Assembly: GCF_024449025.1 (NCBI RefSeq)
Contig: NZ_JAHLKM010000005.1
Span: forward strand, 49,605-113,604
Origin: Natronomonas aquatica
Lineage (GTDB): Archaea > Halobacteriota > Halobacteria > Halobacteriales > Haloarculaceae
Direction: 5' to 3'
Length of the DNA: 64,000 nucleotides
Shown: positions 1 through 64,000 of the stretch, in pieces
Position numbering within the stretch: position 1 is the stretch's first letter
How the letters are laid out: every line of letters starts with the position of its first letter
Notes under the pieces: generated by a model
The model's database searches: none
Seen by the model: only the letters and a program-made list of their open reading frames with translations
What the model was told of the DNA's origin: nothing
Translations under genes and position numbers: made by a program

Positions 1-121
1 GGATGCACCCAAAACAGGGTGCAGTCGACGGTTTGCCCCGATATAATATCAATCTTCCGGCCGAGGGCGTCGGGGGTCCTATCCCGTCGCTGTCACCGAG
101 AGCGTTCCTCGCCGGTAAGCC

Positions 122-128
122 TATATAA
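122..128 (+). promoter_or_regulatory. TATA box of the rimI-like gene
   Basis: TATATAA lies with its centre about 26 bp before the GTG at 151. That is the usual haloarchaeal spacing for a leaderless transcript beginning at the start codon. This spacing is the main reason for choosing the GTG at 151 over the upstream in-frame ATG at 19. Confidence 0.7.
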
Positions 129-150
129 GCGACAGCACAACGGTCGGGTC

Positions 151-612
151 GTGACGGCCGCCGAACCGCGGACGGACCTCGAGATCAGGGCGGTCACCCG
201 GGCTGACCTCCTCGAAGTCTTCCGCATCGAGAGGCGATCCTTCGACCAGCCGTGGCCCTACGCGGCGTTCGAGCGGTTTCTCGGTTCGACTGGGTTTCTG
301 GTCGCCGAGGACGACGCCGTCGTCGGCTACGTCGTCGCCGACACGGTCGACCGCGACGGTGCCCGGATCGGCCACATAAAGGATCTCGCCGTGGCGCCGT
401 CCCGACGGCGCGAGGGGATCGGTCGGCAGCTCCTCTCGGAGGCGATCGTGGCCCTGGCGACGGTCGGCGTCGCCCGGGCCAGACTCGAGGTCCGGGCGAG
501 CAACCGGGCGGCACAGTCGCTGTACGAAGCGTTCGGGTTCGAGTCCCACCACGTCCGGCCGGGCTATTACGACGACGGCGAGGACGCCTACGTGATGGTC
601 CGGAAGCCGTGA
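151..612 (+). CDS. rimI: GNAT N-acetyltransferase, RimI-like (ribosomal-protein alanine acetyltransferase family)
   Basis: This is a 153-residue protein with a complete GNAT fold, expected to transfer acetyl from acetyl-CoA to protein N-termini. The acetyl-CoA-binding loop RRREGIGRQL is at about residues 85-94. It is followed by the typical RimI segment LEVRASNRAAQSLYEAFGF (about 112-130) and the late YY pair near residue 140. The reading frame is open back to an ATG at 19, but those extra 44 residues are unlike GNAT proteins, and the TATA box at 122-128 points to the GTG at 151. It ends 7 bp from the convergent DUF309 gene. The family is clear; the exact substrate (ribosomal protein or a wider set of N-termini) is inferred from similarity to archaeal RimI/Ard1. 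Confidence 0.85.
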   Translation: MTAAEPRTDLEIRAVTRADLLEVFRIERRSFDQPWPYAAFERFLGSTGFLVAEDDAVVGYVVADTVDRDGARIGHIKDLAVAPSRRREGIGRQLLSEAIVALATVGVARARLEVRASNRAAQSLYEAFGFESHHVRPGYYDDGEDAYVMVRKP

Positions 613-619
613 ATCCGGG

Positions 620-1204
620 TCAGAACAGTCCCTCGACGTCCGCGTCCCGCATCCGTCGGCGTTCGACGTGTTCGTTCAGGCGCTGTCGGACGATCGGATC
701 GTCCCGTCGGAGGTAATCCAGCGTCAGCGTCACCAGAGGGCTCGTCCCGTTGTCCGCCTCGAGATCGGCGTTGGCGTACTCGACGGCCGCCAGCACGGTC
801 TCGTCGTCCCGCGTCTCCGCGAGCGCCCGGGCGGCCGTCCCGGCGGCGGGAAACCGGAGGTCCCCGACGGTGACGACTTCGCCGTCGATCCGGAGCTCCG
901 GCGGCTCTTCGTGTGTCCCGAGGTCCGGGTCGGCAGCCAGCCGATCGAGCCACGCCGAGAGCGCCCCGGTGTCGACTTCCCCACAGCTGTTCAGATATCC
1001 GACGGCGCTCTCGGCCAACCCGGCCGCACCGGACCGGTTTCCGGCCTTCGATTTATAAACGGCGGCGGTCGCCTGGATCAACCCCTGTAGACAGTCCTCG
1101 CGCTCGCCGGCCGGGTCCTCGAGCCACCGCTCCTCGAGCGGTTCGTGGGCCGCGAGGTAATGGCCCGCGTTGTAGAGGGCGATCCCGGCACGGATCCGCT
1201 CCAT
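620..1204 (-). CDS. DUF309 family protein
   Basis: This 194-residue protein has the DUF309 signature near its N-terminus: YNAGHYLAAHEPLEERW (about residues 11-27), with the His-x3-Glu-x2-Trp core. It is followed by a helix rich in Gln, Ala and Lys (LQGLIQATAAVYKSKAGN). DUF309 proteins are small, all-helical and of unknown function; the conserved H/E residues suggest a metal or ligand pocket, but that is inference. The ATG at 1204 was chosen because the conserved domain starts directly after it; an upstream GTG at 1231 would add nine unconserved residues. It is convergent with the rimI-like gene and divergent from the kinase-like gene at 1387. Confidence 0.75.
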   Translation of the reverse strand: MERIRAGIALYNAGHYLAAHEPLEERWLEDPAGEREDCLQGLIQATAAVYKSKAGNRSGAAGLAESAVGYLNSCGEVDTGALSAWLDRLAADPDLGTHEEPPELRIDGEVVTVGDLRFPAAGTAARALAETRDDETVLAAVEYANADLEADNGTSPLVTLTLDYLRRDDPIVRQRLNEHVERRRMRDADVEGLF

Positions 1205-1386
1205 ACGGACAGATTGGACTCGGACCCGCATAACTCCCCGGCCTCGTGTTCGTATCGGCGACTGTGTCCCGATGTCGGCACAGCGGTGAACAACTATACG
1301 TATCCGGACAGTTTACACGAGCGAATGGTACTATCTCGTCTCGCCGCCGGCCGGGACGGTAGAACCGGACCCCGGCGGCGCGAGGG

Positions 1387-2976
1387 GTGGTGACCGTGGG
1401 CCCCGTCAGAGGCTCGAAGCGGATCGTCCATCCCGGCGGGCTCGCGGTCGCACTCGTCGGGTTCGGCATCACCCGGTTCGTAGTCGCCGGGACCGTCCAG
1501 AGTCGGGCGATGCTTCCCTTCGTGGTCGCCGTCGTGCCGCTCGTCGTCGGACTCGCGTTTACCATCTACGGGGTGATCCTGGCGATCGGCGATCTCTCGG
1601 CGGCGTACATAAACACCGTCGTCCGCTGGACGTTTCTCGGCGTATCGGCGATGGCCGCCGTGCTCGGGCTGACGGCGCTCGGCGCGCCGGGCGACGTCGC
1701 CAGCGGGCTGGCGATGCTCCAGGGGTCCCAGCTTCTGGTATCGAACACGCTCCTCGGAGGGGCGGTCGGCGGCGCGCTCACCGGCGACCGCGCGGGACGG
1801 AACCGCCGACACCGAAACGAGATCGAACTCCAGGCGGAGCTGGCGCTCATCGCCAACGGCCTCCTCCGGCACGAGGTGCTCAACGCGACGGCGATCATCG
1901 ACGGCTACGCCTCGCTGTTCGACGAGGACGCGCCGCGGGACTCCGACGTGGCGGCGATCCGGACGGCGACGGACCGGATCGAAACGACGGTCGCCGACGT
2001 CGGCGAGGTCGGCCGCCCCCGTGACGAGGACTCGTTCAGAGCGGTCGCGCTCGGACCCCTCCTCGAGGAGGAAACCGACGCGCTCGAAGCGCACTACCCG
2101 GCGGCGACGTTCAGCTACACGGCGCCGGAGACGGACGCACAGGTACTCGCCGATCAGCGGCTACGATTGTTAGTCCGCAAGCTCCTCGAGACCGTCGCCG
2201 CCCGGAACGAGGAGACGTCGGTCACGGTGGAGGTGACCGTGGAGCCGTACAGCGTTTCGCTCTCGGTCACGGCCGACACCGGGACGGCAGCCGATATCGA
2301 CGCGTCGACGGAGGACGATCCGGCGGTCGGGTTCGATCGCCGCATCGTCGAGTTGCTGTCGGACTATTATGCGGGCGGTCTCGAGATCCGATCCGCCGCC
2401 AGCCCGGCCGAGAGCCCGGTATCGGCGGCGCTCACGCTGCCGCGAGCCACGGGCGAGCGGACCGCCGCCGGACGGTTCGGGGTCGCCAGCCCGGGACTCG
2501 GGGGCGCGATCGGGGCGGGCGTCGTCGCCGGCGTCGTGATGGGGATACTGTCGGACGCACTCACCGGATTGCTCCCCATAATCGGCAGCCTGTACGGCGT
2601 TTCGGACCCGCTCGTCGGCTGGATCACTCACCTGTTCCACAGCGTGGTCTTTGCGTTACTCTTCGCCGGCGGCTACACGCATCTCCGCGAGGGCCGTCCG
2701 AACGGGACGGCACTGACAGGGGGACTGTTCGGCGCCGGGTGGGGGGTCGTCCTGTGGCTCGTCGCTGCCGGCCTCATCATGCCGGTCTGGCTCCGGCTGG
2801 TGGGCGTCCAGGCGACCCTGCCGAACCTGACCGCTGTCGGGCTGTTCACACACGCCGTCTGGGGTGTCGTTCTCGGGGGCGGCTACGTGTGGCTACGCCG
2901 GCGGCTCGAGGCCAGCAGGCGCTGGGATCGCCTCGAAGAGATGGCCGGACAGCGAGTCGGCCGGGTGCTCGGGTAG
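1387..2976 (+). CDS. Histidine-kinase-like membrane protein with extra C-terminal membrane domain
   Basis: The product is about 529 residues with three parts. An N-terminal block (about 15-140) has four hydrophobic segments. A cytoplasmic part (about 150-360) contains a histidine-kinase dimerization-like helix, LLRHEVLNATAIIDGYASLF (His at about 161), followed by a degenerate ATPase-like region without clear N, G1 or G2 boxes. The C-terminal block (about 370-510) has at least four further membrane segments rich in Gly and ends in a basic tail. The His-phospho-acceptor-like motif is visible, but I cannot find an ATP-binding box, so kinase activity is doubtful. The start is one of GTG 1387, 1390 or 1396. 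It may be a sensor or scaffold; no cognate regulator lies nearby. Confidence 0.65.
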   Translation: MVTVGPVRGSKRIVHPGGLAVALVGFGITRFVVAGTVQSRAMLPFVVAVVPLVVGLAFTIYGVILAIGDLSAAYINTVVRWTFLGVSAMAAVLGLTALGAPGDVASGLAMLQGSQLLVSNTLLGGAVGGALTGDRAGRNRRHRNEIELQAELALIANGLLRHEVLNATAIIDGYASLFDEDAPRDSDVAAIRTATDRIETTVADVGEVGRPRDEDSFRAVALGPLLEEETDALEAHYPAATFSYTAPETDAQVLADQRLRLLVRKLLETVAARNEETSVTVEVTVEPYSVSLSVTADTGTAADIDASTEDDPAVGFDRRIVELLSDYYAGGLEIRSAASPAESPVSAALTLPRATGERTAAGRFGVASPGLGGAIGAGVVAGVVMGILSDALTGLLPIIGSLYGVSDPLVGWITHLFHSVVFALLFAGGYTHLREGRPNGTALTGGLFGAGWGVVLWLVAAGLIMPVWLRLVGVQATLPNLTAVGLFTHAVWGVVLGGGYVWLRRRLEASRRWDRLEEMAGQRVGRVLG

Positions 2977-3065
2977 TTCCGGCTTCCCGGAAGACGCCCC
3001 GTATCGGCCGGGGATCGGTCCCCGTGATCGACGCTGTTTTGTCCGTAGTTGACGAGGGACTATCC

Positions 3066-3476
3066 ATGTCCGAGTACACCTTCGAGACGTCGTTCGATCC
3101 GCGGTTCACCGACCTGGACGTGAACGGCCACGTGAACCAGGCCACGTACCTGAGCTATCTCGAACACGCCCGGACGAAGTACTGGGAGGAAGTGATCGGG
3201 ATCCGCCACGACCGCACGCCGGTCGCGATCGTCCGCCAGGAGATCGAATACAAGGCGCCGATCCTCATCGACCAGGAGGTCACCGTCGCCCAGCGCATCG
3301 TCGATCTCGGCCGAACGAGCATGGAGATCGAGTACGAGATCCGCGCCGACGGGGCCGTGGCGGCGACGGCCGAGGTGGTACTGCTGGCGATCGATCGGGA
3401 GACCCAGGAAGCGGTCCCGATCCCGCCGGAATGGCGCGAACCGATGGAAGCCCACGAGGGGCTCGGCGGGGAGTGA
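3066..3476 (+). CDS. Acyl-CoA thioesterase, hot-dog fold (4HBT family)
   Basis: This 136-residue protein matches the 4-hydroxybenzoyl-CoA thioesterase/YbgC type. The active-site region is FTDLDVNGHVNQATYLSYLEHA (about 14-35), with the DxNGHVN core around Asp18. The later stretch YEIRADGAVAATAEVVLLAID is the long central strand of the hot-dog fold. Such enzymes hydrolyse acyl-CoA esters in the cytoplasm; the acyl chain cannot be told from sequence. The ATG at 3066 gives the normal family length, whereas the frame upstream is open but lacks any matching domain. It stands alone, 89 bp after the kinase-like gene. Confidence 0.85.
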   Translation: MSEYTFETSFDPRFTDLDVNGHVNQATYLSYLEHARTKYWEEVIGIRHDRTPVAIVRQEIEYKAPILIDQEVTVAQRIVDLGRTSMEIEYEIRADGAVAATAEVVLLAIDRETQEAVPIPPEWREPMEAHEGLGGE

Positions 3477-3679
3477 GTTCGCGTACGATCGGCGTACGGA
3501 ACGTTCGAAGGGTGTTCAAGACGGGAACGTGCGGCTGACCGAAGGGCGCCCCCGGAACGCGAGCGGCGACGCTTGGGGTACGGATCCCGAAGTTCGGGGA
3601 TATTGGCCGCGGTCGAGTTCCGAACGGTCGACGGATGGGACTTCAAAACACCGGGAAGGGATGAGATCCCGGTGGGATC

Positions 3680-3707
3680 GTAACGTTACGTCACACGATG
3701 TAACGTT
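3680..3707. promoter_or_regulatory. Palindromic TAACGTT repeats
   Basis: The perfect 10-bp palindrome GTAACGTTAC (3680-3689) is followed 11 bp later by a further TAACGTT (3701-3707). Together they form an inverted pair ACGTTAC...GTAACGT. This looks like an operator for a dimeric regulator, but there is no adjacent gene it clearly controls. Confidence 0.3.
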
Positions 3708-3791
3708 CAAGCTTCCAGGCTGGGGGGTGGGGTACCGTACCGGTGGGTCTGGAAGCTGTCCGTTGTTAAGGTGTATTACTCAAAGATCGTT

Positions 3792-3806
3792 TGGCATGCT
3801 ATGCCA
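3792..3806. promoter_or_regulatory. Inverted repeat TGGCAT-GCT-ATGCCA beside a TATA-like box
   Basis: The 6-bp arms are perfect, separated by 3 bp. TTTATA follows at 3812-3817. This arrangement resembles an operator just upstream of a haloarchaeal promoter, yet no credible coding sequence starts downstream before the antisense tRNA-Arg. It could drive a short RNA. Confidence 0.3.
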
Positions 3807-3975
3807 TGTCATTTATACCGAGGTACTTCGGATTACACCGTCGTTTTTCGCCGTACACGTTCCCGATCGCGGTATGAGGCGTGACATCCTCCACGCCGAT
3901 CGGCTCGGCTTCGGGAACGGTTTCCAGACTCGGGATCGTGCAATGCAACAGCCGGACGGCGGCGAAAACAATTAC

Positions 3976-4047
3976 GTCCGGACGGAGATTTGAACTCCGG
4001 TCCCTGGCTCCGCAAGCCAAGAGGATAGTCCACTACCCTACCCGGAC
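3976..4047 (-). tRNA. tRNA-Arg (anticodon GCG)
   Basis: On the minus strand the 72-nt sequence folds as a cloverleaf. The acceptor stem is GTCCGGG paired with the 3' GTCCGGAC end (one mismatch or wobble region). The anticodon stem-loop is TTGGC-TTGCGGA-GCCAG, with GCG at positions 34-36. The T-arm is CCGGAGTTCAAATCTCCG. GCG reads CGC, so this is tRNA-Arg. No CCA is encoded. A TATA-like CCTATACG lies about 25-30 bp upstream, at 4070-4077 on the same strand. Confidence 0.9.
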
Positions 4048-4210
4048 TCCTTTCTCTCTAATCCGGTTCGACGTATAGGGGTTACGGTTCCCCCGACCGA
4101 GGGTATTTATCCGAAGCCGGAACCACGACGCGTATGTCACGTCGACACCGACACGAACCGCGCCGACACCGACAACGCTTTTCCGGAGGCGGTGTTTGCT
4201 CTCCGTAGCA

Positions 4211-5614
4211 ATGGGCGCCATCGAGGAGATATACGCGGATCTCGACGCCGACGTCTCCGAGGAGGAGTTCCGGGAGGCCGTCGAGGAGAAAATCGAACAG
4301 ATGGGCGGGCTGGCGGACGAGGAGACCGCCGCGATGCTCATCGCTCACGAACTCGACGGCGGGGAGGTCGAGACGATCGCCGACATCGAACCCGGCCTAG
4401 AGGAGGTGAAGTTCCTCGGCAAGGTGACGAGCGTGGGGGAACTTCGGACCTTCGAACGTGACGACGACGGGGAAGGCCACGTGTTGAACCTCGACGTCGC
4501 CGACGAGTCCGGGTCGGTCCGGGTCGCGGTGTGGGGCGAGGACGCCGTCGCGGCAGAGGAAGAGATCAAGGCCGGCGACGTCTTCCGTATCAAAGGCCGG
4601 CCGAAGGACGGTTACAACGGGATCGAGGTCAGTGCCGATCGGCTCGAACCCGACGATGAGGCCGACATCGAGGTCGAGATCGGCGGCCGCGTCACCGCCG
4701 GCTCGCTGTCGATGGGGCAATCGGACGTGACCCTCCGGGGGGTCGTCCTCGATACCGGGTCGGTCCGGACGTTCGATCGGGACGACGGCAGCGAGGGGCG
4801 GGTCTCGAACCTGACGCTGGGCGACGAGACCGGGCGGGTTCGCGTCACGCTGTGGGACGATCGGGCCGAGCGGGCCGAACAGCTCACCGCGGGGCAAAGC
4901 GTCGAGATCGTCGACGGCTACGTCCGTGAGCGCGACGGCAGCCTCGAGTTGCACGTCGGCGAGCGCAGTGGGATCGACGAACTCGAAGAGTCGGTCGAGT
5001 TCGCCCCCGACGCCGACCCCATCGCCGACGTCGAGATCGGCGAGACGGTCGACATCTCGGGGGTCGTCCGGTCGGCGGATCCGAAACGGACCTTCGATCG
5101 GGACGACGGCAGCGAGGGACAGGTCCGGAACGTCCGCGTCCAGGACCGGACCGACGACATCCGGGTCGCGCTGTGGGGCGAGAAAGCCGATACGGATCTC
5201 GGCCCGGGCGACGAGGTGTTCTGTGCCGACGTCGAGATCCAGGAGGGCTGGCAGGACGACCTCGAGGCCTCCGCCGGCTGGCGCTCGACGGTCGTCGTTC
5301 TCGACGGCGCCGAGCCCGATCGTGGCGGCGACTCGGCCGGACTGGATCAGTTCACCGACGGGGCATCCGGAAACGGCGCCGGAACGGAAGCGGCCTCGGG
5401 GGACGAAAACGACGGAGGGGAAACCGAGAACACGGCCGGGGGCGAAGTCGAGACGTTCACCGGGACCGTCGTCCAACCGGGGGATCCGGTCATCCTCGAC
5501 AGCGGCGACGAGACGGTCCACGTCGAGACCGACGCCGACGTCCACCTCGGACAGGAGGTCACCGTCCGGGGCCGACGGGACGGCGAGACGTTCCGCGCCG
5601 AGGACGTCTTCTAG
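4211..5614 (+). CDS. rpa2: Single-stranded DNA-binding protein, replication protein A (Rpa2 type)
   Basis: This 467-residue protein is built of three tandem OB folds (about residues 62-150, 160-258 and 270-375), each carrying the shared block RTF-x-RDD-x-x-EG followed by a VRVALW-type strand. An acidic, Gly/Glu-rich linker (about 380-400) and a short fourth OB-like segment complete it. No zinc finger is visible, unlike some archaeal RPAs. Such proteins coat single-stranded DNA during replication, repair and recombination. The ATG at 4211 fits the conserved helical start MGAIEEIYADLDADVSEEEF. Its position just before histone, deacetylase and CCA genes matches the order I recall for the haloarchaeal rpa2 locus. 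That order and the OB count support the name, but it rests on recall rather than a search. Confidence 0.85.
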   Translation: MGAIEEIYADLDADVSEEEFREAVEEKIEQMGGLADEETAAMLIAHELDGGEVETIADIEPGLEEVKFLGKVTSVGELRTFERDDDGEGHVLNLDVADESGSVRVAVWGEDAVAAEEEIKAGDVFRIKGRPKDGYNGIEVSADRLEPDDEADIEVEIGGRVTAGSLSMGQSDVTLRGVVLDTGSVRTFDRDDGSEGRVSNLTLGDETGRVRVTLWDDRAERAEQLTAGQSVEIVDGYVRERDGSLELHVGERSGIDELEESVEFAPDADPIADVEIGETVDISGVVRSADPKRTFDRDDGSEGQVRNVRVQDRTDDIRVALWGEKADTDLGPGDEVFCADVEIQEGWQDDLEASAGWRSTVVVLDGAEPDRGGDSAGLDQFTDGASGNGAGTEAASGDENDGGETENTAGGEVETFTGTVVQPGDPVILDSGDETVHVETDADVHLGQEVTVRGRRDGETFRAEDVF

Positions 5615-5664
5615 TTCGGGACGGCCTCGCAAAGATTAAGGCCGACTCGGCCCCCGTTGGGTGT

Positions 5665-6102
5665 ATGAGCGTCGAGTTACCGTTCGCCCCCGTCGATACG
5701 GTTATCCGGCGGAACGCCGGGGAGTTGCGGGTCAGTGCCGGAGCAGCCGAAGAACTCGCCCGCCGGATCCAAACGCGTGGGGCGGCGCTCGCCGCCGGGG
5801 CGGCCGAAACGGCGACGGCCGACGGCCGCAAGACGCTGATGGCGGCGGACTTCGACGCCGACACGATCGACAAGGACGAACTCGAGTTGCCGGTCGCCCC
5901 CGTCGATCGGATCGCCAGACTCGACATCGACGACCGATACCGGGTGTCGATGGACGCCCGGATCGCGCTCGCGAACGAACTCGAATCGTACGCAGACGCC
6001 GTCTCAACCGCTGCCGCGATCCTCGCACGGCACGCGGACCGCCGGACGATCAAGGCGGAGGACATCGAGACGTACTACGAACTCGAACCGTACTTCGAAT
6101 GA
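5665..6102 (+). CDS. hstA: Archaeal histone, tandem double histone fold
   Basis: The 145-residue protein carries two histone folds in one chain, the haloarchaeal arrangement. The first fold is about residues 1-66 (LPFAPVDTVIRRN start, then helix SAGAAEELARRI). The second is about 74-145 (LPVAPVDRIARLD start, then MDARIALANELESYA and ending RRTIKAEDIETYYE). The protein is acidic, as in other halophiles. Such proteins bind and wrap DNA or act as global regulators. The ATG at 5665 is preceded by a TTAAGG element near 5636 that could serve as a promoter. Its last codons overlap the start of the next gene (ATGA at 6099-6102), so histone and deacetylase are probably translated together. Confidence 0.95.
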   Translation: MSVELPFAPVDTVIRRNAGELRVSAGAAEELARRIQTRGAALAAGAAETATADGRKTLMAADFDADTIDKDELELPVAPVDRIARLDIDDRYRVSMDARIALANELESYADAVSTAAAILARHADRRTIKAEDIETYYELEPYFE

Positions 6103-7109
6103 GGTTCGGATATCGCGAGGTCTGCCTGGAACACGATACCGGCCCCCGTCACCCCGAGAACGCCGACCGCCTTCGGGCGATCAGACAGGCGCTCTCGAAG
6201 CGACACGGCGTCGCGTATCGCGAGGGCGAACCCGCGAGCAGGGCGGCGATCGAGGCGGTACACGACGCCGACTACGTCGACGACGTCGAGGCGTTCTGTG
6301 CCGACGGGGGCGGCACCTGGGATGCCGACACCGTCGCCGTCGAGGAGACGTGGGACGCGGCGCTCGCGGCCGCCGGACTGGCCTGCTGGGCCGTCGAGGC
6401 GGCGATCGACGGCGCCGACGGGCGGGCGACCCCCTTCTCGATCGGTCGCCCGCCGGGACACCACGCGGAGATCGACGAGGCGATGGGGTTTTGCTTTTTC
6501 AACAACGCCGCGGTCGCGGCCCAGCGAGCGATCGACCGGGCGGATTCGGGCGTCGATCGGGCCGTCGTCTTCGATTGGGACGTCCATCACGGCAACGGGA
6601 CACAGGACATCTTCTACGACCACGAGGACGTCTACTACGCCTCCATCCACGAACAGGGGCTGTTCCCCGGAACCGGCGACGTCCTCGAAACCGGCGGCCC
6701 GAACGCCAGGAAGACGATCCTCAACGCGCCGCTTCCGGGCGGCAGCGGCGACGAGGAGTACGCGGCGTTCGTCGACGACCTCCTCGATCCGGCGATGGAG
6801 CGGTTCGATCCCGACATTTTCGTGGTCAGCGCCGGGTTCGACGCCCACCGCAACGACCCGATCTCGCGGATGCGCGTCTCGACGGAGGGGTACGGCCACC
6901 TGACGAGCCGGGTTCGGGCGATCGCCGACCGCCACGACGCCCCCCTCGCGTTCGTCCTCGAAGGGGGGTACGGCCTCGATTCGCTGTCCGAGTCGGTCGG
7001 GATGGTACACGAAGTGTTCGACGGCCGCGAACCGGTCGCCCCCGACGAGGAGGTCAGTTCGAAAGCCGGACGCGTCCTCAGCGACGTCCGGGACGCCCAC
7101 GATCTCTGA
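6099..7109 (+). CDS. hdaI: Histone deacetylase family protein (HdaI-like)
   Basis: This 336-residue protein is a zinc-dependent deacetylase of the arginase/deacetylase fold. It shows GRPPGHHAEIDEAMGFCFFNN (about 117-136, active-site His121/122), DWDVHHGNGTQDIF (zinc ligands Asp161 and His163) and SAGFDAHRNDP (zinc ligand Asp248). The C-terminal ALFVLEGGYG-type segment (FVLEGGYGLD) with the transition-state region is present, so the enzyme looks intact. Family members remove acetyl groups from lysines or polyamines. The start ATG overlaps the histone stop by 4 bp, which suggests the histone or other chromatin proteins as substrate, but archaeal histones lack long acetylatable tails, so this remains inference. 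Confidence 0.92.
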   Translation: MRFGYREVCLEHDTGPRHPENADRLRAIRQALSKRHGVAYREGEPASRAAIEAVHDADYVDDVEAFCADGGGTWDADTVAVEETWDAALAAAGLACWAVEAAIDGADGRATPFSIGRPPGHHAEIDEAMGFCFFNNAAVAAQRAIDRADSGVDRAVVFDWDVHHGNGTQDIFYDHEDVYYASIHEQGLFPGTGDVLETGGPNARKTILNAPLPGGSGDEEYAAFVDDLLDPAMERFDPDIFVVSAGFDAHRNDPISRMRVSTEGYGHLTSRVRAIADRHDAPLAFVLEGGYGLDSLSESVGMVHEVFDGREPVAPDEEVSSKAGRVLSDVRDAHDL

Positions 7110-7122
7110 GACGCATCGACGG

Positions 7123-8466
7123 TCACGGCTCGGGATCGAAGTACGCCGCGAGTTCGGCGCCGAACTGCCCGGCCAGCGTCGCGATCTCGGCGCCGGCGAG
7201 GACCGTATGGCCCTCGGCGAGTTTCGACTCGACGTGCGGTCCGAGCGAGACGTCGAAAAGCTCCGATCGGACGAGTTCGACCGGCGTTCGCACGTCGCGG
7301 TCGCGTTCGACGACGTACCGGCCCGATTCGTCGATGAACGGCCCCGTGACGTCCTCGTTCCGGTACGCCCCGTAGAACCCCTCGGCGTGCTCTCTGACGC
7401 CGACCGGCGGCCCCTCGTGGCGACTGACGGCCGAGAGCCGCCCCACGGCACACTCGACAAAGAGGACAGCGTCCTCGGCGGCGAAACAGGTGCTCCGGAG
7501 CGGGCTGAAGCCGGCCCGATCGAGCGCTCCCTCGATGCCGTCGAGTGATTTCTCGAGTTGCGGGTAGAGCTGGTCGTCGACGACGTCGGGCGCGTCGAAC
7601 CGGACGGCGACGGGAGCCGTTCCCCGGTCTTCGACCCGCGCGCGAACGTCGGCCGCCGACAGCGGGTCGGGCTCTCTTTGCTCGAAACGCTCCGGACGTG
7701 GGTCCGCGAGGAGTTCGCGGGCGTGATGGACGAGGCGGGCGACGTTTCCCGGCGAACAGACCGCGGCGACGTTGCGCTCGGGATCGGTCGGATCGACGAC
7801 GACGAGCGGATCCTCGAAGGACCGCTCGCCGTGGTCGGCCGGGTCGAGCCGGATCGGCGGGGTCCACTCCGCCGCCGCCTCGAGGAACGGCCGGAAGCCG
7901 CCGTGCTCCAACACGAGCAGTTCGGTCAGAAATCCCGAGAACCCCTTCGTCCGGAGATCGCTCCCGTAGGCGCCGATCGCCGAGAGGAACGCCTTCGCGA
8001 CCCGGACGTCGTCGGCAAAGGGGTCGATCCGTCCCTCCAGATACGCCGTGTGGAACGGCGTCCGGTCGACGGCCGATCGGATCTCGGTCGCGCTCTCGAC
8101 GGCGTAACACGGCACACAGTCGACCTCGAAGCCGCGGATCTCACCTTTGACGTAGGGGTGTTCGGCGAACTCCTCGTGGCCGTCCGGGAGGACGGCGTAG
8201 CCGACCTCGAGGCCGTACCGCTCCAGATCGGTCCGATCGAGATCCGGCGGAAACCGGACGAAGAGATCGATATCGCGGTCGCCGGCGAGCCACGTCCCGC
8301 GCGCCGTCGATCCGACGAGTGTCGTGTCGGCCGCAATCGGGAGGTCCGCGATGGCCGCCTCGGCGCGCTCTTCGAGTTCCCCGACGGCCGTCTCGAGGGT
8401 GCGAACCTCGGATTCGTCGGGGACGACCCGCTCGCGGACGCCGTCGACGACCGATTCGAGCGACAT
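7123..8466 (-). CDS. cca: CCA tRNA nucleotidyltransferase, archaeal class I
   Basis: The product is 447 residues, the usual archaeal length. It adds CCA to tRNA 3' ends, which is needed here because none of the window's tRNA genes encodes CCA. The nucleotidyltransferase signature is intact: LVGSTARGTWLAGDRDIDLF (Gly52-Ser53; Asp65 and Asp67), with a third acidic site in the FEVDCVPCY strand. The middle domain contains RVAKAFLSAIGAYGSDLRTKGFSGFLTELL, characteristic of class I enzymes, and the tail domain ends near FDPEP. It is convergent with the deacetylase gene (13 bp apart). It starts at ATG 8466, about 135 bp from tRNA-Asn on the other strand. Confidence 0.95.
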   Translation of the reverse strand: MSLESVVDGVRERVVPDESEVRTLETAVGELEERAEAAIADLPIAADTTLVGSTARGTWLAGDRDIDLFVRFPPDLDRTDLERYGLEVGYAVLPDGHEEFAEHPYVKGEIRGFEVDCVPCYAVESATEIRSAVDRTPFHTAYLEGRIDPFADDVRVAKAFLSAIGAYGSDLRTKGFSGFLTELLVLEHGGFRPFLEAAAEWTPPIRLDPADHGERSFEDPLVVVDPTDPERNVAAVCSPGNVARLVHHARELLADPRPERFEQREPDPLSAADVRARVEDRGTAPVAVRFDAPDVVDDQLYPQLEKSLDGIEGALDRAGFSPLRSTCFAAEDAVLFVECAVGRLSAVSRHEGPPVGVREHAEGFYGAYRNEDVTGPFIDESGRYVVERDRDVRTPVELVRSELFDVSLGPHVESKLAEGHTVLAGAEIATLAGQFGAELAAYFDPEP

Positions 8467-8602
8467 ACCCGCGGTTGCGGCGTCGGTTTATAAAGCGTGT
8501 CGGTGCGTCGGGATCGAACGCCGGCGGCTGTGATCGATCCACACGGCGGGCGAGGAAACGAAAGCCATATGTGGCGATTCGAACTACGTTGGGGCGCGGA
8601 GG

Positions 8603-8675
8603 GCCGCCGTAGCTCAGCTGGTAGAGCACCACGCTGTTAACGTGGTTGTCCCAGGTTCGAGACCTGGCGGCGGCG
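8603..8675 (+). tRNA. tRNA-Asn (anticodon GTT)
   Basis: The 73-nt cloverleaf has acceptor GCCGCCG pairing with CGGCGGC, D-arm GCTCAGCTGGTAGAGC, anticodon loop CTGTTAA within the stem CCACG/CGTGG, and T-arm CCAGGTTCGAGACCTGG. The discriminator base is G and no CCA is encoded. A TATA-like CATATG lies about 35 bp upstream. Confidence 0.95.
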
Positions 8676-8718
8676 TCCGTTTTTCTGTCGAACTCGGCGA
8701 CAGAGACGAGGGGTGTCA

Positions 8719-9756
8719 CTACGCCCGATCCGGATCGGCTGCCGTTTCGCCGTCGCTCCCTTCCTGCAGGAGTCCGAGCGCGCGGGCGATCTCCGCCGGA
8801 GCGGGAAACGCCACCGACCGAAGGGAATCGGTGATCTCCCGGGCGGCCGCGGCTCGATCGCGGGCCCGTGATACGTTGCCGCCCTCGTATGCGCTCGCGG
8901 CCGCGGCCATCCGTTCGGCCCGCGTTATCGCGAGATCGATCCACTCCCGGGATTGATCGAAGTAGAGCCGCAACGTCTCCCGATCGACCGTTTCGGGGCG
9001 ATCCATCCCGTCGAACCCCTCCTCGAGTTCGGCCGCGGTTTCGATGGAGGCGACGACCGGACGGTATCGTTCGGCCGCCATCCCGAACCCGGCTTCGGCG
9101 GCCTGATACTCGTCGTTGTTCCAGTGCTCGATCGCCTGGTTGTACCTGCGGGTGCCGTCGTTCCGACCGTTCCAGGCGTTCTCGATCGATTCGAGTATCT
9201 CGCGTCGCCGGGTGTACTCGGGAAGCCGGTCCTCGATGTCGTTCGACATGAGATGCGCCGGCTCGTCGTCGTGGCCGAGACCGAGCGCGTGCCCGAGCTC
9301 GTGTTTCACTGTCACACGGACGTCGTCGGTGGGCCGATCGCCCGCGACGACCTCGACGGTGATCGGCCGTTCCGGCCGGTGATCGGCCTCCAGAAGGGGT
9401 GCACAGCCGAGGAGTTCCTGTGACGCGTGGTCCCGACAGCCCTGGAGTTCGTCCCGGCTCGCCAGAAAGACGAGCTCGATATCCGGCGATTCCGTGACGA
9501 TCTCGAAGGCGACCTCGAAGCCGGCGTATTCGGCCGCGTTGGCCGTCCAGTACGTCAGCGCCTCCCTCGTCAACCGCTCGATGTCGTGTCGTCCCCTGCT
9601 TCGATCGACGATGGAGACGGTCGTCGTCCCCGAAAGCGGGTGGCCGTCCGCCGCCCGGACGCCCGCCGCACGCTCTTGGATCTCGCGTTCGACTGTCGAA
9701 CAGCCGGCGAGGGCGACCGCCACGCCCGCGATAGCGTGCCGCCGACTCAGCTCCAT
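8719..9756 (-). CDS. Lipoprotein zinc metalloprotease, matrixin/metzincin-like
   Basis: This 345-residue protein begins with a Tat-like double-arginine run (SRRHAIAGVAVALAGC), with a lipobox ending at Cys19, so it is probably lipid-anchored outside the cell. A metzincin zinc site KHELGHALGLGHDDE lies at about 151-165 (His152, His156, His162, catalytic Glu153), and HLMSN near 169-172 is a credible Met-turn. The C-terminal half (about 200-330) is helical with TPR-like or coiled character (YNQAIEHWNNDEYQAAEAGF) and ends acidic. The set suggests a surface protease with a helical protein-binding domain. The substrate is unknown. It stands alone between tRNA-Asn and tRNA-Met. Confidence 0.8.
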   Translation of the reverse strand: MELSRRHAIAGVAVALAGCSTVEREIQERAAGVRAADGHPLSGTTTVSIVDRSRGRHDIERLTREALTYWTANAAEYAGFEVAFEIVTESPDIELVFLASRDELQGCRDHASQELLGCAPLLEADHRPERPITVEVVAGDRPTDDVRVTVKHELGHALGLGHDDEPAHLMSNDIEDRLPEYTRRREILESIENAWNGRNDGTRRYNQAIEHWNNDEYQAAEAGFGMAAERYRPVVASIETAAELEEGFDGMDRPETVDRETLRLYFDQSREWIDLAITRAERMAAAASAYEGGNVSRARDRAAAAREITDSLRSVAFPAPAEIARALGLLQEGSDGETAADPDRA

Positions 9757-9949
9757 ACCCCCATTATGGTCGGCAACACTGTATATCTCTCGGCTGCGAT
9801 TGCTCGCTGAAACCTGCGACTGCTCGCTGAAACGATACCGCTCCGGTTGCGCGCGTACTCGATCTCATCCCCGTCGTCGTGTCGAGGTCGCCGGCCCCGC
9901 GGCCACTCCCGGCAGACTAAAGAGGACTGAGCGGATACCCCGAGACGTA

Positions 9950-10053
9950 GGGCCCTTAGCTCAGTGGTCAGAGCGCTCGGCTCATACTCCCGGTGGCCGA
10001 CCCCGTCGGGATGGGACACCGAGTGGTCGCCGGTTCGAACCCGGCAGGGCCCA
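9950..10053 (+). tRNA. tRNA-Met (CAT), elongator type, with a 31-nt intron
   Basis: The acceptor GGGCCCT pairs with AGGGCCC and the discriminator is A. The D-arm is GCTCAGTGGTCAGAGC and the T-arm GCCGGTTCGAACCCGGC. The anticodon stem CTCGG/CCGAG is interrupted by an intron at 9987-10017, between positions 37 and 38, the canonical archaeal site. The loop reads CTCATA with anticodon CAT. The stem lacks the three G-C pairs of initiator tRNAs, so this is the elongator. The 3' end is the left edge of a 200-bp repeat recurring at 15598. Confidence 0.93.
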
Positions 10054-10248
10054 TCCAAACACCGAACGATTCTTAGCCGACCTAAACGGTGGATAGAACG
10101 CACCTACCGCCAATTTTCTTGTTTCAGCGTGAGTTCGACCGGTCATTTTCATCTGGAGTTCACTTGGCCACCAAACGGGGGGGCGCTGCCTTCCGGGCTT
10201 CTGTGATATTCGAAACGGGGATGGAACTAAATCAATTGCCGATTGAGG
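10046..10248 (+). repeat. Long direct repeat, left copy (at the tRNA-Met 3' end)
   Basis: This 203-bp stretch begins in the last 8 nt of tRNA-Met (AGGGCCCA) and recurs at 15598-15799 with about 85-90% identity by eye. Shared landmarks include CCAAACACCGAACGATTC, GGTGGATAGAA, CATCTGGAGTTCACTTGG and GCGCTGCCTTCCGGGCTTC. It looks like one end of an integrated or duplicated segment. GGTGGATAGAAC (10088-10099) also has an inverted partner, GTTCTATCCACC, at about 10394-10405. Confidence 0.85.
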
Positions 10249-10476
10249 GTGATCAGTTCTTGTTGTGCACAGCGAAACAGCGGTATTTCTCTGTGAGTTT
10301 AGACGGGGCTACCGATTGTTCTGTACACTTATTATTAAACACTAACTCAGCTCTGAGCACTAAGTCAAACTAAGGAAGGATTCACTAATCGGTTCTATCC
10401 ACCAACATAGCAACTAACCGCCGTCATCATAGGTGTCTAAATTGCCTTGTTGGATCGAGATACTGCGTCCAGGTGA
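10249..10476. other. Gene-free AT-rich stretch
   Basis: There is no credible coding sequence between the left repeat and the end of the transducer gene. The stretch is markedly richer in A+T than the core genes on the left. It contains the inverted partner GTTCTATCCACC of a word in the left repeat. Confidence 0.5.
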
Positions 10477-12207
10477 TCAGTTCGTCGTTTCCAAGTTTGC
10501 GTTCTCGTCAGCGGCGAGTTTGAACACGTCAACTCGGTCGTACAGCTGATCGCTTATTGCGCTGAGTTGCTGTGCGTTCGCGGCCACCTCTTCCATCGCA
10601 TCAGATTGCTCATCAACACCGTTCGAGATCTGCTGAATCGACGCCGTGATCTCTTCACTCATACCGGCTGTATCTTCCATGACCGTACTGACGACCTCGG
10701 CGTTTTCAGCCTGTGACTCGACGGCATCAGTAATCTCCTCAAGTCCTTCGCTCGTTTGATTCGCTCGCTCGTCGATCGTTTGAAGTCGTTCGGTTAGCTC
10801 TTCAACCTCATCGGCTCCGTTTTTGACTTTCTCGTTGGCGTCGGTAATACTCTCAACGAGATCCGCCGTCTGCTCTTGTACGTCGGTGATGATACCATCG
10901 ATCTTGTCGGCCGATTCCTGTGACTCCTCGGCGAGATTCTTGACCTCATCTGCGACAACTGCAAACCCCTCGCCAACATCACCCGCACGGGCAGCTTCGA
11001 TATTAGCGTTCAGGGCGAGAATATTCGTCTGATCGGCGATGTCGGCGATCATCTCGATGATTTCACCGACTTGCTCCATGCTGTCTTCAAGATGGTCGAT
11101 CCGCTGTGCGACTGTTGAGGTTGCATCGGTCGCTTCCCGGATCTGGCCAGCTGTCCCTGTCGCATCTTCGACTCCTTTTGAAGCGATACTGGCGACTTCT
11201 TCTGACTGAGAGTCGATCTCCTGAATGGTGGCTGTAATCTCTTCAATCGAAGCCGAAAGGTCATCGATGTTCTCGTTAGTCCGCTGGGAATCCTCAGCGA
11301 GATCATCAGCTCCGTTGGCCAGTTCGGCCGACGACGCGTCGATCTGTTGAATCGAGGCCGTTATTTCTTCGCTGTTCGCGCTGAGTGTCTCGCTCGTCTT
11401 GTTCAATTCCTCAGCGTTTTTCGTCAGCGTCTCTACCATGTCGCGGATATTGTCCGTCGCCCTGTTGAGGTTCTGGTTCAGTTGCGTGAACTCCTCGTAG
11501 ACCTCAGCGGCTTCGTCATAATCTTCTTCAGGTTGCGGGACAGTCGGATCGATGGTTAGATCGCCCGCTGCGAGCCGAGCAAGTTTGTCTTGTAGGTCAT
11601 CGAGAACATCCTGCTGGTACTGTTCGAGGAACTGTTTTTTGTTCCGTTGTCGGTTGCGCTCAGTCACGTCCTTCTCGATGAGCATCGCGCCGAGGAACGT
11701 CCCGCCGTCGTATAACAGCGTGACAGTCCGCTCTAGTGGCGTCTCCTGTCCGGCGACAAGCATGGTTTCCTCGCGTTGTTGAATGTCCTCGCCGCGTTCG
11801 ATCGCCTCGGAGACGATGTCGCTGGCCGAGCTGTCGTCAGCCTGTAATGCGTGTGGGACGGTTCCGAGCGCTTCCTGTTCGGTACAATCGTACAGATCCA
11901 GTACCTGCTGGTTGATGTGGGTGATCCGGCCGTCGACATCAACTACAACGGTCGGTTCCTGTAACCCATTGAGAATGCTCTGGACGATCGCCTGTGACTC
12001 ATCCGAGCGGGCTTTTTTACCGTTTCGCCGCGAGGTCTCGGTAGGCGGATTCGTTGTATTAGATCCGGACTGATCTGAGTACGATCCGTTCCCGTTTCTA
12101 CCAAGTAGTCTGTCGACGATCCCGTCTGATTCATTCGATACGTCGTTCCATTCGACGGTTTCGGCTTGATGGTCGGAGTGCCCGTCCCGCTCGGTTTGTT
12201 TGCTCAT
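10477..12207 (-). CDS. Soluble halobacterial transducer (methyl-accepting chemotaxis protein) with PAS domain
   Basis: This 576-residue protein has no membrane segment. A Ser/Asn-rich N-terminus (1-70) leads to a PAS domain (about 71-190: [22 protein letters not shown] to [13 protein letters not shown]), a short HAMP-like or coiled linker ([15 protein letters not shown]), then a long helical signalling domain (about 250-570). The conserved hairpin tip [19 protein letters not shown] with [18 protein letters not shown] is intact, so it can bind CheA/CheW. Flanking helices contain repeated [10 protein letters not shown] methylation-type stretches. It should sense a cytoplasmic signal through PAS and feed the taxis pathway. 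No che genes are in the window. Its base composition is lower in GC than the core genes. Confidence 0.92.
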
Positions 12208-12477
12208 ACCCCACCATCAGAACATTCTTATTAAATGCCTTGCTCGATTACACTTCTCGTTTTTCAATATTGGGAACCCTTTCGGCACTCGACAATTACA
12301 ATCCAAAATCAGCTTTTTAGTGGCTTATTCGGCCAATCAGTCCCAAATGTGAGACGGACCGGGAACTGCGGTTTGTTCCAGCATAAGTAACAGATATTGG
12401 TAAATATGTATAAAGATTGAACAATCTGTTCGGGTCAGTTTTAAGAACATAGTCGTTTCACGATGGATTCCGTGCAA
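12208..12477. other. AT-rich intergenic stretch with promoter-like elements
   Basis: This 270-bp gap precedes the transducer gene, so it probably carries that gene's promoter reading leftward. TATA-like sequences occur around 12405-12415 (AATATGTATAAAG) and near 12220-12235 (TTAAATGC on the opposite strand). No gene is visible. Confidence 0.4.
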
Positions 12478-13230
12478 TCAGGATTCGGAACGCGGGCGGC
12501 TGTTAGTAACGGGTAGATACGTGGCTTCGAGATATTCAAGAACACCATCGATGATCCGTCCATCATATGTCCACGCACCGTAGAAGGTGTCATCGCCGCG
12601 CTCTTCGGCGAGGAGAGCACTCTTTTGGGTTTCGTCGCCGCCGCCATCGAAGACAACAAACCAAGTCTGTGCGAGTTCGTCCGAGTCGATCGCATGTACC
12701 CGGGCCCTGCCAAGCTCAGGCGGTGCAGTGTCCGGAACTCCATAGGCATGAACCTCAAGGCCGCGGTGAGCGAGGTCTGTGTAGATCGCCTGCTGGTCAG
12801 CCAGTATTGAACACCGCTGAAATCCAGCGTGAACCGTTCCACTCCCGACTCGGCGGGCACGATCTTCGATTTCACGGGACGCGTAGAGCATCTGCTCGGT
12901 ATCGTACGACGTGAACGTCGTTTCCTTGAGGTAGCCGAGGACTGCCTCGTATTCTCCATCCGCGACACCAATCGTTTCGGACCGAGCTGGCGAGTGATCG
13001 ACGAACTTCCGGAGCGTCTCAATATCGACTCTGCTAAGGACTTCGGTGTTGTTGCTGAGGATAGCGATTGGTGGTTGTCGTGACGCTGTCTGACTCATCG
13101 AGACATTCACATTCTGTGCGGCAAAGTAGGTGGTGAGACGCTCAGCAAGCGGGTCGGATGAATCGATATTGAATAATACGAGTTCTTTTTCGAGTTGTCT
13201 GATCTGCTCGATGCCATCCTGAAGGCTCAT
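12478..13230 (-). CDS. DICT-domain sensory protein
   Basis: This 250-residue protein resembles haloarchaeal DICT (diguanylate cyclase and two-component) sensory proteins. An N-terminal part (about 1-110) includes LVLFNIDSSDPLAERLTTYFAAQNVNV and the segment ILSNNTEVL. The C-terminal part (about 115-235) has the pattern FQRCSILADQQAIYTDLAHRGLEVHAYG, then a core ending TFYGAWTYDGRIIDGVLEYLEATY. Such domains accompany two-component and light-sensing proteins and are thought to bind ligands or partners; the ligand is unknown. ATG 13230 is preferred to GTG 13233. It lies between the transducer and the divergent REC-kinase, as expected for a sensory cassette. Confidence 0.75.
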   Translation of the reverse strand: MSLQDGIEQIRQLEKELVLFNIDSSDPLAERLTTYFAAQNVNVSMSQTASRQPPIAILSNNTEVLSRVDIETLRKFVDHSPARSETIGVADGEYEAVLGYLKETTFTSYDTEQMLYASREIEDRARRVGSGTVHAGFQRCSILADQQAIYTDLAHRGLEVHAYGVPDTAPPELGRARVHAIDSDELAQTWFVVFDGGGDETQKSALLAEERGDDTFYGAWTYDGRIIDGVLEYLEATYLPVTNSRPRSES

Positions 13231-13460
13231 CACAATATGCTACGATGAGGGGGGGTATTAATAGTCGGCCTTTGATGTATTTACTCTGCTTATCCAAACT
13301 GCTGTGAAGCCAAAATATATGCTCGCTTATCCGTAGAGATTGTTAATGTCGTCACTTTCAGCGTTTGAACGTCACTCTCCGACCGCTAACTATTCAATAG
13401 GTTAAATTACAAGCCCTTTGTGTACCATACTATTTTTTATTTGAACACTATTATTGGAGT

Positions 13461-15599
13461 ATGAGTGATGCGGCAAACGCGATCCCAATTCTTCACGTGG
13501 ATGATGAGCCGGATTTTGCTGATATGGTAGCGACGTTTCTGGAGCGTGAAGATGATCGCTTTCACGTTGAAACGGAAACGAGCGCTAGCGCCGGGCTAGA
13601 TCGTCTCTCTGAGGCGCAGTTCGATTGTATCATTACCGATTACGATATGTCCGGGCAGAATGGCATCGAGTTTCTCGAAGCCGTCCGGGAAGACCATCCA
13701 GATCTCCCCGTTATCCTGTTCACCGGAAAAGGAAACGAAGAGGTCGCTAGTAATGCGATCTCCGCAGGTGTTACGGACTACCTACAGAAGGGAACCGGAA
13801 CCGACCAGTATACCGTTCTCACAAATCGAGTTCAGAACGCTGTTGAACAGAGAAAAGCCAAACAAGAACGCAACCGCCAACTAGAAGCGATTGAAACCGC
13901 GCAAGAAGGTATCGCCATCCTTGATGAGGACGGCCACTATCTCTATGTCAACCAGCGGTTCGCCGGTATCTTCGGGTACGATCCCGAGGGGTTTGTCGGC
14001 GAACACTGGGAACTCGCCTATCGAGACGAGGACATCCCCGAAGTCCGAGAGGAAATTCTTCCAGAAGTCGAACGAGAGGGGTACTGGCGCGACGAAACGA
14101 TTCATCCCAGGGCGGATGGCGGTACAGTAACCGTCGACCATACACTTGCGCTGACCGACCGGGGAGAACTCGTCTGTACAGTACGGGATATTTCTGATGA
14201 AAAAGAACGCGAACAGGCGCTTCAAGAAAAAACAGCTAGGCTAGAAGCTCTTTTCGAAAACTCGCCGGATATGATCAATATCCACGATATAGACGGCAAT
14301 ATCCTCAATCCAAACCCTCGGTTGTGTGAAAAAACCGGCTATGACTCCGTAGAACTCACCGATATGAAAGTCTGGGATCTAGACCAGGCTATCGATCCCG
14401 ATAAAATACGCACACTCTGGGAAAATATGGAAGTCGGGGATCGTCATCGGTTAGAAGGACGTTATCAACACCAAGATGTCTCAACATTCCCCGTCGAAGT
14501 GCACATTAGACGTATTCAGCTGTGTGGGGGAGATCGGTTTGTCGCAATCGCTCGGGACATCACCGAGCGCAAAGAGTACGAACACGAACTCCGGGAGAAG
14601 CGCGTTTTTGTCGAGCAGTGTCTCGACGCACTTAACGACGTGTTCTACGTGTTCGGTCCTGACCGTGATATTCTACGGTGGAATGACCGCCTCTCAGAGG
14701 TCACAGGGTACTCCGAAGAAAAGATTGCAGAGATGAAACCAGCGGATTTCTTCCCGGATGACCACGCTCCACGAATCGCCCAAGCGGTCGAAGACGTTCT
14801 GGAAACTGGCCAGGCGACGGTTCAAGCGGACTTTCTCACGAACGACGGCGAACGAATCCCCCACGAGTTCACGGGGTTTCGACTGACTGACTCTGAGGAG
14901 AATGTGTTGGGGTTTGTGGGTATCGGACGGGATCTACGGCAGCGTCAAGAGTACGAACAGCAGTTCCAACAGCGCAACGAACGGTTAGAGGAGTTTGCCA
15001 GTATCGTCAGCCACGACCTTCGGAATCCGTTGACCGTAGCTGAGGGACGCCTTGAGTTGGCACAAAACGAGTGTGACAGCCCACATCTGGAGGCCGTTGC
15101 TGATGCCCACAGTCGGATCAAGGAATTGATAGAAGAACTGCTGACGCTGGCCCGCGAGGGAACAATCGCGTTGGACCCGGAAGCAGTCTCGCTTGCGGAC
15201 CTCGCACAGGCGAGTTGGCGGACTGTTGCGACCGAGGAATCCACGCTCTCTATCGATGAAGAAGCGACGATCTGGGCGGACGAGAGCCGACTTAGACAGT
15301 TGCTTGAGAACCTGTTTCACAACGCAGTCGAACACGGAGGTGGGAACGTAACAGTCAGGGTGAGGTCCCTCGACGAGGGCGGTGGATTCTATATCGCGGA
15401 TGATGGTCCAGGAGTCCCGGAAGCCGAGCGTACATCCATCTTCGAAAGCGGAGTCACGACCGGCGAGGACGGTATCGGTGCGGGGTTAAGCATCGTCAAG
15501 CGGGTAGCTGAGGCACACGGCTGGGAGATCAACGTAACTGACAGCGATTCTGGGGGAGCCAAATTCGAAATTGCTGGCGTTGAGGGGGGATCCGAATAG
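13461..15599 (+). CDS. Hybrid response regulator / PAS sensor histidine kinase
   Basis: This 712-residue protein has an N-terminal receiver domain (about 8-125, acidic pair in HVDDEPD, phospho-acceptor Asp60 in IITDYDMSG, Thr88, Lys110). Three PAS domains follow (about 140-250, 257-370, 378-495), then a HisKA helix with His518 in FASIVSHDLRNPL, and an HATPase (about 600-705: ENLFHNAVEH, DDGPGVPEAE, GAGLSIV). All catalytic motifs look complete. It is cytoplasmic. The gene diverges from the DICT gene across 230 bp. Its TAG stop (15597-15599) lies on the first bases of the right copy of the 200-bp repeat, so the gene reaches the very end of the cassette. GC is lower than in the core genes. Confidence 0.93.
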   Translation: MSDAANAIPILHVDDEPDFADMVATFLEREDDRFHVETETSASAGLDRLSEAQFDCIITDYDMSGQNGIEFLEAVREDHPDLPVILFTGKGNEEVASNAISAGVTDYLQKGTGTDQYTVLTNRVQNAVEQRKAKQERNRQLEAIETAQEGIAILDEDGHYLYVNQRFAGIFGYDPEGFVGEHWELAYRDEDIPEVREEILPEVEREGYWRDETIHPRADGGTVTVDHTLALTDRGELVCTVRDISDEKEREQALQEKTARLEALFENSPDMINIHDIDGNILNPNPRLCEKTGYDSVELTDMKVWDLDQAIDPDKIRTLWENMEVGDRHRLEGRYQHQDVSTFPVEVHIRRIQLCGGDRFVAIARDITERKEYEHELREKRVFVEQCLDALNDVFYVFGPDRDILRWNDRLSEVTGYSEEKIAEMKPADFFPDDHAPRIAQAVEDVLETGQATVQADFLTNDGERIPHEFTGFRLTDSEENVLGFVGIGRDLRQRQEYEQQFQQRNERLEEFASIVSHDLRNPLTVAEGRLELAQNECDSPHLEAVADAHSRIKELIEELLTLAREGTIALDPEAVSLADLAQASWRTVATEESTLSIDEEATIWADESRLRQLLENLFHNAVEHGGGNVTVRVRSLDEGGGFYIADDGPGVPEAERTSIFESGVTTGEDGIGAGLSIVKRVAEAHGWEINVTDSDSGGAKFEIAGVEGGSE

Positions 15600-15799
15600 G
15601 GCCCATCCAAACACCGAACGATTCTTAGCTGACCTAATCGGTGGATAGAATCATTCTACCACCGTTTTTCTCGTTTCAGCGTGGATTCGACCGGTCATTT
15701 TCATCTGGAGTTCACTTGGCCACCAAACGGGGGGCGCTGCCTTCCGGGCTTCTGTGATATTCGACGCGGCGCTGGTACATAATTAATGGCCCATTGAGG
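15598..15799 (+). repeat. Long direct repeat, right copy
   Basis: This is the partner of 10046-10248. It starts with the same AGGGCCCATCC as the tRNA-Met 3' end and ends at ATTGAGG. Differences are scattered substitutions and one shorter G-run. Together the copies bracket the transducer, DICT and REC-kinase genes. Confidence 0.85.
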
Positions 15800-15838
15800 A
15801 TGAGGAATCGCAAGCCAGCAAGCCCCAGATATGAATTA

Positions 15839-16084
15839 TCATAAAATCGCCACGAACTGTGTGATGTTCCCGCGCGTGTTCGTGACTGGGATGACCTTCT
15901 GGTTGACCTCGTAGAGTTCGCCTTGTTTGGTCTGATTTGTCAGTTCGGCTTCCCACACGTCGCCGGCCGTGATTTGCTCCCACAGGTCTGCATAAAACGC
16001 ATCGTCTTGTTCCCCGGATTTGAGCATGCGTGGATTGCGCCCGTTCGCTCCGGACGCCGTATACCCATATTTTTCAATCGAAGT
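15839..16084 (-). pseudogene. PAS-domain fragment of a lost sensor kinase
   Basis: An open stretch between a TAG (at 16085-16087) and a TGA (15839-15841) encodes most of a single PAS domain: YGYTASGANGRNPRM, KSGEQDDAFYADLWEQI, then EAELTNQTKQGELYEVNQKV and IPVTNTRGNITQFVAI. Intact haloarchaeal relatives continue with EHDVT after FVAI; here the frame runs straight into a stop. The 5' part of the gene is missing too. The break lies about 40 bp from the right repeat, so the gene was probably cut when the cassette arrived. It is antisense to the sequence just upstream of the LOV kinase. Confidence 0.8.
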
Positions 16085-16168
16085 CTATATGAGTGCAAAA
16101 ATTTTACATGTATTATCACTCCTAGTACCCAAATATGGACTGTTATTTCGGAAGGGGGAACAGTCCAC

Positions 16169-19100
16169 TTGGGCCTCGTACTCCTCTTCGTATCGATCGC
16201 CATCGGATGCTTCGTCGCTGCCGTTTACGGATCGCGGCTTCAAGGACGGGATACGCAACTCGGGCTCAGAGCCGTGTTGGTAACGAACGGACTGTGGCTG
16301 ACCTTCCAAGCACTTGGACTGTTTACCACAAATGAGAGCCTCAGTGCCGCACTGTATATCGGCGGCCTGATCTGGGGCCTCACTGGGGTCGGCGCATGGG
16401 TGTACTTCATCTCCGCCTACACCGGTCGATCGTATCACCGAGATCGACGCTACCGTAGACTCGCGGTCGGTGTCTACCTTGGCCTCGTCACGGTCAAACT
16501 CACCAATCCGTTGTACGGCCTCTACGTTCAGACACAAATCCAGCCGGCTCCATACCCGCATCTCGTCGTCGAACCGCAACTGTTCTATTGGATCTCGTTC
16601 ACGCTCACCTACACACTCGTAGCGATCAGTTTCTACTGGCTGCTCAACGCTTTCCGCGGTTCCTCGCAGCCGACCGCGGGGCTCAGCGCGCTCGCAGTGC
16701 TTTCGCTGGTTCCGGTCATTCCACGGGCAGCCTTCACGGTACTTCCAGCCGGGGCCTTCCCGCCTGTCTTGTTAGGGGTGAGTTTCGAGCCGATCGGTGT
16801 CGCCGGCTTCACGCTTGCAATGTTGGTATTCGTCGAGGACACGTTTCGGCGAGTCGAACGCTCTGCTCGATCAGAGGTCTTCGAGAAGGCTGATGATGCC
16901 ATGTTCGTGTACGATCCCAACGGAGAACTCGTCGAAACCAACAGACAGGCCGACAGCCTACAGTCGAATATCGGCATCAGGTGTCCAACCATCGAGGCGT
17001 TCGAACAAACGTTCAAACCTGCCGATGAAGACGATGAGTCGAGCGTCGTCTCTATCGAAACCGACGGATCGACCCGGTACTTCGACATTACAATTAATCC
17101 GATGGGAATTGGGACCGAGAACGTCGGAACGGTCGCCGGCGTTCGGGATGTCACGGAGCGCAGGGAACGGAAACGCGATCTTGAATTGAAACAGCGAGCT
17201 ATGGATGAGGCGACGGTCGGGATCACGATCAGCGATCCGGACACCGAGGATAACCCGCTGGTGTATGTGAACGACGGCTTCGTCGAACAGACCGGCTACA
17301 GCCGCCAAGAGGTACTTGGACGGAACTGTCGGTTCCTGCAAGGCGACGATAGGGACCAAGCCGAGCTTGACGACCTGCGGGAAGCAATCGCGGCCGAAGA
17401 GCCGATAACCGTCGAATTGCGCAACTACCGCAAGGACGGCGAACAGTTCTGGAATCGTCTCTCGGTGACACCAGTCTACGACGAGGCCGACGACTTGACC
17501 TACTACATCGGTATCCAGCAGGACGTGACCGAGCAGAAAGAAAAGGAGCGCGAATTGCGAGCGGAACAGGAACGGTTTGAGCTGCTCACCGAGAGCGTCG
17601 AAGAGTACGCTTTCATCGTCGTCGATGAAGACGGCGACATCCGGACGTGGAATGAGGGTGCAACGAACCTCTTTGGCTACAAAGCCGAGACCGCCCTCGG
17701 GATGCCGATGGCTCACCTTCACCCTGAAGCTGACCGCCAGTCAGGGCTCCCAACCCGGGTGCTCCAGCAAGCCCGGATTGCCGGCGAAAGCAGTGATGAG
17801 GGCCGGCGCGTCCGTGCCGACGGCTCAGAGTTCTACGCCGACGTTCGCTACGCAGCCCTCGAAACCGACGACGGCGAGTTTCGGGGCCACGCGGCGATTG
17901 TTCGGGACATGACCGAAGAGCGACAACAACGTCGTAGAACCGAGCGGTTCGTTGAGGAATCCGACGACGTCGTCTCGATACTCGATGCGGACGGAACTTT
18001 TGATTATATCAGCGGTTCCGCCGATCACGTGCTCGGTCACGATTCCGACGCTCTACTCGAAGAGAGCCTCTTTGATTACCTACATCCCAGCGACCGGAAG
18101 CGGGTCATGGAAGCGTTCTTTGACTGCGTCGAAGATATAGAAGGCGACATCGAGATCGAAGGCCGGTTTGAATCCGGCAGTAGCGAGTGGTTAAACGTCA
18201 ATATCAGGTGCCGCAATATGCGTGCCGATGATCCGATCGACGGGATACTCCTGTATCTCCGTGACGTGACCGACAGCAAAGAGCGCACCCGGCGGCTGGA
18301 AGCGATTTTCAACGGCACGTTCCAGTTCACGGGGTTGTTAGAGCCCGACTCGACGGTGATCGAGGTCAACGACGCCGCGCTCGAATTCGGCGGGTTCGAG
18401 CGCGAGAACGTTGTCGGAGAGCCGTTCTACGAAGCACCATGGTGGACACACTCCGAAGAAGTCAATAACCGTATCCAGGACGCACTTGCGCGTGCAGCCG
18501 AAGGCGAGTTCGTTCGCTATGAGACAGATGTCAAGGGTGCAGAGGGACTTGCGACGATCGATTTTTCTGTCAAGCCAGTGACTGACGAGGACGGCGATGT
18601 GACGCTGCTCATCGTGGAAGGGCGCGACATCACAGCCCAACGACAACAAGGGCAACACCTGAATGTAATGCAGCGCGTGATGCGGCACAACATGCGAAAC
18701 GATCTGAGCAAAGTCCGAGGATGGGCTGAGTTACTCGCCGAGGAGTCCGATCCCGACGAACGGGCTCGCCAATTCGAGACGATCGAACGCATTTTGAAAA
18801 AGTGGGGGAGTATGACGGAGAACATAGAGCGAATCCAGGGCGCGATACAGTCCCAGCGAGACGAGCAGACTACCGTCGACGCGTCGGGACTCGTAGAGAA
18901 AGTAACAGAATCAAGCAAGGAAACGTTCCCAGAAGCTGAAATTGAGGCAGAAATCGCTGATATAGAGTCTGCACCGGTTCCAGCGGTGCTCGGTGAAGCG
19001 CTGCGGGAGTTGATCGAGAACGCCATCGAAGCGACCCCGAACGACGACTGCCGCGTTGAGGTTCGGCTCTCTCGGCCGGACAATAATTGGGTTTATGTTG

Positions 19101-19333
19101 ACGTGGTCGATAACGGCTCCGGGATGCCCGAGATGGAAGCCGACGTGCTCGAAAACGGTGAAGAGACGCCGCTCAATCACGGGAAAGGGCTCGGTGTGTG
19201 GATGATACGGATGCTCGTCAAACAGGCCGGCGGTGATGTCTCTGTTGATGCGACCCCGGATGGGACGACGGTCAGTCTCATGATACCAGTCAGAGACGAA
19301 ACTGCTACCAACACGCACTCAACGACGTACTGA
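16169..19333 (+). CDS. Membrane histidine kinase with LOV (blue-light) and further PAS domains
   Basis: The protein is about 1054 residues. The N-terminus (about 1-220) has seven hydrophobic segments of the histidine-kinase 7TM type. After it come a short PAS, then a LOV domain (nucleotides about 17190-17540) with the full flavin motif GRNCRFLQG (Cys387, codon 17327-17329) plus VELRNYRKDGEQFWN and YYIGIQQDVT. At least three more PAS domains follow. The kinase core has H-box MRHNMRND (His840), N-box ELIENAIEA, G1 DNGSGMP and G2 HGKGLGVW. The flavin-bonding Cys predicts blue-light sensing. The start is uncertain: no ATG or GTG lies at the expected place. TTG 16169 fits the membrane domain best; the frame stays open to an ATG at 15923, but that part is antisense to the PAS fragment. 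Confidence 0.85.
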   Translation: MGLVLLFVSIAIGCFVAAVYGSRLQGRDTQLGLRAVLVTNGLWLTFQALGLFTTNESLSAALYIGGLIWGLTGVGAWVYFISAYTGRSYHRDRRYRRLAVGVYLGLVTVKLTNPLYGLYVQTQIQPAPYPHLVVEPQLFYWISFTLTYTLVAISFYWLLNAFRGSSQPTAGLSALAVLSLVPVIPRAAFTVLPAGAFPPVLLGVSFEPIGVAGFTLAMLVFVEDTFRRVERSARSEVFEKADDAMFVYDPNGELVETNRQADSLQSNIGIRCPTIEAFEQTFKPADEDDESSVVSIETDGSTRYFDITINPMGIGTENVGTVAGVRDVTERRERKRDLELKQRAMDEATVGITISDPDTEDNPLVYVNDGFVEQTGYSRQEVLGRNCRFLQGDDRDQAELDDLREAIAAEEPITVELRNYRKDGEQFWNRLSVTPVYDEADDLTYYIGIQQDVTEQKEKERELRAEQERFELLTESVEEYAFIVVDEDGDIRTWNEGATNLFGYKAETALGMPMAHLHPEADRQSGLPTRVLQQARIAGESSDEGRRVRADGSEFYADVRYAALETDDGEFRGHAAIVRDMTEERQQRRRTERFVEESDDVVSILDADGTFDYISGSADHVLGHDSDALLEESLFDYLHPSDRKRVMEAFFDCVEDIEGDIEIEGRFESGSSEWLNVNIRCRNMRADDPIDGILLYLRDVTDSKERTRRLEAIFNGTFQFTGLLEPDSTVIEVNDAALEFGGFERENVVGEPFYEAPWWTHSEEVNNRIQDALARAAEGEFVRYETDVKGAEGLATIDFSVKPVTDEDGDVTLLIVEGRDITAQRQQGQHLNVMQRVMRHNMRNDLSKVRGWAELLAEESDPDERARQFETIERILKKWGSMTENIERIQGAIQSQRDEQTTVDASGLVEKVTESSKETFPEAEIEAEIADIESAPVPAVLGEALRELIENAIEATPNDDCRVEVRLSRPDNNWVYVDVVDNGSGMPEMEADVLENGEETPLNHGKGLGVWMIRMLVKQAGGDVSVDATPDGTTVSLMIPVRDETATNTHSTTY

Positions 19334-19687
19334 AGGTGACCCTGGAAATGGGTACTTTACCATGGGATCACAGCGAGAACGAGTCCCGATGGCCAGGCCA
19401 TGCCCGGACTAGGGGCCATACGAGAGATTGCCGTAGATCATGCGTACATGACGCTGTAACCCTCAGAAGGTGGGGACAGCATGCACAACAGCTTGGAAAT
19501 TCGAGATCGGTGTCACGTCCAGACATATGTCACTCGATAACAAACACTCTTGGTTAAATCTCCTATTTTTCGACGTTCCAGAGCCTGTATACCCAAATTT
19601 GTCTTTTTGAACTAGTTCCATCGATCGTTTCTGGCTGGAGCTCACCTGAAATGGAATTTTCGCTCTACACCGCCCGGGAGAGACAAG
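19334..19687. other. Gene-free stretch between the LOV kinase and the insertion element
   Basis: I see no supported gene. The sequence is intermediate in GC. A short stretch at about 19630-19650 (GCTGGAGCTCACCTG) weakly resembles part of the 200-bp repeat, but too little to call a third copy. Confidence 0.4.
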
Positions 19688-19697
19688 TTGACATCCT

Positions 19698-19717
19698 CCT
19701 GCGCCTGAAGACGCAGG
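19698..19717 (-). repeat. Right-end hairpin of the first TnpB element
   Basis: CCTGCG and CGCAGG are perfect 6-bp arms around an 8-nt loop. Such right-end stem-loops are recognition sites for TnpA and also form the 3' part of the TnpB guide RNA scaffold. Confidence 0.7.
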
Positions 19718-19736
19718 AATCCCAAGCGTGGGGATA

Positions 19737-21065
19737 TTAAGGTCTACAGTCCACCACCTCTGTCTGCGGTTGGAATCCGCAGGAGAGGTCATACAGGTAG
19801 ACTGCTGGCTGTGCCAACCAGCCGGTACACCTATCCCCGGACAACTGCCCGGAAGACTCGGAGTTACTTTCATCGACGCTGTTTATATCGAGACGGATGT
19901 TCTCCGCCCCATTCACATCCGCGTTGAACGCATCATTGTGTTCGTCGCACACGTACAGACCACGTTCAACCCGCTGATTCTCATCTGTTTTCCCGCACAC
20001 GCAACACGTCTTACTGGTATTCCGTTCGTCCACTTCGTTCACTTCGATACCTTCCACTTTCGCCTTGTACGTGAAAATCGAGGTGAAGCGGTCGAACGCC
20101 CAGCCGTGCAAGTCGAGGTTGCCGTGCCGACCCCAGTTTTTCGCCTCGCCATCGCCGTCTTCACGCACTCTTTCCAAGTCACCAATATTGATTCGACCAA
20201 CCTGTTTCTCAACACACCGCTCAACGATGTGCTTGGCGAGACTGTGGAAAAAGTGGGTGCGGCGGTCACTCCATTTCGCATGGAGTCGCGTTGCTCGCTT
20301 GCCGCCTGAGTCGTCGCACTTGGCGATTTCTTTCGGGAAGTAGTACCCGTCTTGTTTCAGACGGTTGCCCGGATACAAGTCGGCTTCTTCCGTGCTGTAG
20401 GCAACAGCGGCGAAATTGCAGATGCCGAGGTCGATGCCAGCGGTTTCATCACCGGGAGCGTCTGGGGTTTCAATCTCGTCTTTGCAGACGATGTGAAGCT
20501 CCCACTGGCCTTTCGCACGGTTGTAGACGGCACGCACCTGTTGGACGTTCTCAACAGTCGCGTCAGGCCGGGTTTCGTATTCGACCAGCATATACTCCCA
20601 CGCTTTCGGGTGTTCTTTGTGGTTTGCGCCTTTGCTGAGGCGAATCTTGTTGTGTTTCTGGTCGTGCTTGAACCCGTTCTGTTTCCACGTCACCGTGCTA
20701 CGGGGGTGTTCTTCGTGAACACGATTGCCGTCTTGGTCGTAGTAGTTGCGTTTGCGGTAGCCCGGCGGGTTCGCACGGTCATCGGACTTGCGTTTCTGAT
20801 ACCACGAGTGAAAGCTTTCAGCAAGCTCCTCAAGAACTCGCTGACTGGACTGGCTATGCAGTCCGTTGTATTTTGGATGTGTCTTCAGCTCGCGTTTCAA
20901 GTCTTTATGATCGGGGATCTCGCCGGTTTCGTCCCAGACGTTGCGGGCGTGGTAGTTGGCGACGTTCCAGAGTTTGCTGGCACTCCACCCATGCCGGTCG
21001 AGCGACTCTGCAACCTGTGAGTAGTTGCAGATTTTCGCTTGGTGGGTGCGGTGAACTTTCAGCAT
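19737..21065 (-). CDS. tnpB: TnpB RNA-guided endonuclease (IS1341 type)
   Basis: This 442-residue protein has a complete RuvC-like triad: Asp212 in AGIDLGICNFA, Glu298 in IGDLERV and Asp383 in FNADVNGAENI. The zinc-ribbon has Cys354 and Cys357 (CCVCGK) but the second pair is Cys373 and His376 (VCDEH), where Cys-x2-Cys is usual. The length is normal for haloarchaeal TnpB. TnpB uses an RNA from its own right end to cut matching DNA and keep the element in place. The C-terminus, CTGWLAQPAVYLYDLSCGF, is shared with a decayed tail in the small element at 30.1 kb. The reading frame looks intact, so it may be active. Confidence 0.93.
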   Translation of the reverse strand: MLKVHRTHQAKICNYSQVAESLDRHGWSASKLWNVANYHARNVWDETGEIPDHKDLKRELKTHPKYNGLHSQSSQRVLEELAESFHSWYQKRKSDDRANPPGYRKRNYYDQDGNRVHEEHPRSTVTWKQNGFKHDQKHNKIRLSKGANHKEHPKAWEYMLVEYETRPDATVENVQQVRAVYNRAKGQWELHIVCKDEIETPDAPGDETAGIDLGICNFAAVAYSTEEADLYPGNRLKQDGYYFPKEIAKCDDSGGKRATRLHAKWSDRRTHFFHSLAKHIVERCVEKQVGRINIGDLERVREDGDGEAKNWGRHGNLDLHGWAFDRFTSIFTYKAKVEGIEVNEVDERNTSKTCCVCGKTDENQRVERGLYVCDEHNDAFNADVNGAENIRLDINSVDESNSESSGQLSGDRCTGWLAQPAVYLYDLSCGFQPQTEVVDCRP

Positions 21066-21366
21066 CGCGTGGAACGCCTCTATAAGTGCTTATAACAACC
21101 TAAATTGTAAAGGTTGTGGTTGGAGTTGAATATCCAGACGTGGTGTAGCCGGTGGGTTGACCATTGGAGTATCGGCTTCATCACCCGCCTGTTCGGTCCT
21201 CGGTTCCGACTTGCGGTCGGAACACTCGTCCCTCACGGGAAGGCGGGTGTATTCACCTCGAATCTCTATAATCTCCGTCGATTTGTAATTGGTGAACGGA
21301 CAAATGTTATCACACCGTATTGGACAGGCGCGGAAGGTTTTTTGATGGTCGTGTCCCCTCTCGAAC

Positions 21367-22698
21367 ATGGACGACCTTGAGACGACGACCACAGATCTAG
21401 TGATCCCCGACGAACGCGTTTACGGGACCTGCGGGACGACCGAGTTCCCCCGGGTCGGCGTGATCGAACAGGACTGGGAGACGAACCCCATCCCGGAGGA
21501 CCGCCTCGCGGCCGAAGCGAGCGCGGCAGTCGCGGAACTCGCCCTCGAAGACGTCCCGGCCGGCGGCGAGGTCGCCGTCGGCGCCGGCTCGCGCGGCATC
21601 GCGAACGTCCCGGAGATCGTTCGCGGCGTCGTGGAGGGTCTTTCCGACCGCGGCTACGAGCCGTTCGTCTTCCCGGCGATGGGGAGCCACGGCGGCGCGA
21701 CCGCCGAGGGCCAACGCGAGAAGCTCGCCGCGCTCGGCGTCACCGAGGCGGCTGTGGGGTGTGAAGTCCGCGCGACGATGGAGACGGAGATCGTCGGCGA
21801 AACCGACGATCACGGGATCGCCGTCCACGCCGACGCCAACGCCGCCGCGGCGGACGCGATCGTGCCGGTCAACCGCGTGAAGCCGCACACGGACTTCGAC
21901 GGCGACGTCGAGAGCGGTCTCTCGAAGATGCTCGTTATCGGCATGGGCAAACAGCGGGGCGCCCAGATGGCCCACCGCTGGGCGCTGGACTGGAGCTTCC
22001 GCAACATGCTTCCGGAGATCGCCTCGTTGATCATCGATCGACTTCCGGTGGTCGGCGGCGTCGCCGTCGTCGAGGACCTCCACGACGACACCACGATCAT
22101 CGAGGGCGTCCCGCCGGAGGGCTTCCTCTCGCGGGAGGCCGAGCTGCTCGAGATCGCCTACGAACAGCTCCCTACGCTCCCGTTCGATGACCTCGACGTG
22201 CTCGTGCTCGACCGCATGGGCAAGGACATAAGCGGTCCCGGGATGGATCCGAACGTGCTCCAGCGGCGCCCCTACGAGCCGGAGCCGATCCTCGAGCATC
22301 CGCGATACACGCGCGTATATACCCGGTCTCTCACCCAACCCTCACACGGTAACGCCATCGGGCTCGGACTCGCGGACCTCGTCCACGCCGACCTGATCGA
22401 GGAAATGGAACCGGAGAAGGCGTTCACGAACGCCGTGACCGCGAGCGCGCTTCGGGGGATCCGCACCCCGACGGCCGTCGAGAACGACCGGGCCGGCCTC
22501 ACCGTCTGTCTGTCCACGATCGGCGTGAACGAACCCGAGAGCGTCCGGCTCGTCCGAGCGCGCGACACGATGCGTCTCGGCACTCTCGTCGCGAGCGAGG
22601 CGCTCGTCGAGGAGGCGCGCGAGCGAGAGGACCTTCGCGTCGTCGCCGAACCCGAGCCGATCGACTTCGAAGACGACGATTTCCTCGCGTTCCCGTGA
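21367..22698 (+). CDS. LarA-like (DUF2088 / nickel-dependent lactate racemase family) protein
   Basis: The 443-residue protein looks like the LarA/DUF2088 family. It has an N-terminal domain with VAVGAGSRGIANVPEIVRGV and FPAMGSHGGATAEGQREKLAALG (about 100-130), NRVKPHTDFDGDVESGLSKM (about 180-200), and a C-terminal half with DRMGKDISGPGMDPNVLQR. LarA enzymes racemise 2-hydroxy acids with a nickel-pincer cofactor. The histidines SHGG and KPH are compatible with that, but the substrate here is unknown and no larB/C/E genes are nearby. The ATG at 21367 lies 105 bp from the end of the TnpB element, so core sequence resumes here. Confidence 0.7.
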   Translation: MDDLETTTTDLVIPDERVYGTCGTTEFPRVGVIEQDWETNPIPEDRLAAEASAAVAELALEDVPAGGEVAVGAGSRGIANVPEIVRGVVEGLSDRGYEPFVFPAMGSHGGATAEGQREKLAALGVTEAAVGCEVRATMETEIVGETDDHGIAVHADANAAAADAIVPVNRVKPHTDFDGDVESGLSKMLVIGMGKQRGAQMAHRWALDWSFRNMLPEIASLIIDRLPVVGGVAVVEDLHDDTTIIEGVPPEGFLSREAELLEIAYEQLPTLPFDDLDVLVLDRMGKDISGPGMDPNVLQRRPYEPEPILEHPRYTRVYTRSLTQPSHGNAIGLGLADLVHADLIEEMEPEKAFTNAVTASALRGIRTPTAVENDRAGLTVCLSTIGVNEPESVRLVRARDTMRLGTLVASEALVEEAREREDLRVVAEPEPIDFEDDDFLAFP

Positions 22699-22758
22699 GA
22701 GCGTGCCAGCGGCGTCATGGCAGCATCCGTGGGCGTTTCGTCGCCTCCACAGATGGAT

Positions 22759-23916
22759 TCACGACGGCAGCCGCCCGGCCCGTTCGAGGCCGGCAAATAC
22801 GGAAAGCACCACGAGGAGAAACACCGCGGCCGCAGTGAAGACCGCATCGTAGCCGTAGCCGCGTTCGATCAGGCTGCCGAGAACCGACGAGCCGACCGAC
22901 TGTGAGAGCATCCAGGTGGAGCTGAACACGGCGTATGCGCTCCCGCGGGCCGAATCCGGCAGCGCGCTCAGGATGTAGGTGTCGGTCGCCGGGAACATGG
23001 CATGGATGACGAACCCGATGACGGCGGACATCACGGCGAGTGCCAGAAAGCCCTCGGCCGCGATCAAAAGCAGGAGGCTTCCGGCGAAGGAGCCACCGAT
23101 GGCGAGCAGAAACGGGACCGACGGCAGCCGGTCGGTGAGTTCGCCGCCGAGGAAAAACGCGGGGACGCCGGCCGCGAAGACGATCGTCAGCATCGTCGAG
23201 GCCTCCGCCGGCGAAAGGCCGCGGGACTGCATGTACAGATCATAGAAATTGAACACGCCCTGCCAGACGAACACGACAGCCCCGGACAGCCCCAGCGCGG
23301 CGAGGATGATCCGCCACTCCGAGCGCGCGCCCGCTACCAGTGACCGGTCTCCCTCGCCTGCGGCGGGCATTTCGGTCCGTCGGGCCTGGATGGCGGTATA
23401 GACGGTTACCACGGCGGCGCCGGCGGCGATCGTCCACAGCGCGTACCGCCAATCGACCCAAAGCGAGACGGCGACGAGCGGCGCAGCCGCCACGGCCGCG
23501 ATCTGGTTCGCGGTCCCGTGAATCCCCATGACGCGACCGATCCGATCCGGGAACAGCTCGCTCAAAAGCGGCTGTGCCGAGACGAAATAGACGCCGGAGG
23601 CGGTACCCATGAAGAACGCCCCGAGCATGAGCTGTCGGACGGTCGTCGCCGCGCCGGCAGCGGCGGCCGACACCACGAGGATAGCTCCCGAAACGAAGAC
23701 GAGATAGTGCCGCGGGACGCGCGTGAGCAACCACCCGGCCGGGAGTCGCAGGGACGCGCTGCCAACCCACGCGAGCGTCGCGATGAGGCCCGCGGTCGCC
23801 TCGCCGATGCCGAACTCGGCGATGAACACGTCCAAAAGCGGCGCGAAAACGATCCTGGCGAGATTGAGGAAGAAGACGAGACCACACAACGACCCGAGCA
23901 GGCGACGGCGGCTCAC
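22759..23916 (-). CDS. Major facilitator superfamily transporter
   Basis: This 385-residue membrane protein has about twelve hydrophobic segments. The loop after the second helix (LRLPAGWLLTRVPRHYL) is the MFS signature region (G-x-L-x-D-R-like), and the middle loop (RRTEMPAAGEGDRS) is basic then polar, separating the two six-helix halves. It is probably an exporter or solute carrier; nothing in the sequence tells the substrate. It starts with GTG at 23916. It is convergent with the LarA-like gene (60 bp apart) and divergent from the thermosome across a promoter-bearing gap. Confidence 0.85.
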   Translation of the reverse strand: MSRRRLLGSLCGLVFFLNLARIVFAPLLDVFIAEFGIGEATAGLIATLAWVGSASLRLPAGWLLTRVPRHYLVFVSGAILVVSAAAAGAATTVRQLMLGAFFMGTASGVYFVSAQPLLSELFPDRIGRVMGIHGTANQIAAVAAAPLVAVSLWVDWRYALWTIAAGAAVVTVYTAIQARRTEMPAAGEGDRSLVAGARSEWRIILAALGLSGAVVFVWQGVFNFYDLYMQSRGLSPAEASTMLTIVFAAGVPAFFLGGELTDRLPSVPFLLAIGGSFAGSLLLLIAAEGFLALAVMSAVIGFVIHAMFPATDTYILSALPDSARGSAYAVFSSTWMLSQSVGSSVLGSLIERGYGYDAVFTAAAVFLLVVLSVFAGLERAGRLPS

Positions 23917-24252
23917 ACCGAGGATTCGAGCGTGAGAGGTTCAAGTTATCGGAGTCTCGCGGCGGAGCGATATCCCTCGTTGATACGTCACGAAACGGCG
24001 AACCCGGGTACATCGAGCGACGAGCATGGACTGCCCGAACGGTTCGGTCGTGGCGTCCCACGAGAATATATAAAACCCGGAGCACGACGGTGCCGGACCG
24101 AAGCTATCGGACCGCCCCATCACCCAAGATAACTAATACCACAGTTCCGCCGTTCGTCGATTCTCTCGGGTCCACAGCGGTCGGTCGGGCTCGCGCTCGT
24201 CGCGCGTATTAGATACATTTATATAGAACTACCGACAATCATTTGGACGACT
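23917..24252. other. Divergent promoter region between MFS and thermosome genes
   Basis: There is no gene in these 336 bp. ATATATAAAA (24063-24072) and TTTATATA (24218-24225) are two strong TATA elements in the plus direction. The second serves the thermosome. The first has no recognised gene directly downstream. Confidence 0.5.
24218..24225 (+). promoter_or_regulatory. Thermosome TATA box
   Basis: TTTATATA lies about 30 bp before the ATG at 24253. Transcription is therefore expected to start within a few bases of the start codon. A purine-rich BRE-like stretch (AGATACA) precedes it. Confidence 0.7.
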
Positions 24253-25923
24253 ATGAGCCAACAGCAGCGAATGGGAGGTCAGCCGATGATCATCCTCGGC
24301 GAAGATTCCCAGCGAATGAAGGACCGCGACGCCCAGTCGCACAACATCTCGGCAGCGAAGGCGGTCGCCGAGTCGGTACGATCGACCCTCGGCCCCAAAG
24401 GGATGGACAAGATGCTCGTCTCCTCGATGGGCAGCATCACAGTCACGAACGACGGTGTCACCATCCTCGAGGAGATGGACATCGACAACCCGACCGCCGA
24501 GATGATCGTTCAGGTCGCCGAGACACAGGAAGACGAGGCGGGCGACGGCACCACGACGGCCGTCTCGATAGCCGGTGAACTCCTGAAGAACGCCGAGGAC
24601 CTCCTGGATCAGGACATCCACCCGACGGCGATGATCAAGGGGTTCCACCTCGCGAGCGAGCGGGCCCGCGAGGAAGTCGACAACGTCGCCCACGAGATCG
24701 ATCCCGAGGACACCGAACTCCTCAAGCAGGTCGCCGAGACATCGATGACCGGCAAGGGCGCCGAACTCGAAAAGGAGGCGCTCGCGGAACTCGTCGTCAA
24801 CGCGGTCCAGGCTGTGACCGTCGAGACCGACGACGGCGAGCAGATCGTCGACCTCGAGTACGTCCACACCGAGACCCAGACGGGCCGCTCGGCCAGCGAG
24901 TCCGAACTGTTCGACGGCGCGGTCGTCAGCAAGAACCCGCCCCACGACGACATGCCGCTGGACGTCGAGGACGCAAGCGTGTTGCTCACCGACGAGCCGA
25001 TCGAGGTCGAGGAGACCGACGCCAACGCGAACCTCCAGCTCGACAGCCCTGATCAGCTTCAGGACTTTCTCGACAAGGAGGAAGAACAGCTCCGGAACAA
25101 GGTCGAGACGATCGCCGACGCCGGCGCGGACGTCGTGCTCTGTCAGAAGGGAATCGACGACCTCGCCGAGCACTTCTTCGCGAAGGAGGACATCCTCGCC
25201 ATCTCGCGGGTCAACTCGAGCGATATGTCGTTCCTGCGTGAGGTACTCGAAGCCGAGATCATCTCGGATATCGACGCGCTCGAGCCGTCCGATCTCGGCT
25301 CGGCGAACGTCGAGTACGGCGACGAAGCGCTGTTCTACATCGAAGGCACCGGCGAGGAGAGCCACGGCGTGACGCTTCTGCTCCGCGGGTCGACCGACCA
25401 CGTCGTCGACGAACTCGAGCGGGGGATCGGCGACGCGCTCGACGTCGTCGCCCAGACCGTCTCCGACGGCCGCGTGCTCGCCGGCGGCGGGGCGGTCGAG
25501 GTCGAGGTCGCACGCCGTGTCCGCGAGTACGCCGACAGCGTCTCCGGGCGCGAGCAGCTGGCCGTCGAATCGTTCGCCGACGCCCTGGAACTCGTCCCGC
25601 GCGTCCTCGCGGAGAACGCGGGACTGGACTCGATCGACACGCTTGTCGATCTGCGCGCCGCACACGACGACGGCCACGAGACGGCCGGGCTCAACGTCTT
25701 CACGGGCGAGGTAGTCGACACCTTCGAGGCCGGCGTCGTCGAGTCCGCCCACGCGAAACAGCAGGCGATCTCCTCTGCGACCGAGGCTGCGAACCTCGTA
25801 CTCAAGATCGACGACATCATCGCCGCGGGCGATCTCTCGACCGAGGGCGAAGAGGACGAGGGCGGCGCCGGCGGCATGGGCGGTATGGGCGGTATGGGCG
25901 GCGGCATGGGCGGCATGATGTGA
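24253..25923 (+). CDS. ths: Thermosome subunit (group II chaperonin)
   Basis: This 556-residue ATP-dependent folding chaperone is full length. Signature blocks are present: [16 protein letters not shown] (nucleotide-binding, about 41-56), [14 protein letters not shown], the ATPase motif [15 protein letters not shown] (about 97-111), and near the C-terminus [19 protein letters not shown]. It ends in the GGM-rich tail typical of thermosomes ([12 protein letters not shown]). Subunits assemble into eight- or nine-membered double rings in the cytoplasm. Haloarchaea often hold several paralogues; I cannot tell which this is. The strong TATA box and short leader suggest high expression. Confidence 0.97.
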
Positions 25924-26040
25924 TCAATAGGACACTCTAAAGGAAACAGCGAGAGTTCCACTCCGTTCGTGTCCCTCCCTCCCGACCGCTCGACGCGGAG
26001 ACGACCCTTTTTGTACCGGACCGCACCTACACCTCCAGTA

Positions 26041-26526
26041 ATGACACTCTCCGAGGAGGCACGCGATCGGCTCGCCGACATCGTTTCGTTGCAACCGACG
26101 AAGAACGGCGAGCTACAGGACCGGTGGGACCTCGACAGCGGCAGCAAGGTCCACAGCTACCTCGAATCCGAACTCAAGGAGTACTACTACCGCGACGAGA
26201 ACAGCCTCATCCGGGCGACCCCCGAGGCGGCCGAACTCCTCGGGCTCGACACCGACGACGACATCGTCCGGGTTCCGCGGCTCCAAGCGCGGATTCTCGA
26301 CGTTCTGGCCGGGCCCGACGGGGAACCCCAAAGCATCGTCGCCACGCTTCACGCGCTCGAAGCCGAAGGCGAGACGACAGACGTCGACGCCGTCCGCTCG
26401 GGTCTCCGAAGCCTCGAGGACAAGGGCCTCGTTTCGGTCGTCGAAAGGACAGTCCCGACGTTCCGGCTGGCGGTCGATCGAAACGATATCGAGATCGAAG
26501 TCCTCGAGGAAGGCGGGACCGCCTAG
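26041..26526 (+). CDS. DUF5797-type conserved haloarchaeal protein
   Basis: This 161-residue acidic protein appears to be two winged-helix-like halves. The first is LADIVSLQPTKNGELQDRWDLDSGSKVHSYLESEL. The second is VRSGLRSLEDKGLVSVVERTVPTFRLAVDRND. The pattern matches a haloarchaeal DUF5797-like family of unknown role; a DNA-binding function is inferred from fold appearance only. ATG 26041 is preceded by a T-rich TATA-like element (CCTTTTTGTAC, 26005-26015). Its stop shares the palindrome CTAG with the convergent DUF5787 gene. Confidence 0.65.
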   Translation: MTLSEEARDRLADIVSLQPTKNGELQDRWDLDSGSKVHSYLESELKEYYYRDENSLIRATPEAAELLGLDTDDDIVRVPRLQARILDVLAGPDGEPQSIVATLHALEAEGETTDVDAVRSGLRSLEDKGLVSVVERTVPTFRLAVDRNDIEIEVLEEGGTA

Positions 26527-27539
26527 CGACGCCGGCTCCGTTTCCGTTCGAGCAGCCGTTTCGCGGCCTTGCCCGGGCCGCCCTCGATCGGCCACCCCCG
26601 GTCGCGCCAGCCGGGCGGTTCCGGCTCGAAGTCCCGACAGTCTCCCGAACATTCGGCGGCCGTCTGCTCGCGGCCTTTCGGCTCACACCACGGGAACGGC
26701 CCGGCCGGATCCCGGAGTTCGAACCCACGACAGTCCGGCCGCATCGTCCCGACGTACGAGCGCCAGCCGCGTTCGTAGGCCCGTTCGGCGATCTCGAGGC
26801 GCTTGCGCCGCTTCCAGTCGGGGTCGGCGTACTCGAACCGCGCGGCCGAGCGGTCGGCCGCCCCGCCGGCGGGACGGTCGAGGATCCGCGTTCCCGGGCC
26901 GGTCGTATCGAGCGTCCGGGGGCGCCAGATCGGCTCGACCCTCGGTCCGTCCTCGGGATCCGAAACCGAAAGTACCCCGACCTCGACCGGCATCGCCTCG
27001 AGCAGCGCCGGCTCGATCCGATCGTCCGTCGTCGACGTCGCCAGCCACACCTCGTCGGCGAGCCCGAGGGCGACGTCGTGTTCGAGCTGTTCGGCGAGGA
27101 CGCGGGCCGCGGCGGCGTCGAGGTCGGGTTTGTTCTCGATCGCGACGATCCGATCGACCCACCCGGGATACCGGTACCGGCGCCGGATCTCGATTCGGTT
27201 TCCCGACCGTCTGGTTTCGAGGAAGCCGCGGTCCTCGGCCCGGTGGACCGCCTCCCGGACGTATCGCCACGGGTAGCCGGGCTCGGGGAGCGCCTCGCGG
27301 TAGTAGGCCCACGACGCGGGGGCGTTGCGGGCGACGTGTAGCAGGTCCGAACCGAGCCGCTCGTCGCCGAACGGGGCGCGGTCGGTGAGGCCGGTCGGAG
27401 TCGTCTCGACGACGACGGTGTCCCACCGCCGGTGTTTCGTCCCGAGCTGTCTTGCGACGACGGTAGCGCGTTCGCCGTCGGAGGGCCAGTTCCGTTCGGC
27501 CCACGCACAGACCCGCAGTTCGAAGCCGAACTCCTTCAC
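26523..27539 (-). CDS. DUF5787-type conserved haloarchaeal protein
   Basis: The 338-residue product begins at GTG 27539 with MKEFGFELRVCAWAERNW, the conserved opening of this haloarchaeal family, so the upstream ATG at 27587 is rejected. Conserved features are WDTVVVETTPTG, IVAIENKPDLD (about 137-147, a PD-(D/E)xK-like strand with E-N-K) and late cysteines (PDCRGFE, EC-x3-CRDFEPEP). The ENKPD block is reminiscent of a nuclease core, but that is inference. The C-terminus is strongly basic (RLLERKRSRRR), fitting nucleic-acid binding. It is convergent with DUF5797, with a 4-bp overlap. Confidence 0.65.
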   Translation of the reverse strand: MKEFGFELRVCAWAERNWPSDGERATVVARQLGTKHRRWDTVVVETTPTGLTDRAPFGDERLGSDLLHVARNAPASWAYYREALPEPGYPWRYVREAVHRAEDRGFLETRRSGNRIEIRRRYRYPGWVDRIVAIENKPDLDAAAARVLAEQLEHDVALGLADEVWLATSTTDDRIEPALLEAMPVEVGVLSVSDPEDGPRVEPIWRPRTLDTTGPGTRILDRPAGGAADRSAARFEYADPDWKRRKRLEIAERAYERGWRSYVGTMRPDCRGFELRDPAGPFPWCEPKGREQTAAECSGDCRDFEPEPPGWRDRGWPIEGGPGKAAKRLLERKRSRRR

Positions 27540-27906
27540 GGGGGCTCTGAGGGGTCCAGCAACGTAAGCAGTTCGTCCGGACAGCACCTATCGGTGAAAA
27601 GAAACACGAACAGGAACTGGAACGGGACGGGTACGGGAGTGTGCGTCGGGCACCGGGCGGACCCGACGCGGGTGGGCGGGCGTGCGGCGGGCGTCCGAAT
27701 CCGTCTTGCCATCGCGACGAGAAAAGCGTCGCTCTGGCGACTCGACGTAGCGGCCGATAACGTATAAACCCTCGTTTGACGTGTCGGACGAGACGACGGA
27801 CAGGGGCCGAACTACCGAGGGCCGCCGAGCGCTTTCAGCGCCGACCGATCACCAGCGCGGTGTCGATCGAGCCCGAGGCCGATATCGAACTGTGCGAGTA
27901 CGGACG
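27540..27906. other. Intergenic stretch, no supported gene
   Basis: A TATA-like CGTATAAACC (27758-27767) is followed by a GTG at 27781. The frame opened there soon becomes the antisense of the SRPBCC gene and shows no domain, so I do not call it. The GC-rich half contains short repeated GGGCGG/GGGCGT words. Confidence 0.4.
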
Positions 27907-28329
27907 TCACGCGTCGAGTTCGTCTCTGATCGTCGCCTCGAGGTTCGCCATCTCGCCGTCGAGTTTCCGTTCGAAGTAGCGCTCGACGCCGGGGAGCCGG
28001 CCGTCGACGGTGAACCGGTTCGTGATGTGGGTCCCCCCGTTCGTCGATTCGAGAACGTGTTCGCCCTGAACGTTCATCGCTTTCGAGCGGCCGACGAACC
28101 GCACGTAAGCCGGAGGGTCGATCTCGACGTCCTCGGTTTCGACGCGGATCGTCCGGTTGAGCCCAGGGATCGGCAAGGAGACGTGCCAGACGGCGGTTCG
28201 CTCGCCCGTCGTTTCGAACGTATCGACGACACTTATCGAGCGGGCCCGTTGCTCCGGATCTGAAATAACGGCCCACACCTCCTCGGGGGGGGCTGCGATC
28301 TCGAACACGCGTTCGACGCGGGCGGTCAT
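27907..28329 (-). CDS. SRPBCC / polyketide-cyclase-like (CoxG-type) protein
   Basis: This 140-residue protein fits the SRPBCC helix-grip fold. It opens with RVERVFEIAAPPEEVWAVISDPEQRA, continues through alternating strands (RTAVWHVSLPIPG, VETEDVEIDPPAYVRFVG), and ends with the long helix RYFERKLDGEMANLEATIRDEL. The fold forms a hydrophobic pocket for a lipid or small molecule; the ligand is unknown. ATG 28329 gives the usual N-terminus, three codons after an upstream ATG. It heads leftward from a small cluster of minus-strand genes. Confidence 0.8.
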   Translation of the reverse strand: MTARVERVFEIAAPPEEVWAVISDPEQRARSISVVDTFETTGERTAVWHVSLPIPGLNRTIRVETEDVEIDPPAYVRFVGRSKAMNVQGEHVLESTNGGTHITNRFTVDGRLPGVERYFERKLDGEMANLEATIRDELDA

Positions 28330-28383
28330 ACTACCCAATCGGGAAGGACGAATAAAAGCGCGACCGTTCCGATCGCGGTTCGG

Positions 28384-28608
28384 TTACTCCGGAGTGACAC
28401 GCCACGTCGTCGAGCGGGCACGCGACCACTTCTCGATGTCGACGTCCTCGGAGTGTTCGGCGAGCCGGGGGAGCCGAGCGCCGACCTGCTTTGCCGTGAG
28501 GTCGATCGCGTCCGCGATGTTTTTCGACCGGAAGTACCGCTCACCACCCTTGGCCCGTTCGCGGAGGTACGAGAGGATACGCTCGTCCTCGTCGCTCAAT
28601 TCACTCAT
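28384..28608 (-). CDS. Small winged-helix-like haloarchaeal protein
   Basis: This 74-residue protein contains a helix-turn-helix pattern: DEDERILSYLRERAKGG, SKNIADAIDLTAKQVGARLPRL, then a strand-like RARSTTWRVTPE. It resembles small haloarchaeal wHTH proteins annotated as domains of unknown function. DNA binding is likely but no target can be named. It is separated by 38 bp from the small membrane protein gene upstream on the same strand. Confidence 0.7.
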   Translation of the reverse strand: MSELSDEDERILSYLRERAKGGERYFRSKNIADAIDLTAKQVGARLPRLAEHSEDVDIEKWSRARSTTWRVTPE

Positions 28609-28646
28609 ACCGGTGTTTGGGCCGCGAACGGCTTAAGACCGTTCCT

Positions 28647-28835
28647 TCAGGAATACGCGTGGTAGGCGGCGACCGAAAGCCCCCCGGCAAGCATCGCGAC
28701 GGCAAAGGAGATTCCCGAAGCGGTCTGGTCGCCGGTGAAGCCGAACGTCGCGAGCCCGACGGCGCCGAGGACGGCGATGACGCCGAACAGAACTGGAAAG
28801 CCGACCCCCTTGTCGGTCGAATCTGTCGTTTCCAT
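28647..28835 (-). CDS. Small two-helix membrane protein
   Basis: This 62-residue protein starts METTDSTDKGVGFPVLFG. It has two hydrophobic helices (about 11-30 and 38-58) separated by a short polar turn (GDQTAS). It belongs to the small uncharacterised haloarchaeal membrane proteins. The longer frame upstream is antisense to the DUF373 gene and is not credible. ATG 28835 is chosen. It is divergent from DUF373. Confidence 0.65.
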   Translation of the reverse strand: METTDSTDKGVGFPVLFGVIAVLGAVGLATFGFTGDQTASGISFAVAMLAGGLSVAAYHAYS

Positions 28836-28943
28836 AGCCGGAGCTACGGCACCACGAACATAAATCCCGGCGGTTCGACCGACGGACCGAACGGTTCCAT
28901 GGATGCCTGAAGCTTTTTTAACGCCCAACTGAAAGATCGGAGC

Positions 28944-30071
28944 GTGAGTACGCTGGTCGTGTACGTCGACCGGGACGGCGGGATCGGATACGACGGCCCC
29001 GTCGTCGGATGGGAGGCCGTCCAGGCGCTCGTCACCGACGTCGGCCTCGAGGATCCCGAAGACAGCCGCGTCAACTGTCTTCTGGAGACGCTTCACGTCA
29101 CGCGCGATCTCCGGGACGACGGCGAGAAAGCAGTCGTCGCGGTCGTCTCGGGGGGCGGCGACAGTGTCGACAGCGACCGCGCCATCGCCCGACAGACGGA
29201 TCGGCTGGTCGCCGAACACGACGTCGACGCCGCGATCGTCGTGACCGACTCCGCCAGCGACGAGCGGCTCGTCCCGATCATCGAGAGCCGGATCAGGGTC
29301 GACGGCGTCGACCGGGTCGTCGTCCGGCAGTCCCACGACATCGAATCGACGTACTACCTGCTGAAGCAGTTCCTCGGCGACGAGGAACTCCGGGGGACGG
29401 TGCTGGTACCGATCGGGGCCGCACTGTTGGCGTTCCCGATGCTTCTGTTGCTCGCCGACAACGTCGCCGTCGCCCTCTCGGCGATCGCCGGCGTCATCGG
29501 CCTGTTCCTCCTGTATAAGGGGTTCGGGATCGACGACGCCGTCTCGGCGCTCCCGGTCCGGATCAGGGACGCGTTCTACTCGGGACAGGTCTCGCTCGTC
29601 ACCTACGTCGTCGGCGCCGGGCTGGCGCTCATCGGGGTCTTCGCCGGCGGAATCAGCGCCGCCGGGACCGGTGGTGACGGCGATTTACTGGTGGTGCTCC
29701 GGTTTCTCTTCGTTAGCGTTCCGTGGTTCGCGACGGCAGCGATGGCCGCGGCGACGGGGCGGCTCATCGACGAGTTGCTCGCCGAGGAACAGGTCTCGAG
29801 CGCGCTGATGAACCTTCCGTTCGGTCTCGTCGCGATCGGACTGGTGATCAGAGGATTCACCGGGTACTTCCTCGAGCGTGCCGGCGTGTTCGACTCCGTC
29901 ACCGTCCCGGCGTTCGAAGTCGGGCCGATCGCCGTGGAGGGGTTCGTCGTCTCGATTTGGGGGCGGCTCGCCTTCTACGTGGCCGCGGGCGTACTCGTCA
30001 GCCTCCTCGGCGTGTTCTTTACTTCGCAGATGGCCGACGACGAGAGACCCCTCGAAGAGGTGCCGGATTGA
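28944..30071 (+). CDS. DUF373 family membrane protein
   Basis: This 375-residue protein follows the archaeal DUF373 layout. A soluble N-terminal domain (about 1-145: STLVVYVDRDGGIGYDGPVVG, VVAVVSGGGDSVDSDRAIARQ, VVRQSHDIESTYYLLKQFL) precedes a membrane domain with about six or seven segments (148-365). The function is unknown. It starts with GTG at 28944, after a TATA-like TTTTTTAAC at about 28914. The TGA stop (30069-30071) is formed by the first bases of a small insertion element (TTGACATCC), so the original C-terminus may have been longer. Confidence 0.85.
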   Translation: MSTLVVYVDRDGGIGYDGPVVGWEAVQALVTDVGLEDPEDSRVNCLLETLHVTRDLRDDGEKAVVAVVSGGGDSVDSDRAIARQTDRLVAEHDVDAAIVVTDSASDERLVPIIESRIRVDGVDRVVVRQSHDIESTYYLLKQFLGDEELRGTVLVPIGAALLAFPMLLLLADNVAVALSAIAGVIGLFLLYKGFGIDDAVSALPVRIRDAFYSGQVSLVTYVVGAGLALIGVFAGGISAAGTGGDGDLLVVLRFLFVSVPWFATAAMAAATGRLIDELLAEEQVSSALMNLPFGLVAIGLVIRGFTGYFLERAGVFDSVTVPAFEVGPIAVEGFVVSIWGRLAFYVAAGVLVSLLGVFFTSQMADDERPLEEVPD

Positions 30072-30437
30072 CATCCTCTCGGCCCTGAAGGGCGAAGATT
30101 CCCACGGCACTGCGCCGCTGGTTTGGAATGTTTACGGTTTGTAGACGCCTCGAGAGACGGCTACTGGCTGTGCCAACCAGCCGTTACTCCTATCCCGGTA
30201 TGGGATTCAGAGATACTTTTCCTGCCTGCATCCCGAAATCCACAACAGAAAGGGATGCTTTCTGCGTGGAATCAACGAATCCCGATAGTGTCCAATTAGA
30301 TGGGCGGACAGGCCGCCTCGGTTATCTATCAGTACGGTAATTACTTGCTTAAAACATCCGTTCAGAACGGAGAGCGTAGCGTGTAGAGGGGTTGTCGGAT
30401 TCATCCCCGCGCTGAAGCGCGAGGCTTTCTCCTCGAA
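30068..30437 (-). mobile_element. Miniature TnpB-derived element (decayed IS200/IS605 ends, no intact ORF)
   Basis: The right end is TTGACATCCTC with a CCCT/AGGG hairpin and GATTCCCA, close to the right end of the TnpB element at 19688. The left end is TGTCGGATTCATCCCCGCGCT/AGCGCGAGG...CCTCGAA (30392-30437). Between them only a scrap of tnpB remains: on the minus strand NGWLAQPVAVSRGVYKP then a stop, matching the C-terminal tail of the 442-residue TnpB. So this is a 370-bp deletion derivative that keeps both ends and the guide-RNA region. It sits directly on the DUF373 stop and 64 bp before dph6. Confidence 0.75.
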
Positions 30438-30500
30438 CTTCCGTAATCCGCCCGCCGGTGAACCGACGCCCCTTTGATCGTGTGACGGTTACGGACCCGC

Positions 30501-31229
30501 ATGGAACCCTGGGTGAGCCTCTTCTCAGGTGGCAAGGACTCCTCGTGGGCGCTGTACCGGGCGCTACAGCGTGGAGCACCCGTCAAGCGGCTGGTGACGG
30601 TTCACCCGGCGGGGGAGTCGTTCATGTACCACGTGCCGGCGACGGAGCTGGCGGGACTGGCCGCCGAAAGCATCGGCATTCCGCTCGTCAACGTCCGGCC
30701 GACGGACTTCGAGGCGGATGCCGGACCGGACGAACTCGCCGGCGAGCGCGGCGATCGGGAGCTCGAACCGCTTGAGGACGCGCTCGTGGCGCTGGCCAGG
30801 AAACTGGGCTCGATCGGCGGGATAACGGCCGGCGCCGTCGAGAGCAGCTACCAGACCGACCGGATCGAGGGACTGTGCGATCGGCTCGGGGCCGAACTCT
30901 TCGCGCCGCTTTGGCAGAAAGAACCGCGTGATCTGATCGATTCGATGCTCGGGGCCGGATTCGAGATCACGGTCGTCCGTGTCGCAGCGCGCGGACTCGA
31001 CGAGTCGTGGCTCGGTCGGACGCTCGATACCGAGGCCGTCGCCGAACTGGAGCGGCTCAACGACGAATATGGCGTCCACATCCTCGGGGAAGGTGGGGAG
31101 TTCGAGACGCTCGTCACCGACGGCCCGCACATGGAACGGCCGATCGAACTCGACGGGGAGCCGGCGTTCGACGGCGTCCGCGGGACGTTCCGTATCACCG
31201 ACGCACGGCTCGGGGGCGTCGACACGTAG
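30501..31229 (+). CDS. dph6: Diphthine--ammonia ligase (ATP-PPase)
   Basis: This 242-residue protein carries the PP-loop LFSGGKDSSWALYRALQ (about 7-23). The family blocks GITAGAVESSYQTDRIEGLC, LFAPLWQKEPRDLIDSMLGAGFEI and HILGEGGEFETLVTDGPHM (about 193-211) are present. The enzyme performs the last step of diphthamide synthesis, amidating diphthine on a histidine of elongation factor 2 with ATP. Length and motifs are complete. The gene is monocistronic; its promoter region now begins next to the miniature element. Confidence 0.92.
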   Translation: MEPWVSLFSGGKDSSWALYRALQRGAPVKRLVTVHPAGESFMYHVPATELAGLAAESIGIPLVNVRPTDFEADAGPDELAGERGDRELEPLEDALVALARKLGSIGGITAGAVESSYQTDRIEGLCDRLGAELFAPLWQKEPRDLIDSMLGAGFEITVVRVAARGLDESWLGRTLDTEAVAELERLNDEYGVHILGEGGEFETLVTDGPHMERPIELDGEPAFDGVRGTFRITDARLGGVDT

Positions 31230-31449
31230 GTCGGTGTCGGGCGGACAACGGACAGGCGGCGCGCTCGATCCGACGACCCGTGCGCCGCGCTCGCGGGAAA
31301 GCCGCTCGCATCGAGGGGTGCCCACACCTCGCAACCGCCTCGGCGGGCCGTCGCCGTGCTCAGGTCACACCGTCGGTGCTTCCGTCGTAATATATAAAAT
31401 CGAGGCCGTACGGAAAGAGACTTATCCGTAGCGGCGGTCGGGTCGGGAC

Positions 31450-32418
31450 ATGAAGGCAGTCGTCCTCGCCGGCGGGTACGCGACGCGTCTGTGGCCGGTC
31501 ACGAAACACCGTCCCAAGATGCTGTTACCGATCGGCGAGACGACAGTCATCGACCGCATCTTCGAGGCGCTGGAACGCGACGACCGGATCGAGACAGTGT
31601 ACGTCTCGACGAACGAGCGGTTCGCCCAGGAGTTCGAGGCCCACCTCGCGGGGACCGACTTCGAAAAGCCAACGCTGTCCGTCGAGGAGACGAGCGAGGA
31701 AACCGAGAAGTTCGGCGTCGTCGGCGCGCTCGGCCAGCTAGTCGACCGGGAGGGGATCGACGACGACCTGCTCGTCGTCGCCGGCGACAACCTCATGGGC
31801 TTCGATCTCCCGGAGTTCCTCGATTACTTCGAGTCGAAGGGGACGACGACGCTTGCGGCCTACGACGTCGGGGACCGCGAGAAGGCCAAATCCTACGGGT
31901 TGGTCGAACTCGACGACGATCGCGTGGTCGATTTCCAGGAGAAACCCGAGGAACCGAACAGCACCCTCGTCTCGATCGCCTGCTATGGGTTTCCGCGGGA
32001 GTCGCTCCGGTTCGACGAGTACCTCTCGGACGGGAACAACCCCGACGAACCGGGATGGTTCCTCCAGTGGCTCCAGAGCAGAGAGCCCGTCCACGCCTTC
32101 GTTTTCGAGGATCCGTGGTTCGACATCGGCACCCCCGAGTCGTATCTGGAGGCGATCGAGTGGGAACTCGACGGCGACAGCGTCATCGCCGAGTCCGCGA
32201 CCGTCGAGCGCTCGACGATCGGCGAGAACGTCCACGTGATGGCCGGCGCCGAGATCGTCGACGCGACGCTCGATCGGTCCCTGGTCTTCGAGGACGCCGT
32301 CGTCAGGGGCTGTGAGATCCACGATACGATCATCGACGAGGAGACCAGAATCGAGGACGTCAACCTCGCGGGCGCGCTGATCGGGGCCCACACCCGGCTG
32401 ACGAACGGGGAGAAGTAG
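31450..32418 (+). CDS. Sugar nucleotidyltransferase (NDP-sugar pyrophosphorylase)
   Basis: This 322-residue protein has the nucleotide-binding signature MKAVVLAGGYATRLWPVTKHRPKMLLPI, the catalytic region LLVVAGDNLMGFDLPEF (about 106-122), VDFQEKPEEPNS (about 154-165) and WFDIGTPESYLEA (about 226-238). A left-handed beta-helix tail follows (SATVERSTIGENVHVMAG). It makes an NDP-hexose (dTDP- or UDP-glucose type) for glycan synthesis. The exact nucleotide and sugar are not decidable here. A TATA-like AATATATAAAA at about 31388-31398 lies 55 bp upstream. It could supply the S-layer glycosylation functions found at 54-62 kb. Confidence 0.88.
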   Translation: MKAVVLAGGYATRLWPVTKHRPKMLLPIGETTVIDRIFEALERDDRIETVYVSTNERFAQEFEAHLAGTDFEKPTLSVEETSEETEKFGVVGALGQLVDREGIDDDLLVVAGDNLMGFDLPEFLDYFESKGTTTLAAYDVGDREKAKSYGLVELDDDRVVDFQEKPEEPNSTLVSIACYGFPRESLRFDEYLSDGNNPDEPGWFLQWLQSREPVHAFVFEDPWFDIGTPESYLEAIEWELDGDSVIAESATVERSTIGENVHVMAGAEIVDATLDRSLVFEDAVVRGCEIHDTIIDEETRIEDVNLAGALIGAHTRLTNGEK

Positions 32419-32462
32419 TCCACCACCAGTACCGTTTTGCTTTCGCCAGTCGAACGACAGGT

Positions 32463-32753
32463 ATGGAGGGTACAGAGCGGACCACCCGACAACGGATCGC
32501 CGAGACGCTCCGGGAGGAGCCCGCCGCAGCCGGGAAGATCGCCGGAGAGTTCGGCGTAACGGCCGGGGCAGCGCTCTCCCACGTCGAACACATCGCCGAA
32601 TCGCTCGATGGAACCGACGAAGAGCTGTTGGTTTCCCCGCCGGAGTGTCGGGACTGTGGGTTCACCGGCTTCGACGATCTGATCAATCGGCCCTCCCGGT
32701 GTCCGGAGTGCAAAAGCGAAAGCGTCGCGGAGCCGGCGTTTACAATCCGGTGA
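32463..32753 (+). CDS. Winged-helix transcription regulator with zinc ribbon
   Basis: This 96-residue protein has an N-terminal HTH (TRQRIAETLREEPAAAGKIAGEFGVTAGAALSHVEHI). A C-terminal rubredoxin-like zinc ribbon follows, with CRDCGFTGFDDLINRPSRCPECKSE supplying four cysteines. This is a known small archaeal type of predicted transcription regulator (HTH fused to Zn ribbon). The target is unknown. It follows the nucleotidyltransferase by 44 bp and may be co-transcribed. Confidence 0.85.
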   Translation: MEGTERTTRQRIAETLREEPAAAGKIAGEFGVTAGAALSHVEHIAESLDGTDEELLVSPPECRDCGFTGFDDLINRPSRCPECKSESVAEPAFTIR

Positions 32754-32872
32754 GCGACCGCTTCCGGACGGCTGGGAGGGCTGAAAGCTGTCTCGGGACC
32801 CTTCGGGACCGGAAAACCTGATACTGAGTCCCGATAGTGTTTAATACGGCCGTCGTGTAACCCCGGATTGTA

Positions 32873-33166
32873 ATGTCGGAAGTCTGCTCGACGTGTGGAC
32901 TCCCTGAGGAACTCTGCGTCTGTGAGGACGTCGCCAAAGAATCCCAGGAGATCAACATCCGCATCGACGAGCGCCGATACGGGAAAGAGGTAACGGTCAT
33001 CGAAGGGTTCGATCCACGGGACGTCGATCTCGATTCGCTGTCGTCGGACCTGAAATCAAAGTTCGCCTGCGGTGGCACTGTCGAAGACGGCGCCATCGAA
33101 CTCCAGGGAAACCACCTCGGTCGGATCGAGGAGTTCCTCCAACAGAAGGGGTTCAACGTCGCTTGA
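32873..33166 (+). CDS. Translation initiation factor aIF1 (SUI1)
   Basis: This 97-residue SUI1-family protein has an N-terminal zinc-knuckle-like [17 protein letters not shown], then the core [42 protein letters not shown] and [10 protein letters not shown]. It acts at the ribosomal P site in start-codon selection. All family blocks are intact. A TATA-like TTTAATAC (32838-32845) lies about 30 bp upstream of the ATG. Confidence 0.95.
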
Positions 33167-33317
33167 GATCCCTCTAATCCATCCGCTCCGTTTCGCGGTC
33201 CGGTCCGTAGACTCCCTTTTCGAGCGTCTGCTCGGAACGGCCGGATGACGCCCGACCCGGGCCGGTTCGAAAATCCCTTTTTCGGCGCCGTCTCAGAGCG
33301 TCCGATCGACTCCCGAT

Positions 33318-33677
33318 CTAGAAGGGCGCGTCCGGCGCGTCAGGATCCTCGGGAGCGTTCCCGCCGTCGGTCGCCAGTTCGTGCGGCCATCTCTCGATAC
33401 CCGTCTCGAGCGATTCGACCCGGCCCTCGAACCCCTCGAAGGAGTCGATGAGCCGTGCCGCCTGGACGCTCGCCTGACCGTGGGGGCAGACGGTCACGAC
33501 GCGGTCGTCCCCCTCGAGTTCGTCGATCCGCTCGGTCAACTCGGCGAAGGGGACGTTCTCGCTGCCGGGGATGTGTCCCCGGCGGAACTGCCCCGGCGAC
33601 CGGATATCGACGATCCGGATCGGTTCGTCCGCCTGGAGTAGTTCCCACAGTTCGTCGGCCGAGATTTCGCCGTCCAT
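33318..33677 (-). CDS. Rhodanese-like sulfurtransferase domain protein
   Basis: This 119-residue single rhodanese domain opens with ISADELWELLQADEPIRIVDIRSPGQFRRGHIPGSENVPF. The active-site loop is VCPHGQAS with Cys64. It transfers or carries sulfane sulfur in the cytoplasm. A short disordered acidic tail (PEDPDAPDAPF) ends it. The active-site Cys is present, so it is probably catalytic. Confidence 0.9.
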   Translation of the reverse strand: MDGEISADELWELLQADEPIRIVDIRSPGQFRRGHIPGSENVPFAELTERIDELEGDDRVVTVCPHGQASVQAARLIDSFEGFEGRVESLETGIERWPHELATDGGNAPEDPDAPDAPF

Positions 33678-33732
33678 ATGCCCCGATACGCGACAACGAA
33701 CTTAAACCGCCGGGTCGGCGTTCGGGGGAACC

Positions 33733-33775
33733 GAAACTGCAACTGGAACCGGAACTGAAACTGCAACTGGAACCG
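33733..33775. repeat. 19-bp tandem-like direct repeat
   Basis: GAAACTGCAACTGGAACCG occurs perfectly at 33733-33751 and 33757-33775, with GAACT between the copies. The words GGAACTG and GGAACCG recur within. It lies between the rhodanese promoter and the Nudix stop. A related GGAACTGGAACGGGACGGG string occurs near 27611. Confidence 0.6.
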
Positions 33776-33781
33776 AACGGT

Positions 33782-34384
33782 TCAGATGAGACCCGCCTCG
33801 CGGGCCAGGAGGACCCCCTCGAGCGTGGCGTCGTTGGCGGCTTCGCTACGCGCCACCTCCAGGGCGTTCTCGACCGGGACCGCCACGACGTCGAGGAACT
33901 CGCTCCCGTCGAGTTTCCGCTCGCCGCGGGTGAAGCCGTCGGCGGCGACGATCCCGCGGCGGTGTCTGAGAACGCCGGTCGAACACCAGAAGGACTCGAG
34001 CAGTTCCGCCGAGTCGGGGACGAGCCCGACCTCCTCTTCGAGTTCGCGCGCGCCGGCCTCGGCGAACGTCTCGCCGTCCTCGACGATCCCGGCCGGCAGT
34101 TCGTGACAGAGCTCGCGGATCGTCGGCCGGAACTGTTCGACCATGACGAGCGAACGCCCTAGTGACGCCGCCGGCTCCTCGACCACCCCCAGTTCGGCTG
34201 GCTCCTCGACGACCGCGACGACGACCGCGGCGGCGGGTAGTTCGGCCCAGTAGTACCGTTTCGTCCGCCCGTCCGGAAGTTCGACGAGGTCGTAGCCACC
34301 GGTGTACCAGCCAGTCTCGTACTCGGCGATAGATTCGACGACCGACCACTCGTGGTCGGCCGGGCTCGGATCGGCGTCGGTCAC
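33782..34384 (-). CDS. Nudix hydrolase
   Basis: This 200-residue protein contains a full Nudix box: GIVEDGETFAEAGARELEEEVGLV (about residues 101-124), with G, E, REL-x-EE and the trailing G. The upstream region (RTKRYYWAELPAAAVVVAVV and VMVEQFRPTIRELCHELPAG) matches ADP-ribose pyrophosphatase-like members. It would cleave a nucleoside diphosphate linked to X. The GTG start at 34384 overlaps the stop of the DUF5809 gene upstream by 4 bp (GTGA). This puts it last in a three-gene operon. Confidence 0.9.
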   Translation of the reverse strand: MTDADPSPADHEWSVVESIAEYETGWYTGGYDLVELPDGRTKRYYWAELPAAAVVVAVVEEPAELGVVEEPAASLGRSLVMVEQFRPTIRELCHELPAGIVEDGETFAEAGARELEEEVGLVPDSAELLESFWCSTGVLRHRRGIVAADGFTRGERKLDGSEFLDVVAVPVENALEVARSEAANDATLEGVLLAREAGLI

Positions 34385-34830
34385 GGCGCGTCCCCCGTCA
34401 GCCGATCGCGGTAGAGCCGGTTGAACGCCATCCGGCGGACGGTCCCGACGGCCGCCTCCGGTTCGTTCTCGAAGGTGGCCGCGACGGCCGCCCCGGCGGG
34501 CGCCGATGCGTGCCAGGCGACGTTCCCGACCGCGTCGCTGCCGGCGACGTGAACGTCGGCCCCGTAGTCCTCGCGCCAGGAGTCGAAGGCTGCCCTGTCG
34601 GCGACCCGGACTGCGAGCGTCTCGGCGAAGAGCGCCTGCCTGGCCGTCTCGACGACGTCGGCGTCGACGCGACGGTCGTACTCCTCGCGGTCGAACTCCA
34701 TCGCCTTCGCGACCGCCCGGACCACGACCTGTGCCGTCGATCCGACCGCCTCGTACCGGCGCTCGGCGTCTGCCCACGAGGCGGGGTCGAACGTTCCGTG
34801 GGTCTCCCCGGTGTGAGGTTCGTCCGTCAT
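34381..34830 (-). CDS. DUF5809-like haloarchaeal protein
   Basis: This 149-residue acidic protein of unknown function includes DPASWADAERRYEAVGSTAQVVVRAVAKAM, YDRRVDADVVETARQALFAE and a C-terminal RRMAFNRLYRDRL. No catalytic motif is evident. It matches a conserved haloarchaeal family of this position. The ATG at 34830 overlaps the upstream stop (TGATG) and its own stop overlaps the Nudix start, so the three proteins are translated from one message. Confidence 0.65.
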   Translation of the reverse strand: MTDEPHTGETHGTFDPASWADAERRYEAVGSTAQVVVRAVAKAMEFDREEYDRRVDADVVETARQALFAETLAVRVADRAAFDSWREDYGADVHVAGSDAVGNVAWHASAPAGAAVAATFENEPEAAVGTVRRMAFNRLYRDRLTGDAP

Positions 34831-35312
34831 CACTCCGGGGACCCCTTCTCGTTCTCGTCTTCGTCCCCGTCGTCGAGCATCCGGCGTGTCATCTCTCTGG
34901 CCTCTTGGAGGATCCGTTCGGTCTCGCCGTCCGTCGGCGCCGAACTCCCGGGCACGTCCGGGGCGCCCTCGTGGGCGTGTGTGTGACCGTGGTGTGTATG
35001 CCCGTGTGTGCCCTCGTGTCCGTCCTCCTCGAACAGAGCGCCCGACCGCTCGGCGGGCGGGTCCTCTGTCTCGGTCTCTGATTCGATCCCGCCGACGGTG
35101 TCCTCGAACAGCTGTGGAAAGTCGGTGGCCTCGACGTCCTCGGAGACGGTCGCCGCGAGTTCCCGTTCGCCCATGTCGGTCCACTCCGGGGCGTGTTCTT
35201 CGAGCCACGCCTCGTGGTCGTCATCGCCGAGCATCGCGGTGAACGCGAGGTGGTTGGCGAGGTGACCCGCGTCGGCCTGGGGATCCGAACAGACGGGGCA
35301 GGCGTATCCCAT
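34830..35312 (-). CDS. DUF5810-like zinc-finger and histidine-rich protein
   Basis: This 160-residue protein starts with a zinc-finger motif, MGYACPVCSDPQADAGHLANHLAFTAM, giving Cys5, Cys8 and two histidines (a C2H2-like pattern). The middle has a His-rich stretch, HGHTHHGHTHAHEG (about 103-116), likely to bind divalent metal. The tail is acidic and helical. No enzymatic motif is seen. It leads the operon with DUF5809 and Nudix genes. The family name is from recall of similar haloarchaeal proteins. Confidence 0.65.
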   Translation of the reverse strand: MGYACPVCSDPQADAGHLANHLAFTAMLGDDDHEAWLEEHAPEWTDMGERELAATVSEDVEATDFPQLFEDTVGGIESETETEDPPAERSGALFEEDGHEGTHGHTHHGHTHAHEGAPDVPGSSAPTDGETERILQEAREMTRRMLDDGDEDENEKGSPE

Positions 35313-35458
35313 ACCCGACGTGGGAGGGCCAGCGTCAAAACGCCTGCGTCCGGGCGGAGCGAAACGGCGGCGAGTGGACCCACCGCGGGCACACGTCGGG
35401 CCGGCGTCGGCGGATCAAACCGGATTCCGGCAAGGAGGGATTTAAGTAACCCGGGGCA

Positions 35459-36343
35459 GTGGGGTATGGTACTGTGTCAGTCGGTACGCCAACACAAGGA
35501 CTCACGGTACCGTGGGCGATTTTGCGACATCTCCGGCAGCTACGGGACGCGAGGCGACAGGACGGCTGTATCGTCGATTGCGAGTTCGACCGAACCGACG
35601 ACAGCCGGCTCCCGTGGTCGGCCGACGGCGCCTACGGCGGGTGGGGCGGACACGAGTACCACGGTACCGAGGGCGAAAGCGACCGGACGCCGGTCGTCTT
35701 CGTCCACGGCAACCAGCGCGACGCCTGCGATTGGGTCCAGCACGCGTCGTTTTTCCTCCAGCGCGGCTACACCGGCGACGACCTGTGGGCGATCACGTTC
35801 GACGACGGGACGCCGGGCCACGAGGCGATGGCCGAAGGGCTCGATGACTTCGTCGGCAGAGTCCGCGAGCACACGGGCGCGGAGACGGTCGCCGTGGTCG
35901 GCCACAGCCTCGGCGTCACCGGGCTTCGCTACTGGCTCGTCAGCCGGAACCGTCTCGAGTGGGTCGACACGTTCGTCGGGCTGGCGGGCGCAAACCACGG
36001 GACCGTCCTCTGTTCGTGGTGTGCCGACACGGGGATCGACGGCGGTCCCTACAGCAGCAGCGAGTTCCTCCGGGCCGACTACGGGACGATCCCGGATCAT
36101 CCGCTGTCGGTCCTGAACGCGAACGAGACCCCGGGTGACATCGAGTACTACACGCTCCGGGGGACCGACGACACGCTCTTTTGGCGCTGCCGGGACAGCC
36201 CCGTACTCGATGGGGCGACGAACGTCCTCCTCGAGACGGACCACGACGGCGTCCGGGCCGATCAGACGGCCCTGGAGTACATCTACCGGTGGATCTCCGG
36301 CAGCCACCCCTACAACGTCCAACACCAGGTCGCCGGGCCGTAG
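35459..36343 (+). CDS. Alpha/beta-hydrolase lipase (class 2-like)
   Basis: This protein of about 290 residues has the lipase pattern VVFVHGNQRDACDW (oxyanion-hole HG), nucleophile elbow VVGHSLGVTG with Ser150, GLAGANHGTVLCSW, and a candidate catalytic His in LLETDHDGVRADQTALEYI near the C-terminus. It resembles bacterial LipA/EstA class 2 lipases. No signal peptide is seen, so it may act inside the cell. The start is GTG 35459 or GTG 35474; TTTAAG at 35440-35445 favours either. It is unlinked to neighbours. Confidence 0.8.
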   Translation: MGYGTVSVGTPTQGLTVPWAILRHLRQLRDARRQDGCIVDCEFDRTDDSRLPWSADGAYGGWGGHEYHGTEGESDRTPVVFVHGNQRDACDWVQHASFFLQRGYTGDDLWAITFDDGTPGHEAMAEGLDDFVGRVREHTGAETVAVVGHSLGVTGLRYWLVSRNRLEWVDTFVGLAGANHGTVLCSWCADTGIDGGPYSSSEFLRADYGTIPDHPLSVLNANETPGDIEYYTLRGTDDTLFWRCRDSPVLDGATNVLLETDHDGVRADQTALEYIYRWISGSHPYNVQHQVAGP

Positions 36344-36399
36344 GACCGGGGATCCCGAGCGGGCGTCACGTTTACCAGCCGCGACGGCCAGACCAGTGT

Positions 36400-36678
36400 A
36401 TGGCCGACCGGATCATGAAAGTCAACGCGTACACGACGCTCGATCTCCTCGAGGGCGAAGCCGAGGGTCACGGGTTCACCGAGGAGGCCTACGCGGTTCT
36501 GAACGTCACAAGCCCCAGGGAGAACCCCGATCACGTCTCGCTACAACTGGAACTCGACAACACCGAAATCGAGGAACTGAAGCCACACGCCGACACCGTC
36601 CGGCTCTCGGCGACTGAGGCGCGAACACTGGCCGAAGACCTCGAAAAGCACGCCGAGAAGGTCGAGGAAACCGGCTGA
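36400..36678 (+). CDS. DUF6360-like small haloarchaeal protein
   Basis: This 92-residue acidic protein starts MADRIMKVNAYTTLDLLEGEAEGHGFTEEAYAVLNV and ends in a helix LSATEARTLAEDLEKHAEKVEE. It belongs to a small conserved haloarchaeal family without known function. The ATG at 36400 lies 56 bp after the lipase stop. Confidence 0.65.
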   Translation: MADRIMKVNAYTTLDLLEGEAEGHGFTEEAYAVLNVTSPRENPDHVSLQLELDNTEIEELKPHADTVRLSATEARTLAEDLEKHAEKVEETG

Positions 36679-36688
36679 CGGCCGGGCG

Positions 36689-37012
36689 TCAATCCGTCCG
36701 TTCGAACCGATACGTGCGAATCTCGCTCGTCGGGTCCCACTCGAAGTTCCCCGGGTGAACCTTTTCCATCCGCGCTTTGTACGCTTCCAGCGACGGCGAC
36801 CCCTCGCGGCGCGCGTCGGCGTCGGTCAGATCGCCGAGTGTCCGCGTCTCGACGTCGGTTACCCCGAATCGCGTCCCCTCGAGGACGAACGTGTCGCCCG
36901 CCTCGGCGTAGCGGTTTCCGGCCCCGCGGCTGAGCTGTGTTATTTCCCCCTCGAGGACGGCTTCCTTGACCCGGTCGTTCGGCAACAGTGCGTCGGAATC
37001 GATCTCCGTCAT
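36689..37012 (-). CDS. ASCH/PUA-like domain protein
   Basis: This 107-residue protein has the pattern LLPNDRVKEAVLEGEITQLSRGAG, YAEAGDTFVLEGTRFGVTDVETRTLGDL and RMEKVHPG. It resembles ASCH domains, small beta-barrel RNA-binding folds related to PUA. The ligand is unknown. ATG 37012 is used rather than 37018 because the second Met directly begins the conserved region. It is convergent with the DUF6360-like gene, 10 bp apart. Confidence 0.7.
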   Translation of the reverse strand: MTEIDSDALLPNDRVKEAVLEGEITQLSRGAGNRYAEAGDTFVLEGTRFGVTDVETRTLGDLTDADARREGSPSLEAYKARMEKVHPGNFEWDPTSEIRTYRFERTD

Positions 37013-37037
37013 ACCCACCGGTAGGGGCGCCGGGGCC

Positions 37038-37400
37038 TTAATCGGACAGGATGCCGCCGATCGCGCCGCCGATCGCGCTGTCGAGCGCCAAAAGCAGCGC
37101 GACGATCACACCGATAAGAAAGACCCCGAGGCCGCCGAAGAGCCCGAGCGGCCCCCCGACGGTGACGCCGACAAGCGAGACGGCGATCGCGATCAGCAGG
37201 GCGACGGCGAGGCCGCCCAGCGCGCCAGAAAGGAGTCCGTGCCACGCTCCGCGCCCGAGGCCGCCGCCAGCGAGATAGCCGGCGGCGAAGCCACCAACGA
37301 GCCCGGCCGCGGCGTGGCCGATCCCGGGGAGCGCGAAGGCGAAGACGCTCGCGACGACGCCGACGAGAAACCCGACGAGGACCGCTTTCCAGTCAGTCAT
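37038..37400 (-). CDS. DUF5518-type Gly/Ala-rich membrane protein
   Basis: This 120-residue protein has about four hydrophobic segments with Gly-rich turns: MTDWKAVLVGFLVGVVASVFAF, GLVGGFAAGYLAGG, GLAVALLIAIAVSLVG and LFGGLGVFLIGVIVALLLALD. It is typical of the DUF5518 haloarchaeal membrane family of unknown role. It lies 26 bp from the ASCH gene on the same strand. Confidence 0.75.
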   Translation of the reverse strand: MTDWKAVLVGFLVGVVASVFAFALPGIGHAAAGLVGGFAAGYLAGGGLGRGAWHGLLSGALGGLAVALLIAIAVSLVGVTVGGPLGLFGGLGVFLIGVIVALLLALDSAIGGAIGGILSD

Positions 37401-37476
37401 ACCAAATGTACGGCGAACGGCTGTAAATCGCTGGTGGTCGACCGTCCGGCGGATCGAAAACGGGACCGGGGACCGA

Positions 37477-38121
37477 CTACTCGATCAGCATCTCCTCGCG
37501 CGCCGCGAGCCGCGATCGTGGGAAGGCGTATCGCGGCCGCTCGGAGATGTCGGCGTTTCGATCGCCGCTGAACGGGTAGACGACCTCGACGACCGGATCC
37601 GTCGACGGGTAGCCGTCGTTTTTCGGGTACTCGGCGACCGTACAGTCGGCGGTTCCGACGTATCGTTCGGCCGCCGTCTCGTCGGTCTGCCGGTAGACGA
37701 CGACGACGTCGCCGGTCTCTTTGTCCGTCGCGAGATCGCCGCGCTCGAACCGACAGTCCGAACAGACCGGGAGGCCGGTCTCGGGGACGAAGGACGGCAG
37801 CCCGCAGACGGTACACTCGCCGCGTCGACGGCCGGGCGGCGGTACGCGCCGGTCGGTCACCTCGATGGCAACTCGGCGGAGGTGCTTGCAACGTTCGCCA
37901 CGGATCTCGTGGTCGGGACAGCTACAGTCCCCGTCCGGCAGGTTCACGAGATACCTCGCCCCGGAGTGACTCGCGACGGCGTAGCGGCCGCCGCCGAGGG
38001 GCGTGACCGCCATCGGCTCCGTCCAAGCGCGGGCGGCCCGATCCTCGAGCCGCCGCGTGTCGGGAGCCAGGGGTCGCAGTCGAGTGTCCGATGACGCGGG
38101 TGGGTTTATCGGGTGCGTCAT
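37477..38121 (-). CDS. SWIM zinc-finger protein
   Basis: This 214-residue protein has the SWIM motif CSCPDHEIRGERCKHLRRV (about 71-89, C-x-C-x(n)-C-x-H). A CxxC pair (CTVCGLP...PVCSDCRFE) adds a second zinc site. The C-terminal third is a beta-rich domain (VVVYRQTDETAAERYVG). SWIM domains bind DNA or proteins; the partner is unknown. The start is ATG 38121. It is upstream of the minus-strand membrane gene but 76 bp away. Confidence 0.85.
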   Translation of the reverse strand: MTHPINPPASSDTRLRPLAPDTRRLEDRAARAWTEPMAVTPLGGGRYAVASHSGARYLVNLPDGDCSCPDHEIRGERCKHLRRVAIEVTDRRVPPPGRRRGECTVCGLPSFVPETGLPVCSDCRFERGDLATDKETGDVVVVYRQTDETAAERYVGTADCTVAEYPKNDGYPSTDPVVEVVYPFSGDRNADISERPRYAFPRSRLAAREEMLIE

Positions 38122-38202
38122 AAGCGCTATATCTACGTGTTCGAGCCTTATGAGGCGTTCGACGGCCGATCCGGCTTCGGGTCGGAAAAAACGGACGGGC
38201 GG

Positions 38203-39276
38203 TCACACCGTCGGTTCGACGCCGGTGACCTCGAAGCGGGCCCCGCCGTCCGCACTGTCGGTCGCGGTGATCTCCCAGCCGTGAGCGTCGACGATGGTCC
38301 CGACGATACGGAGTCCGACCCCGGGTTTCTCTGCGGCCGTCGGGTAGCCGGATTCGAACACGTCCCCGAGTTCGGGCTCCGGGAGGCCGGGGCCGTCGTC
38401 TTCGACGTAGAATCCAGCGTCGTCTTCGAGTACGCCGACGCGGACCGTCGCGTCGGGTCCGGCGTGTTCGACGGCGTTGCGAAAGAGGGTATCGAACAGT
38501 TGCTGGAGGCTGGATCTATCAGCGTCGATCGTCCGCGTTCCTTCGACGTGGAGGGTCGAATCGGACGCTTCGATCGTCTCCCAAGACGTATCGGCGACGG
38601 AGGCCAGCTCGACCGGTTCCGTGTCACCGATCTCCTGGCCCGCCCGGGCGAGAGCCAGCGTGTCTTCGACGATCGTATCCATCCGGTCGTGCGCCGTCGC
38701 GATGGTGGCGATATGCGGGCTGTCACACTCCTCGCGAAGGAGTTCGAGATGACCCTTGGCGGTGTGTAACGGGTTTTTCAGATCGTGCGAGACGATACTG
38801 GCGAACTCGTCGAGTTGATCCCGCTCCCGTTCGATCTGCCGTCGTCGCTGTCGGATCCGTTCGGCCTCCCGACCCCGTAGGACCGCTCGTGCCTGAAGGA
38901 CCCCGATCGCCAATCCGACGCTTCCCCCGATGGCGGCGCTCCATCGAACCGTCCCGACGACGAGAAACGCCGACACCGGCTGTACCCGCGTATTGATCAC
39001 AGAGATCAACAGAACGGTCACGACGACGCCGGCGATCCACCAGCGGCCGACCTGATCGTACCGGTCGGGCGGCAGTTCGCTTTCGGCGAGCCAGTACCCG
39101 CCGTAGATCAGGCCGACGACGAACGGGACGGAGGTGACAACGCCGACGGGGAATGCACTGTAGGACGGCCCGGACGTGGTTGTAACCACCCACACCTCGA
39201 CGAGGAGCGTCAGACCGAGGCAAACACCCGTCACCGAAACGGCGGACGGCCACCAGCCTGTGGGGATCGTCTTCAT
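38203..39276 (-). CDS. Membrane sensor histidine kinase
   Basis: This 357-residue kinase has four hydrophobic segments (about 11-30, 42-62, 80-97, 105-128). A HisKA domain follows with His164 in FASIVSHDLKNPLHTAKG, then HATPase boxes FDTLFRNAVEHAG, EDDGPGLPEPELGDVFE and VGLRIVGTIVDAHG. Its kinase core closely resembles that of the REC-PAS kinase at 13.5-15.6 kb. ATG 39276 begins the first membrane helix; the frame upstream is unconserved. No regulator lies alongside, so the partner is unknown. Confidence 0.88.
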   Translation of the reverse strand: MKTIPTGWWPSAVSVTGVCLGLTLLVEVWVVTTTSGPSYSAFPVGVVTSVPFVVGLIYGGYWLAESELPPDRYDQVGRWWIAGVVVTVLLISVINTRVQPVSAFLVVGTVRWSAAIGGSVGLAIGVLQARAVLRGREAERIRQRRRQIERERDQLDEFASIVSHDLKNPLHTAKGHLELLREECDSPHIATIATAHDRMDTIVEDTLALARAGQEIGDTEPVELASVADTSWETIEASDSTLHVEGTRTIDADRSSLQQLFDTLFRNAVEHAGPDATVRVGVLEDDAGFYVEDDGPGLPEPELGDVFESGYPTAAEKPGVGLRIVGTIVDAHGWEITATDSADGGARFEVTGVEPTV

Positions 39277-39339
39277 CGGCTGCTCACCGATCCCAAGTAA
39301 TGCCCGGAAAACAAAGAGCCGTTCCCCTGTATCACCTAC

Positions 39340-39390
39340 ACCCACCGTCAACGGCGGGGTTTGTCGGTGGACTCCCGGTCTGTGGGCTTG
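39340..39390. mobile_element. Solo right-end scar of a TnpB element
   Basis: The string CGGCGGGGTTTGTCGGTGGACTCCCGGTCTGTGG closely resembles the right end of the TnpB element at 57.8 kb, which reads GCCCCGAGGCTTGTCAGTGGACTCCCGCTCTAT. The diagnostic core is the piece TTGTC-x-GTGGACTCCCG. A short hairpin CCGTCAACGG precedes it. No tnpB or left end is visible, so this is probably a deletion scar. Confidence 0.55.
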
Positions 39391-39423
39391 GACAGCGAAC
39401 GCTGATCGTCGGAGTCACAGAAG

Positions 39424-39444
39424 CGCCGGGACAGGGATTTGAAC
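39424..39444 (-). repeat. Duplicate of the tRNA-Ser 3' end (att-like)
   Basis: CGCCGGGACAGGGATTTGAAC matches the 3' 21 nt of tRNA-Ser (39586-39606) exactly. The two copies are 162 bp apart. A lone tRNA 3' end is the usual footprint of an integrated element, or of one since lost. Confidence 0.75.
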
Positions 39445-39585
39445 TCGATGCGAGACGGTCGCTCACTCCGTTCGCGCTGCGACTCGCGTAGTTCAGATCC
39501 CTTGGACGAGACTCCGACTCGCAGATTCCCTCGCGACGCTCCGCTGTCGCTACGCACCGCTCGAGGGATTGCTCGTCGGAAAATA

Positions 39586-39666
39586 CGCCGGGACAGGGAT
39601 TTGAACCCTGGATCCCTGAGGGAACACGCTTTCCAGGCGTGCGCCTTACCACTCGGCCATCCCGGC
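39586..39666 (-). tRNA. tRNA-Ser (anticodon GGA)
   Basis: The 81-nt class II tRNA has acceptor GCCGGGA/TCCCGGC with discriminator G, D-arm GGCCGAGTGGTAAGGC and anticodon stem-loop CACGC-CTGGAAA-GCGTG, with GGA at 34-36. A long variable arm (TTCCCTCAGGGAT) and T-arm CAGGGTTCAAATCCCTG complete it. GGA reads TCC/TCT. No CCA is encoded. Confidence 0.95.
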
Positions 39667-39722
39667 TCGTACGAACCTACCGGGGTCGGCCGTTTAAACG
39701 CTTCGCGTTCCACGCCACCGCG

Positions 39723-39941
39723 TTATTGCCTCCCGTCCACCTCCCGTTCGACCCCTCCGAGACGGCGCTCGAAGTAGTCGCTCGCGATCACCGTCGTCGC
39801 GAACACGAGGCCCGTCACGCCGGCGATCGGACCGAGGCCGAGGAAGGGCCCGCCGGCGAGGAGATACGCGCCGTGGAGGACGAGAAACGCGAGCGCGCCG
39901 ATCGCACCCCACAACAGTGCCGCCCGTCCCCGCGGGGTCAC
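39723..39941 (-). CDS. Small two-helix membrane protein
   Basis: This 72-residue protein begins MTPRGRAALLWGAIGALAFLVLHGAYLLAG. A second helix GLGPIAGVTGLVFATTVIAS is followed by a polar basic tail (DYFERRLGGVEREVDGRQ). The function is unknown. The ATG overlaps the RidA stop by 4 bp (ATGA), so it is likely co-translated with RidA. Confidence 0.7.
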   Translation of the reverse strand: MTPRGRAALLWGAIGALAFLVLHGAYLLAGGPFLGLGPIAGVTGLVFATTVIASDYFERRLGGVEREVDGRQ

Positions 39942-40321
39942 GGCCGGATCGCGACCGCCTCGATCTCGACGGCCATCCCGAGCGGGAGCGCGCCGGCCTG
40001 GATCGCCGACCGCGCGGGCGGGTCCGAATCGAAGTAGCCGGCGTAGACCTCGTTCATCGCCTCGAAGTCGTCGATATCGGCCAGAAAGACCGTCGTCTTG
40101 AGGACGTGTTCCAGCCCCGTCCCGGCCGCCTCGAGGACGGCTTCGAGGTTCTCGAGGGCGCGCTCGGTCTGGACCTCGATCGGCTCGGCGTCGAGCGGCT
40201 CCCCCTCGGGCGTCAGCGCGATCTGGCCGGCGGTGAAGACGAGATCGCCCTCGGTCGTCGCCTGGCTGTAGGCGCCCGCGGCGGGCGCGGCGTCGTCGGT
40301 CCGGATGGTCTCTTTGCCCAT
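39938..40321 (-). CDS. RidA family enamine/imine deaminase
   Basis: This 127-residue protein shows the RidA blocks APAAGAYSQATTEGDLVFTAGQIALTPEG, QTERALENLEAVLEAAG and PPARSAIQAGALPLGMAVEIEAVA, with catalytic Arg104. It hydrolyses reactive enamines such as 2-aminoacrylate and protects PLP enzymes. Length and residues are normal. It precedes a small membrane protein gene with an overlapping start. Confidence 0.94.
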   Translation of the reverse strand: MGKETIRTDDAAPAAGAYSQATTEGDLVFTAGQIALTPEGEPLDAEPIEVQTERALENLEAVLEAAGTGLEHVLKTTVFLADIDDFEAMNEVYAGYFDSDPPARSAIQAGALPLGMAVEIEAVAIRP

Positions 40322-40412
40322 GGGCGGTCTGGGAGGGGCACCCTGAAAGGGGTTACTCCGGACGGCCCCGGCGAGGGATGGGTTGAAGACGCCCCCGGGC
40401 GTTGGTTCGTCG

Positions 40413-40517
40413 ATGCCAACGACCCGAAACGACGGCGTCCGGATCGTCTACGACGTCACGCTCTCCTCGGGGACCGACGTCGTTGCTTTCGTCGAAGGCT
40501 GGAGCTACGGCCGCTAG
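40413..40517 (+). pseudogene. N-terminal fragment of an alpha/beta hydrolase
   Basis: Thirty-four codons read MPTTRNDGVRIVYDVT then SGTDVVAFVEGWSYGR and stop. Alpha/beta hydrolases of this type continue after VVFVEGxGYGRWMW; here the frame ends at TAG with no core or catalytic triad. It is a truncated gene. Its stop shares the palindrome CTAG with the small minus-strand frame below. Confidence 0.6.
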
Positions 40518-40669
40518 ATATAGGCCAGCTCGGCTACGATCTGCGGGCCCGGCTCGAAGGACTCGACTGTGAGTTCGGGGTCTACAAGCGACTGCAGGCG
40601 TTTCCCGAGGGCGTAGCGTCGTAAGCCAGAGTCACGTCGGGTGCTCAGGCCGGGAGAGACCTCGATCAC
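40514..40669 (-). CDS. Possible 51-residue protein coupled to the redoxin gene
   Basis: A GTG at 40669 overlaps the TGA of the redoxin gene (GTGA), and a frame of 51 residues runs to a TAG. It reads RRYALGKRLQSLVDPELTV and ESFEPGPQIVAELAYI at its C-terminal end. The overlap is the pattern of translational coupling used elsewhere in this window. No known domain is recognised. It may be the remnant or third member of the glutaredoxin-redoxin operon, or a chance frame. Confidence 0.35.
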   Translation of the reverse strand: MIEVSPGLSTRRDSGLRRYALGKRLQSLVDPELTVESFEPGPQIVAELAYI

Positions 40670-41178
40670 CGGCGGGGCAGTTCGGACTCGATGGCGTCGT
40701 AGGGGGGCGACTCGGGCCAGACGTCGGCGACCCAGGCGTACTCGACGGTCAGCTCCCCGTCGACGAGAAAGACCGCGGGACGGGGCTCCGTGATCCCCGC
40801 CATGCCGTCGAGGTCGTGGACGATATCGTACCGTTGTGCGACGCCGTTGGCCGGATCCGAGTACAGCGGGTACTCGAGGCCCTGGCGTTCGATAAACCGC
40901 CGGTGGTCGAACGGCTGGGAGATCCCAACCCCGACCACGCCGAGGTCGTCGCCGCCCCATCCGCGCTCTCGGATCTCGTTCCACCAGTACAGCGACTTCC
41001 CGCCCCAATTAAGCGGGTAAAACACCAGCAACGCCGCGCCGGCGTCGGCGGCGAACTCGGAGAAAGCGACGTCCTCCCAGTACTCCTCGGTGACGAGCGG
41101 GCGGGTGAAATCCGGCGCCTCCTCGCCCTCTGTGGGGTGATCCGAGGGCGGAAACTCCGGGACGTCGAAGGAGGCCAT
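40666..41178 (-). CDS. Peroxiredoxin-like redoxin domain protein lacking the peroxidatic cysteine
   Basis: This 170-residue protein has the AhpC/TSA fold pattern: EGEEAPDFTRPLV at the start, LVFYPLNWGGKSLYWWNEI where the active site should be, LGVVGVGISQPFDHRRFIERQGLEYPLYSDP and AVFLVDGELTVEYAWV. In peroxiredoxins FYP is followed by T-x-x-C; here it is NWGGKS with no Cys, and I find no cysteine in the protein. Classic peroxidase chemistry is thus unlikely. ATG 41178 sits 2 bp from the glutaredoxin stop, so the pair form an operon. Confidence 0.82.
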   Translation of the reverse strand: MASFDVPEFPPSDHPTEGEEAPDFTRPLVTEEYWEDVAFSEFAADAGAALLVFYPLNWGGKSLYWWNEIRERGWGGDDLGVVGVGISQPFDHRRFIERQGLEYPLYSDPANGVAQRYDIVHDLDGMAGITEPRPAVFLVDGELTVEYAWVADVWPESPPYDAIESELPRR

Positions 41179-41179
41179 C

Positions 41180-41458
41180 TCAGTCACCCGCCCCGCCGTA
41201 TGTCGCATCGAGATACTCGATTATCCGGCCGCTCTCGGCCATCGTCACCCCGCGGTCGGGGTCGATCAACACGGGAACCGAGCGCGTACCCGCCTCGCGG
41301 GCGACGGCGTCCCGCTGGCTGTGTTCGCCCGCAACGAAGCGGGAGGTATACGGGAGCCCGTATCGGTCGAGCCGTCGGGCGATCCGCTCGCAGTACGGAC
41401 AGCCGTGCAACCGATACAGCGTCAGCGTCGCCGAGGTATCGTGATCGACAGCAGTCAT
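41180..41458 (-). CDS. Glutaredoxin-like protein
   Basis: This 92-residue thioredoxin-fold protein has CPYC at residues 20-23 (LHGCPYCERIARRL), RSVPVLIDPDRGVTM with the cis-proline, and ESGRIIEYLDATYG. It reduces disulfides or thiol adducts using a low-molecular-weight thiol, in haloarchaea probably gamma-glutamylcysteine. It is followed after one base by the redoxin-like gene. The catalytic pair is complete. The start is ATG 41458. Confidence 0.9.
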   Translation of the reverse strand: MTAVDHDTSATLTLYRLHGCPYCERIARRLDRYGLPYTSRFVAGEHSQRDAVAREAGTRSVPVLIDPDRGVTMAESGRIIEYLDATYGGAGD

Positions 41459-41615
41459 GCTCGTTCGTTTTCGTCCGTTTTGCTTAAACGTTCGTCCGAT
41501 CCGGCCCCATTTCCATGGGGGGTGTCCTCCGCGCACGGTTACCCCACCCGTACGCCGCCATCGCTCGGAACACGCCTTCGAAGCGTTTTTCTCCCACACC
41601 ATCCCACTCGTGGGT

Positions 41616-41813
41616 ATGGATCAGGACGCCGCCGTCGAAGCCGCCGTCGCGTTCGTCGGTGTCGGGACGCTCGCCGCCATCATCCTCTGGATCGGGGCGA
41701 CCTACACCGACGGCGCGCTGACCGAGGCGGGCGGGCTCGCGCTGGTGGGCGCGGTCACCTTTTTTATCGTCTTCATGTCGGCGATCGGGCTGGGACTCTC
41801 GCGGCGTTATTGA
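41616..41813 (+). CDS. Small two-helix membrane protein
   Basis: This 65-residue protein starts MDQDAAVEAAVAFVGVGTLAAIILWIGATY. A second helix GLALVGAVTFFIVFMSAIGLGL is followed by SRRY. The function is unknown. ATG 41616 is supported by the hydrophobic pattern beginning just after it. It overlaps the end of priL by 7 bp, convergent. Confidence 0.65.
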   Translation: MDQDAAVEAAVAFVGVGTLAAIILWIGATYTDGALTEAGGLALVGAVTFFIVFMSAIGLGLSRRY

Positions 41814-42862
41814 CGCCAGTCTGTGATCCGATCCTCCGGCGTCCGCCGGAGCCGTGTTTCGTAGTACGACAGCGGGTGCCGGATCGTCTCACAGAGGTCG
41901 TCCTTGTCGACGCAGTCACCGTACTCGTCCATCACGGCACAGGAGGGCGGGGCGGCGACGGTCGTCTCCTCGTCGCGGAGCCGGGCGATCTGCCCTTGGA
42001 CCATCTCGGCGGCCCCCTCCGACAGCGAGCAGAGGTCTATCACCTCGCTTTCGTCCAGCCCCGTCGCGAGCAGAAAGGAGACGAGCGAAAACAGGGAGTG
42101 ATCGGAAAGCGTCTCCCCGTCTCTGATTCGTGACAGGAGCGCACGCATACACGGGGGGAAAAGCCCCGGGGCGACCGCCTCGAAGGACAAGGGCGGATCG
42201 AGCTCGGCGATCGCGCGCCTGATCGAGGCCAGTTCCGTCGAAAGCGGTTCGGCGATGCCCTCCGGAACCGAGAGTGGCAATCCTTCGGCGACTTTCCCCG
42301 CGACGGCTTCCCGGAGCAGGGTGTAGAGTTCAGGTCGTGAGACGCGAACCGTCCCGTCCGAGAGGGGGCGTCCGGCGAGCCGCCACTCGGTGCCGTCGAG
42401 GCCGGCGGCGAGTTCGAGATACGCCGTCACGTCGAGAGCGAAGCGGCCGTCGCCGACCGGATCGACGCCGCCAGAGAGATCGAAGTCGGCGAGCAGTTCC
42501 TCGAGCGTGAGCCGGTCGCCGGCGGCGCTTTTCAACTCGAGGTCGGCCTCGAAGTCCTCGACGAAGCGTTCGCGGGCGGTCGTCGCCTCCGCGGCGGCGT
42601 ATTTCTCGGTCGCACCCGGCACATCGAGCAGCGAGACGAGTACCCGGGCGATCGGGTACGAGAGCAACTCGGCGCGCGTACTCCAGAGCCGCGGCTCCTC
42701 AGGGGCGGTCGTCCCCTCTAAGAGCGCCCGCCGGACCCGCTCGTGGCCGCGTTCGACCGCCGGGCCGTTCTCCGCGACGAGTTCGGCCAGATCGACGTCG
42801 GCGGCCCCGACGGCAGCCCGCGAGGCGTCCAAAAACGGATACCGGGCGTGGAGCCGCTCCAT
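41807..42862 (-). CDS. priL: DNA primase large subunit PriL
   Basis: This 351-residue protein carries the four cysteines of the 4Fe-4S cluster: FPPCMRALLSRI, VIDLCSLSEGA, GDC in MDEYGDCVDKDD, and DDLCETIRHPLSYYETRL at the C-terminus. The N-terminal helical domain contains LHARYPFLDASRAAV. PriL binds PriS and the RNA primer in the archaeal/eukaryotic-type primase. ATG 42862 starts at MERLHARYPF, the usual opening. The divergent gene at 42960 starts 97 bp away, so they share a promoter region. Confidence 0.94.
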   Translation of the reverse strand: MERLHARYPFLDASRAAVGAADVDLAELVAENGPAVERGHERVRRALLEGTTAPEEPRLWSTRAELLSYPIARVLVSLLDVPGATEKYAAAEATTARERFVEDFEADLELKSAAGDRLTLEELLADFDLSGGVDPVGDGRFALDVTAYLELAAGLDGTEWRLAGRPLSDGTVRVSRPELYTLLREAVAGKVAEGLPLSVPEGIAEPLSTELASIRRAIAELDPPLSFEAVAPGLFPPCMRALLSRIRDGETLSDHSLFSLVSFLLATGLDESEVIDLCSLSEGAAEMVQGQIARLRDEETTVAAPPSCAVMDEYGDCVDKDDLCETIRHPLSYYETRLRRTPEDRITDWRQ

Positions 42863-42959
42863 ACCCACCGGTATCGCGTCGGGGCCGATAAACGCACCGA
42901 CCCGCGAGGTCCCGACGCGAGCGATACGCCTTTGGGGGGCGGCGACCTCACGGTCAAGC

Positions 42960-43547
42960 GTGCGTCTCAGGTACCGCTGTCCCGGCTGTCGGACGACGAG
43001 TAACCTCCACGATCCGGGCTGTGAGTTCGAGGGGACCGACCGCCGCCACATCGAGAAGGCCTACACCGACATCGTCGCGGCGCTCTCGATCCGGACGTAC
43101 CCCGACGAGGACGCCCTGCGCGAGACCGTCGACGGTCGGTGGAGCGGGCTCCACACCGCTGTCCTCCGACGGCTGAAGGGCGACCGGCGGGTCGTCGAGG
43201 AGGAGGGCCGACTCAGGCTGCTCGGTCCGGAAGCCTACCGGGAGCGCGTCTCGCGGCCGACGTTCGAGCCGTTACAGACCATCTACGAGAAGGGCAGCGT
43301 CCCCGGCGCCCACGATCACTCGGTGTTCGCGATGGTCGCCTTCTACGAGATGGTCGGGCTTTCCTGGGAGGAGGCCCGCGAGAACACGGTCGAGTGGCTC
43401 GAGACGTCGGGAACGTGGGATCGGGGCGGCTTCGAGGAGTCCTCGCCGGAGGAACTCGTCGACTCGAAAAAGCACGTCTACGATCAGGGCTACGGCTGGA
43501 AGCAGGCCGCCACGGAGGCGAAGGCGGTCATCGATCGGCGGGTGTGA
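42960..43547 (+). CDS. Conserved haloarchaeal protein with N-terminal zinc knuckle
   Basis: This 195-residue protein starts at GTG 42960 with RLRYRCPGCRTTSNLHDPGCEFEG, a C-x2-C...C zinc-binding motif. A helical body follows (HIEKAYTDIVAALSIR, WSGLHTAVLRRLKGDRRVV), then HDHSVFAMVAFYEMVGLSWEEARENTVEWL. The last region ends DQGYGWKQAATEAKAVID. The family is conserved in haloarchaea with unknown function. Its placement divergent from priL is notable, but no functional link is shown. Confidence 0.7.
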   Translation: MRLRYRCPGCRTTSNLHDPGCEFEGTDRRHIEKAYTDIVAALSIRTYPDEDALRETVDGRWSGLHTAVLRRLKGDRRVVEEEGRLRLLGPEAYRERVSRPTFEPLQTIYEKGSVPGAHDHSVFAMVAFYEMVGLSWEEARENTVEWLETSGTWDRGGFEESSPEELVDSKKHVYDQGYGWKQAATEAKAVIDRRV

Positions 43548-43597
43548 CTGCGAACCTCGTACGGCCATCCGAAGAGTCCGCCCAGCCGACGGATCGA

Positions 43598-45100
43598 TCA
43601 CTCAAGCGATCCGAACCGCTCGGGCGGCCGACGCCCCCCGACCGTCCGTTCGACGGCGGATGCGATCTCGAGGAGGCGCCGTTCCTCGAACGCCCGGCCC
43701 AGCAGTTCGACGCCGACCGGGAGGCCGTCGTCGGTGAACCCGGCCGGGACGACGACGGCCGGCAGGCCGGTGTGGGCGGCCAACTCGCAGTTCATCTCCA
43801 CGAAGGGCTGGTGGTCGGGGATTTCGACCGGCGGCACCGTCGACGGCGGGTACAGCAAGGCGTCGAGGTTGTCGGAGACCAGCCGTGCGAGCGTGTCGTC
43901 TCTGAGTTCCTCCCGCCGACGGAGCCGGGCGAGATACTCGGCGTCGTCCTCCAGCGAGTCCGGGTCGATATCGAGCGCGCCCGAGGCCTCGATCCGGGAT
44001 TCGACCGCGGGGGCGATCTCGCCGCTCGCGACGACCCCGGCGAGAGCACTGTACGGCGCCGCGTCTCTTTCCGAGAGGTACCGACCGAGATCGCGGGCGA
44101 ACTCGTGGGCGACCACCCGTGCGCTCTCGAGGCGATCGGGATCGACGACATCGACGGGATCGACGATCGTCGCACCGGCGGCCGACATCGTCTCGATGGC
44201 GTCCTCGAGGACCGCTGTCACCCGCTCGGCGTCGGCAGCGTGCGCGTCGTTGTGGGCGCCGAAGAACTGTCGGGCGACGCCGATACGTGCCCCGTTGAGA
44301 CTGGATTCCCCGAGCCCGGCGGCGTACCCCTCCGAGGGCACCCGTCCGACTCCTCTGGCCGTCACCGGGTCCTCGGGGTCGTATCCAGCCATCGCCTCGA
44401 GCAGCCGGGCGGCATCCTCCACGGTGCGGGCGATGGGTCCGGCGGTATCTTGAGTTTCGCTCAGCGGGACGATCCCCCGCCGGCTCACCAGCCCCCTGGT
44501 CGGGCGGACGCCGACGAGAGCGTTAAACGCGGGCGGCGAGCGGACGGACGAGCAGGTATCGCTGCCGGTGCCGACTGCGCCGAGGTTCGCCGCGATCGCC
44601 GCGGCGGTGCCGCCACTGGACCCCGAGGGCCGCCGTCCGAGGTCGTAGGCGTTCCGCGTCTCGCCCCCGAGGGAGCTGATCGTATCGATGCCGAATGACA
44701 GCTCCTGTAGGTTGGCCTTCGCGAGGACGATACCGCCGGCATCCCGGAGCTGTTCGACGACGGCGGCGTCCCGCGACGGCGTCGAGCCCGCAAGCGCCGT
44801 CGACCCGGCCGTGGTCGGCATGTCGTGAGTATCGTGGTTGTCCTTGAGGACGATCGGCACGCCGTGCAGCGGGCCGACGAAACCCTCGGTCTCGAAGCGG
44901 GTGTCGAGCCGTCGGGCACGCGCTACCGCGTCGTCGTTCACCGTCAGGATCGCGTTCAGGTCGTCGTCGTACTCGTCGATCCGGGAGAGGTAGGCCTCGA
45001 CGAGTGCCTCGGCCGTGGCGCGTCCCTCGGTCATGGCCGCGTGGATCTCGGTGACGGTCGTCTCAATCGGATCGAACGGGATCGATGCCGGCTGTGTCAT
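43598..45100 (-). CDS. Amidase signature enzyme
   Basis: This 500-residue protein is a complete amidase-signature enzyme with the Ser-cisSer-Lys triad: Lys86 in VPIVLKDNHD, the PSGSSGGTAAAIAA run (Ser161/162), and GSDTCSSVRSP with Ser185. It hydrolyses amides or esters. GatA of the Glu/Asp-tRNA amidotransferase is related, but here no gatB/gatC is nearby and the C-terminal half differs, so an amidase is the safer call. The substrate is unknown. It is convergent with the gene at 42960, 50 bp apart. Confidence 0.88.
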   Translation of the reverse strand: MTQPASIPFDPIETTVTEIHAAMTEGRATAEALVEAYLSRIDEYDDDLNAILTVNDDAVARARRLDTRFETEGFVGPLHGVPIVLKDNHDTHDMPTTAGSTALAGSTPSRDAAVVEQLRDAGGIVLAKANLQELSFGIDTISSLGGETRNAYDLGRRPSGSSGGTAAAIAANLGAVGTGSDTCSSVRSPPAFNALVGVRPTRGLVSRRGIVPLSETQDTAGPIARTVEDAARLLEAMAGYDPEDPVTARGVGRVPSEGYAAGLGESSLNGARIGVARQFFGAHNDAHAADAERVTAVLEDAIETMSAAGATIVDPVDVVDPDRLESARVVAHEFARDLGRYLSERDAAPYSALAGVVASGEIAPAVESRIEASGALDIDPDSLEDDAEYLARLRRREELRDDTLARLVSDNLDALLYPPSTVPPVEIPDHQPFVEMNCELAAHTGLPAVVVPAGFTDDGLPVGVELLGRAFEERRLLEIASAVERTVGGRRPPERFGSLE

Positions 45101-45204
45101 GGATGTATCGGATCGTCTGAGTACTCTCGGGGCGGCCCCCTCAAACTACCGGGTGGGCGATGAGTGGCCACGAACGGGCCGTGGACAGATATTCAAAAGG
45201 ATGA

Positions 45205-45594
45205 TCAGGCGGTCGGCTCCCAGCGGTACCGGACCGTCCGGTCGCCGTCGAACCGCGGGCCGGGGCCACAGCGCCGGAAGGCGGCTCTTTCGGCGGCCGT
45301 CTTCGCCGCGTCGTCGGACTCCATCGCGAGCAGTTCGACCTCCATGTCCTCCCGGTCGGCGAAGCGTCGCGGCTCCGCCAGCAGCCGTTCACAGAGTTCG
45401 GCGTCCCCCTCGAGTTGGGTCACGTGGACCGTCGAGTCCACGGCGTCGTAGCTGACGAACCCCGTGACGGTCCCGTCCGCCTCGGCGACCCGGACCGTCC
45501 GGTCGTGAACGAGGTTCCGCATCACGTCGGCCGGTGCGCCGGTCAGCGCCGCCAGCCGCTCGGCGTCGGCCTCGACGGCGTCCCGTACGTTCAT
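45205..45594 (-). CDS. GNAT family acetyltransferase
   Basis: This 129-residue protein begins MNVRDAVEADAERLAALTGAPADVMRNLVHDRTVRVAEADGTVTGFVSYDA, a standard GNAT opening. HVTQLEGDAELCERLLAEPRRFA and a final ESDDAAKTAAERAAFRRCGPGP-like segment follow. The acetyl-CoA loop is less canonical than in the rimI-like gene. The substrate is unknown. ATG 45594 is chosen over ATG 45621. Confidence 0.75.
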   Translation of the reverse strand: MNVRDAVEADAERLAALTGAPADVMRNLVHDRTVRVAEADGTVTGFVSYDAVDSTVHVTQLEGDAELCERLLAEPRRFADREDMEVELLAMESDDAAKTAAERAAFRRCGPGPRFDGDRTVRYRWEPTA

Positions 45595-45757
45595 ATCACG
45601 GGCTAACGCGCTCGGGGACATTAACGTTTGGCGGCGGACGCCGAGTCCGGATCGCTCGGGAGAGCGCGTTCAGCATCGGAGATAGGGCCAGTATCGAATT
45701 CCGTGGCTGAACGGCCGATCTAACCGACACAACTCCCCCCGAAGCTACGACCGGTAT

Positions 45758-46213
45758 TCAGGACGTTGTCGGTACGTCGCCAGTATCCACCGGGACCCGT
45801 GTCATCCCGAGTGTCCGAAAGTCCTCCTCGAATGCAAAGATGTGATCGATATCGAACTGCTCGCCGAAGACGCTGTTGAGGTGGTCGATGAACGAAATCT
45901 GCTGATCGTCGTACTGGGCGAACTGTTCCGCTGTCCGGTCGAAGATAGGCTTCGTCACGTCGAGGATATTGAACGTCGAAGACGCTCGAATCGTCGTGAG
46001 CGCGTCGACGGCCTCACGATGGCCGACCCCGTACAACAGTACAGTGGCTGTCTCCGAGAGCACGTATCGACTTGTGAAGATCGGACCATAGGCCAGATCG
46101 CCGTCTCGAATACCATCCAGCACGGCGTTTGCAGCCGTGTGATGCTCGTCATCCGTGTCGAACAACGCCACGAACGCGTTCGTGTCGACGAACAGCGGCT
46201 GGGGATGTGTCAC
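45758..46213 (-). CDS. PIN-domain ribonuclease toxin, VapC type
   Basis: This 151-residue PIN domain has acidic residues Asp10 (FVDTNAFVALFDTDDEHH), Glu54 (YVLSETATVLL) and Asp110 (QQISFIDHLNSV), plus a late acidic EEDF. That is the four-residue metal site of VapC-like endoribonucleases, which cleave tRNA or mRNA. The ATG overlaps the HTH partner's stop by 4 bp (ATGA), as in toxin-antitoxin pairs. The partner is upstream and should be the antitoxin. All catalytic positions are present. Confidence 0.88.
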   Translation of the reverse strand: MTHPQPLFVDTNAFVALFDTDDEHHTAANAVLDGIRDGDLAYGPIFTSRYVLSETATVLLYGVGHREAVDALTTIRASSTFNILDVTKPIFDRTAEQFAQYDDQQISFIDHLNSVFGEQFDIDHIFAFEEDFRTLGMTRVPVDTGDVPTTS

Positions 46214-46560
46214 GCTTCTTTGCCGTACAGCATCTCATCGACCTGTTCTGAGAGGCTCTCCTCGCCCGAGGCAAACGATGGCCGATCTGTGAAAATCGGA
46301 TCGTCAGGGAGGACTGGATCCGGATCCACAGCATCGAGTCGCCAATAGACGACGCGTCCCGCTGTTTTCCGCCGGCCAACCCGTCCTTGATCGTGAAGGG
46401 TCTCTAGCTTTCGCCGCGCTGTATCACTCGAACAGCCAGTCGCAGACGCGATATCGCTCGAGGTGACCACGGGTCCGGCGACGGTTTTGAACACCTCGAG
46501 AACCTCCGAGAGTGACACCGTCTCGGTGTACTGCCCCCGTTCGTCACGATTGCGACTCAT
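46210..46560 (-). CDS. HTH regulator, probable antitoxin partner of VapC
   Basis: This 116-residue protein has a wHTH (SLSEVLEVFKTVAGPVVTSSDIASATGCSSDTARRKLETLHDQGRVGRRKTAGRVVYWRL, about 16-73), with a C-terminal acidic, Pro-rich tail (DPDPVLPDDPIFTDRP, then EESLSEQVDEMLYG). In toxin-antitoxin pairs the tail wraps the toxin, and the HTH represses the operon. ATG 46560 is used. Repeated CGAAACCG words lie at 46670-46730, downstream of the pair. The antitoxin role is inferred from the overlap and domain layout. Confidence 0.78.
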   Translation of the reverse strand: MSRNRDERGQYTETVSLSEVLEVFKTVAGPVVTSSDIASATGCSSDTARRKLETLHDQGRVGRRKTAGRVVYWRLDAVDPDPVLPDDPIFTDRPSFASGEESLSEQVDEMLYGKEA

Positions 46561-46731
46561 ACATGGCGGTAGCGCCGACGGCGACAAATCCCTTACGGTG
46601 TTCCCCTCATGGTAATCGCGCATGGGAAACAGCGGGGCTTCTTCGCTGAATTGGGTGGCACGTCAAAAAATGGAACCGCGAAACCGCACCGAACCGCAAA
46701 CCGCGAAACCGGTCAGAAACCGGTCGTCGCG

Positions 46732-49614
46732 TTAGTTGTTCCGGCGAGCGGCCAACAGCGCGGCACCGAGCAACGCGATCAGCGCGACGATCGCGCCGAA
46801 TCCGGGCTGCTCCTCGGTGTCCCCGCCGTCTTCACCGTCTTCGCCGTCCATGCCGTCTTCGCCGTCTTCACCGTCTTCGCCGTCCGTGCCGTCTTCACCG
46901 TCTTCGCCGTCCGTGCCGTCTTCACCGTCTTCACCGTCTTCACCGTCTTCACCGTCTTCGCCGTCTTCACCGTCTTCACCGTCTTCACCGTCTTCGAGTG
47001 CGCCTTCTTCGACGATTTCGATCTCCGTTCGATCGGTGTTGTCGCCGTCGTCGGCTTCGATCGTGTACTCGCCGGGCTCGACGTTCTCGAGGCTCATCTC
47101 GACGGTCCACATACCGTCAGTGCCCCATTCGTCGGTGCTTTCGAGAGTCACCGAATCGCCTTCCTCGTCGAGTAGCTCGACAGTGATCGTGTTGTCGTCG
47201 GGCTGACGATTAGTTACACCCTCAACTGTCAGGTCACTGCCGGTCTCGGCCTGATCGGCCAAGTCTTCGACAGTCGTCAGTCCACCGCTCAGCCGGAACT
47301 GATCGTTCACGATCAGATCGTCACTGCCAGTGTCTTCGACCGTATTCGCCACGATCCGCGAGCGGATCTGATCGCCGCTACTGGCACTCTGGGCGTACTG
47401 GTCCTCAATAACGGTCGCCAGCTCGTAGGTATTGCCACTGGCCGACAGCGACCCGTTGTCACCGTACTGACCATCACGGCCTTCCGAGATGATGTGTGCC
47501 GTCACGGTGCCCTGGCTTAGGTCGCCAATATCGATGTCTTCCTGCTCGAACGTCTCGTCTGAATCCACCGAGATGGACTCAGCGACTGCCTGTCCGCGCT
47601 CGCTGACGAACGCTACCGTAATATCGTCCTGGCCGGGCGCCGCGCCTGCCACGTCGATCTGGTTATCATCGTCCGCGATCTGCCCGTTGTACGTGATGAA
47701 CGAGCCATTCAGTTCGGTATCGGTCACCACGATCGACGAGGTGCTTGAGGTGCCGCTGTTGAACTCAGAGGTCGATAGCGTATCATCGGGGCCTCCCGAG
47801 TTGCTGTCGCCCTGGTCGGCATCCTCAGCGTCAATAACGCCAAGCCGATAGGTACCAGGCAGTGACAGAATTCCGTTACCGAGATCGTCACTTGTATCGG
47901 ATAGCTGAATGTCGGTCTCCTCGAAGGTGTCGTCAGCATCGACTTCGACGGTCCGACTGCCGTCGATCGTGACTACCTCGAAGTCGTTGTTGTTTCGAGC
48001 GTAGATCGCCACTTCATCGATACCCTCGCTGGTGGTCCCGTTGACGTCAGTTTCGCTACCGACGATGTAGGCACCGGACGGCTCGGCGAGTTCGACATCG
48101 CCTTCGCCGACCTCGAAGTCTACATCGTCAACAGCTGTGTTAGCTGTGACGTCCGTATCGGTGTGCGAGCCATCGGTGATGCCTGTGCCTGCCCCGTAGA
48201 GATCGACGCTGATCGAGGAGTCATCGAGGAACTGCGTTTCGATCGATCCGAGTCCGTCACCGCCGTCGATCTCGGTTACTGCGTATGCGTAGCTGACATC
48301 GTTGATGTTGTCGCTGGAACCAACGCTGGTGTTTGCGGTTTCAGAGGTCGCGTTGAACACACCGGTCTCGCTGAAGTCATCAACATCTCGGAAGATGTTA
48401 CTGGCGTTCTGCGCGCTAATTCCACTACGGAAGTCACCTTCTTCGATGACGACAACGTGGAAGTTGCCCTCATTGCTGTTTTCGATCGCGTAGCCATTAT
48501 TCGAACCCTGAGTGACCTCGTCATTATCGACGTTGATTTCAGCGTTCGTCTGTGAAGAGATCGTCACCGTCGTTGACTGGGACGCATCACCGAAGGCCAA
48601 GTCATCTGCACCCGCGACCGTGAAGGTGTACTCACCGGCGTCAACGGCGCCCGGATCGATACTGATCTCGCCGCCGCTCTCTGTTCTTGTCGTCGCGTCG
48701 CTGGTGATTTCCGACGTGACGTCGGTTCCGCTTTCGTCCTCGACGGTCAGTTCAACTTCCTCAGAGTCGGCGAAGTTGAAATCAACGACAACCGTTCCCG
48801 TCTGGCCGGTCTGAAGGATGCCATCGCTGACGTCTTCACCGTTCCCGTTTTCAACGTCAAAGCTGCTGATGCGAGGCTCTTGGACGGTAACGTTGAGGTC
48901 TGCGGCCGTACTGGCATAGGTGCCAGTAGGCTGATCCTGCGGAATCGGCGTTTGAAGGGTCTCGCCTTCACTGGAACCGGCGGTCCGCTCAAGATTCGTT
49001 TCGGTTGCCTCGCTGCCGCCAGGGTTGAAGATAGTGATGTCATCCTCCCCCTGATACAGCGTTGCACCGTCGCTCACGTTCCCAGTGTCGTCAGCCACTG
49101 AGTAGGCAAAGCGGCCTTCGTAGGTGGGCGACGCCGAAAGCGTATCCCGGGTGTTCGCATCGTTGTTCAGATCAGCACTAATCGCATTAGTGCCGATAGT
49201 CTGGAAATTAGCATTATCGACCGTTATCGTGATATTACCATTACCATCAGTGAAGTCGGTAGCGGAGGAAAGGCTGATGTCTAATTCACCGTCAGTCGTT
49301 CCTTTGGTAATACTGCTGGTAAGGTCACTACCGCCATCGTCCTGAACGGTGACATCACCCGTTTCAACGTTGCTGAAGTCAATTTTCGGTGATCCAGTTG
49401 CCGTGATGTTTACGTTATTCACATCGTTCGCGCTGGAAGGATAATCGGCCTGGATCCGAACGGTCGACGTGCCGTCACCATCTGCGCTTATTGTAACTGA
49501 GTCATTCGACGCCGCGGCCACACTGCCAGTGAAGGCAATGCCGGCCCCGACGATGGACGTTACCATCAACGCAGCCAGGAAGACTGCGCGAAATCGTTGT
49601 GTTGTGTCTGTCAT
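46732..49614 (-). CDS. S-layer / surface glycoprotein with PGF-CTERM anchor
   Basis: This 960-residue secreted protein has a signal peptide (MTDTTQRFRAVFLAALM...GSVAAAS, about 1-36) and a very long extracellular region of beta-rich repeats with many N-x-S/T sites. Towards the end comes a stalk of EDG/TDG triplets (about residues 873-930), then the archaeosortase signal QPGFGAIVALIALLGAALLAARR. PGF-CTERM proteins are processed by archaeosortase A and lipid-anchored. The N-terminal SVTISADG...VNITATGSPKIDFSN region is like halobacterial S-layer glycoproteins. A T-rich linker is usual; here it is replaced by acidic triplets. A TATA-like element lies 170 bp upstream, suggesting a long leader. Confidence 0.88.
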   Translation of the reverse strand: MTDTTQRFRAVFLAALMVTSIVGAGIAFTGSVAAASNDSVTISADGDGTSTVRIQADYPSSANDVNNVNITATGSPKIDFSNVETGDVTVQDDGGSDLTSSITKGTTDGELDISLSSATDFTDGNGNITITVDNANFQTIGTNAISADLNNDANTRDTLSASPTYEGRFAYSVADDTGNVSDGATLYQGEDDITIFNPGGSEATETNLERTAGSSEGETLQTPIPQDQPTGTYASTAADLNVTVQEPRISSFDVENGNGEDVSDGILQTGQTGTVVVDFNFADSEEVELTVEDESGTDVTSEITSDATTRTESGGEISIDPGAVDAGEYTFTVAGADDLAFGDASQSTTVTISSQTNAEINVDNDEVTQGSNNGYAIENSNEGNFHVVVIEEGDFRSGISAQNASNIFRDVDDFSETGVFNATSETANTSVGSSDNINDVSYAYAVTEIDGGDGLGSIETQFLDDSSISVDLYGAGTGITDGSHTDTDVTANTAVDDVDFEVGEGDVELAEPSGAYIVGSETDVNGTTSEGIDEVAIYARNNNDFEVVTIDGSRTVEVDADDTFEETDIQLSDTSDDLGNGILSLPGTYRLGVIDAEDADQGDSNSGGPDDTLSTSEFNSGTSSTSSIVVTDTELNGSFITYNGQIADDDNQIDVAGAAPGQDDITVAFVSERGQAVAESISVDSDETFEQEDIDIGDLSQGTVTAHIISEGRDGQYGDNGSLSASGNTYELATVIEDQYAQSASSGDQIRSRIVANTVEDTGSDDLIVNDQFRLSGGLTTVEDLADQAETGSDLTVEGVTNRQPDDNTITVELLDEEGDSVTLESTDEWGTDGMWTVEMSLENVEPGEYTIEADDGDNTDRTEIEIVEEGALEDGEDGEDGEDGEDGEDGEDGEDGEDGTDGEDGEDGTDGEDGEDGEDGMDGEDGEDGGDTEEQPGFGAIVALIALLGAALLAARRNN
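46824..46994 (-). repeat. Triplet/9-bp repeat coding for the Glu-Asp-Gly stalk
   Basis: The plus strand carries tandem copies of GTCTTCACC and GTCTTCGCC units, encoding GED/GTD/GMD on the minus strand. Interruptions are TDG and one MDG. The repeat is in frame and therefore prone to length variation by slippage. Confidence 0.85.
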
Positions 49615-49781
49615 GGTTTGGTTTGGTTTGTTCCGTTTGCGACAGTCGTTTTCCGAGCGGGTTACCGACGCACGTTCGTCGTCACCAACACCACGTCAGA
49701 TCGCTTGTGGGTCGGATCCGGTCTCGGATACTTGTCTTGCCACACGGGTAGGGGTACATCATAGTGGAACCATCGGGACTG

Positions 49782-49788
49782 TTAAATA
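49782..49788 (-). promoter_or_regulatory. Probable S-layer gene TATA box
   Basis: On the minus strand TATTTAA is preceded by a purine-rich CAAAG. Transcription should start about 25 nt further left, near 49757, giving a leader of about 140 nt before the ATG at 49614. Long leaders are known for haloarchaeal S-layer genes. Confidence 0.45.
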
Positions 49789-49980
49789 CTTTGTTGTATC
49801 AGTGACCGGAGATCGGCTGAAACGCCCGAAATAGAGTATGTTAAAGAATGACAAAGTCGGCGTCGAGGACGATAGACCGATAAAAAGCAGCGTCGATCAA
49901 CTGATAATCGACACGTGCGCTGAAGAAAATCAGGTGGAGTGATGTCCGGAAATTCCGGGACGAAAACGGACAGAAAAAAG

Positions 49981-50166
49981 CTACCCCACGTCTTCCTCGT
50001 TGGCACCGGCTGCGTTGCGCTTGACGCTGTTTATCGCGTCCCCGGCGCCGAACCGGGAAGCATACCCCTTCCCCGAGGAGGCGACGACGTTCCGGTTGCG
50101 GTGCCGAAGCCGCCAGCGGTACTCGCCAGCCCTGTGCTTGAAGCGTTCGAACCGAGCGTGACTGTG
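49981..50166 (-). pseudogene. UPF0339/DUF1508 (YegP-like) remnant without a start codon
   Basis: A 61-codon open stretch bounded by TAA and TAG encodes a nearly complete YegP domain: ARFERFKHRAGEYRWRLRHR, then NVVASSGKGYASRFGAGDAI and NSVKRNAAGAN. The family's typical length and motif (F-x-x-y-x-D-x-AGE-WRWRL, DSGEGYAS, SVK-x-NA) match well. There is no ATG, GTG or TTG at the front, and the expected DSGEGYAS is ASSGKGYAS. So it is probably a decayed gene, though a start from an unusual codon cannot be excluded. It has a T-run just after the stop. Confidence 0.75.
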
Positions 50167-50293
50167 TTATCCCCTCGAGTGCGGCCATCATCGCGACCGG
50201 GGCGATCGTCGCCAGCGCTTCGCCGATGTCAGGGCTCAGCGGGGTCGAATAAATATATATTTCCAGTCCTCGAAGGCGTAGCACCCATCTCGT
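50167..50293. promoter_or_regulatory. Promoter region of the DUF2391 gene
   Basis: AATAAATATATAT (50246-50258) is a strong TATA element about 40 bp before the ATG at 50294. No further gene is visible. Confidence 0.55.
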
Positions 50294-51667
50294 ATGTCGG
50301 AGTCAGCGCTCTCCGAGGACACCCGAGCCGGCCCGGACGGTGTCGACGGAGGCTCGACGCTCGTCACCATCGAGGACCTGTTTTCGGACCTCTCCGAACT
50401 GACGGCCGATGACTCCAGCGCCGAAACCCGAAGCGAGATACGGGATATCGCACACCTGCTCGCGGAGGCCCACGAGCGGGGGTTGATCGAACCGAGCGCC
50501 CCTGACCTCCGGGTTCGCGATGCCGCGGAAGCGTTCGTCGGGAGCGTGATCTTCGCCTCCCCGCTGCTCGTCGAGGACGGCATCGTCGATATCGCCGATC
50601 ACCTCTTCGGGACGACCCCCTATGGCGTTCCGGTCTTCCTGATTGCGAACACGTGTTTCGTGGTCCTGATGACGTACGCGCTGATCGAGTGGACCGGCCG
50701 GGACAAAGGGGAAGCGCGAATGCTCCTCGGCGTCGTTCCGGTCCGTCTCGTGATGACGCTCGTCGTCTCGTTTCTCGTCGCGACGGTACTGATGACGGTC
50801 TGGGGACGCGTCGGCGGGTGGCAATCGCCCATCGAGGCGATCGCCCGTATCAACGTCCTCTGGACCGTCGGGACGCTGGGGGCGGCCCTCGGCGATATCC
50901 TCTCGGAAGGCGATCCCGCCGTCGTGACGAGAGCGGGTGAATCGGCGCGATCCGATCGACGGCCCGCACCCGAAATCGTCGACAGGATCGCCACCACCGA
51001 CAGCGAGACCGGATCGGCCTCGGCGCTGTCCGATAGCGAACTCGTCGACGCGATCCACGGGGAGTTCGACGACCTCGAGTCGGTCGTCGACGACTCCGCC
51101 GATCGGCGGGAAATAAACCGGATCCGGAACCAGACGATCCAGGCGGCGTTCGACGATGAGATCCAGAAATACACGTCCCGGGACATCGCGGAGGCGTTCG
51201 TCGGCAGCATCTTCTTTTCGAGCCCGTTTCTCGTCGAGGACGGCGTCTTCGACGTCGCGGCGTTCTTTCTCTCGTTTCGGATCGGATATTTCCCGGTGTA
51301 TTTCCTCCTCAACACGGCGTTCGTCCCCGTGATGATTCTGGCGCTCGTCTACTGGGCGGGGCCGAAGGACGTCCGGATGTCGCGGCCGATATTCGGCGTG
51401 ATCCCCCGTCGGCTGGTCGGGACCGCCGCCGTCTCCTTTCTGACTGCGGCGGCGCTGATGGCGATGTGGGGGCGAGTCGGCGGCTGGGCGGATCCCGTTA
51501 TCGCGCTGGCCCGTATCAGCGTGGTCTGGACCGTCGCCTCGTTCGGCGCGGCCCTCGGGGACATCTTCCCCGGCGAGAGCTCCGGGACGGACATCAACGA
51601 CGACCTGGCGGCGATCGCCAGACTGGCCGTCGAGGGCGGGTCGATCGACCGCTCCCGGGAGCGATAA
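50294..51667 (+). CDS. Tandem DUF2391-type integral membrane protein
   Basis: The 457-residue protein contains two copies of one membrane module. The first (about 76-215) starts VRDAAEAFVGSVIFASPLLVEDGIVD; the second (about 298-435) starts SRDIAEAFVGSIFFSSPFLVEDGVFD. Each continues with matching helices (GVPVFLIANTCFVVLMTY / YFPVYFLLNTAFVPVMIL), an arginine-rich loop and MTVWGRVGGW / MAMWGRVGGW. Most members of this family have one module; this is an internal duplication. The function is unknown. The region between the modules (about 216-290) is acidic and soluble. Confidence 0.75.
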   Translation: MSESALSEDTRAGPDGVDGGSTLVTIEDLFSDLSELTADDSSAETRSEIRDIAHLLAEAHERGLIEPSAPDLRVRDAAEAFVGSVIFASPLLVEDGIVDIADHLFGTTPYGVPVFLIANTCFVVLMTYALIEWTGRDKGEARMLLGVVPVRLVMTLVVSFLVATVLMTVWGRVGGWQSPIEAIARINVLWTVGTLGAALGDILSEGDPAVVTRAGESARSDRRPAPEIVDRIATTDSETGSASALSDSELVDAIHGEFDDLESVVDDSADRREINRIRNQTIQAAFDDEIQKYTSRDIAEAFVGSIFFSSPFLVEDGVFDVAAFFLSFRIGYFPVYFLLNTAFVPVMILALVYWAGPKDVRMSRPIFGVIPRRLVGTAAVSFLTAAALMAMWGRVGGWADPVIALARISVVWTVASFGAALGDIFPGESSGTDINDDLAAIARLAVEGGSIDRSRER

Positions 51668-51834
51668 CACGACCGCTCGACCACGGAGCGAGAGGCCAAC
51701 ACATCTCACTCGAGGGCGCCGGGCGCTGGGCGAAACCGACGGCTTAATACGTCGCCCAGCCGACTTATCAACCGGTTAGTTTCGAACGATGAGCCGCCCT
51801 CGAACGCGTCCCCGTCGGTCGAGTACATAGATTA

Positions 51835-53469
51835 ATGCCCACCTCCGCCCCCAGCCGATCGCTTCGCGTCGGAATCGCCCTTCTCGTCGTCGTTTCGGCC
51901 CTCGTCGCCGGGACAGGTGGCGCGATCGCACAGAGCCAAGAGTCCGGGCAGGTGATCGGCGAGCCACAGATTTCCTTCGGGACCCAGACCGGCGAGGTGG
52001 CCGCCGGCACGGCGACCGATCTCACCATCACCATCAGAAACCGGGCACGGCTCCAGAAGGGCGGGCCCGAACAGCACGAAGAACGGGTCACGACCGCCCG
52101 GGCGATGACGGTGGAGTTCGAGGACGGGAACGTCCCGATCGACGTCGACACCGGAGAGATCTCGGTCGGCAACGTGCCGACCGGGGCGACCTCGAGTACA
52201 GTCCCGATCACGATAGAGGAAGGCACCGATCCGGGCAGCTACGAGATCCCCGTCGAATACGAGTACCAGTACACCCGGATCGCCGACTACGACCAGTTCG
52301 GCGTCGATTACAGTGATCGGACGCGGACGCGCGAGGGGAGTATTACGGTCGAGGTGACCGAGGACGCCCGCTTCGTGGTCGTCGACACCGACGCGACCGC
52401 ACAGATCGGCGACGAAAACGACGTCTCGCTGACGCTCCGGAACACCGGGGCGGATCCCGCCCGAGACGCGAGCGTCGACGCCGAATCACAGAGCGACGCG
52501 TTGACTTTCGATTCCGACGGGAGTTCCTCGACGGGGTTCGTCGGCGACTGGCCGGCCGGCGAGACCCGCACCGTCAACTACAGCGTGACGCTCTCCGACG
52601 ACGCCGCCCTGCGCGGATACGCCCTCGGTCTCAACGTCGACTACACCGACACGGACGGCATCGCCCGGACGTCCGAACCCATCACGACCGGCGTGCAGAC
52701 GATCGAAGCACAGTCCTTCGCGATCGATGATATCGGCTCGTCGCTCCGCGTCGGCGAGGACGGCGACGTCAGGGGAACCGTCACCAACACCGGGCCCCAG
52801 CCCGCCGACAACGTCGTCGTTCGTTACGCCGACGATTCGACCACCGTGACGCCGAGAGAGGACTCGGTCGCGGTCGGGACGCTGGAGGCCGGCGAATCGG
52901 CGGACTTCCGGCTGCCGTTGGATGTGAGCACCGACGCCGAAAGCGGGTCGAAGTCGTTCGATTTCGCCGTGCAGTACCGCAACCAGGACGACGACCAGCG
53001 GACCTACACGAAACTCGACGTGCTGGCTGACGTCGCCCCCCAACGCGACCAGTTCGACGTCGAACTCGAAGACCGGACGATCGAACCCGGCGGCTCGCGG
53101 ACGATCTCGGTGACGGTAACGAACAACCTCGACGAAACGGCAACCGACGTCGAGGGGCGCCTCTTCGCCGACGACCCGCTCGACACTGGGTCGACCGACA
53201 CGGGCTACGTCGAATCGATCGAGCCCGGCGAGACGGCCACGATGACCTTCGAGTTGACGGTCGCGGACTCGGCGACGCCACGGAAGACCTATCCGGTCTC
53301 TTTGGACTTCCGGTACGACGACGAGGACGGCAACAGCCAGCTCTCCGATACGGTCCGGGTCCCCATCGAAACCACGGAGGCCGCTGAGGGCGGGCTCCCG
53401 GTGGTACCGATCGTCGTCGTGGTCGTCATCGTCGCCGTCGGGGTTGGCCTGTGGTACCGGCGGCAGTGA
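51835..53469 (+). CDS. Secreted S-layer-domain (CARDB-like) protein, exporter-associated
   Basis: This 544-residue protein has a signal peptide (RSLRVGIALLVVVSALVAGTGGAIAQ), several immunoglobulin/CARDB-like beta repeats (VSLTLRNTGADPARDASVDA; VRGTVTNTGPQPADNVVVRY; ISVTVTNNLDETATDVEGRL), and a C-terminal membrane helix LPVVPIVVVVVIVAVGVGLWYRR. In haloarchaea such genes usually precede an RND/MMPL exporter, as here, though the exporter is ruined. It probably acts as an outer-surface partner of the transporter. Confidence 0.8.
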   Translation: MPTSAPSRSLRVGIALLVVVSALVAGTGGAIAQSQESGQVIGEPQISFGTQTGEVAAGTATDLTITIRNRARLQKGGPEQHEERVTTARAMTVEFEDGNVPIDVDTGEISVGNVPTGATSSTVPITIEEGTDPGSYEIPVEYEYQYTRIADYDQFGVDYSDRTRTREGSITVEVTEDARFVVVDTDATAQIGDENDVSLTLRNTGADPARDASVDAESQSDALTFDSDGSSSTGFVGDWPAGETRTVNYSVTLSDDAALRGYALGLNVDYTDTDGIARTSEPITTGVQTIEAQSFAIDDIGSSLRVGEDGDVRGTVTNTGPQPADNVVVRYADDSTTVTPREDSVAVGTLEAGESADFRLPLDVSTDAESGSKSFDFAVQYRNQDDDQRTYTKLDVLADVAPQRDQFDVELEDRTIEPGGSRTISVTVTNNLDETATDVEGRLFADDPLDTGSTDTGYVESIEPGETATMTFELTVADSATPRKTYPVSLDFRYDDEDGNSQLSDTVRVPIETTEAAEGGLPVVPIVVVVVIVAVGVGLWYRRQ

Positions 53470-54034
53470 TCGATAGCCGGCTCCCGGATCGAAGCGGCGA
53501 CGAGACGCCTCAACGGAGCGATCGTCGACAGCCCGCGGCAGATCGTCGTCTTTCTCGTGCTCACCGTCCTGTTCGCGGGCGGGGTCAGATTCATCAGCAT
53601 CGAGACCGATTCCACCGATTCGTTCACCGAGGATCTGCTCGAACAGCAGGCCATCGACGCGGTGAACGAGGAGTTCGAGCCGCCGTTTGAGCCAGACAGC
53701 GAATCGACACAACTCATTCATACGGGCGATAACGGTCTCACGAAGGGAGCGCTCGCTATCATGCCAGTTCTCAAGGACTTCGGCCTGCTGATAGCGCTGA
53801 GTGTCGCATACTCCTTCGGAATGGCCGTGACTCGCGTTGCTGGCCGCAGTACTGCTGTGGGCTCGCTACGAGGAAGCTGACCTGTTCGCGAATCTGATCA
53901 TCACGCCGCTGTGGTATCTGGGGTTCAGCTTCCTCTTCGGGATGACGGTGCTTGCTGAGGTGACGTATTACGTCGGGTGCAAAAGCCGAGGCAGGGCCAA
54001 CGACCTAGTGGTCGGATACGACCTGAGCGGCTAA
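53470..54034 (+). pseudogene. RND/MMPL transporter remnant
   Basis: Directly after the surface-protein stop, in the same frame, are the N-terminal helix and first extracytoplasmic part of an RND exporter: VDSPRQIVVFLVLTVLFAGG, SIETDSTDSFTEDLLEQQAI, NEEFEPPFEPDSESTQLIHT. The next residues jump straight to a C-terminal-like segment (GALAIMPVLKDFGLLIALSVAY), so the central 600-700 residues are gone. A frameshift near 53835 moves it to another frame (VLLWARYEEADLFANLIITPLWYLGF). No start codon precedes the first part. It is a deletion-and-frameshift pseudogene. Confidence 0.75.
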
Positions 54035-54292
54035 CGAAAAACGTCCTCAAAAAGTACGTCCGATAAGGGGCTGGTGTCGGTACCGTCACAGCGAGTTCAC
54101 TACCGGGAATGGCCGGCGCGGCGGTCTGTGTCGTCCTCGGAGCCGTGGTACTGTGGGATGAGATGACCGAGCGTGGACGGAACGCAGAGAGATACGGGCC
54201 GTTGAGCTACTGGTCGCCGTTTCCGAACCGCCGCCACGGCCGGAAGACGCCGAGACAAGCCGAGCCGCAGAACCGAGCCCGCCAACGGACGG
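54035..54292. other. Stretch without supported gene
   Basis: A frame from an ATG at 54109 reads AGAAVCVVLGAVVLWDEMTER and then basic, low-complexity residues before running antisense into uppP. It shows one hydrophobic helix and no domain. I do not call it. Confidence 0.35.
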
Positions 54293-55114
54293 TCACAGGA
54301 CAGCGAGGCCACCGACGACGGCGAGCCCGCCCAAACCGAGACAGACCTGCCAGAAGGGGACCCGTTCGACGAACCGCATCAACGCGTCGATTGTGACGAA
54401 CCCGACGACGGCGCTGACGGCGAGCGCGACGGCGGCCGCAGCAGGTGAGATCCCGGGCAGCCCGTCACCGCTGAGGACGACGAGGAGCGCCGCGCCGAGA
54501 CTCGCCGGGATCGACAACAAAAACGAAAGCCGCAACGATGTCGTGCCGCTGTAGCCACGAAGCAAAAGGACGCTGACGGTCGTCCCCGATCGAGAGATAC
54601 CGGGGAGGATCGTCACGCCCTGCAGCCCGCCAACCAACAGCGTATCCGAAAGCGTCGGCGTCTCCTTCGGGTCGATATCGATGGCCTCGCTGGCCCGCTG
54701 GAGCAGCCCCGTGCTGATCAACAGCCCCCCAATAACGGCGATAAACAGCCCGCTGGCGAGCCCGGAGACGGCCGCCCGGAGCGTGAGATACAGCGGGATC
54801 CCCACGACCCCGGTCGCCGCACTCGCCAGCCCGATGAACGTGATCTCGGCGTTATCCTCGCTGTAGGCGGTCCACGGCCGCCATCCGGGGAGGTGTTCGA
54901 GTGCCGTTTTGATATCCGCCCGGTAGTACGTGGCCGCGGACAGAATCGTCCCGAGCTGGACGAACAACGCGAGATCGACGGCGACGGCGGGGTCGATATC
55001 GGACACGAGCGTCACGGCGATCGAGACGTTGCCCTGACTGGAGATCGGCAACCACTCAAGGACGCCCTGAACGAACCCGATGAGGATCGCAAACAGTAGT
55101 TCGGCGCGATTCAC
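54293..55114 (-). CDS. uppP: Undecaprenyl-diphosphatase-like protein (UppP/BacA)
   Basis: This 273-residue membrane protein has the family motifs GFVQGVLEWLPISSQGNVS (about 13-31, the catalytic E-x3-E-type region with QG-x-x-EWLPISSxG) and ILPGISRSGTTVSVLLL (about 168-184). It has about eight helices. It dephosphorylates polyprenyl diphosphate to recycle the lipid carrier. In archaea the carrier is a dolichol type and the enzyme serves glycan assembly. It lies next to the STT3-like gene (divergent), supporting that role. ATG 55114 is chosen. Confidence 0.92.
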   Translation of the reverse strand: MNRAELLFAILIGFVQGVLEWLPISSQGNVSIAVTLVSDIDPAVAVDLALFVQLGTILSAATYYRADIKTALEHLPGWRPWTAYSEDNAEITFIGLASAATGVVGIPLYLTLRAAVSGLASGLFIAVIGGLLISTGLLQRASEAIDIDPKETPTLSDTLLVGGLQGVTILPGISRSGTTVSVLLLRGYSGTTSLRLSFLLSIPASLGAALLVVLSGDGLPGISPAAAAVALAVSAVVGFVTIDALMRFVERVPFWQVCLGLGGLAVVGGLAVL

Positions 55115-55296
55115 GTACTGGTGGCTGTACGGGGGCAGGTAAAAACGACGGCGGTTTCAGTGTCAGCGTCTGTCGCGGTGGCGTCAGCTTCTGCAAGCAG
55201 CACCGCAGCGACCACCGGAAGCGAGGAGCGCAGTAGGGAGGGAAGGTGGGGCAGCGAACAAAAAATAAAAGACCGCTCCAGCCACGCACACTAACA

Positions 55297-57675
55297 ATGC
55301 CGACGCCCGAAGAAGTAAACGAGCGAACCCGTGGATTTCTTCGGGACCACCCGGACGCTCACTCGGCAGTTGAAAAGCTTCTCGAACGCGAGGAGACGAA
55401 ATCGTTGACCTTCGACGATGTCGAGCTTGATTCGGGACGCTTTGGCGAGCTTGTCTCTCGGGGGATCGTCGAACAGACCGACGGTGGAGGGTATCGGCTG
55501 CGACATCCCGAGGCGATCGAGGCGGCGTTAGCCGGCGAGTCGATCGAATCCGAGACCGGCCCGTCGGTGAACGTCCAGCGGCTCCGGTCGGCGTTGATTG
55601 AGTTTGCTTCGCTTCGTGAACTCGGCGGCCTCCTCGGTGTACTCGTACTCGTGGCCGGTGCTCGACTGCTGGCCTACGACGATGTCTTTCGAGACGGGCA
55701 CGTCGTCTCGCCGGGGAACGACCCGTACTATTATCGGTACTGGCAGGAACAGTTACTCGCCCGCTCCGACGGCGTGGCTGACGTTGAAGTGCTCGCTGAT
55801 ATCGGGGGCGCTGCAACCGGTCGCCCACTGACTCATACACTTAATTGGTGGCTTGCTGAACTCCTCGGCGGAACCCCCGAGGCGGCCGCGACAGTCGCGG
55901 CCTGGCTGCCCGTTATCGGGGCCGTCGCTCTCGGCTGTGTGGTGTATGTACTGGCAAAGCTACTCACCGGGGACAGTCGTGTCGGGATGCTTGCGGTCGC
56001 TTTTTTGGGATTAGCACCGGTACACGTCGTGTACACGCACGCCGGGTTTTTAGAACACCGTCTTCACCAATATTTCTGGCTGGGCGTGCTTGTGTTGGCG
56101 TTGAGTTGGCTCGCCGTTGACCTACAGCGGCGGCGTGAGAGTCGAACGGAGAATATAGTTGCCGCCAAGTGCCATCTCCGATCGCGGTCTTCGTGGATCG
56201 TTGCCGGCGTCGTTGCGTTTGCTGTCGGGGCCTCAGCGCATATTTGGACCGGCTCGCCACTGACGTTCGTTCCGGTTGCGATATATATCGCGCTGCGAAC
56301 CGTTTCGGATGTCAGAGCCGATGTCCCGCCGCTTTTCGCCAACGGGCCAGCGATCGTCGGGCTCGCTGGCGGAAGCCTACTAGCGATCGGCGCACACGTC
56401 GGCCTCGGCTGGCACAACTCTCTCGCTGCGCTCACGCCGGCGCTGGTTGCGGTCGGTGCCGTCGCTGTCATCGGAGTCGGGGAGCTGTGGCACCGACTCG
56501 AGCGTCCCGCATACGAACTGCTTGCGATAGAGGGGGTCGTCGCGATCGCCGGCCTCGCTGGCCTGTTTGTTTTTGAGTTGATCGAGCCCAGCCGGATAAC
56601 TAACAGTCTTACTCAGGTGTTCTTCCGGGAGGGGGCGACAGAAACAACCTCGCTTTTCGCTGTCAAGCACGCGGTCATTCTTGGACCGCTCTGGCAGATC
56701 GGACTCCCGTACTATTTCGGTCTCGCTGCGCTGGCGGTCGCGACGACGCTCGTTGTCCAGCGTTATGAGCCAGCGTGGCTCCTTTCGGTCTGTTTCGCGT
56801 GGTACTACATGGCTTTGGCAGCGTTTCAGGTTCGATTCGCCGCCCAACTAGTACTGTTCAGTTCGCTGTTTGCCGCCGTCAGCGGGGTATATTTGCTGGC
56901 CCACATCGGGTTAATTCGTTCATTCGTTCCCTTTGCCCGGGATGAAGCAGAACGTGACAAACCCTTCAAGATCCCAGGCGGCCGCACGTCCGGGTATTTG
57001 TTCGGCACTATCGGGTTACTCTTGATTTTGAATCTTATTTTAGTCCCCTCGCTTGTCGGGCAGGTAACCTACAGCGACGAGCAGTTCGAAGCGGCACTCA
57101 CGATCGACGAACACGCCGACGAAATGGACCGATCGTACCCCGAGACAGCTGTCGACACTGCGTGGGGCGATGTTCGGATGTATAATTACTTCGTCAACGG
57201 TGAATCGAGTAGCTACGGGAGCCGATACGAACAGCTGTTAGGGGCCGAGCATCCCGATGGGCGAGCCGATGGACTCCGGCAAAATGGGAAATACGTCGTT
57301 GTCAGCGAACGTGAGGACCCCTCCTCAGAGAGCTACGAAATTCTCTTCGAGGGCCTCGGCGTCGGCCATGGAGATGTTGAAACCACCAGCGGTCGGTTCC
57401 AGCCGGTATACGTGGGTGACTCTCATCGAGCATTCACCGTCGTTGAGGGGGCGGTACTGAACGTGAGTAGCTCAACTGCAACCTCGGTAACCGCGTCAAC
57501 GGTTCTCGAGGTCAATGACGAAGAGATCATGTATGAACGACACGGCGAGATCGAAAACGGATACGTCGAAATTCGAGTCGCCCATCCCGGAGAGTACACT
57601 ATCGGCACCGAATCCCGGACCGTCAACGAGACAGCTGTCCACACCGGCGAACAGATCGAAGTGCATCTGGACTGA
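55297..57675 (+). CDS. STT3/AglB-like membrane oligosaccharyltransferase homologue with N-terminal winged-helix-like domain
   Basis: This 792-residue protein has an N-terminal soluble domain (about 1-85: FLRDHPDAHSAVEKLLEREE, FGELVSRGIVEQTDGGGYRLRHPEA) that resembles a wHTH. About eleven membrane helices follow (about 105-590), with the STT3-like HVVSPGNDPYYYRYW acidic motif (Asp142), then an extracellular C-terminal domain. Canonical AglB/STT3 proteins have WWDYG; here the corresponding site reads AWGDVRMYNYFVNGESSSYG (Trp623), so WWDYG is absent. It is a distinct branch, and glycosyltransferase activity is unproved. It diverges from uppP. The start at ATG 55297 fits AAAATAAAA at about 55262. 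Confidence 0.8.
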   Translation: MPTPEEVNERTRGFLRDHPDAHSAVEKLLEREETKSLTFDDVELDSGRFGELVSRGIVEQTDGGGYRLRHPEAIEAALAGESIESETGPSVNVQRLRSALIEFASLRELGGLLGVLVLVAGARLLAYDDVFRDGHVVSPGNDPYYYRYWQEQLLARSDGVADVEVLADIGGAATGRPLTHTLNWWLAELLGGTPEAAATVAAWLPVIGAVALGCVVYVLAKLLTGDSRVGMLAVAFLGLAPVHVVYTHAGFLEHRLHQYFWLGVLVLALSWLAVDLQRRRESRTENIVAAKCHLRSRSSWIVAGVVAFAVGASAHIWTGSPLTFVPVAIYIALRTVSDVRADVPPLFANGPAIVGLAGGSLLAIGAHVGLGWHNSLAALTPALVAVGAVAVIGVGELWHRLERPAYELLAIEGVVAIAGLAGLFVFELIEPSRITNSLTQVFFREGATETTSLFAVKHAVILGPLWQIGLPYYFGLAALAVATTLVVQRYEPAWLLSVCFAWYYMALAAFQVRFAAQLVLFSSLFAAVSGVYLLAHIGLIRSFVPFARDEAERDKPFKIPGGRTSGYLFGTIGLLLILNLILVPSLVGQVTYSDEQFEAALTIDEHADEMDRSYPETAVDTAWGDVRMYNYFVNGESSSYGSRYEQLLGAEHPDGRADGLRQNGKYVVVSEREDPSSESYEILFEGLGVGHGDVETTSGRFQPVYVGDSHRAFTVVEGAVLNVSSSTATSVTASTVLEVNDEEIMYERHGEIENGYVEIRVAHPGEYTIGTESRTVNETAVHTGEQIEVHLD

Positions 57676-57712
57676 TCGGTCAGTCATCTATGGACCCGTT
57701 CAGGCGGTCAGA

Positions 57713-57805
57713 GTGATATCCGATTCAGCGCCCACCGACAACCGCATCGTCGTCGATCAACGCGACTACGTTGCAAGTCACGTATTTGAAGACGTGATTG
57801 TTACT
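57713..57805 (+). pseudogene. Possible N-terminal gene fragment cut by the TnpB element
   Basis: A GTG at 57713 opens a frame reading ISDSAPTDNRIVVDQRDYVA then SHVFEDVIVTAS before it enters the right end of the insertion element. The peptide has coding-like composition, but no family is recognised. It is plausibly the 5' stub of a gene next to the STT3-like gene. Confidence 0.3.
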
Positions 57806-59216
57806 GCGTCAATCGCCTCGGGGTCAAGCCCCGAGGCTTGTCAGTGGACTCCCGCTCTATCCGCGTAACGCGGTAGGTCGAAAGTGACCATTCGCGTTCA
57901 ATGTCCCTGACTTGAGGGCCAATTGACTCGTGGCCCGTTCAGCACCAGACTTGAGCCAGTGCTGAACAAGTCGCCACCCGACGTTCCGAGCAGCGTTATA
58001 GTCGGCGTGCAACTGCTTCCCGCATTTCAGACACTCAAACCTGTCACCGTTACGGTTATGTTCGTGCGTGAATCCGCACTCACCGTGACTACATCGCTGG
58101 CTGGTATAGGCAGGAGCCACGTCATCTACGTCAATACCGTATTCTTCGGCTTTGTACTCAACGTGACGCCGAAGTTCACGGAACGCCCACTGCTGGAACT
58201 TGCTGGCGTTCGAGATGCGGTCTCGGATATGTTCCAAGTTCTCGAACGCAATCGCCGTACAGTCGTTTTCAACGGCTTCTCGAACAAGTGCTTTTGACAC
58301 TCTGTGAAGGTAGTCTGCGCTCCACCGGGCGAAACGACTGCCGATGCTCTTGATGGTGAGATGTGCCGACCGAGTTCCTGTCTGTCGCAGGTTGCCACGC
58401 CGACGTTCGTACTCGTCACGCTTGTGGTTGAGGTAGTCTGCATTGCCGAGGAACGCTCCAGTTGACGTGACGGCGAGGTAGCCATCCACGTTCAAATCGA
58501 CACCGAGAACCACTCCGTTCTCGGATGCTTCGTCGCTAGAATCAGGTTCGACTTCTTTCTTCACGGCGACGTGGAGGTAGTACGTGCCATCCCGTTTGTG
58601 GAGCGTTGCTTCGCCTTTCTCCCAGTCATCAGTCCAGTAGTCCTCAAACGGTGTCCCTTCTTCGTTGACTGGTGTGACATATTCGGCAGTCACGCGGTCG
58701 TCAACCGTTGCGAGAGATACGTGGTCGTCGTTGTACGTAATGGTTCGACCATTGTAGACGACAACTGTGCCTTTGAACTCAGGCTTGCTAGCGTTTTCAC
58801 CGTCTTCGATGATACGGTCTTTGCAGTTACCGAGTGCTGTGGCCGCAAGGTTGCGGGCACTCTGGACAAGACTGGATTGCAGAGAGAGTTTGTCACGAAC
58901 GTCAGCGTACGTTTCGTCGTGGAGTGTATTCTTCGTGTCCGTGATTTCGTAGGGGTTGTCGTTCCATCCGTGGTCAGCGACGTGTTGCGCTGCTTGACGG
59001 AATTGCTCGAACGTCTCATCGAGAACACTGTGTTTGTCCTCGGGAACGTCGAGCTTTATCTGGATGTTTCGGACAACCTCCATACTTCATAAGAGCAGTT
59101 AGAGATACTTGAATTTATATATAAGATGTGGGAGAGTTGGTCTTGCTATTCAGCGTGATTTGCATCGTCGAGTGTCGGCTTCCTCCCCGACCTCAAGGGT
59201 CGGGGTATCCGCCTCG
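57806..59216 (-). mobile_element. IS200/IS605-group element, TnpB-only (second copy type)
   Basis: It reads right to left. The left end at about 59172-59216 has GTGTCGGCTTCCTCCCCGACC/GGTCGGGG hairpin arms (59185-59205) followed by GCCTCGAC. The right end has a perfect hairpin CCTCGGGG/CCCCGAGG (57816-57836) followed by CTTGTCAGTGGACTCCCG. It holds one tnpB and no tnpA. Its left end is of the same design as the elements at 62.3-63.8 kb and 30.4 kb. The guide RNA region would be about 57950 leftward to 57806. Confidence 0.85.
57857..59083 (-). CDS. tnpB: TnpB RNA-guided endonuclease
   Basis: This 408-residue protein has a RuvC triad: Asp196 in LGVDLNVDGYLAV, a Glu in AIAFENLEHIRDR (about 281-284) and Asp361 in HADYNAARNVG. 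The zinc ribbon has Cys331, Cys336, Cys351 and Cys354 (CSHGECGF...CLKCGK). The N-terminal domain opens MEVVRNIQIKLDVPEDKHSVL. All key residues are present, so the nuclease is likely functional. It belongs to the same subfamily as the TnpB at 62.4-63.6 kb, but is clearly divergent from the 442-residue TnpB. Confidence 0.94.
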   Translation of the reverse strand: MEVVRNIQIKLDVPEDKHSVLDETFEQFRQAAQHVADHGWNDNPYEITDTKNTLHDETYADVRDKLSLQSSLVQSARNLAATALGNCKDRIIEDGENASKPEFKGTVVVYNGRTITYNDDHVSLATVDDRVTAEYVTPVNEEGTPFEDYWTDDWEKGEATLHKRDGTYYLHVAVKKEVEPDSSDEASENGVVLGVDLNVDGYLAVTSTGAFLGNADYLNHKRDEYERRRGNLRQTGTRSAHLTIKSIGSRFARWSADYLHRVSKALVREAVENDCTAIAFENLEHIRDRISNASKFQQWAFRELRRHVEYKAEEYGIDVDDVAPAYTSQRCSHGECGFTHEHNRNGDRFECLKCGKQLHADYNAARNVGWRLVQHWLKSGAERATSQLALKSGTLNANGHFRPTALRG

Positions 59217-59235
59217 ACAGCCGATGAAGCAACTG

Positions 59236-59802
59236 CTAGTCCCGTCGGTCCAGAGTCGCCATCGCACCCGTAAGTGTCACGAGACCTCCGAGGACGAGAA
59301 CTCGGAGTGCGACCCCCGACATCGCTTCCGTCATCAGGAGCGTTCCGATCGTAACCACCGCCCCGAGTAACATCAAAATGAGCCCGAGAACACGAATCGG
59401 GACCGCTCGCATCGCCGTCGCCGCCGCTACGGCGAGAGCTGCGGTTCGTGACTGTTCGAGCGAACGGTTCAGTTTGGGGAGGATCCGATCGAGCACAGCA
59501 ATAAATGGCCCTACCGTCCATGTCTCCCGTAAGTCGATCACGATCACCTCCGGGTCCGGTTCCGCCGTGAACCACTGGGAGAGAAATGAGCCACGTACGT
59601 AGCGTCCGAGTTGAGCGCTCCACGACCGTACGGCGCCGACGATACGGGATCCAGACTGATAGAGAACCGAAGCACGCACGTAGGGCCTAGCCTGGGCTAT
59701 CCACGACTGTACGGCACTGACGATACGGGACCCAGAGAGCGCTTGTGTGGCCGTCTGTCGGAATACTTCGCGGGCCGATCGCGGTTCCGAAGCCTCTGTC
59801 AC
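59236..59802 (-). CDS. Hypothetical membrane protein with an internal repeat
   Basis: The 188-residue protein starts at GTG 59802. It carries a 27-residue repeat: SGSRIVSAVQSWIAQARPYV (from about residue 23) and SGSRIVGAVRSWSAQLGRYV (from about 50). The region IVIDLRETWTVGPFIAVLDRI follows, then two C-terminal membrane helices (AVPIRVLGLILMLLGAVVTI; GVALRVLVLGGLVTLTG). No known family is recognised. The gene follows the DUF4330 gene with 2 bp between, so they form an operon, probably acting together at the membrane. Confidence 0.6.
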   Translation of the reverse strand: MTEASEPRSAREVFRQTATQALSGSRIVSAVQSWIAQARPYVRASVLYQSGSRIVGAVRSWSAQLGRYVRGSFLSQWFTAEPDPEVIVIDLRETWTVGPFIAVLDRILPKLNRSLEQSRTAALAVAAATAMRAVPIRVLGLILMLLGAVVTIGTLLMTEAMSGVALRVLVLGGLVTLTGAMATLDRRD

Positions 59803-59804
59803 CG

Positions 59805-60632
59805 TTACTCACCTCTATTGATCACGGTTGTCTCGACGGTCACCGTTCCGAGATCAAGCGTCGTCTGAGACCCGACACGGAGGGGTTCGCCCTTGAACTG
59901 GGGCCCCGAACTCGTCTCACGAACGAGCAGGTCGGCGGTGATCGTCACCTCACGGTCGGTTGGGTGTTCGACCACATTGACTGATCCGTCATCAGCAACC
60001 GCGATGAGGGGGGAAGGCTCTGTGTCCACGTCGGTGACACGGGCGATAGTGCGGTCGCCGATCCGCTCGGTCAAGCCAGGGGCGATGGCTTCAGCGATAT
60101 CCGCATCAACCTCCTGCATGCGAAGAGTCACGGTTCGCATCCTGGACTCCATCGCAAGCGTGTCACGCTCACCGATGGCTCGAATCTGGCCGTCTACCTT
60201 GTATACATCCGTTGAGATGCTAAGTGTTCGTCCCAGCCGTGGTGGCGCATTCCCGTACATGAGACGCCCGTTGGTCACCTCGCCGGTCAGGTTAACACGG
60301 AGAAATACTCGGACAGCATCGTCCTGTGGAGTGAGATGTACGTCGGTGATCCGGAGCTGTGCGGCGCCCCCTGGCGCGTACGTGTCGCCTTCGTTGATCG
60401 CAGACGCGATGTAGTTTGGCTGCGTACCGAGATCAAGCGTCACATACGTTGTCTCCGTTTCCGGCTCCGACTCGGATTCCGGGGACGGACTGTCCGGAGA
60501 ACCGTCCGAAGGACTGTCAAAGAAAACGAACGCGCCGCCGCCCACAATCACGGCAACAATCAAAACTACGACGAGTGCATCAACGATGTTGACAATTCCG
60601 AGGAAGTTTCCCTCGTCATCAATCAGCCCCAT
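59805..60632 (-). CDS. DUF4330-like membrane-anchored protein
   Basis: This 275-residue protein has one N-terminal membrane helix (NIVDALVVVLIVAVIVGGGAFVF), an acidic Pro/Ser-rich linker (SPSDGSPDSPSPESESEPET), then an extracytoplasmic beta-rich domain with VTLDLGTQPNYIASAINEGD and GAAQLRITDVHLTPQDDAVRV. The start MGLIDDEGNFLGIVNIVD is characteristic of DUF4330 proteins. Such genes often sit beside exopolysaccharide genes, as here. The function is unknown. ATG 60632 is chosen over 60668. Confidence 0.72.
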   Translation of the reverse strand: MGLIDDEGNFLGIVNIVDALVVVLIVAVIVGGGAFVFFDSPSDGSPDSPSPESESEPETETTYVTLDLGTQPNYIASAINEGDTYAPGGAAQLRITDVHLTPQDDAVRVFLRVNLTGEVTNGRLMYGNAPPRLGRTLSISTDVYKVDGQIRAIGERDTLAMESRMRTVTLRMQEVDADIAEAIAPGLTERIGDRTIARVTDVDTEPSPLIAVADDGSVNVVEHPTDREVTITADLLVRETSSGPQFKGEPLRVGSQTTLDLGTVTVETTVINRGE

Positions 60633-60814
60633 CGATAACCCCCAGAGCGTGACATTAGTGACTCCCACTCAATAAGCGAATAAAACGGTAACGCTATCGG
60701 AGAGTTGGATGCGTGTCTATCAAAATCAAGTGTATTAGCAGTTGACACTAGATGGGCGACGCCTGAAAACCAGAACATAGTTATTAAAACGTCTTGATCA
60801 CTAATCGCGCAGTA

Positions 60815-62224
60815 ATGGAGACCGGCTGGCGCTATCGGCTCGTGAGCGTCCTTGGCGTCGCCGTACTCACAGCTGTCAGCGTTGTCGCCCTGAACAACGG
60901 GACTGTTCAAACAGCCGTGACATCGCTGCCGGTCCTGTCGCGGCTGCCGAAAAATCCACCGAGGGGAGTCGAATTCTCGCTTGAGGTGCTGTTGACTGTC
61001 GCCGTGGTAACTGGGGCGTTTCTCCCGCTATACAAGCCGCGACCACGGCGGATCCTCGATATCATCGCGCTCACCCACAAGCGGGCCCTCGTCGCTGTAT
61101 TTGCGCTGGCGACGATCGGGTATTTCGATTATACCTACAAGCTGCCCCGGCTCACACTCCTGTTGATGACGCCAATCCTGCTGGCCGTGCTGCCGCTGTG
61201 GTTCGTCTGGCTTCGCCAGCCCGACACGCAAACCGAGCGGGCAGTCGTTGTCGGCGACGACATCGACGCGATCAGGCAGGTCGTTGCAACGGTCGACGCC
61301 CAACTGCTTGGGTATCTCTGTTCGACGTCCACGCTGGCGAGGAACAGACGCGACGACGTCGGACAAGTCATTTCGGATGGCGCCGGGGCCGTGGACATCG
61401 ATCGACTCGGCGGGCTCTCGCGGCTTGAGGATGTCCTCGTCAAGTACGATATCGACACCGCCGTGTTGGCGTTCGCAGAGGCCGATCGAGCGGAGTTCTT
61501 CGGTGCGCTGGACGCGTGTTATGAACACGGTGTCGACGCGAAGGTGCACCGCGATCACGCCGACGCGGTATTGAGCGGAGGTGGGACTGCGGGCCCGCTC
61601 GTCGATGTCGAGATCGAGCCGTGGGATATACAAGACCACCTGTGGAAACGCGCGTTCGATGTGGTCTTTTCGCTCGTCGGCCTACTGGTGTTGCTGCCTG
61701 TCGTCGCAGGAATCGCCGTAGCGATCAAACTAGAGGACGGGGGCCCGATCCTGTACAGCCAAGAACGGACCGCCGTGTTCGGTGAGACGTTTACCGTATT
61801 CAAGTTCCGAACGATGAGCCCCGACGGCGAATCCTCAACACCCGTCAACGACGAGGAAAACGACCGGATCACGCGTGTCGGGCGCGTGTTGCGCAGGACG
61901 CATCTGGACGAAATCCCGCAGTTGTGGTCAATCCTCCGTGGCCAGATGAGTGTCGTCGGCCCGCGGGCGGTATGGACCGAAGAGGAACACCTCTTGGAGG
62001 AAGATTCGGAGATGTGGCGAAAGCGGTGGTTCGTCAAGCCCGGACTGACAGGGCTAGCCCAGATCAATGACGCGAGCAGCTTAGAACCAGCCGAGAAGTT
62101 ACGATACGATCTGCAGTACGTCCGCGAGCAATCGCTTCAGTACGATCTGAAAATCGTAGCCCGACAGCTATGGAAGGTGGCAGCCGACGTATGGAAGACG
62201 CTTTTCGGACCAGAGGATTCCTGA
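60815..62224 (+). CDS. Polyprenyl-phosphate sugar-1-phosphate transferase (bacterial sugar transferase family)
   Basis: This 469-residue protein has several N-terminal membrane helices (about 1-135), a cytoplasmic region with a Rossmann-like stretch (ERAVVVGDDIDAIRQVVATV), and the C-terminal catalytic domain (about 270-450): KRAFDVVFSLVGLLVLLPVV, YSQERTAVFGETFTVFKFRTM, RTHLDEIPQLWSILRGQMSVVGPR and KPGLTGLAQIN. These are the marks of the WbaP/ExoY type, which starts glycan assembly by attaching sugar phosphate to the lipid carrier. The ATG 60815 follows TTATTAAAA at 60781. It is followed by a truncated gene at 62224 with an overlapping start. Confidence 0.9.
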   Translation: METGWRYRLVSVLGVAVLTAVSVVALNNGTVQTAVTSLPVLSRLPKNPPRGVEFSLEVLLTVAVVTGAFLPLYKPRPRRILDIIALTHKRALVAVFALATIGYFDYTYKLPRLTLLLMTPILLAVLPLWFVWLRQPDTQTERAVVVGDDIDAIRQVVATVDAQLLGYLCSTSTLARNRRDDVGQVISDGAGAVDIDRLGGLSRLEDVLVKYDIDTAVLAFAEADRAEFFGALDACYEHGVDAKVHRDHADAVLSGGGTAGPLVDVEIEPWDIQDHLWKRAFDVVFSLVGLLVLLPVVAGIAVAIKLEDGGPILYSQERTAVFGETFTVFKFRTMSPDGESSTPVNDEENDRITRVGRVLRRTHLDEIPQLWSILRGQMSVVGPRAVWTEEEHLLEEDSEMWRKRWFVKPGLTGLAQINDASSLEPAEKLRYDLQYVREQSLQYDLKIVARQLWKVAADVWKTLFGPEDS

Positions 62225-62328
62225 TGAACGGAACATCTTCGATGCCATTCCTCGACGAGGTCGTCTTCATTGCGCAGCGTGTCATAGAATCCTTTACAGT
62301 CGATTTACTACGGTACAACCGGAGGTAA
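62224..62328 (+). pseudogene. Truncated gene, 34-residue stub cut by an insertion element
   Basis: An ATG overlaps the sugar-transferase stop (TGATG). The frame reads MNGTSSMPFLDEVVFIAQRV then IESFTVDLLRYNRR and stops at TAA, where the right end of the third TnpB element starts. Translational coupling and the abrupt end suggest the next gene of the polysaccharide operon was cut. The peptide is too short to identify. Confidence 0.4.
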
Positions 62329-63767
62329 ACTACCCTACTTCGCTCGGGGGCAACCGCCCCGCTCGCTCGTTGAGGGTAGGGCTTTCGCGTGGACTCCCGT
62401 TCTACGCCGCATCAACGGCGGGAAGGTTGTACTCTCCACTCACGTTCAGCGTCCCGCGATTCAAGCGCACGTCTACGGGTGCGCCTCCGTCATCTGCGTT
62501 TTGCCGACGCCGGAGGTACTGAAGGCCGATGTTCTTGGAAGCGTTGTAGTCGGCGTGGTTCTGGTAGCCACAGTCCTGACACTCGAAGTCCTCGTCGTGG
62601 CGGTTGTCGTTGTGGGTAAACCCACAAGTTGAACACCGTTTCGAGGTGTTCCGTGGGTCCACTTGGACGGCTTCGACACCCTGCTCTTTGGCTTTGTATT
62701 CGACGTACTCGTAGAGGCGACGGAACGCCCACAGATGGTGCCACGACGCCTTTGGCACGTTCTCACGAATGTCGGTCAGGTCCTCGAACACGATATGCGA
62801 ACAGTCGTGTTCGGTGGCTTCGGCTACGATTTCGTTGGCGACACGGTGCAGGAATATTTCGAAGCGCCCGTCCTCCTTGCGCTTGACGCCTGCTATTGCG
62901 TCATGTGCCGCCCGTGTCCCGCACTGCTGGAGGTCGTCACGTCGCTTCTCGTACTCTTGCTTCCAGTGGTTGAACTCGGCTGCCGACCAGAACCGTCCGG
63001 TCGAAGCGACCGCGAGTTGATTCACACCGAGGTCCACACCGAGGACTGTTCTGTGCCCGGTGCCGGTGTCGTCGTCCTTTTTGAGCATCGACGCATGGAG
63101 ATACCAGTCGCCGTCGCGTCGATGGAGTGTTGCCCGCCGAAACTCGTAGTTCTCGTTGGCGACGTACTTTGTCGGCGGTGTGTCGTCGTCCTCGGGGAGA
63201 ATGTAGTCGCACTCGATTCGTCCGTCCACAGTCGAGAGCGAAACGTGGTCACGGTGGAACGTGGCACTTCGCTTGTCGTAGACGGCGGTATCAGTCGTGA
63301 ACGTCGGACGAGACGTATCTTGGCCGTTTTTGAGCCGTTCGACGCCGCTCTTGATGGCTTCAACGGCTTGGCGTATCCCTTTCTGGACGAGATTTGCGGT
63401 CAACTCCGTATCCTCGCGTAGTTGGCCGTACAGCGCATCTTCAGCCTTCGCTTTCGATGTAACGTGGTAGCCGTCGTCGCCGTGCCAGCACCATTCGCTT
63501 GCGGTGTTGGCACAGTATTTGAATTGCTCGACGGTCTCCCGCAGGTGTTCATTCGCGCCTTCGGGTGTGTCGAGTTTGATTACGGCGGTTCGACGGGACT
63601 CCACGATATTTCACATATATGCTTTCAGTTACTTAATAATTGGGAGTTAGCAGGCAAGAATCTGGTCGCCAGTTAGTACCGTGTCGGCTTCCTCCCCACC
63701 CTACTCGCTTGTGCTTCCGCCGGAGCCGGAAGCCCGGCGCTCCTTAAGGGTGGGGCCTCCGCCTCGA
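62329..63767 (-). mobile_element. IS200/IS605-group element, TnpB-only (third)
   Basis: The right end at about 62330-62400 is a long stem-loop: CTACCCT paired with AGGGTAG, enclosing GGGGC/GCCCC, followed by GTGGACTCCCG. The left end (63681-63767) is GTGTCGGCTTCCTCCCCACCCT with the pairing arm AGGGTGGGG and GCCTCGAATT. It matches the left-end design of the element at 57.8-59.2 kb. It holds one tnpB and no tnpA. It lies at the end of the sugar transferase operon. Confidence 0.85.
62402..63604 (-). CDS. tnpB: TnpB RNA-guided endonuclease
   Basis: This 400-residue protein has Asp191 (LGVDLGVNQLAV), Glu274 (IVFEDLTDIRE) and Asp352 (HADYNASKNIG), plus a full zinc ribbon (Cys324, Cys327, Cys342, Cys345: CSTCGFT...CQDCGYQ). 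It begins MESRRTAVIKLDTPEG. All catalytic and zinc positions are canonical, so activity is likely. It is closer to the 408-residue TnpB than to the 442-residue one. The guide-RNA region would be about the last 150 bp of the gene and the right end (62550 leftward to 62330). Confidence 0.94.
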   Translation of the reverse strand: MESRRTAVIKLDTPEGANEHLRETVEQFKYCANTASEWCWHGDDGYHVTSKAKAEDALYGQLREDTELTANLVQKGIRQAVEAIKSGVERLKNGQDTSRPTFTTDTAVYDKRSATFHRDHVSLSTVDGRIECDYILPEDDDTPPTKYVANENYEFRRATLHRRDGDWYLHASMLKKDDDTGTGHRTVLGVDLGVNQLAVASTGRFWSAAEFNHWKQEYEKRRDDLQQCGTRAAHDAIAGVKRKEDGRFEIFLHRVANEIVAEATEHDCSHIVFEDLTDIRENVPKASWHHLWAFRRLYEYVEYKAKEQGVEAVQVDPRNTSKRCSTCGFTHNDNRHDEDFECQDCGYQNHADYNASKNIGLQYLRRRQNADDGGAPVDVRLNRGTLNVSGEYNLPAVDAA

Positions 63768-63864
63768 ATTAGTGAATTAGCCGCACAGTGTATCACCTAC
63801 TGGGTCGTTCTTAGCGGCATTAGTAACTACATAACAAGGTATGAAGCAGCATGATTTCTGAGAT

Positions 63865-63996
63865 ATGAGCGTATATGGTGGATTGCATCTGATTGCACTC
63901 GGAGGGTTTCTTTGGATTTTGGCTATTAGCGTGGTCTGGATGCTCTTGTACGCATATGGCGAAAAGAACGGAACTGTTTCAGTTCCCTCGAAGTAG
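63865..63996 (+). CDS. Small single-helix membrane protein (43 residues)
   Basis: The frame encodes MSVYGGLHLIALGGFLWILA, then ISVVWMLLYAYG and a polar tail EKNGTVSVPSK. One long hydrophobic helix (about 8-32) flanked by polar ends is plausible for a haloarchaeal small membrane protein. There is no homology evidence. It lies about 100 bp beyond the third TnpB element and just inside the window edge. Confidence 0.4.
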   Translation: MSVYGGLHLIALGGFLWILAISVVWMLLYAYGEKNGTVSVPSK

Positions 63997-64000
63997 AGAC

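What the first reader, a model, noticed from the sequence alone, without database searches (positions are those of the whole stretch)
10046..15799. tRNA-Met-linked 5.5-kb sensory cassette bounded by 200-bp direct repeats
About 200 bp starting in the last 8 nt of an intron-bearing tRNA-Met recur at 15598, with scattered differences. Between the copies are a soluble chemotaxis transducer, a DICT protein and a REC-PAS kinase, all lower in GC than the core genes. The kinase stop codon overlaps the first bases of the right repeat. This is what an integrated island with att sites would look like, but no integrase is inside. Because only 8 nt of the repeat belong to the tRNA, an alternative is tandem duplication of the tRNA downstream flank followed by cargo gain.
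Basis: partly seen in the sequence, partly recalled or inferred. Interest (0 to 1): 0.72.

Follow-up and report, generated by a model that had tools for sequence, protein, structure and literature searches.

The report
Sensory-gene island bounded by attachment sites
In a salt-loving archaeon (very probably Natronomonas), a 5.5-kb block of sensory genes sits between two copies of a roughly 200-bp sequence that marks where virus-like integrating DNA docks at tRNA genes, so it looks like a mobile island that has lost its own integrase; the kind is known, but this docking sequence turns up in scattered genomes across the whole order and beside unrelated integrases.

Summary
In detail: 10046-10252 and 15598-15803 are direct repeats (88% identical), the left one starting in the last 8 nt of an intron-bearing tRNA-Met, with PAS-MCP, DICT and REC-PAS-kinase genes between them.

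The repeat is not tRNA flank. A third own copy, on a separate low-GC contig, lies 47 bp after an SNJ2-family integrase gene. A profile of the repeat hits 82 of 382 genomes of the order. Of 29 loci inspected, 20 begin in the last bases of tRNA-Met, -Val or -Pro, and 4 more follow a duplicated tRNA tail. Six copies away from tRNAs abut SNJ2-family integrases. Upstream flanks are syntenic between related genomes; downstream flanks are not.

Best reading: each repeat is an ~11-bp att core (AGGGCCCATCC, shared with SNJ2's attP end) plus an element-borne arm. The 5.55-kb cassette is an integrase-less element joined by site-specific recombination in tandem with an older element; low GC continues to ~21.3 kb. 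Natronomonas sp. CBA1123 shows the intact counterpart: tRNA-repeat-58 kb-integrase-core-repeat.

Flank duplication is not supported. Present mobility and rescue in trans are inferred only. Integrase-less and tandem tRNA islands are known in archaea; a 200-bp arm shared by several integrase lineages appears undescribed.

The parts
9950..10053 (+). intron-bearing tRNA-Met(CAT); its last 8 nt (AGGGCCCA) are the start of repeat A (attB half-site)
   Evidence: Rfam RF00005 9950-10053; ARAGORN with introns
10046..10252 (+). repeat A: att core AGGGCCCATCC(A) plus ~190-bp element arm, at the tRNA (attL-like)
10046..15597 (.). cassette A, 5.55 kb, integrase-less, GC 0.525
10477..12207 (-). chemotaxis transducer: PAS plus MCP signalling domain, 576 aa
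   Evidence: Pfam PF00015 1.6e-45, PF08448
12478..13233 (-). DICT-domain protein, 251 aa; DICT-MCP pair recurs in four genomes of the family
   Evidence: Pfam PF10069 6.3e-14; pair conservation
13461..15599 (+). REC-PAS-PAS-PAS-HisKA-HATPase kinase, 712 aa; its stop codon overlaps the att core of repeat B
   Evidence: sequence
15598..15803 (+). repeat B: the same core plus arm, away from any tRNA (junction between cassette A and the older unit)
15804..21300 (.). older low-GC unit to the right of repeat B; right att end not found
15923..19333 (+). 7TM-PAS(x4)-HisKA-HATPase kinase ORF (true start probably inside)
   Evidence: Pfam PF16927, PF13426, PF02518
19737..21065 (-). IS200/IS605-family TnpB
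   Evidence: NF040570 2.9e-54; PF01385

Best explanation
The two repeats are attachment-site copies of a family of integrating elements that use SNJ2-family tyrosine integrases and insert at the 3' end of tRNA-Met. Each copy is a short core (AGGGCCCATCC, possibly 3-5 nt longer on the left) plus an element-borne arm of about 190 bp that ends up next to the tRNA after integration. An older element (repeat B and what follows) occupied the site first. A second element integrated at the tRNA-proximal att site, giving tRNA-core-arm A-cassette-core-arm B. Cassette A now carries only sensory genes and no integrase, so it is a cis-mobilizable-type remnant. A matching integrase with the same core survives on contig C21 of the same genome and could in principle excise the cassette in trans. 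Shown: the repeats, their link to tRNA ends and integrases, variable cargo, foreign composition, empty relatives. Inferred: order of events, loss of the integrase, rescue in trans, present mobility.
For: Third copy 47 bp 3' of an SNJ2-family integrase on low-GC contig C21; best phage hit of that integrase is SNJ2 itself, 36% over 93%, 8e-67. SNJ2's attP end reads GTCAGGGCCCAT followed by CC, the same core, and SNJ2 integrates into tRNA-Met (PMC5867852). A profile of the repeat hits 82 of 382 genomes. Of 29 inspected loci, 20 start in the last nt of tRNA-Met, -Val or -Pro and 4 follow a duplicated tRNA tail. Six full copies away from tRNAs abut SNJ2-family integrases. Upstream flanks syntenic, downstream unrelated. 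Natronomonas sp. CBA1123: tRNA-repeat-58.6 kb low GC-integrase-core-repeat. Empty sites G005 and G019; G003 with one scar copy before the CBS gene. Cassette composition matches C21 (L1 0.15) and not the core genes (0.57). Copies A, B and C21 equally diverged, with two constrained blocks.
Against: No integrase or remnant lies in the cassette. The left half-site at B (ATCCGAATAGGG) departs from the CCGNCAGGG form of other copies, so that junction could be illegitimate. No second core ends the right-hand unit, and the CBS gene that follows tRNA-Met in three relatives is on another contig here, so the original right border cannot be mapped. Integrases next to the repeat are polyphyletic, which a simple one-integrase-one-arm model does not predict.
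Confidence: 0.8

Rival explanations
1. The 200-bp repeat is resident chromosomal flank of tRNA-Met that was duplicated in tandem, and cargo was gained later between the copies.
For: A long repeat with only 8 nt of tRNA is unusual for an att site. In Natronomonas sp. CBA1123 GC returns to host level soon after the second copy, so a copy can lie next to native DNA.
Against: The repeat is absent at the same tRNA in G005 and G019, follows tRNA-Val and tRNA-Pro elsewhere, and abuts integrases away from tRNAs. Copies A, B and C21 are about equally diverged.
Confidence: 0.05
2. Cassette and right-hand unit are one older composite island: repeat B was left inside a single element by homologous recombination or att-site swapping, so the 5.5-kb unit was never separately mobile.
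For: Low GC is continuous across repeat B to 21.3 kb; both sides carry PAS kinases and have similar tetranucleotide usage. The B half-site is degenerate.
Against: The tRNA-core-arm-cargo-core-arm layout is exactly what serial integration gives, and it recurs with an integrase in CBA1123.
Confidence: 0.15
3. The arm is a domesticated noncoding element (tRNA trailer, terminator or regulatory RNA) spread with tRNAs, and the sensory genes merely lie beside it.
For: About 45 nt after the tRNA there is a hairpin followed by a T-run; pairing (60%) and covariation exceed all slid controls and nearly all shuffles.
Against: Only 60% of cells pair, RNAalifold finds no consensus structure, no Rfam match, and copies occur beside integrases without a tRNA.
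Confidence: 0.08

Closest known systems
SNJ2 and SNJ2-type integrative elements of haloarchaea (betapleolipovirus SNJ2; PMC5867852, PMC8371274)
   Same: tRNA-Met 3' acceptor end as target; core AGGGCCCATCC; core next to an SNJ2-family integrase gene in C21 and other copies
   Different: Cassette has no integrase and no virus genes; SNJ2 lacks the 200-bp arm at its attP
Cis-mobilizable elements / integrase-less ssrA islands of Dehalococcoides (PMC3146451)
   Same: Tandem islands at an RNA gene, each bounded by copies of its 3' end, many without an integration module, proposed to be mobilised by neighbours
   Different: Dehalococcoides uses a serine recombinase and a 20-bp repeat; here a tyrosine integrase, a short core and a 200-bp conserved arm
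Integrase-less integrated elements and tandem integrations in archaea (reviewed in PMC8371274); Haloquadratum 6.7-kb tRNA-Thr remnant without integrase (PMC3119063)
   Same: tRNA-bounded foreign region without an integrase, interpreted as a remnant
   Different: Repeats there are partial tRNA copies; here most of the repeat is an element arm unrelated to the tRNA
Pleolipovirus attP embedded in a bridging CDS (PMC7911831)
   Same: att core overlaps a coding sequence (here the end of the kinase gene)
   Different: There the CDS bridges integrase and a CxxC gene; here the overlap is only the stop codon

Membership tests
SNJ2-type integrative element | carries an SNJ2-family tyrosine integrase gene | tested here: not met
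   No hit with an HMM of 26 SNJ2-family integrases or with tblastn in 9.9-21.5 kb
SNJ2-type integrative element | att core at the 3' acceptor end of a tRNA gene | tested here: met
   Core AGGGCCCATCC at the tRNA-Met end and at 15598, same as SNJ2
SNJ2-type integrative element | related att region lies beside an SNJ2-family integrase in intact relatives | tested here: met
   C21, G001, G003, G116, G181, G325
SNJ2-type integrative element | pleolipovirus structural or replication genes | tested here: not met
   Pfam and NCBIfam of the island ORFs give only MCP, DICT, histidine kinases and TnpB
Cis-mobilizable element (CIME) | flanked by att sites, with no integration or transfer genes | tested here: met
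Cis-mobilizable element (CIME) | att sites functional; mobilised by a related integrase or by accretion | not testable with these tools
   A related integrase with the same core exists on C21, but activity needs an experiment; the B half-site is degenerate
Cis-mobilizable element (CIME) | site unoccupied in relatives | tested here: met
   G005 and G019 have tRNA-Met followed by the CBS gene without the repeat; G003 has one scar copy
Integrative and conjugative element (ICE/IME) | relaxase or conjugation genes | tested here: not met
   None among the ORFs of 10-21.3 kb
Integron gene cassette | single-gene cassettes with attC sites inserted by IntI | not tested
   Several genes on both strands and no integron integrase seen; no attC search was run

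The most novel reading that the evidence does not exclude
The ~190-bp arm is a shared docking end traded among islands across the haloarchaeal order: it travels independently of the integrase, because hybrid excision between tandem islands swaps arms. Elements with different SNJ2-family integrases, and integrase-less cassettes such as this one, would then belong to one exchange pool at tRNA-Met, -Val and -Pro, so any resident integrase could move any cassette.
Probability: 0.35. Interest if true: 0.72.

Novelty: new variant of a known kind. Interest (0 to 1): 0.5.

Why it matters
It turns an odd long repeat into a searchable marker: one profile finds the tRNA-proximal end of integrated islands in about a fifth of the genomes sampled in the order, including islands with no integrase that integrase-based surveys would miss. 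It suggests how sensory genes could be delivered and stacked at tRNA genes in haloarchaea, and poses a testable question: why unrelated integrases share one conserved arm.

Tried and rejected
Flank duplication: rejected on the spread of the repeat and on empty relatives. Coding function of the repeat: reading frames are not shared because copies differ by single-nt gaps. Structured RNA: partial hairpin only, no RNAalifold consensus, no Rfam match. The repeat in named phages, plasmids or viral contigs: none. Close relatives of the C21 integrase in viral contigs: none. Right border by synteny: not possible, because the CBS gene is on C47 and the DUF362 gene at 21367 is absent from the close relatives with this locus. 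Whether C21 is circular: no end overlap, undecided.

Full report
OBSERVATION. The repeats are as described: 10046-10252 and 15598-15803, 88% identical, E about 1e-69. Repeat A begins with the last 8 nt of an intron-bearing tRNA-Met at 9950-10053. Between them lie a PAS-MCP transducer, a DICT protein and a REC-PAS-PAS-PAS-HisKA-HATPase kinase; the kinase stop TAG (15597-15599) shares two bases with repeat B. GC drops from about 0.68 to 0.525, and tetranucleotide usage is far from the neighbouring genes (L1 0.57) but close to a mobile-looking contig of the same genome (0.15). Low GC continues past repeat B to about 21.3 kb, through a 7TM-PAS kinase and a TnpB gene, so the foreign stretch is about 11 kb.

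WHAT THE REPEAT IS. Searching the own genome gave a third copy (89% to A) on contig C21, a 40-kb low-GC contig of copper and heavy-metal genes, 47 bp after the stop of a 369-aa tyrosine integrase. The best phage match of that integrase is SNJ2 (36% over 93%, 8e-67). SNJ2 integrates into tRNA-Met (PMC5867852), and its attP end reads GTCAGGGCCCAT followed by CC, the core found here. A review notes that the SNJ2 att site may be no more than the amino-acid acceptor end (PMC8371274), so having only 8 nt of tRNA in the repeat is expected.

CENSUS. A sequence-only profile of eight copies finds the block in 82 of 382 genomes of the order. Of 29 loci inspected, 20 begin within the last nt of a tRNA gene: 16 tRNA-Met, with and without intron, 3 tRNA-Val and 1 tRNA-Pro. 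Four more follow a duplicated tRNA tail 113-138 bp past a complete tRNA. Five have no tRNA. Bases before CCCATCCA follow each tRNA's own end. Six full copies away from tRNAs lie beside an SNJ2-family integrase (C21, G001, G003 at 623 kb, G116, G181, G325), and a partial copy in G145 does so in inverted orientation. Copies without tRNA or integrase also exist (window B, G135, G208, G381). Among related genomes the DNA upstream of the tRNA is syntenic and the DNA downstream of the block is not. This is the signature of an integration hotspot with a conserved element end.

TYPE SPECIMEN AND EMPTY SITES. That is the architecture of the window with the integrase still present. G005 and G019 have tRNA-Met followed by the CBS gene and no block. 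G003 has tRNA-Met, two duplicated tRNA tails, one block truncated against the end of an insertion sequence, then the CBS gene. In the own genome the CBS gene is on another contig, so the right flank is rearranged and the original right border cannot be fixed.

MECHANISM. Recombination of attP (tail-core-arm) with attB (tRNA-core) places the arm next to the tRNA; a second integration there gives tRNA-core-arm A-element-core-arm B. This accounts for two long direct repeats without a 200-bp crossover site. Copies A, B and C21 are about equally diverged, with bases 1-33 and 101-165 nearly invariant and the rest about 60-82% identical, which fits independent elements under constraint rather than a recent duplication. 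Loss of the integrase from cassette A is inferred; no remnant is detectable. Rescue by the C21 integrase is possible but untested, and the B half-site is degenerate.

SURPRISE. Integrases adjacent to the block fall into at least four separate parts of the SNJ2-family tree. The G116 one is sister to SNJ2, whose own attP lacks the block. The arm therefore seems not tied to one integrase. Swapping of arms by hybrid excision from tandem islands would explain it and remains a hypothesis. A hairpin with a T-run about 45 nt after the tRNA shows covariation above controls but pairs in only 60% of cells, and no consensus fold emerges; a terminator role is possible, not shown.

CARGO. The DICT-MCP pair recurs in four genomes of the family (64/74%, 60/68%, 53/63%, 51/67%), while the kinase does not accompany it there. 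In G310 and G273, whose block copies are on record, the pair lies elsewhere in the genome.

KNOWN AND NEW. Integrase-less integrated elements and tandem integrations are documented in archaea (PMC8371274), and tandem, often integrase-less islands at one RNA gene are described for Dehalococcoides as possible cis-mobilizable elements (PMC3146451). I found no description of the shared 200-bp arm, but the key SNJ2 integrase paper was not readable here.

Noticed in passing
L014, L010, L018, L031, L033, L038 and others; e.g. L041:8390-8770, L040:7840-8090: Arrays of duplicated tRNA-Met 3' tails: 10 of 30 tRNA-Met loci carry 1-3 extra copies of the last 23 nt at roughly 90-200 bp spacing; in G003 and G019 the linkers are rich in GAGCGAAGCGAGTGA-like words. 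Integrated elements can sit after the last tail, also for tRNA-Val; they look like surrogate attB sites.
   Followed up: partly
window 19697-21065 (-): TnpB gene with an overlapping match (1.4e-18, below gathering score) to Rfam sot0042, a sense overlapping transcript.
   Followed up: no
window 21186-21269 and L040:8242-8324: The 84-bp sequence upstream of this TnpB gene also abuts the truncated repeat copy in G003, so a related insertion sequence end truncated the repeat there.
   Followed up: partly
window about 15830-16050 (-): By-eye reading of a PAS-domain-like coding fragment (RNPRMLKSGEQDDAFYADLWEQ...) right after repeat B, without a kinase; looks like a decayed sensor gene.
   Followed up: no
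L192:3118-3159 (-) and 14555-14754 (+): Inverted partial copy with an SNJ2-family integrase 11.4 kb from the tRNA-Met copy in G145; looks like an integrase-mediated inversion.
   Followed up: partly
L203:12843-12880 and G001 core at C23:108864: attP-like sites with near-perfect inverted arms TCTGGATGG...CCATCCAGA around the core, the expected form of tyrosine-recombinase core sites.
   Followed up: partly
G000 contig C21: 40-kb low-GC contig with copper and heavy-metal transport genes, multicopper oxidase and integrase; plasmid or island not resolved.
   Followed up: partly
window 46-50 kb and 56-64 kb: Two further low-GC stretches (0.52-0.58) with non-core tetranucleotide usage.
   Followed up: no
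own genome C57 versus C47: The CBS gene that follows tRNA-Met in G003, G005 and G019 is on a different contig here, so a chromosomal rearrangement has a breakpoint near the island.
   Followed up: partly

Follow-up and report, generated by a model that had tools for sequence, protein, structure and literature searches.

The gene considered here occupies positions 16169..19333 (+) of the window, by which we mean the whole 64,000-nucleotide stretch of Natronomonas aquatica DNA that was analysed, and encodes a 7TM-PAS-LOV-PAS-PAS-PAS histidine kinase of 1054 aa. The frame runs open from a TTG at 16169 and ends with the stop codon 19331-19333. Where translation starts is uncertain, with several relatives starting ~10-30 residues earlier, and this TTG is the sole standard start close to the conserved region. 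On its 5' side lie an HTR-type transducer (HTR/MCP gene; 10477-12207, -), a stand-alone DICT domain protein (12478-13233, -) left unnamed by the earlier note on this DNA and a REC-3xPAS-kinase (13461-15599, +). The 569-bp gap that separates the REC-kinase from the LOV kinase contains, outside the gene and on the opposite strand, the remnant of a PAS/LOV-like domain (15845..16081, -; C57:65449-65685), an 81-aa open stretch with 33% identity to aa 371-449. Just 3' of the kinase we find a TnpB-family RNA-guided endonuclease gene of the IS200/IS605 type (19737-21065, -), followed by a protein that scores above the NCBIfam cut-off for nickel pincer cofactor-dependent isomerase group 22 (21367-22698, +). 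The GC content around the LOV kinase is 52-56%, against 57-68% elsewhere in the window.

Pfam matches combined with an AlphaFold model give the domain order 7TM - PAS - LOV - PAS - PAS - PAS - HisKA - HATPase. The full-length model (8 aligned sequences, mean pLDDT 65, pTM 0.28, the 7TM part being weak) comprises seven N-terminal helical segments, five PAS-type folds and a DHp-CA kinase. The seven-helix membrane region (16169..16852, +) is a member of HisKA_7TM (PF16927; aa 6-222, 45.2 bits against a cut-off of 28.6, E 1.3e-11), and its helices are modelled at aa 2-20, 27-52, 56-85, 95-111, 136-164, 169-205 (broken) and 208-240, with low confidence over aa 81-236. The first PAS domain, with no known ligand, follows at 16874..17158 (+; aa ~236-330, from the secondary structure of the model), and three more are located beyond the LOV domain at 17570..18643 (+; aa ~468-590, 591-705 and 706-825), as indicated by Pfam PAS_9, PAS and PAS_4 stretches together with the model. 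In the kinase core (18644..19297, +) the DHp phosphoacceptor His, H840, is present within an intact H-box (MRHNMRND), as are the N, G1 and G2 boxes of the ATPase (ELIENA, DNGSGMP and GKGLG). HATPase_c is detected by Pfam at aa 941-1042 (2.9e-16), and HisKA reaches 24.5 bits, just below the Pfam cut-off of 26.9. The membrane helices, several PAS domains and complete kinase core described in the earlier note are thus all recovered, within the limits of the model confidence and the HisKA score.

The LOV domain (17177..17569, +; aa 337-467) is YtvA-like. Its motifs GRNCRFLQG (17318-17344), RNYRKDGEQFWN (17420-17455) and YIGIQQDVT (17504-17530) lie in frame, and the codon of the adduct-forming Cys387 is TGT at 17327..17329 (+); the motifs and the Cys codon are as given in the earlier note. 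Searched in isolation (phmmer), the domain matches YtvA with E 4.8e-44 (2mwg) and the YtvA LOV domain with 3e-43 (2pr5), while plant phototropin LOVs are matched at ~1e-30. The predicted LOV assignment is far beyond chance, and the LOV/PAS fold, GxNCRFLQ motif and adduct Cys by which a LOV photoreceptor domain is recognized are present together. The flavin-contact set is also complete, consisting of N386, R388, Q391, R404, N419, N429 and Q450, which we take to be the equivalents of Avena LOV2 N449, R451, Q454, R467, N482, N492 and Q513. Across an alignment of 95 haloarchaeal Cys-LOVs that includes the domain of the window kinase, all seven residues show little or no variation. The canonical LOV domain claimed earlier is therefore upheld, with no flavin-contact residue lost in the alignment.

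The 7TM-PAS-LOV head is matched at E <= 1e-90 in 9/391 genomes, eight of these nine carrying the LOV motif. The closest ortholog, 94% identical, is that of 'Natronomonas sp. LUM.42', and a genome of the same genus carries this 94%-identical gene as well. Orthologs that share the head, some full-length and others partial, are present in Halobellus salinus, in Halorubrum (one of them on a megaplasmid of H. ezzemoulense Fb21), in a Halorientalis MAG and on one contig binned as Syntrophomonadaceae, which is probably misbinned haloarchaeal DNA. Cys is found in every LOV-bearing 7TM ortholog; the motif is missing from a more distant 7TM relative (L092, 39%), which thus carries no LOV signature. Comparison with the LUM.42 ortholog yields dN 0.028 and dS 0.114 for the whole gene (dN/dS ~0.25) and dN 0.040 and dS 0.153 for the LOV domain (dN/dS ~0.26), low ratios that indicate purifying selection and thus a working gene. 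A functionless gene, decaying or recently acquired, would fit the AT-rich composition, the adjacent TnpB gene, the PAS remnant upstream, the TTG start and the patchy distribution of the head, but with a full-length open frame, this dN/dS and every catalytic motif intact it is the reading to which we give the least credence. The gene, its domains, its residues and the selection acting on it are established, and we are largely confident that this Natronomonas gene encodes a working sensor histidine kinase of the orphan type, bound to the membrane, on which blue light would act through the LOV-Cys387 adduct.

The catalytic boxes are less uniform among the orthologs. The ATPase N-box is degenerate in the Halobellus sequence L020 (KLITIAV, locus 9962-13150) and in the Halorubrum sequence L088 (RLVAIAI), with the His box intact in both, so that kinase activity is perhaps not conserved family-wide; orthologs such as these may be pseudokinases or phosphatase-biased. 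The G1 box is likewise degenerate in L020.

The surroundings of the gene give a different picture. From the adjacency of the transducer and the REC-kinase the earlier note had proposed a light-responsive signalling set, and one could envisage a local light-taxis module in which the LOV kinase, the REC-kinase, the DICT protein and the HTR transducer act together. The genes are indeed adjacent in the window, and a role of the DICT domain in light responses has been predicted (PMC8612252), which makes a local link of the kinase with its neighbours conceivable, though unsupported. Against this, the HTR transducer, the DICT gene and the REC-kinase have no counterparts flanking the orthologs of Natronomonas LUM.42, Halobellus salinus and Halorubrum ezzemoulense, the LUM.42 ortholog having a different MCP gene upstream. 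Furthermore, the genome holding the 94%-identical, LUM.42-type ortholog contains no close REC-kinase homologue, the gap with its PAS remnant separates the two kinase genes, and DICT is matched three times in the N. aquatica genome. Such a module is thus very improbable. We also considered that the LOV kinase might share an operon, or a conserved gene grouping, with the REC-kinase, DICT and HTR genes, and rejected this given the lack of conservation at the ortholog loci and the absence from the nearest genome of any close homologue of the REC-kinase. The proposed signalling set is not supported, and the AT-rich, TnpB-bearing surroundings of the kinase are an accessory region with no conserved module. 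In another genome of the genus, a 40%-identical relative of the REC-kinase (G123:C1:829575-831731) has a canonical LOV motif (at 830414) that is absent from the REC-kinase of the window.

The suggestion that this sensing is distinct from that based on rhodopsins is valid for the domain, but the same genome also has rhodopsin genes, with five PF01036 matches. Together with five canonical LOV motifs besides that of the window kinase, these make the LOV kinase one of several photosensors.

The C-terminal half of the protein provides additional clues on its origin. The 3xPAS-kinase part shares 44-65% identity with its counterpart in soluble kinases, whose frames in some cases span 1450-1940 aa, and in these sisters the LOV-like domain often reads GRNPRFLQG, with Pro in place of Cys; one has Tyr. 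In two sequences (L022 and L036) Cys and Pro LOV-type domains stand in tandem. Pro-form domains were found in 16/145 genomes, from 5 genera and in two architectures, and they keep the pocket, with the N419 and Q391 equivalents present in 22/22 and that of Q450 in 21/22 (L153-L174); the Pro-form thus perhaps binds flavin without forming an adduct. N. aquatica itself has a Pro-form LOV-like domain elsewhere in its genome (L002/L154, C23:32470-32494). In the LOV tree the 7TM members, L019, L023 and L088 among them, fall into a 12-member clade with soluble Cys or Tyr members (support 0.998), and a larger clade (support 0.82) unites this group with 18 Pro members. A separate clade of 7TM members is not supported, these being grouped with the soluble Cys/Tyr members. 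Domain shuffling onto a single kinase chassis accounts for the protein.

The same sisters bear on what the LOV domain does. Since kinases with the same C-terminus often have Pro, and once Tyr, for Cys while keeping the flavin pocket, the chassis can apparently operate without a photoadduct. It is therefore conceivable that LOV, though flavin-bound, works chiefly as a PAS module of redox or structural function, with the 7TM ligand as the true input and light incidental. Yet Cys is kept without exception in the LOV-bearing 7TM members, and the LOV domain is under purifying selection, and we consider this scenario unlikely.

If the kinase is instead a photoreceptor acting through Cys387, its flavin binding, photochemistry and signal direction would be those expected from knowledge of LOV kinases. 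Blue light absorbed by the LOV flavin would give rise to the Cys387-flavin adduct, which by analogy with LOV kinases could cause a change, either a rotation or a pivot, along the helices linking the PAS repeats. This would in turn alter autophosphorylation at His840, and so the kinase or phosphatase output, together with the phosphotransfer to a response regulator. The 7TM domain may act as a second input, for a membrane or extracellular cue, or as a plain membrane anchor. In this context, we tentatively put forward, as a possibility deserving nearly as much belief as doubt, that haloarchaea possess a small family of membrane photoreceptor kinases with two inputs, where a single kinase would integrate light, received by a Cys-LOV, with a membrane signal received by a fused 7TM receptor, the kinase half being common to soluble sisters, many with Pro for Cys. 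If so, the 7TM-LOV kinase with its conserved Cys would be a natural receptor on which light and a membrane cue converge, in cells that have mostly been studied for their rhodopsins.

LOV domains as such are widespread in this group. A DNA pattern for the canonical motif, whose reversed control gave 0 in every listed genome, is found in 309/391 haloarchaeal genomes and at 6 places in that of N. aquatica, which makes canonical LOV proteins the norm in this group. A 2014 survey counts 167 LOV proteins from 82 archaeal species, these being DNA-binding proteins and kinases with RR, GAF and PAS domains (PMC4844311), and a 2025 study describes one haloarchaeal LOV that was expressed and shown to photocycle in up to 3 M salt (PMC12202551). 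An N-terminal membrane region was scored in 1/95 sampled haloarchaeal LOV ORFs, namely the window kinase, by a simple hydropathy count with a strict threshold, which undercounts, as it scored 3-4 helices in the window kinase itself. LOV photoreceptor kinases are described as mostly soluble and cytosolic (PMC6798134), and HisKA_7TM is a recognized haloarchaeal sensor domain (PMC5847659); by the open literature the 7TM-LOV fusion thus joins two known parts in a new way. Searches of that literature for membrane LOV receptors returned engineered tools or unrelated reviews alone, an absence that is no proof, subscription papers being outside the scope. Haloarchaeal LOV kinases being already known, the fusion to 7TM is a mild novelty, and apart from it the gene is unexceptional within the large set of haloarchaeal sensors.

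Several known systems resemble the window kinase in part. Approximately half of the residues of the B. subtilis YtvA LOV domain (2pr5, 2mwg) are identical to the haloarchaeal LOV over ~125 aa, and the Cys and the flavin-contact set are shared. YtvA is, however, a short soluble LOV-STAS protein with neither kinase nor membrane part, whereas the 7TM-LOV kinase has both; the latter misses the NCBIfam YtvA cut-off (199 vs 250 bits), lacks STAS and thus does not belong to the YtvA family. The bacterial LOV histidine kinases (BluLightHisKinLov; 6ph4, 4r3a) couple LOV to a kinase as here, but they are soluble and of a different architecture, and the score against the NCBIfam equivalog for blue-light-activated histidine kinases (NF052306) is 169 bits against a cut-off of 450. 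Within the same genome, a second HisKA_7TM kinase (L003) has an N-terminus of the same 7TM-PAS type, with 36% identity over aa 1-346; it is shorter (655-aa frame), and its match to the LOV kinase spans the 7TM-PAS and kinase parts to the exclusion of the LOV region. Further parallels are the archaeal LOV kinases of the 2014 survey by Losi (PMC4844311) and ALovD-1 from Lake Diamante (PMC12202551), haloarchaeal PAS/LOV-histidine kinases with the canonical motif, as in the window kinase. In the available text of these two sources their additional domains are RR, GAF and PAS alone and a membrane domain goes unmentioned, whereas the window kinase carries its LOV domain behind a 7TM region.
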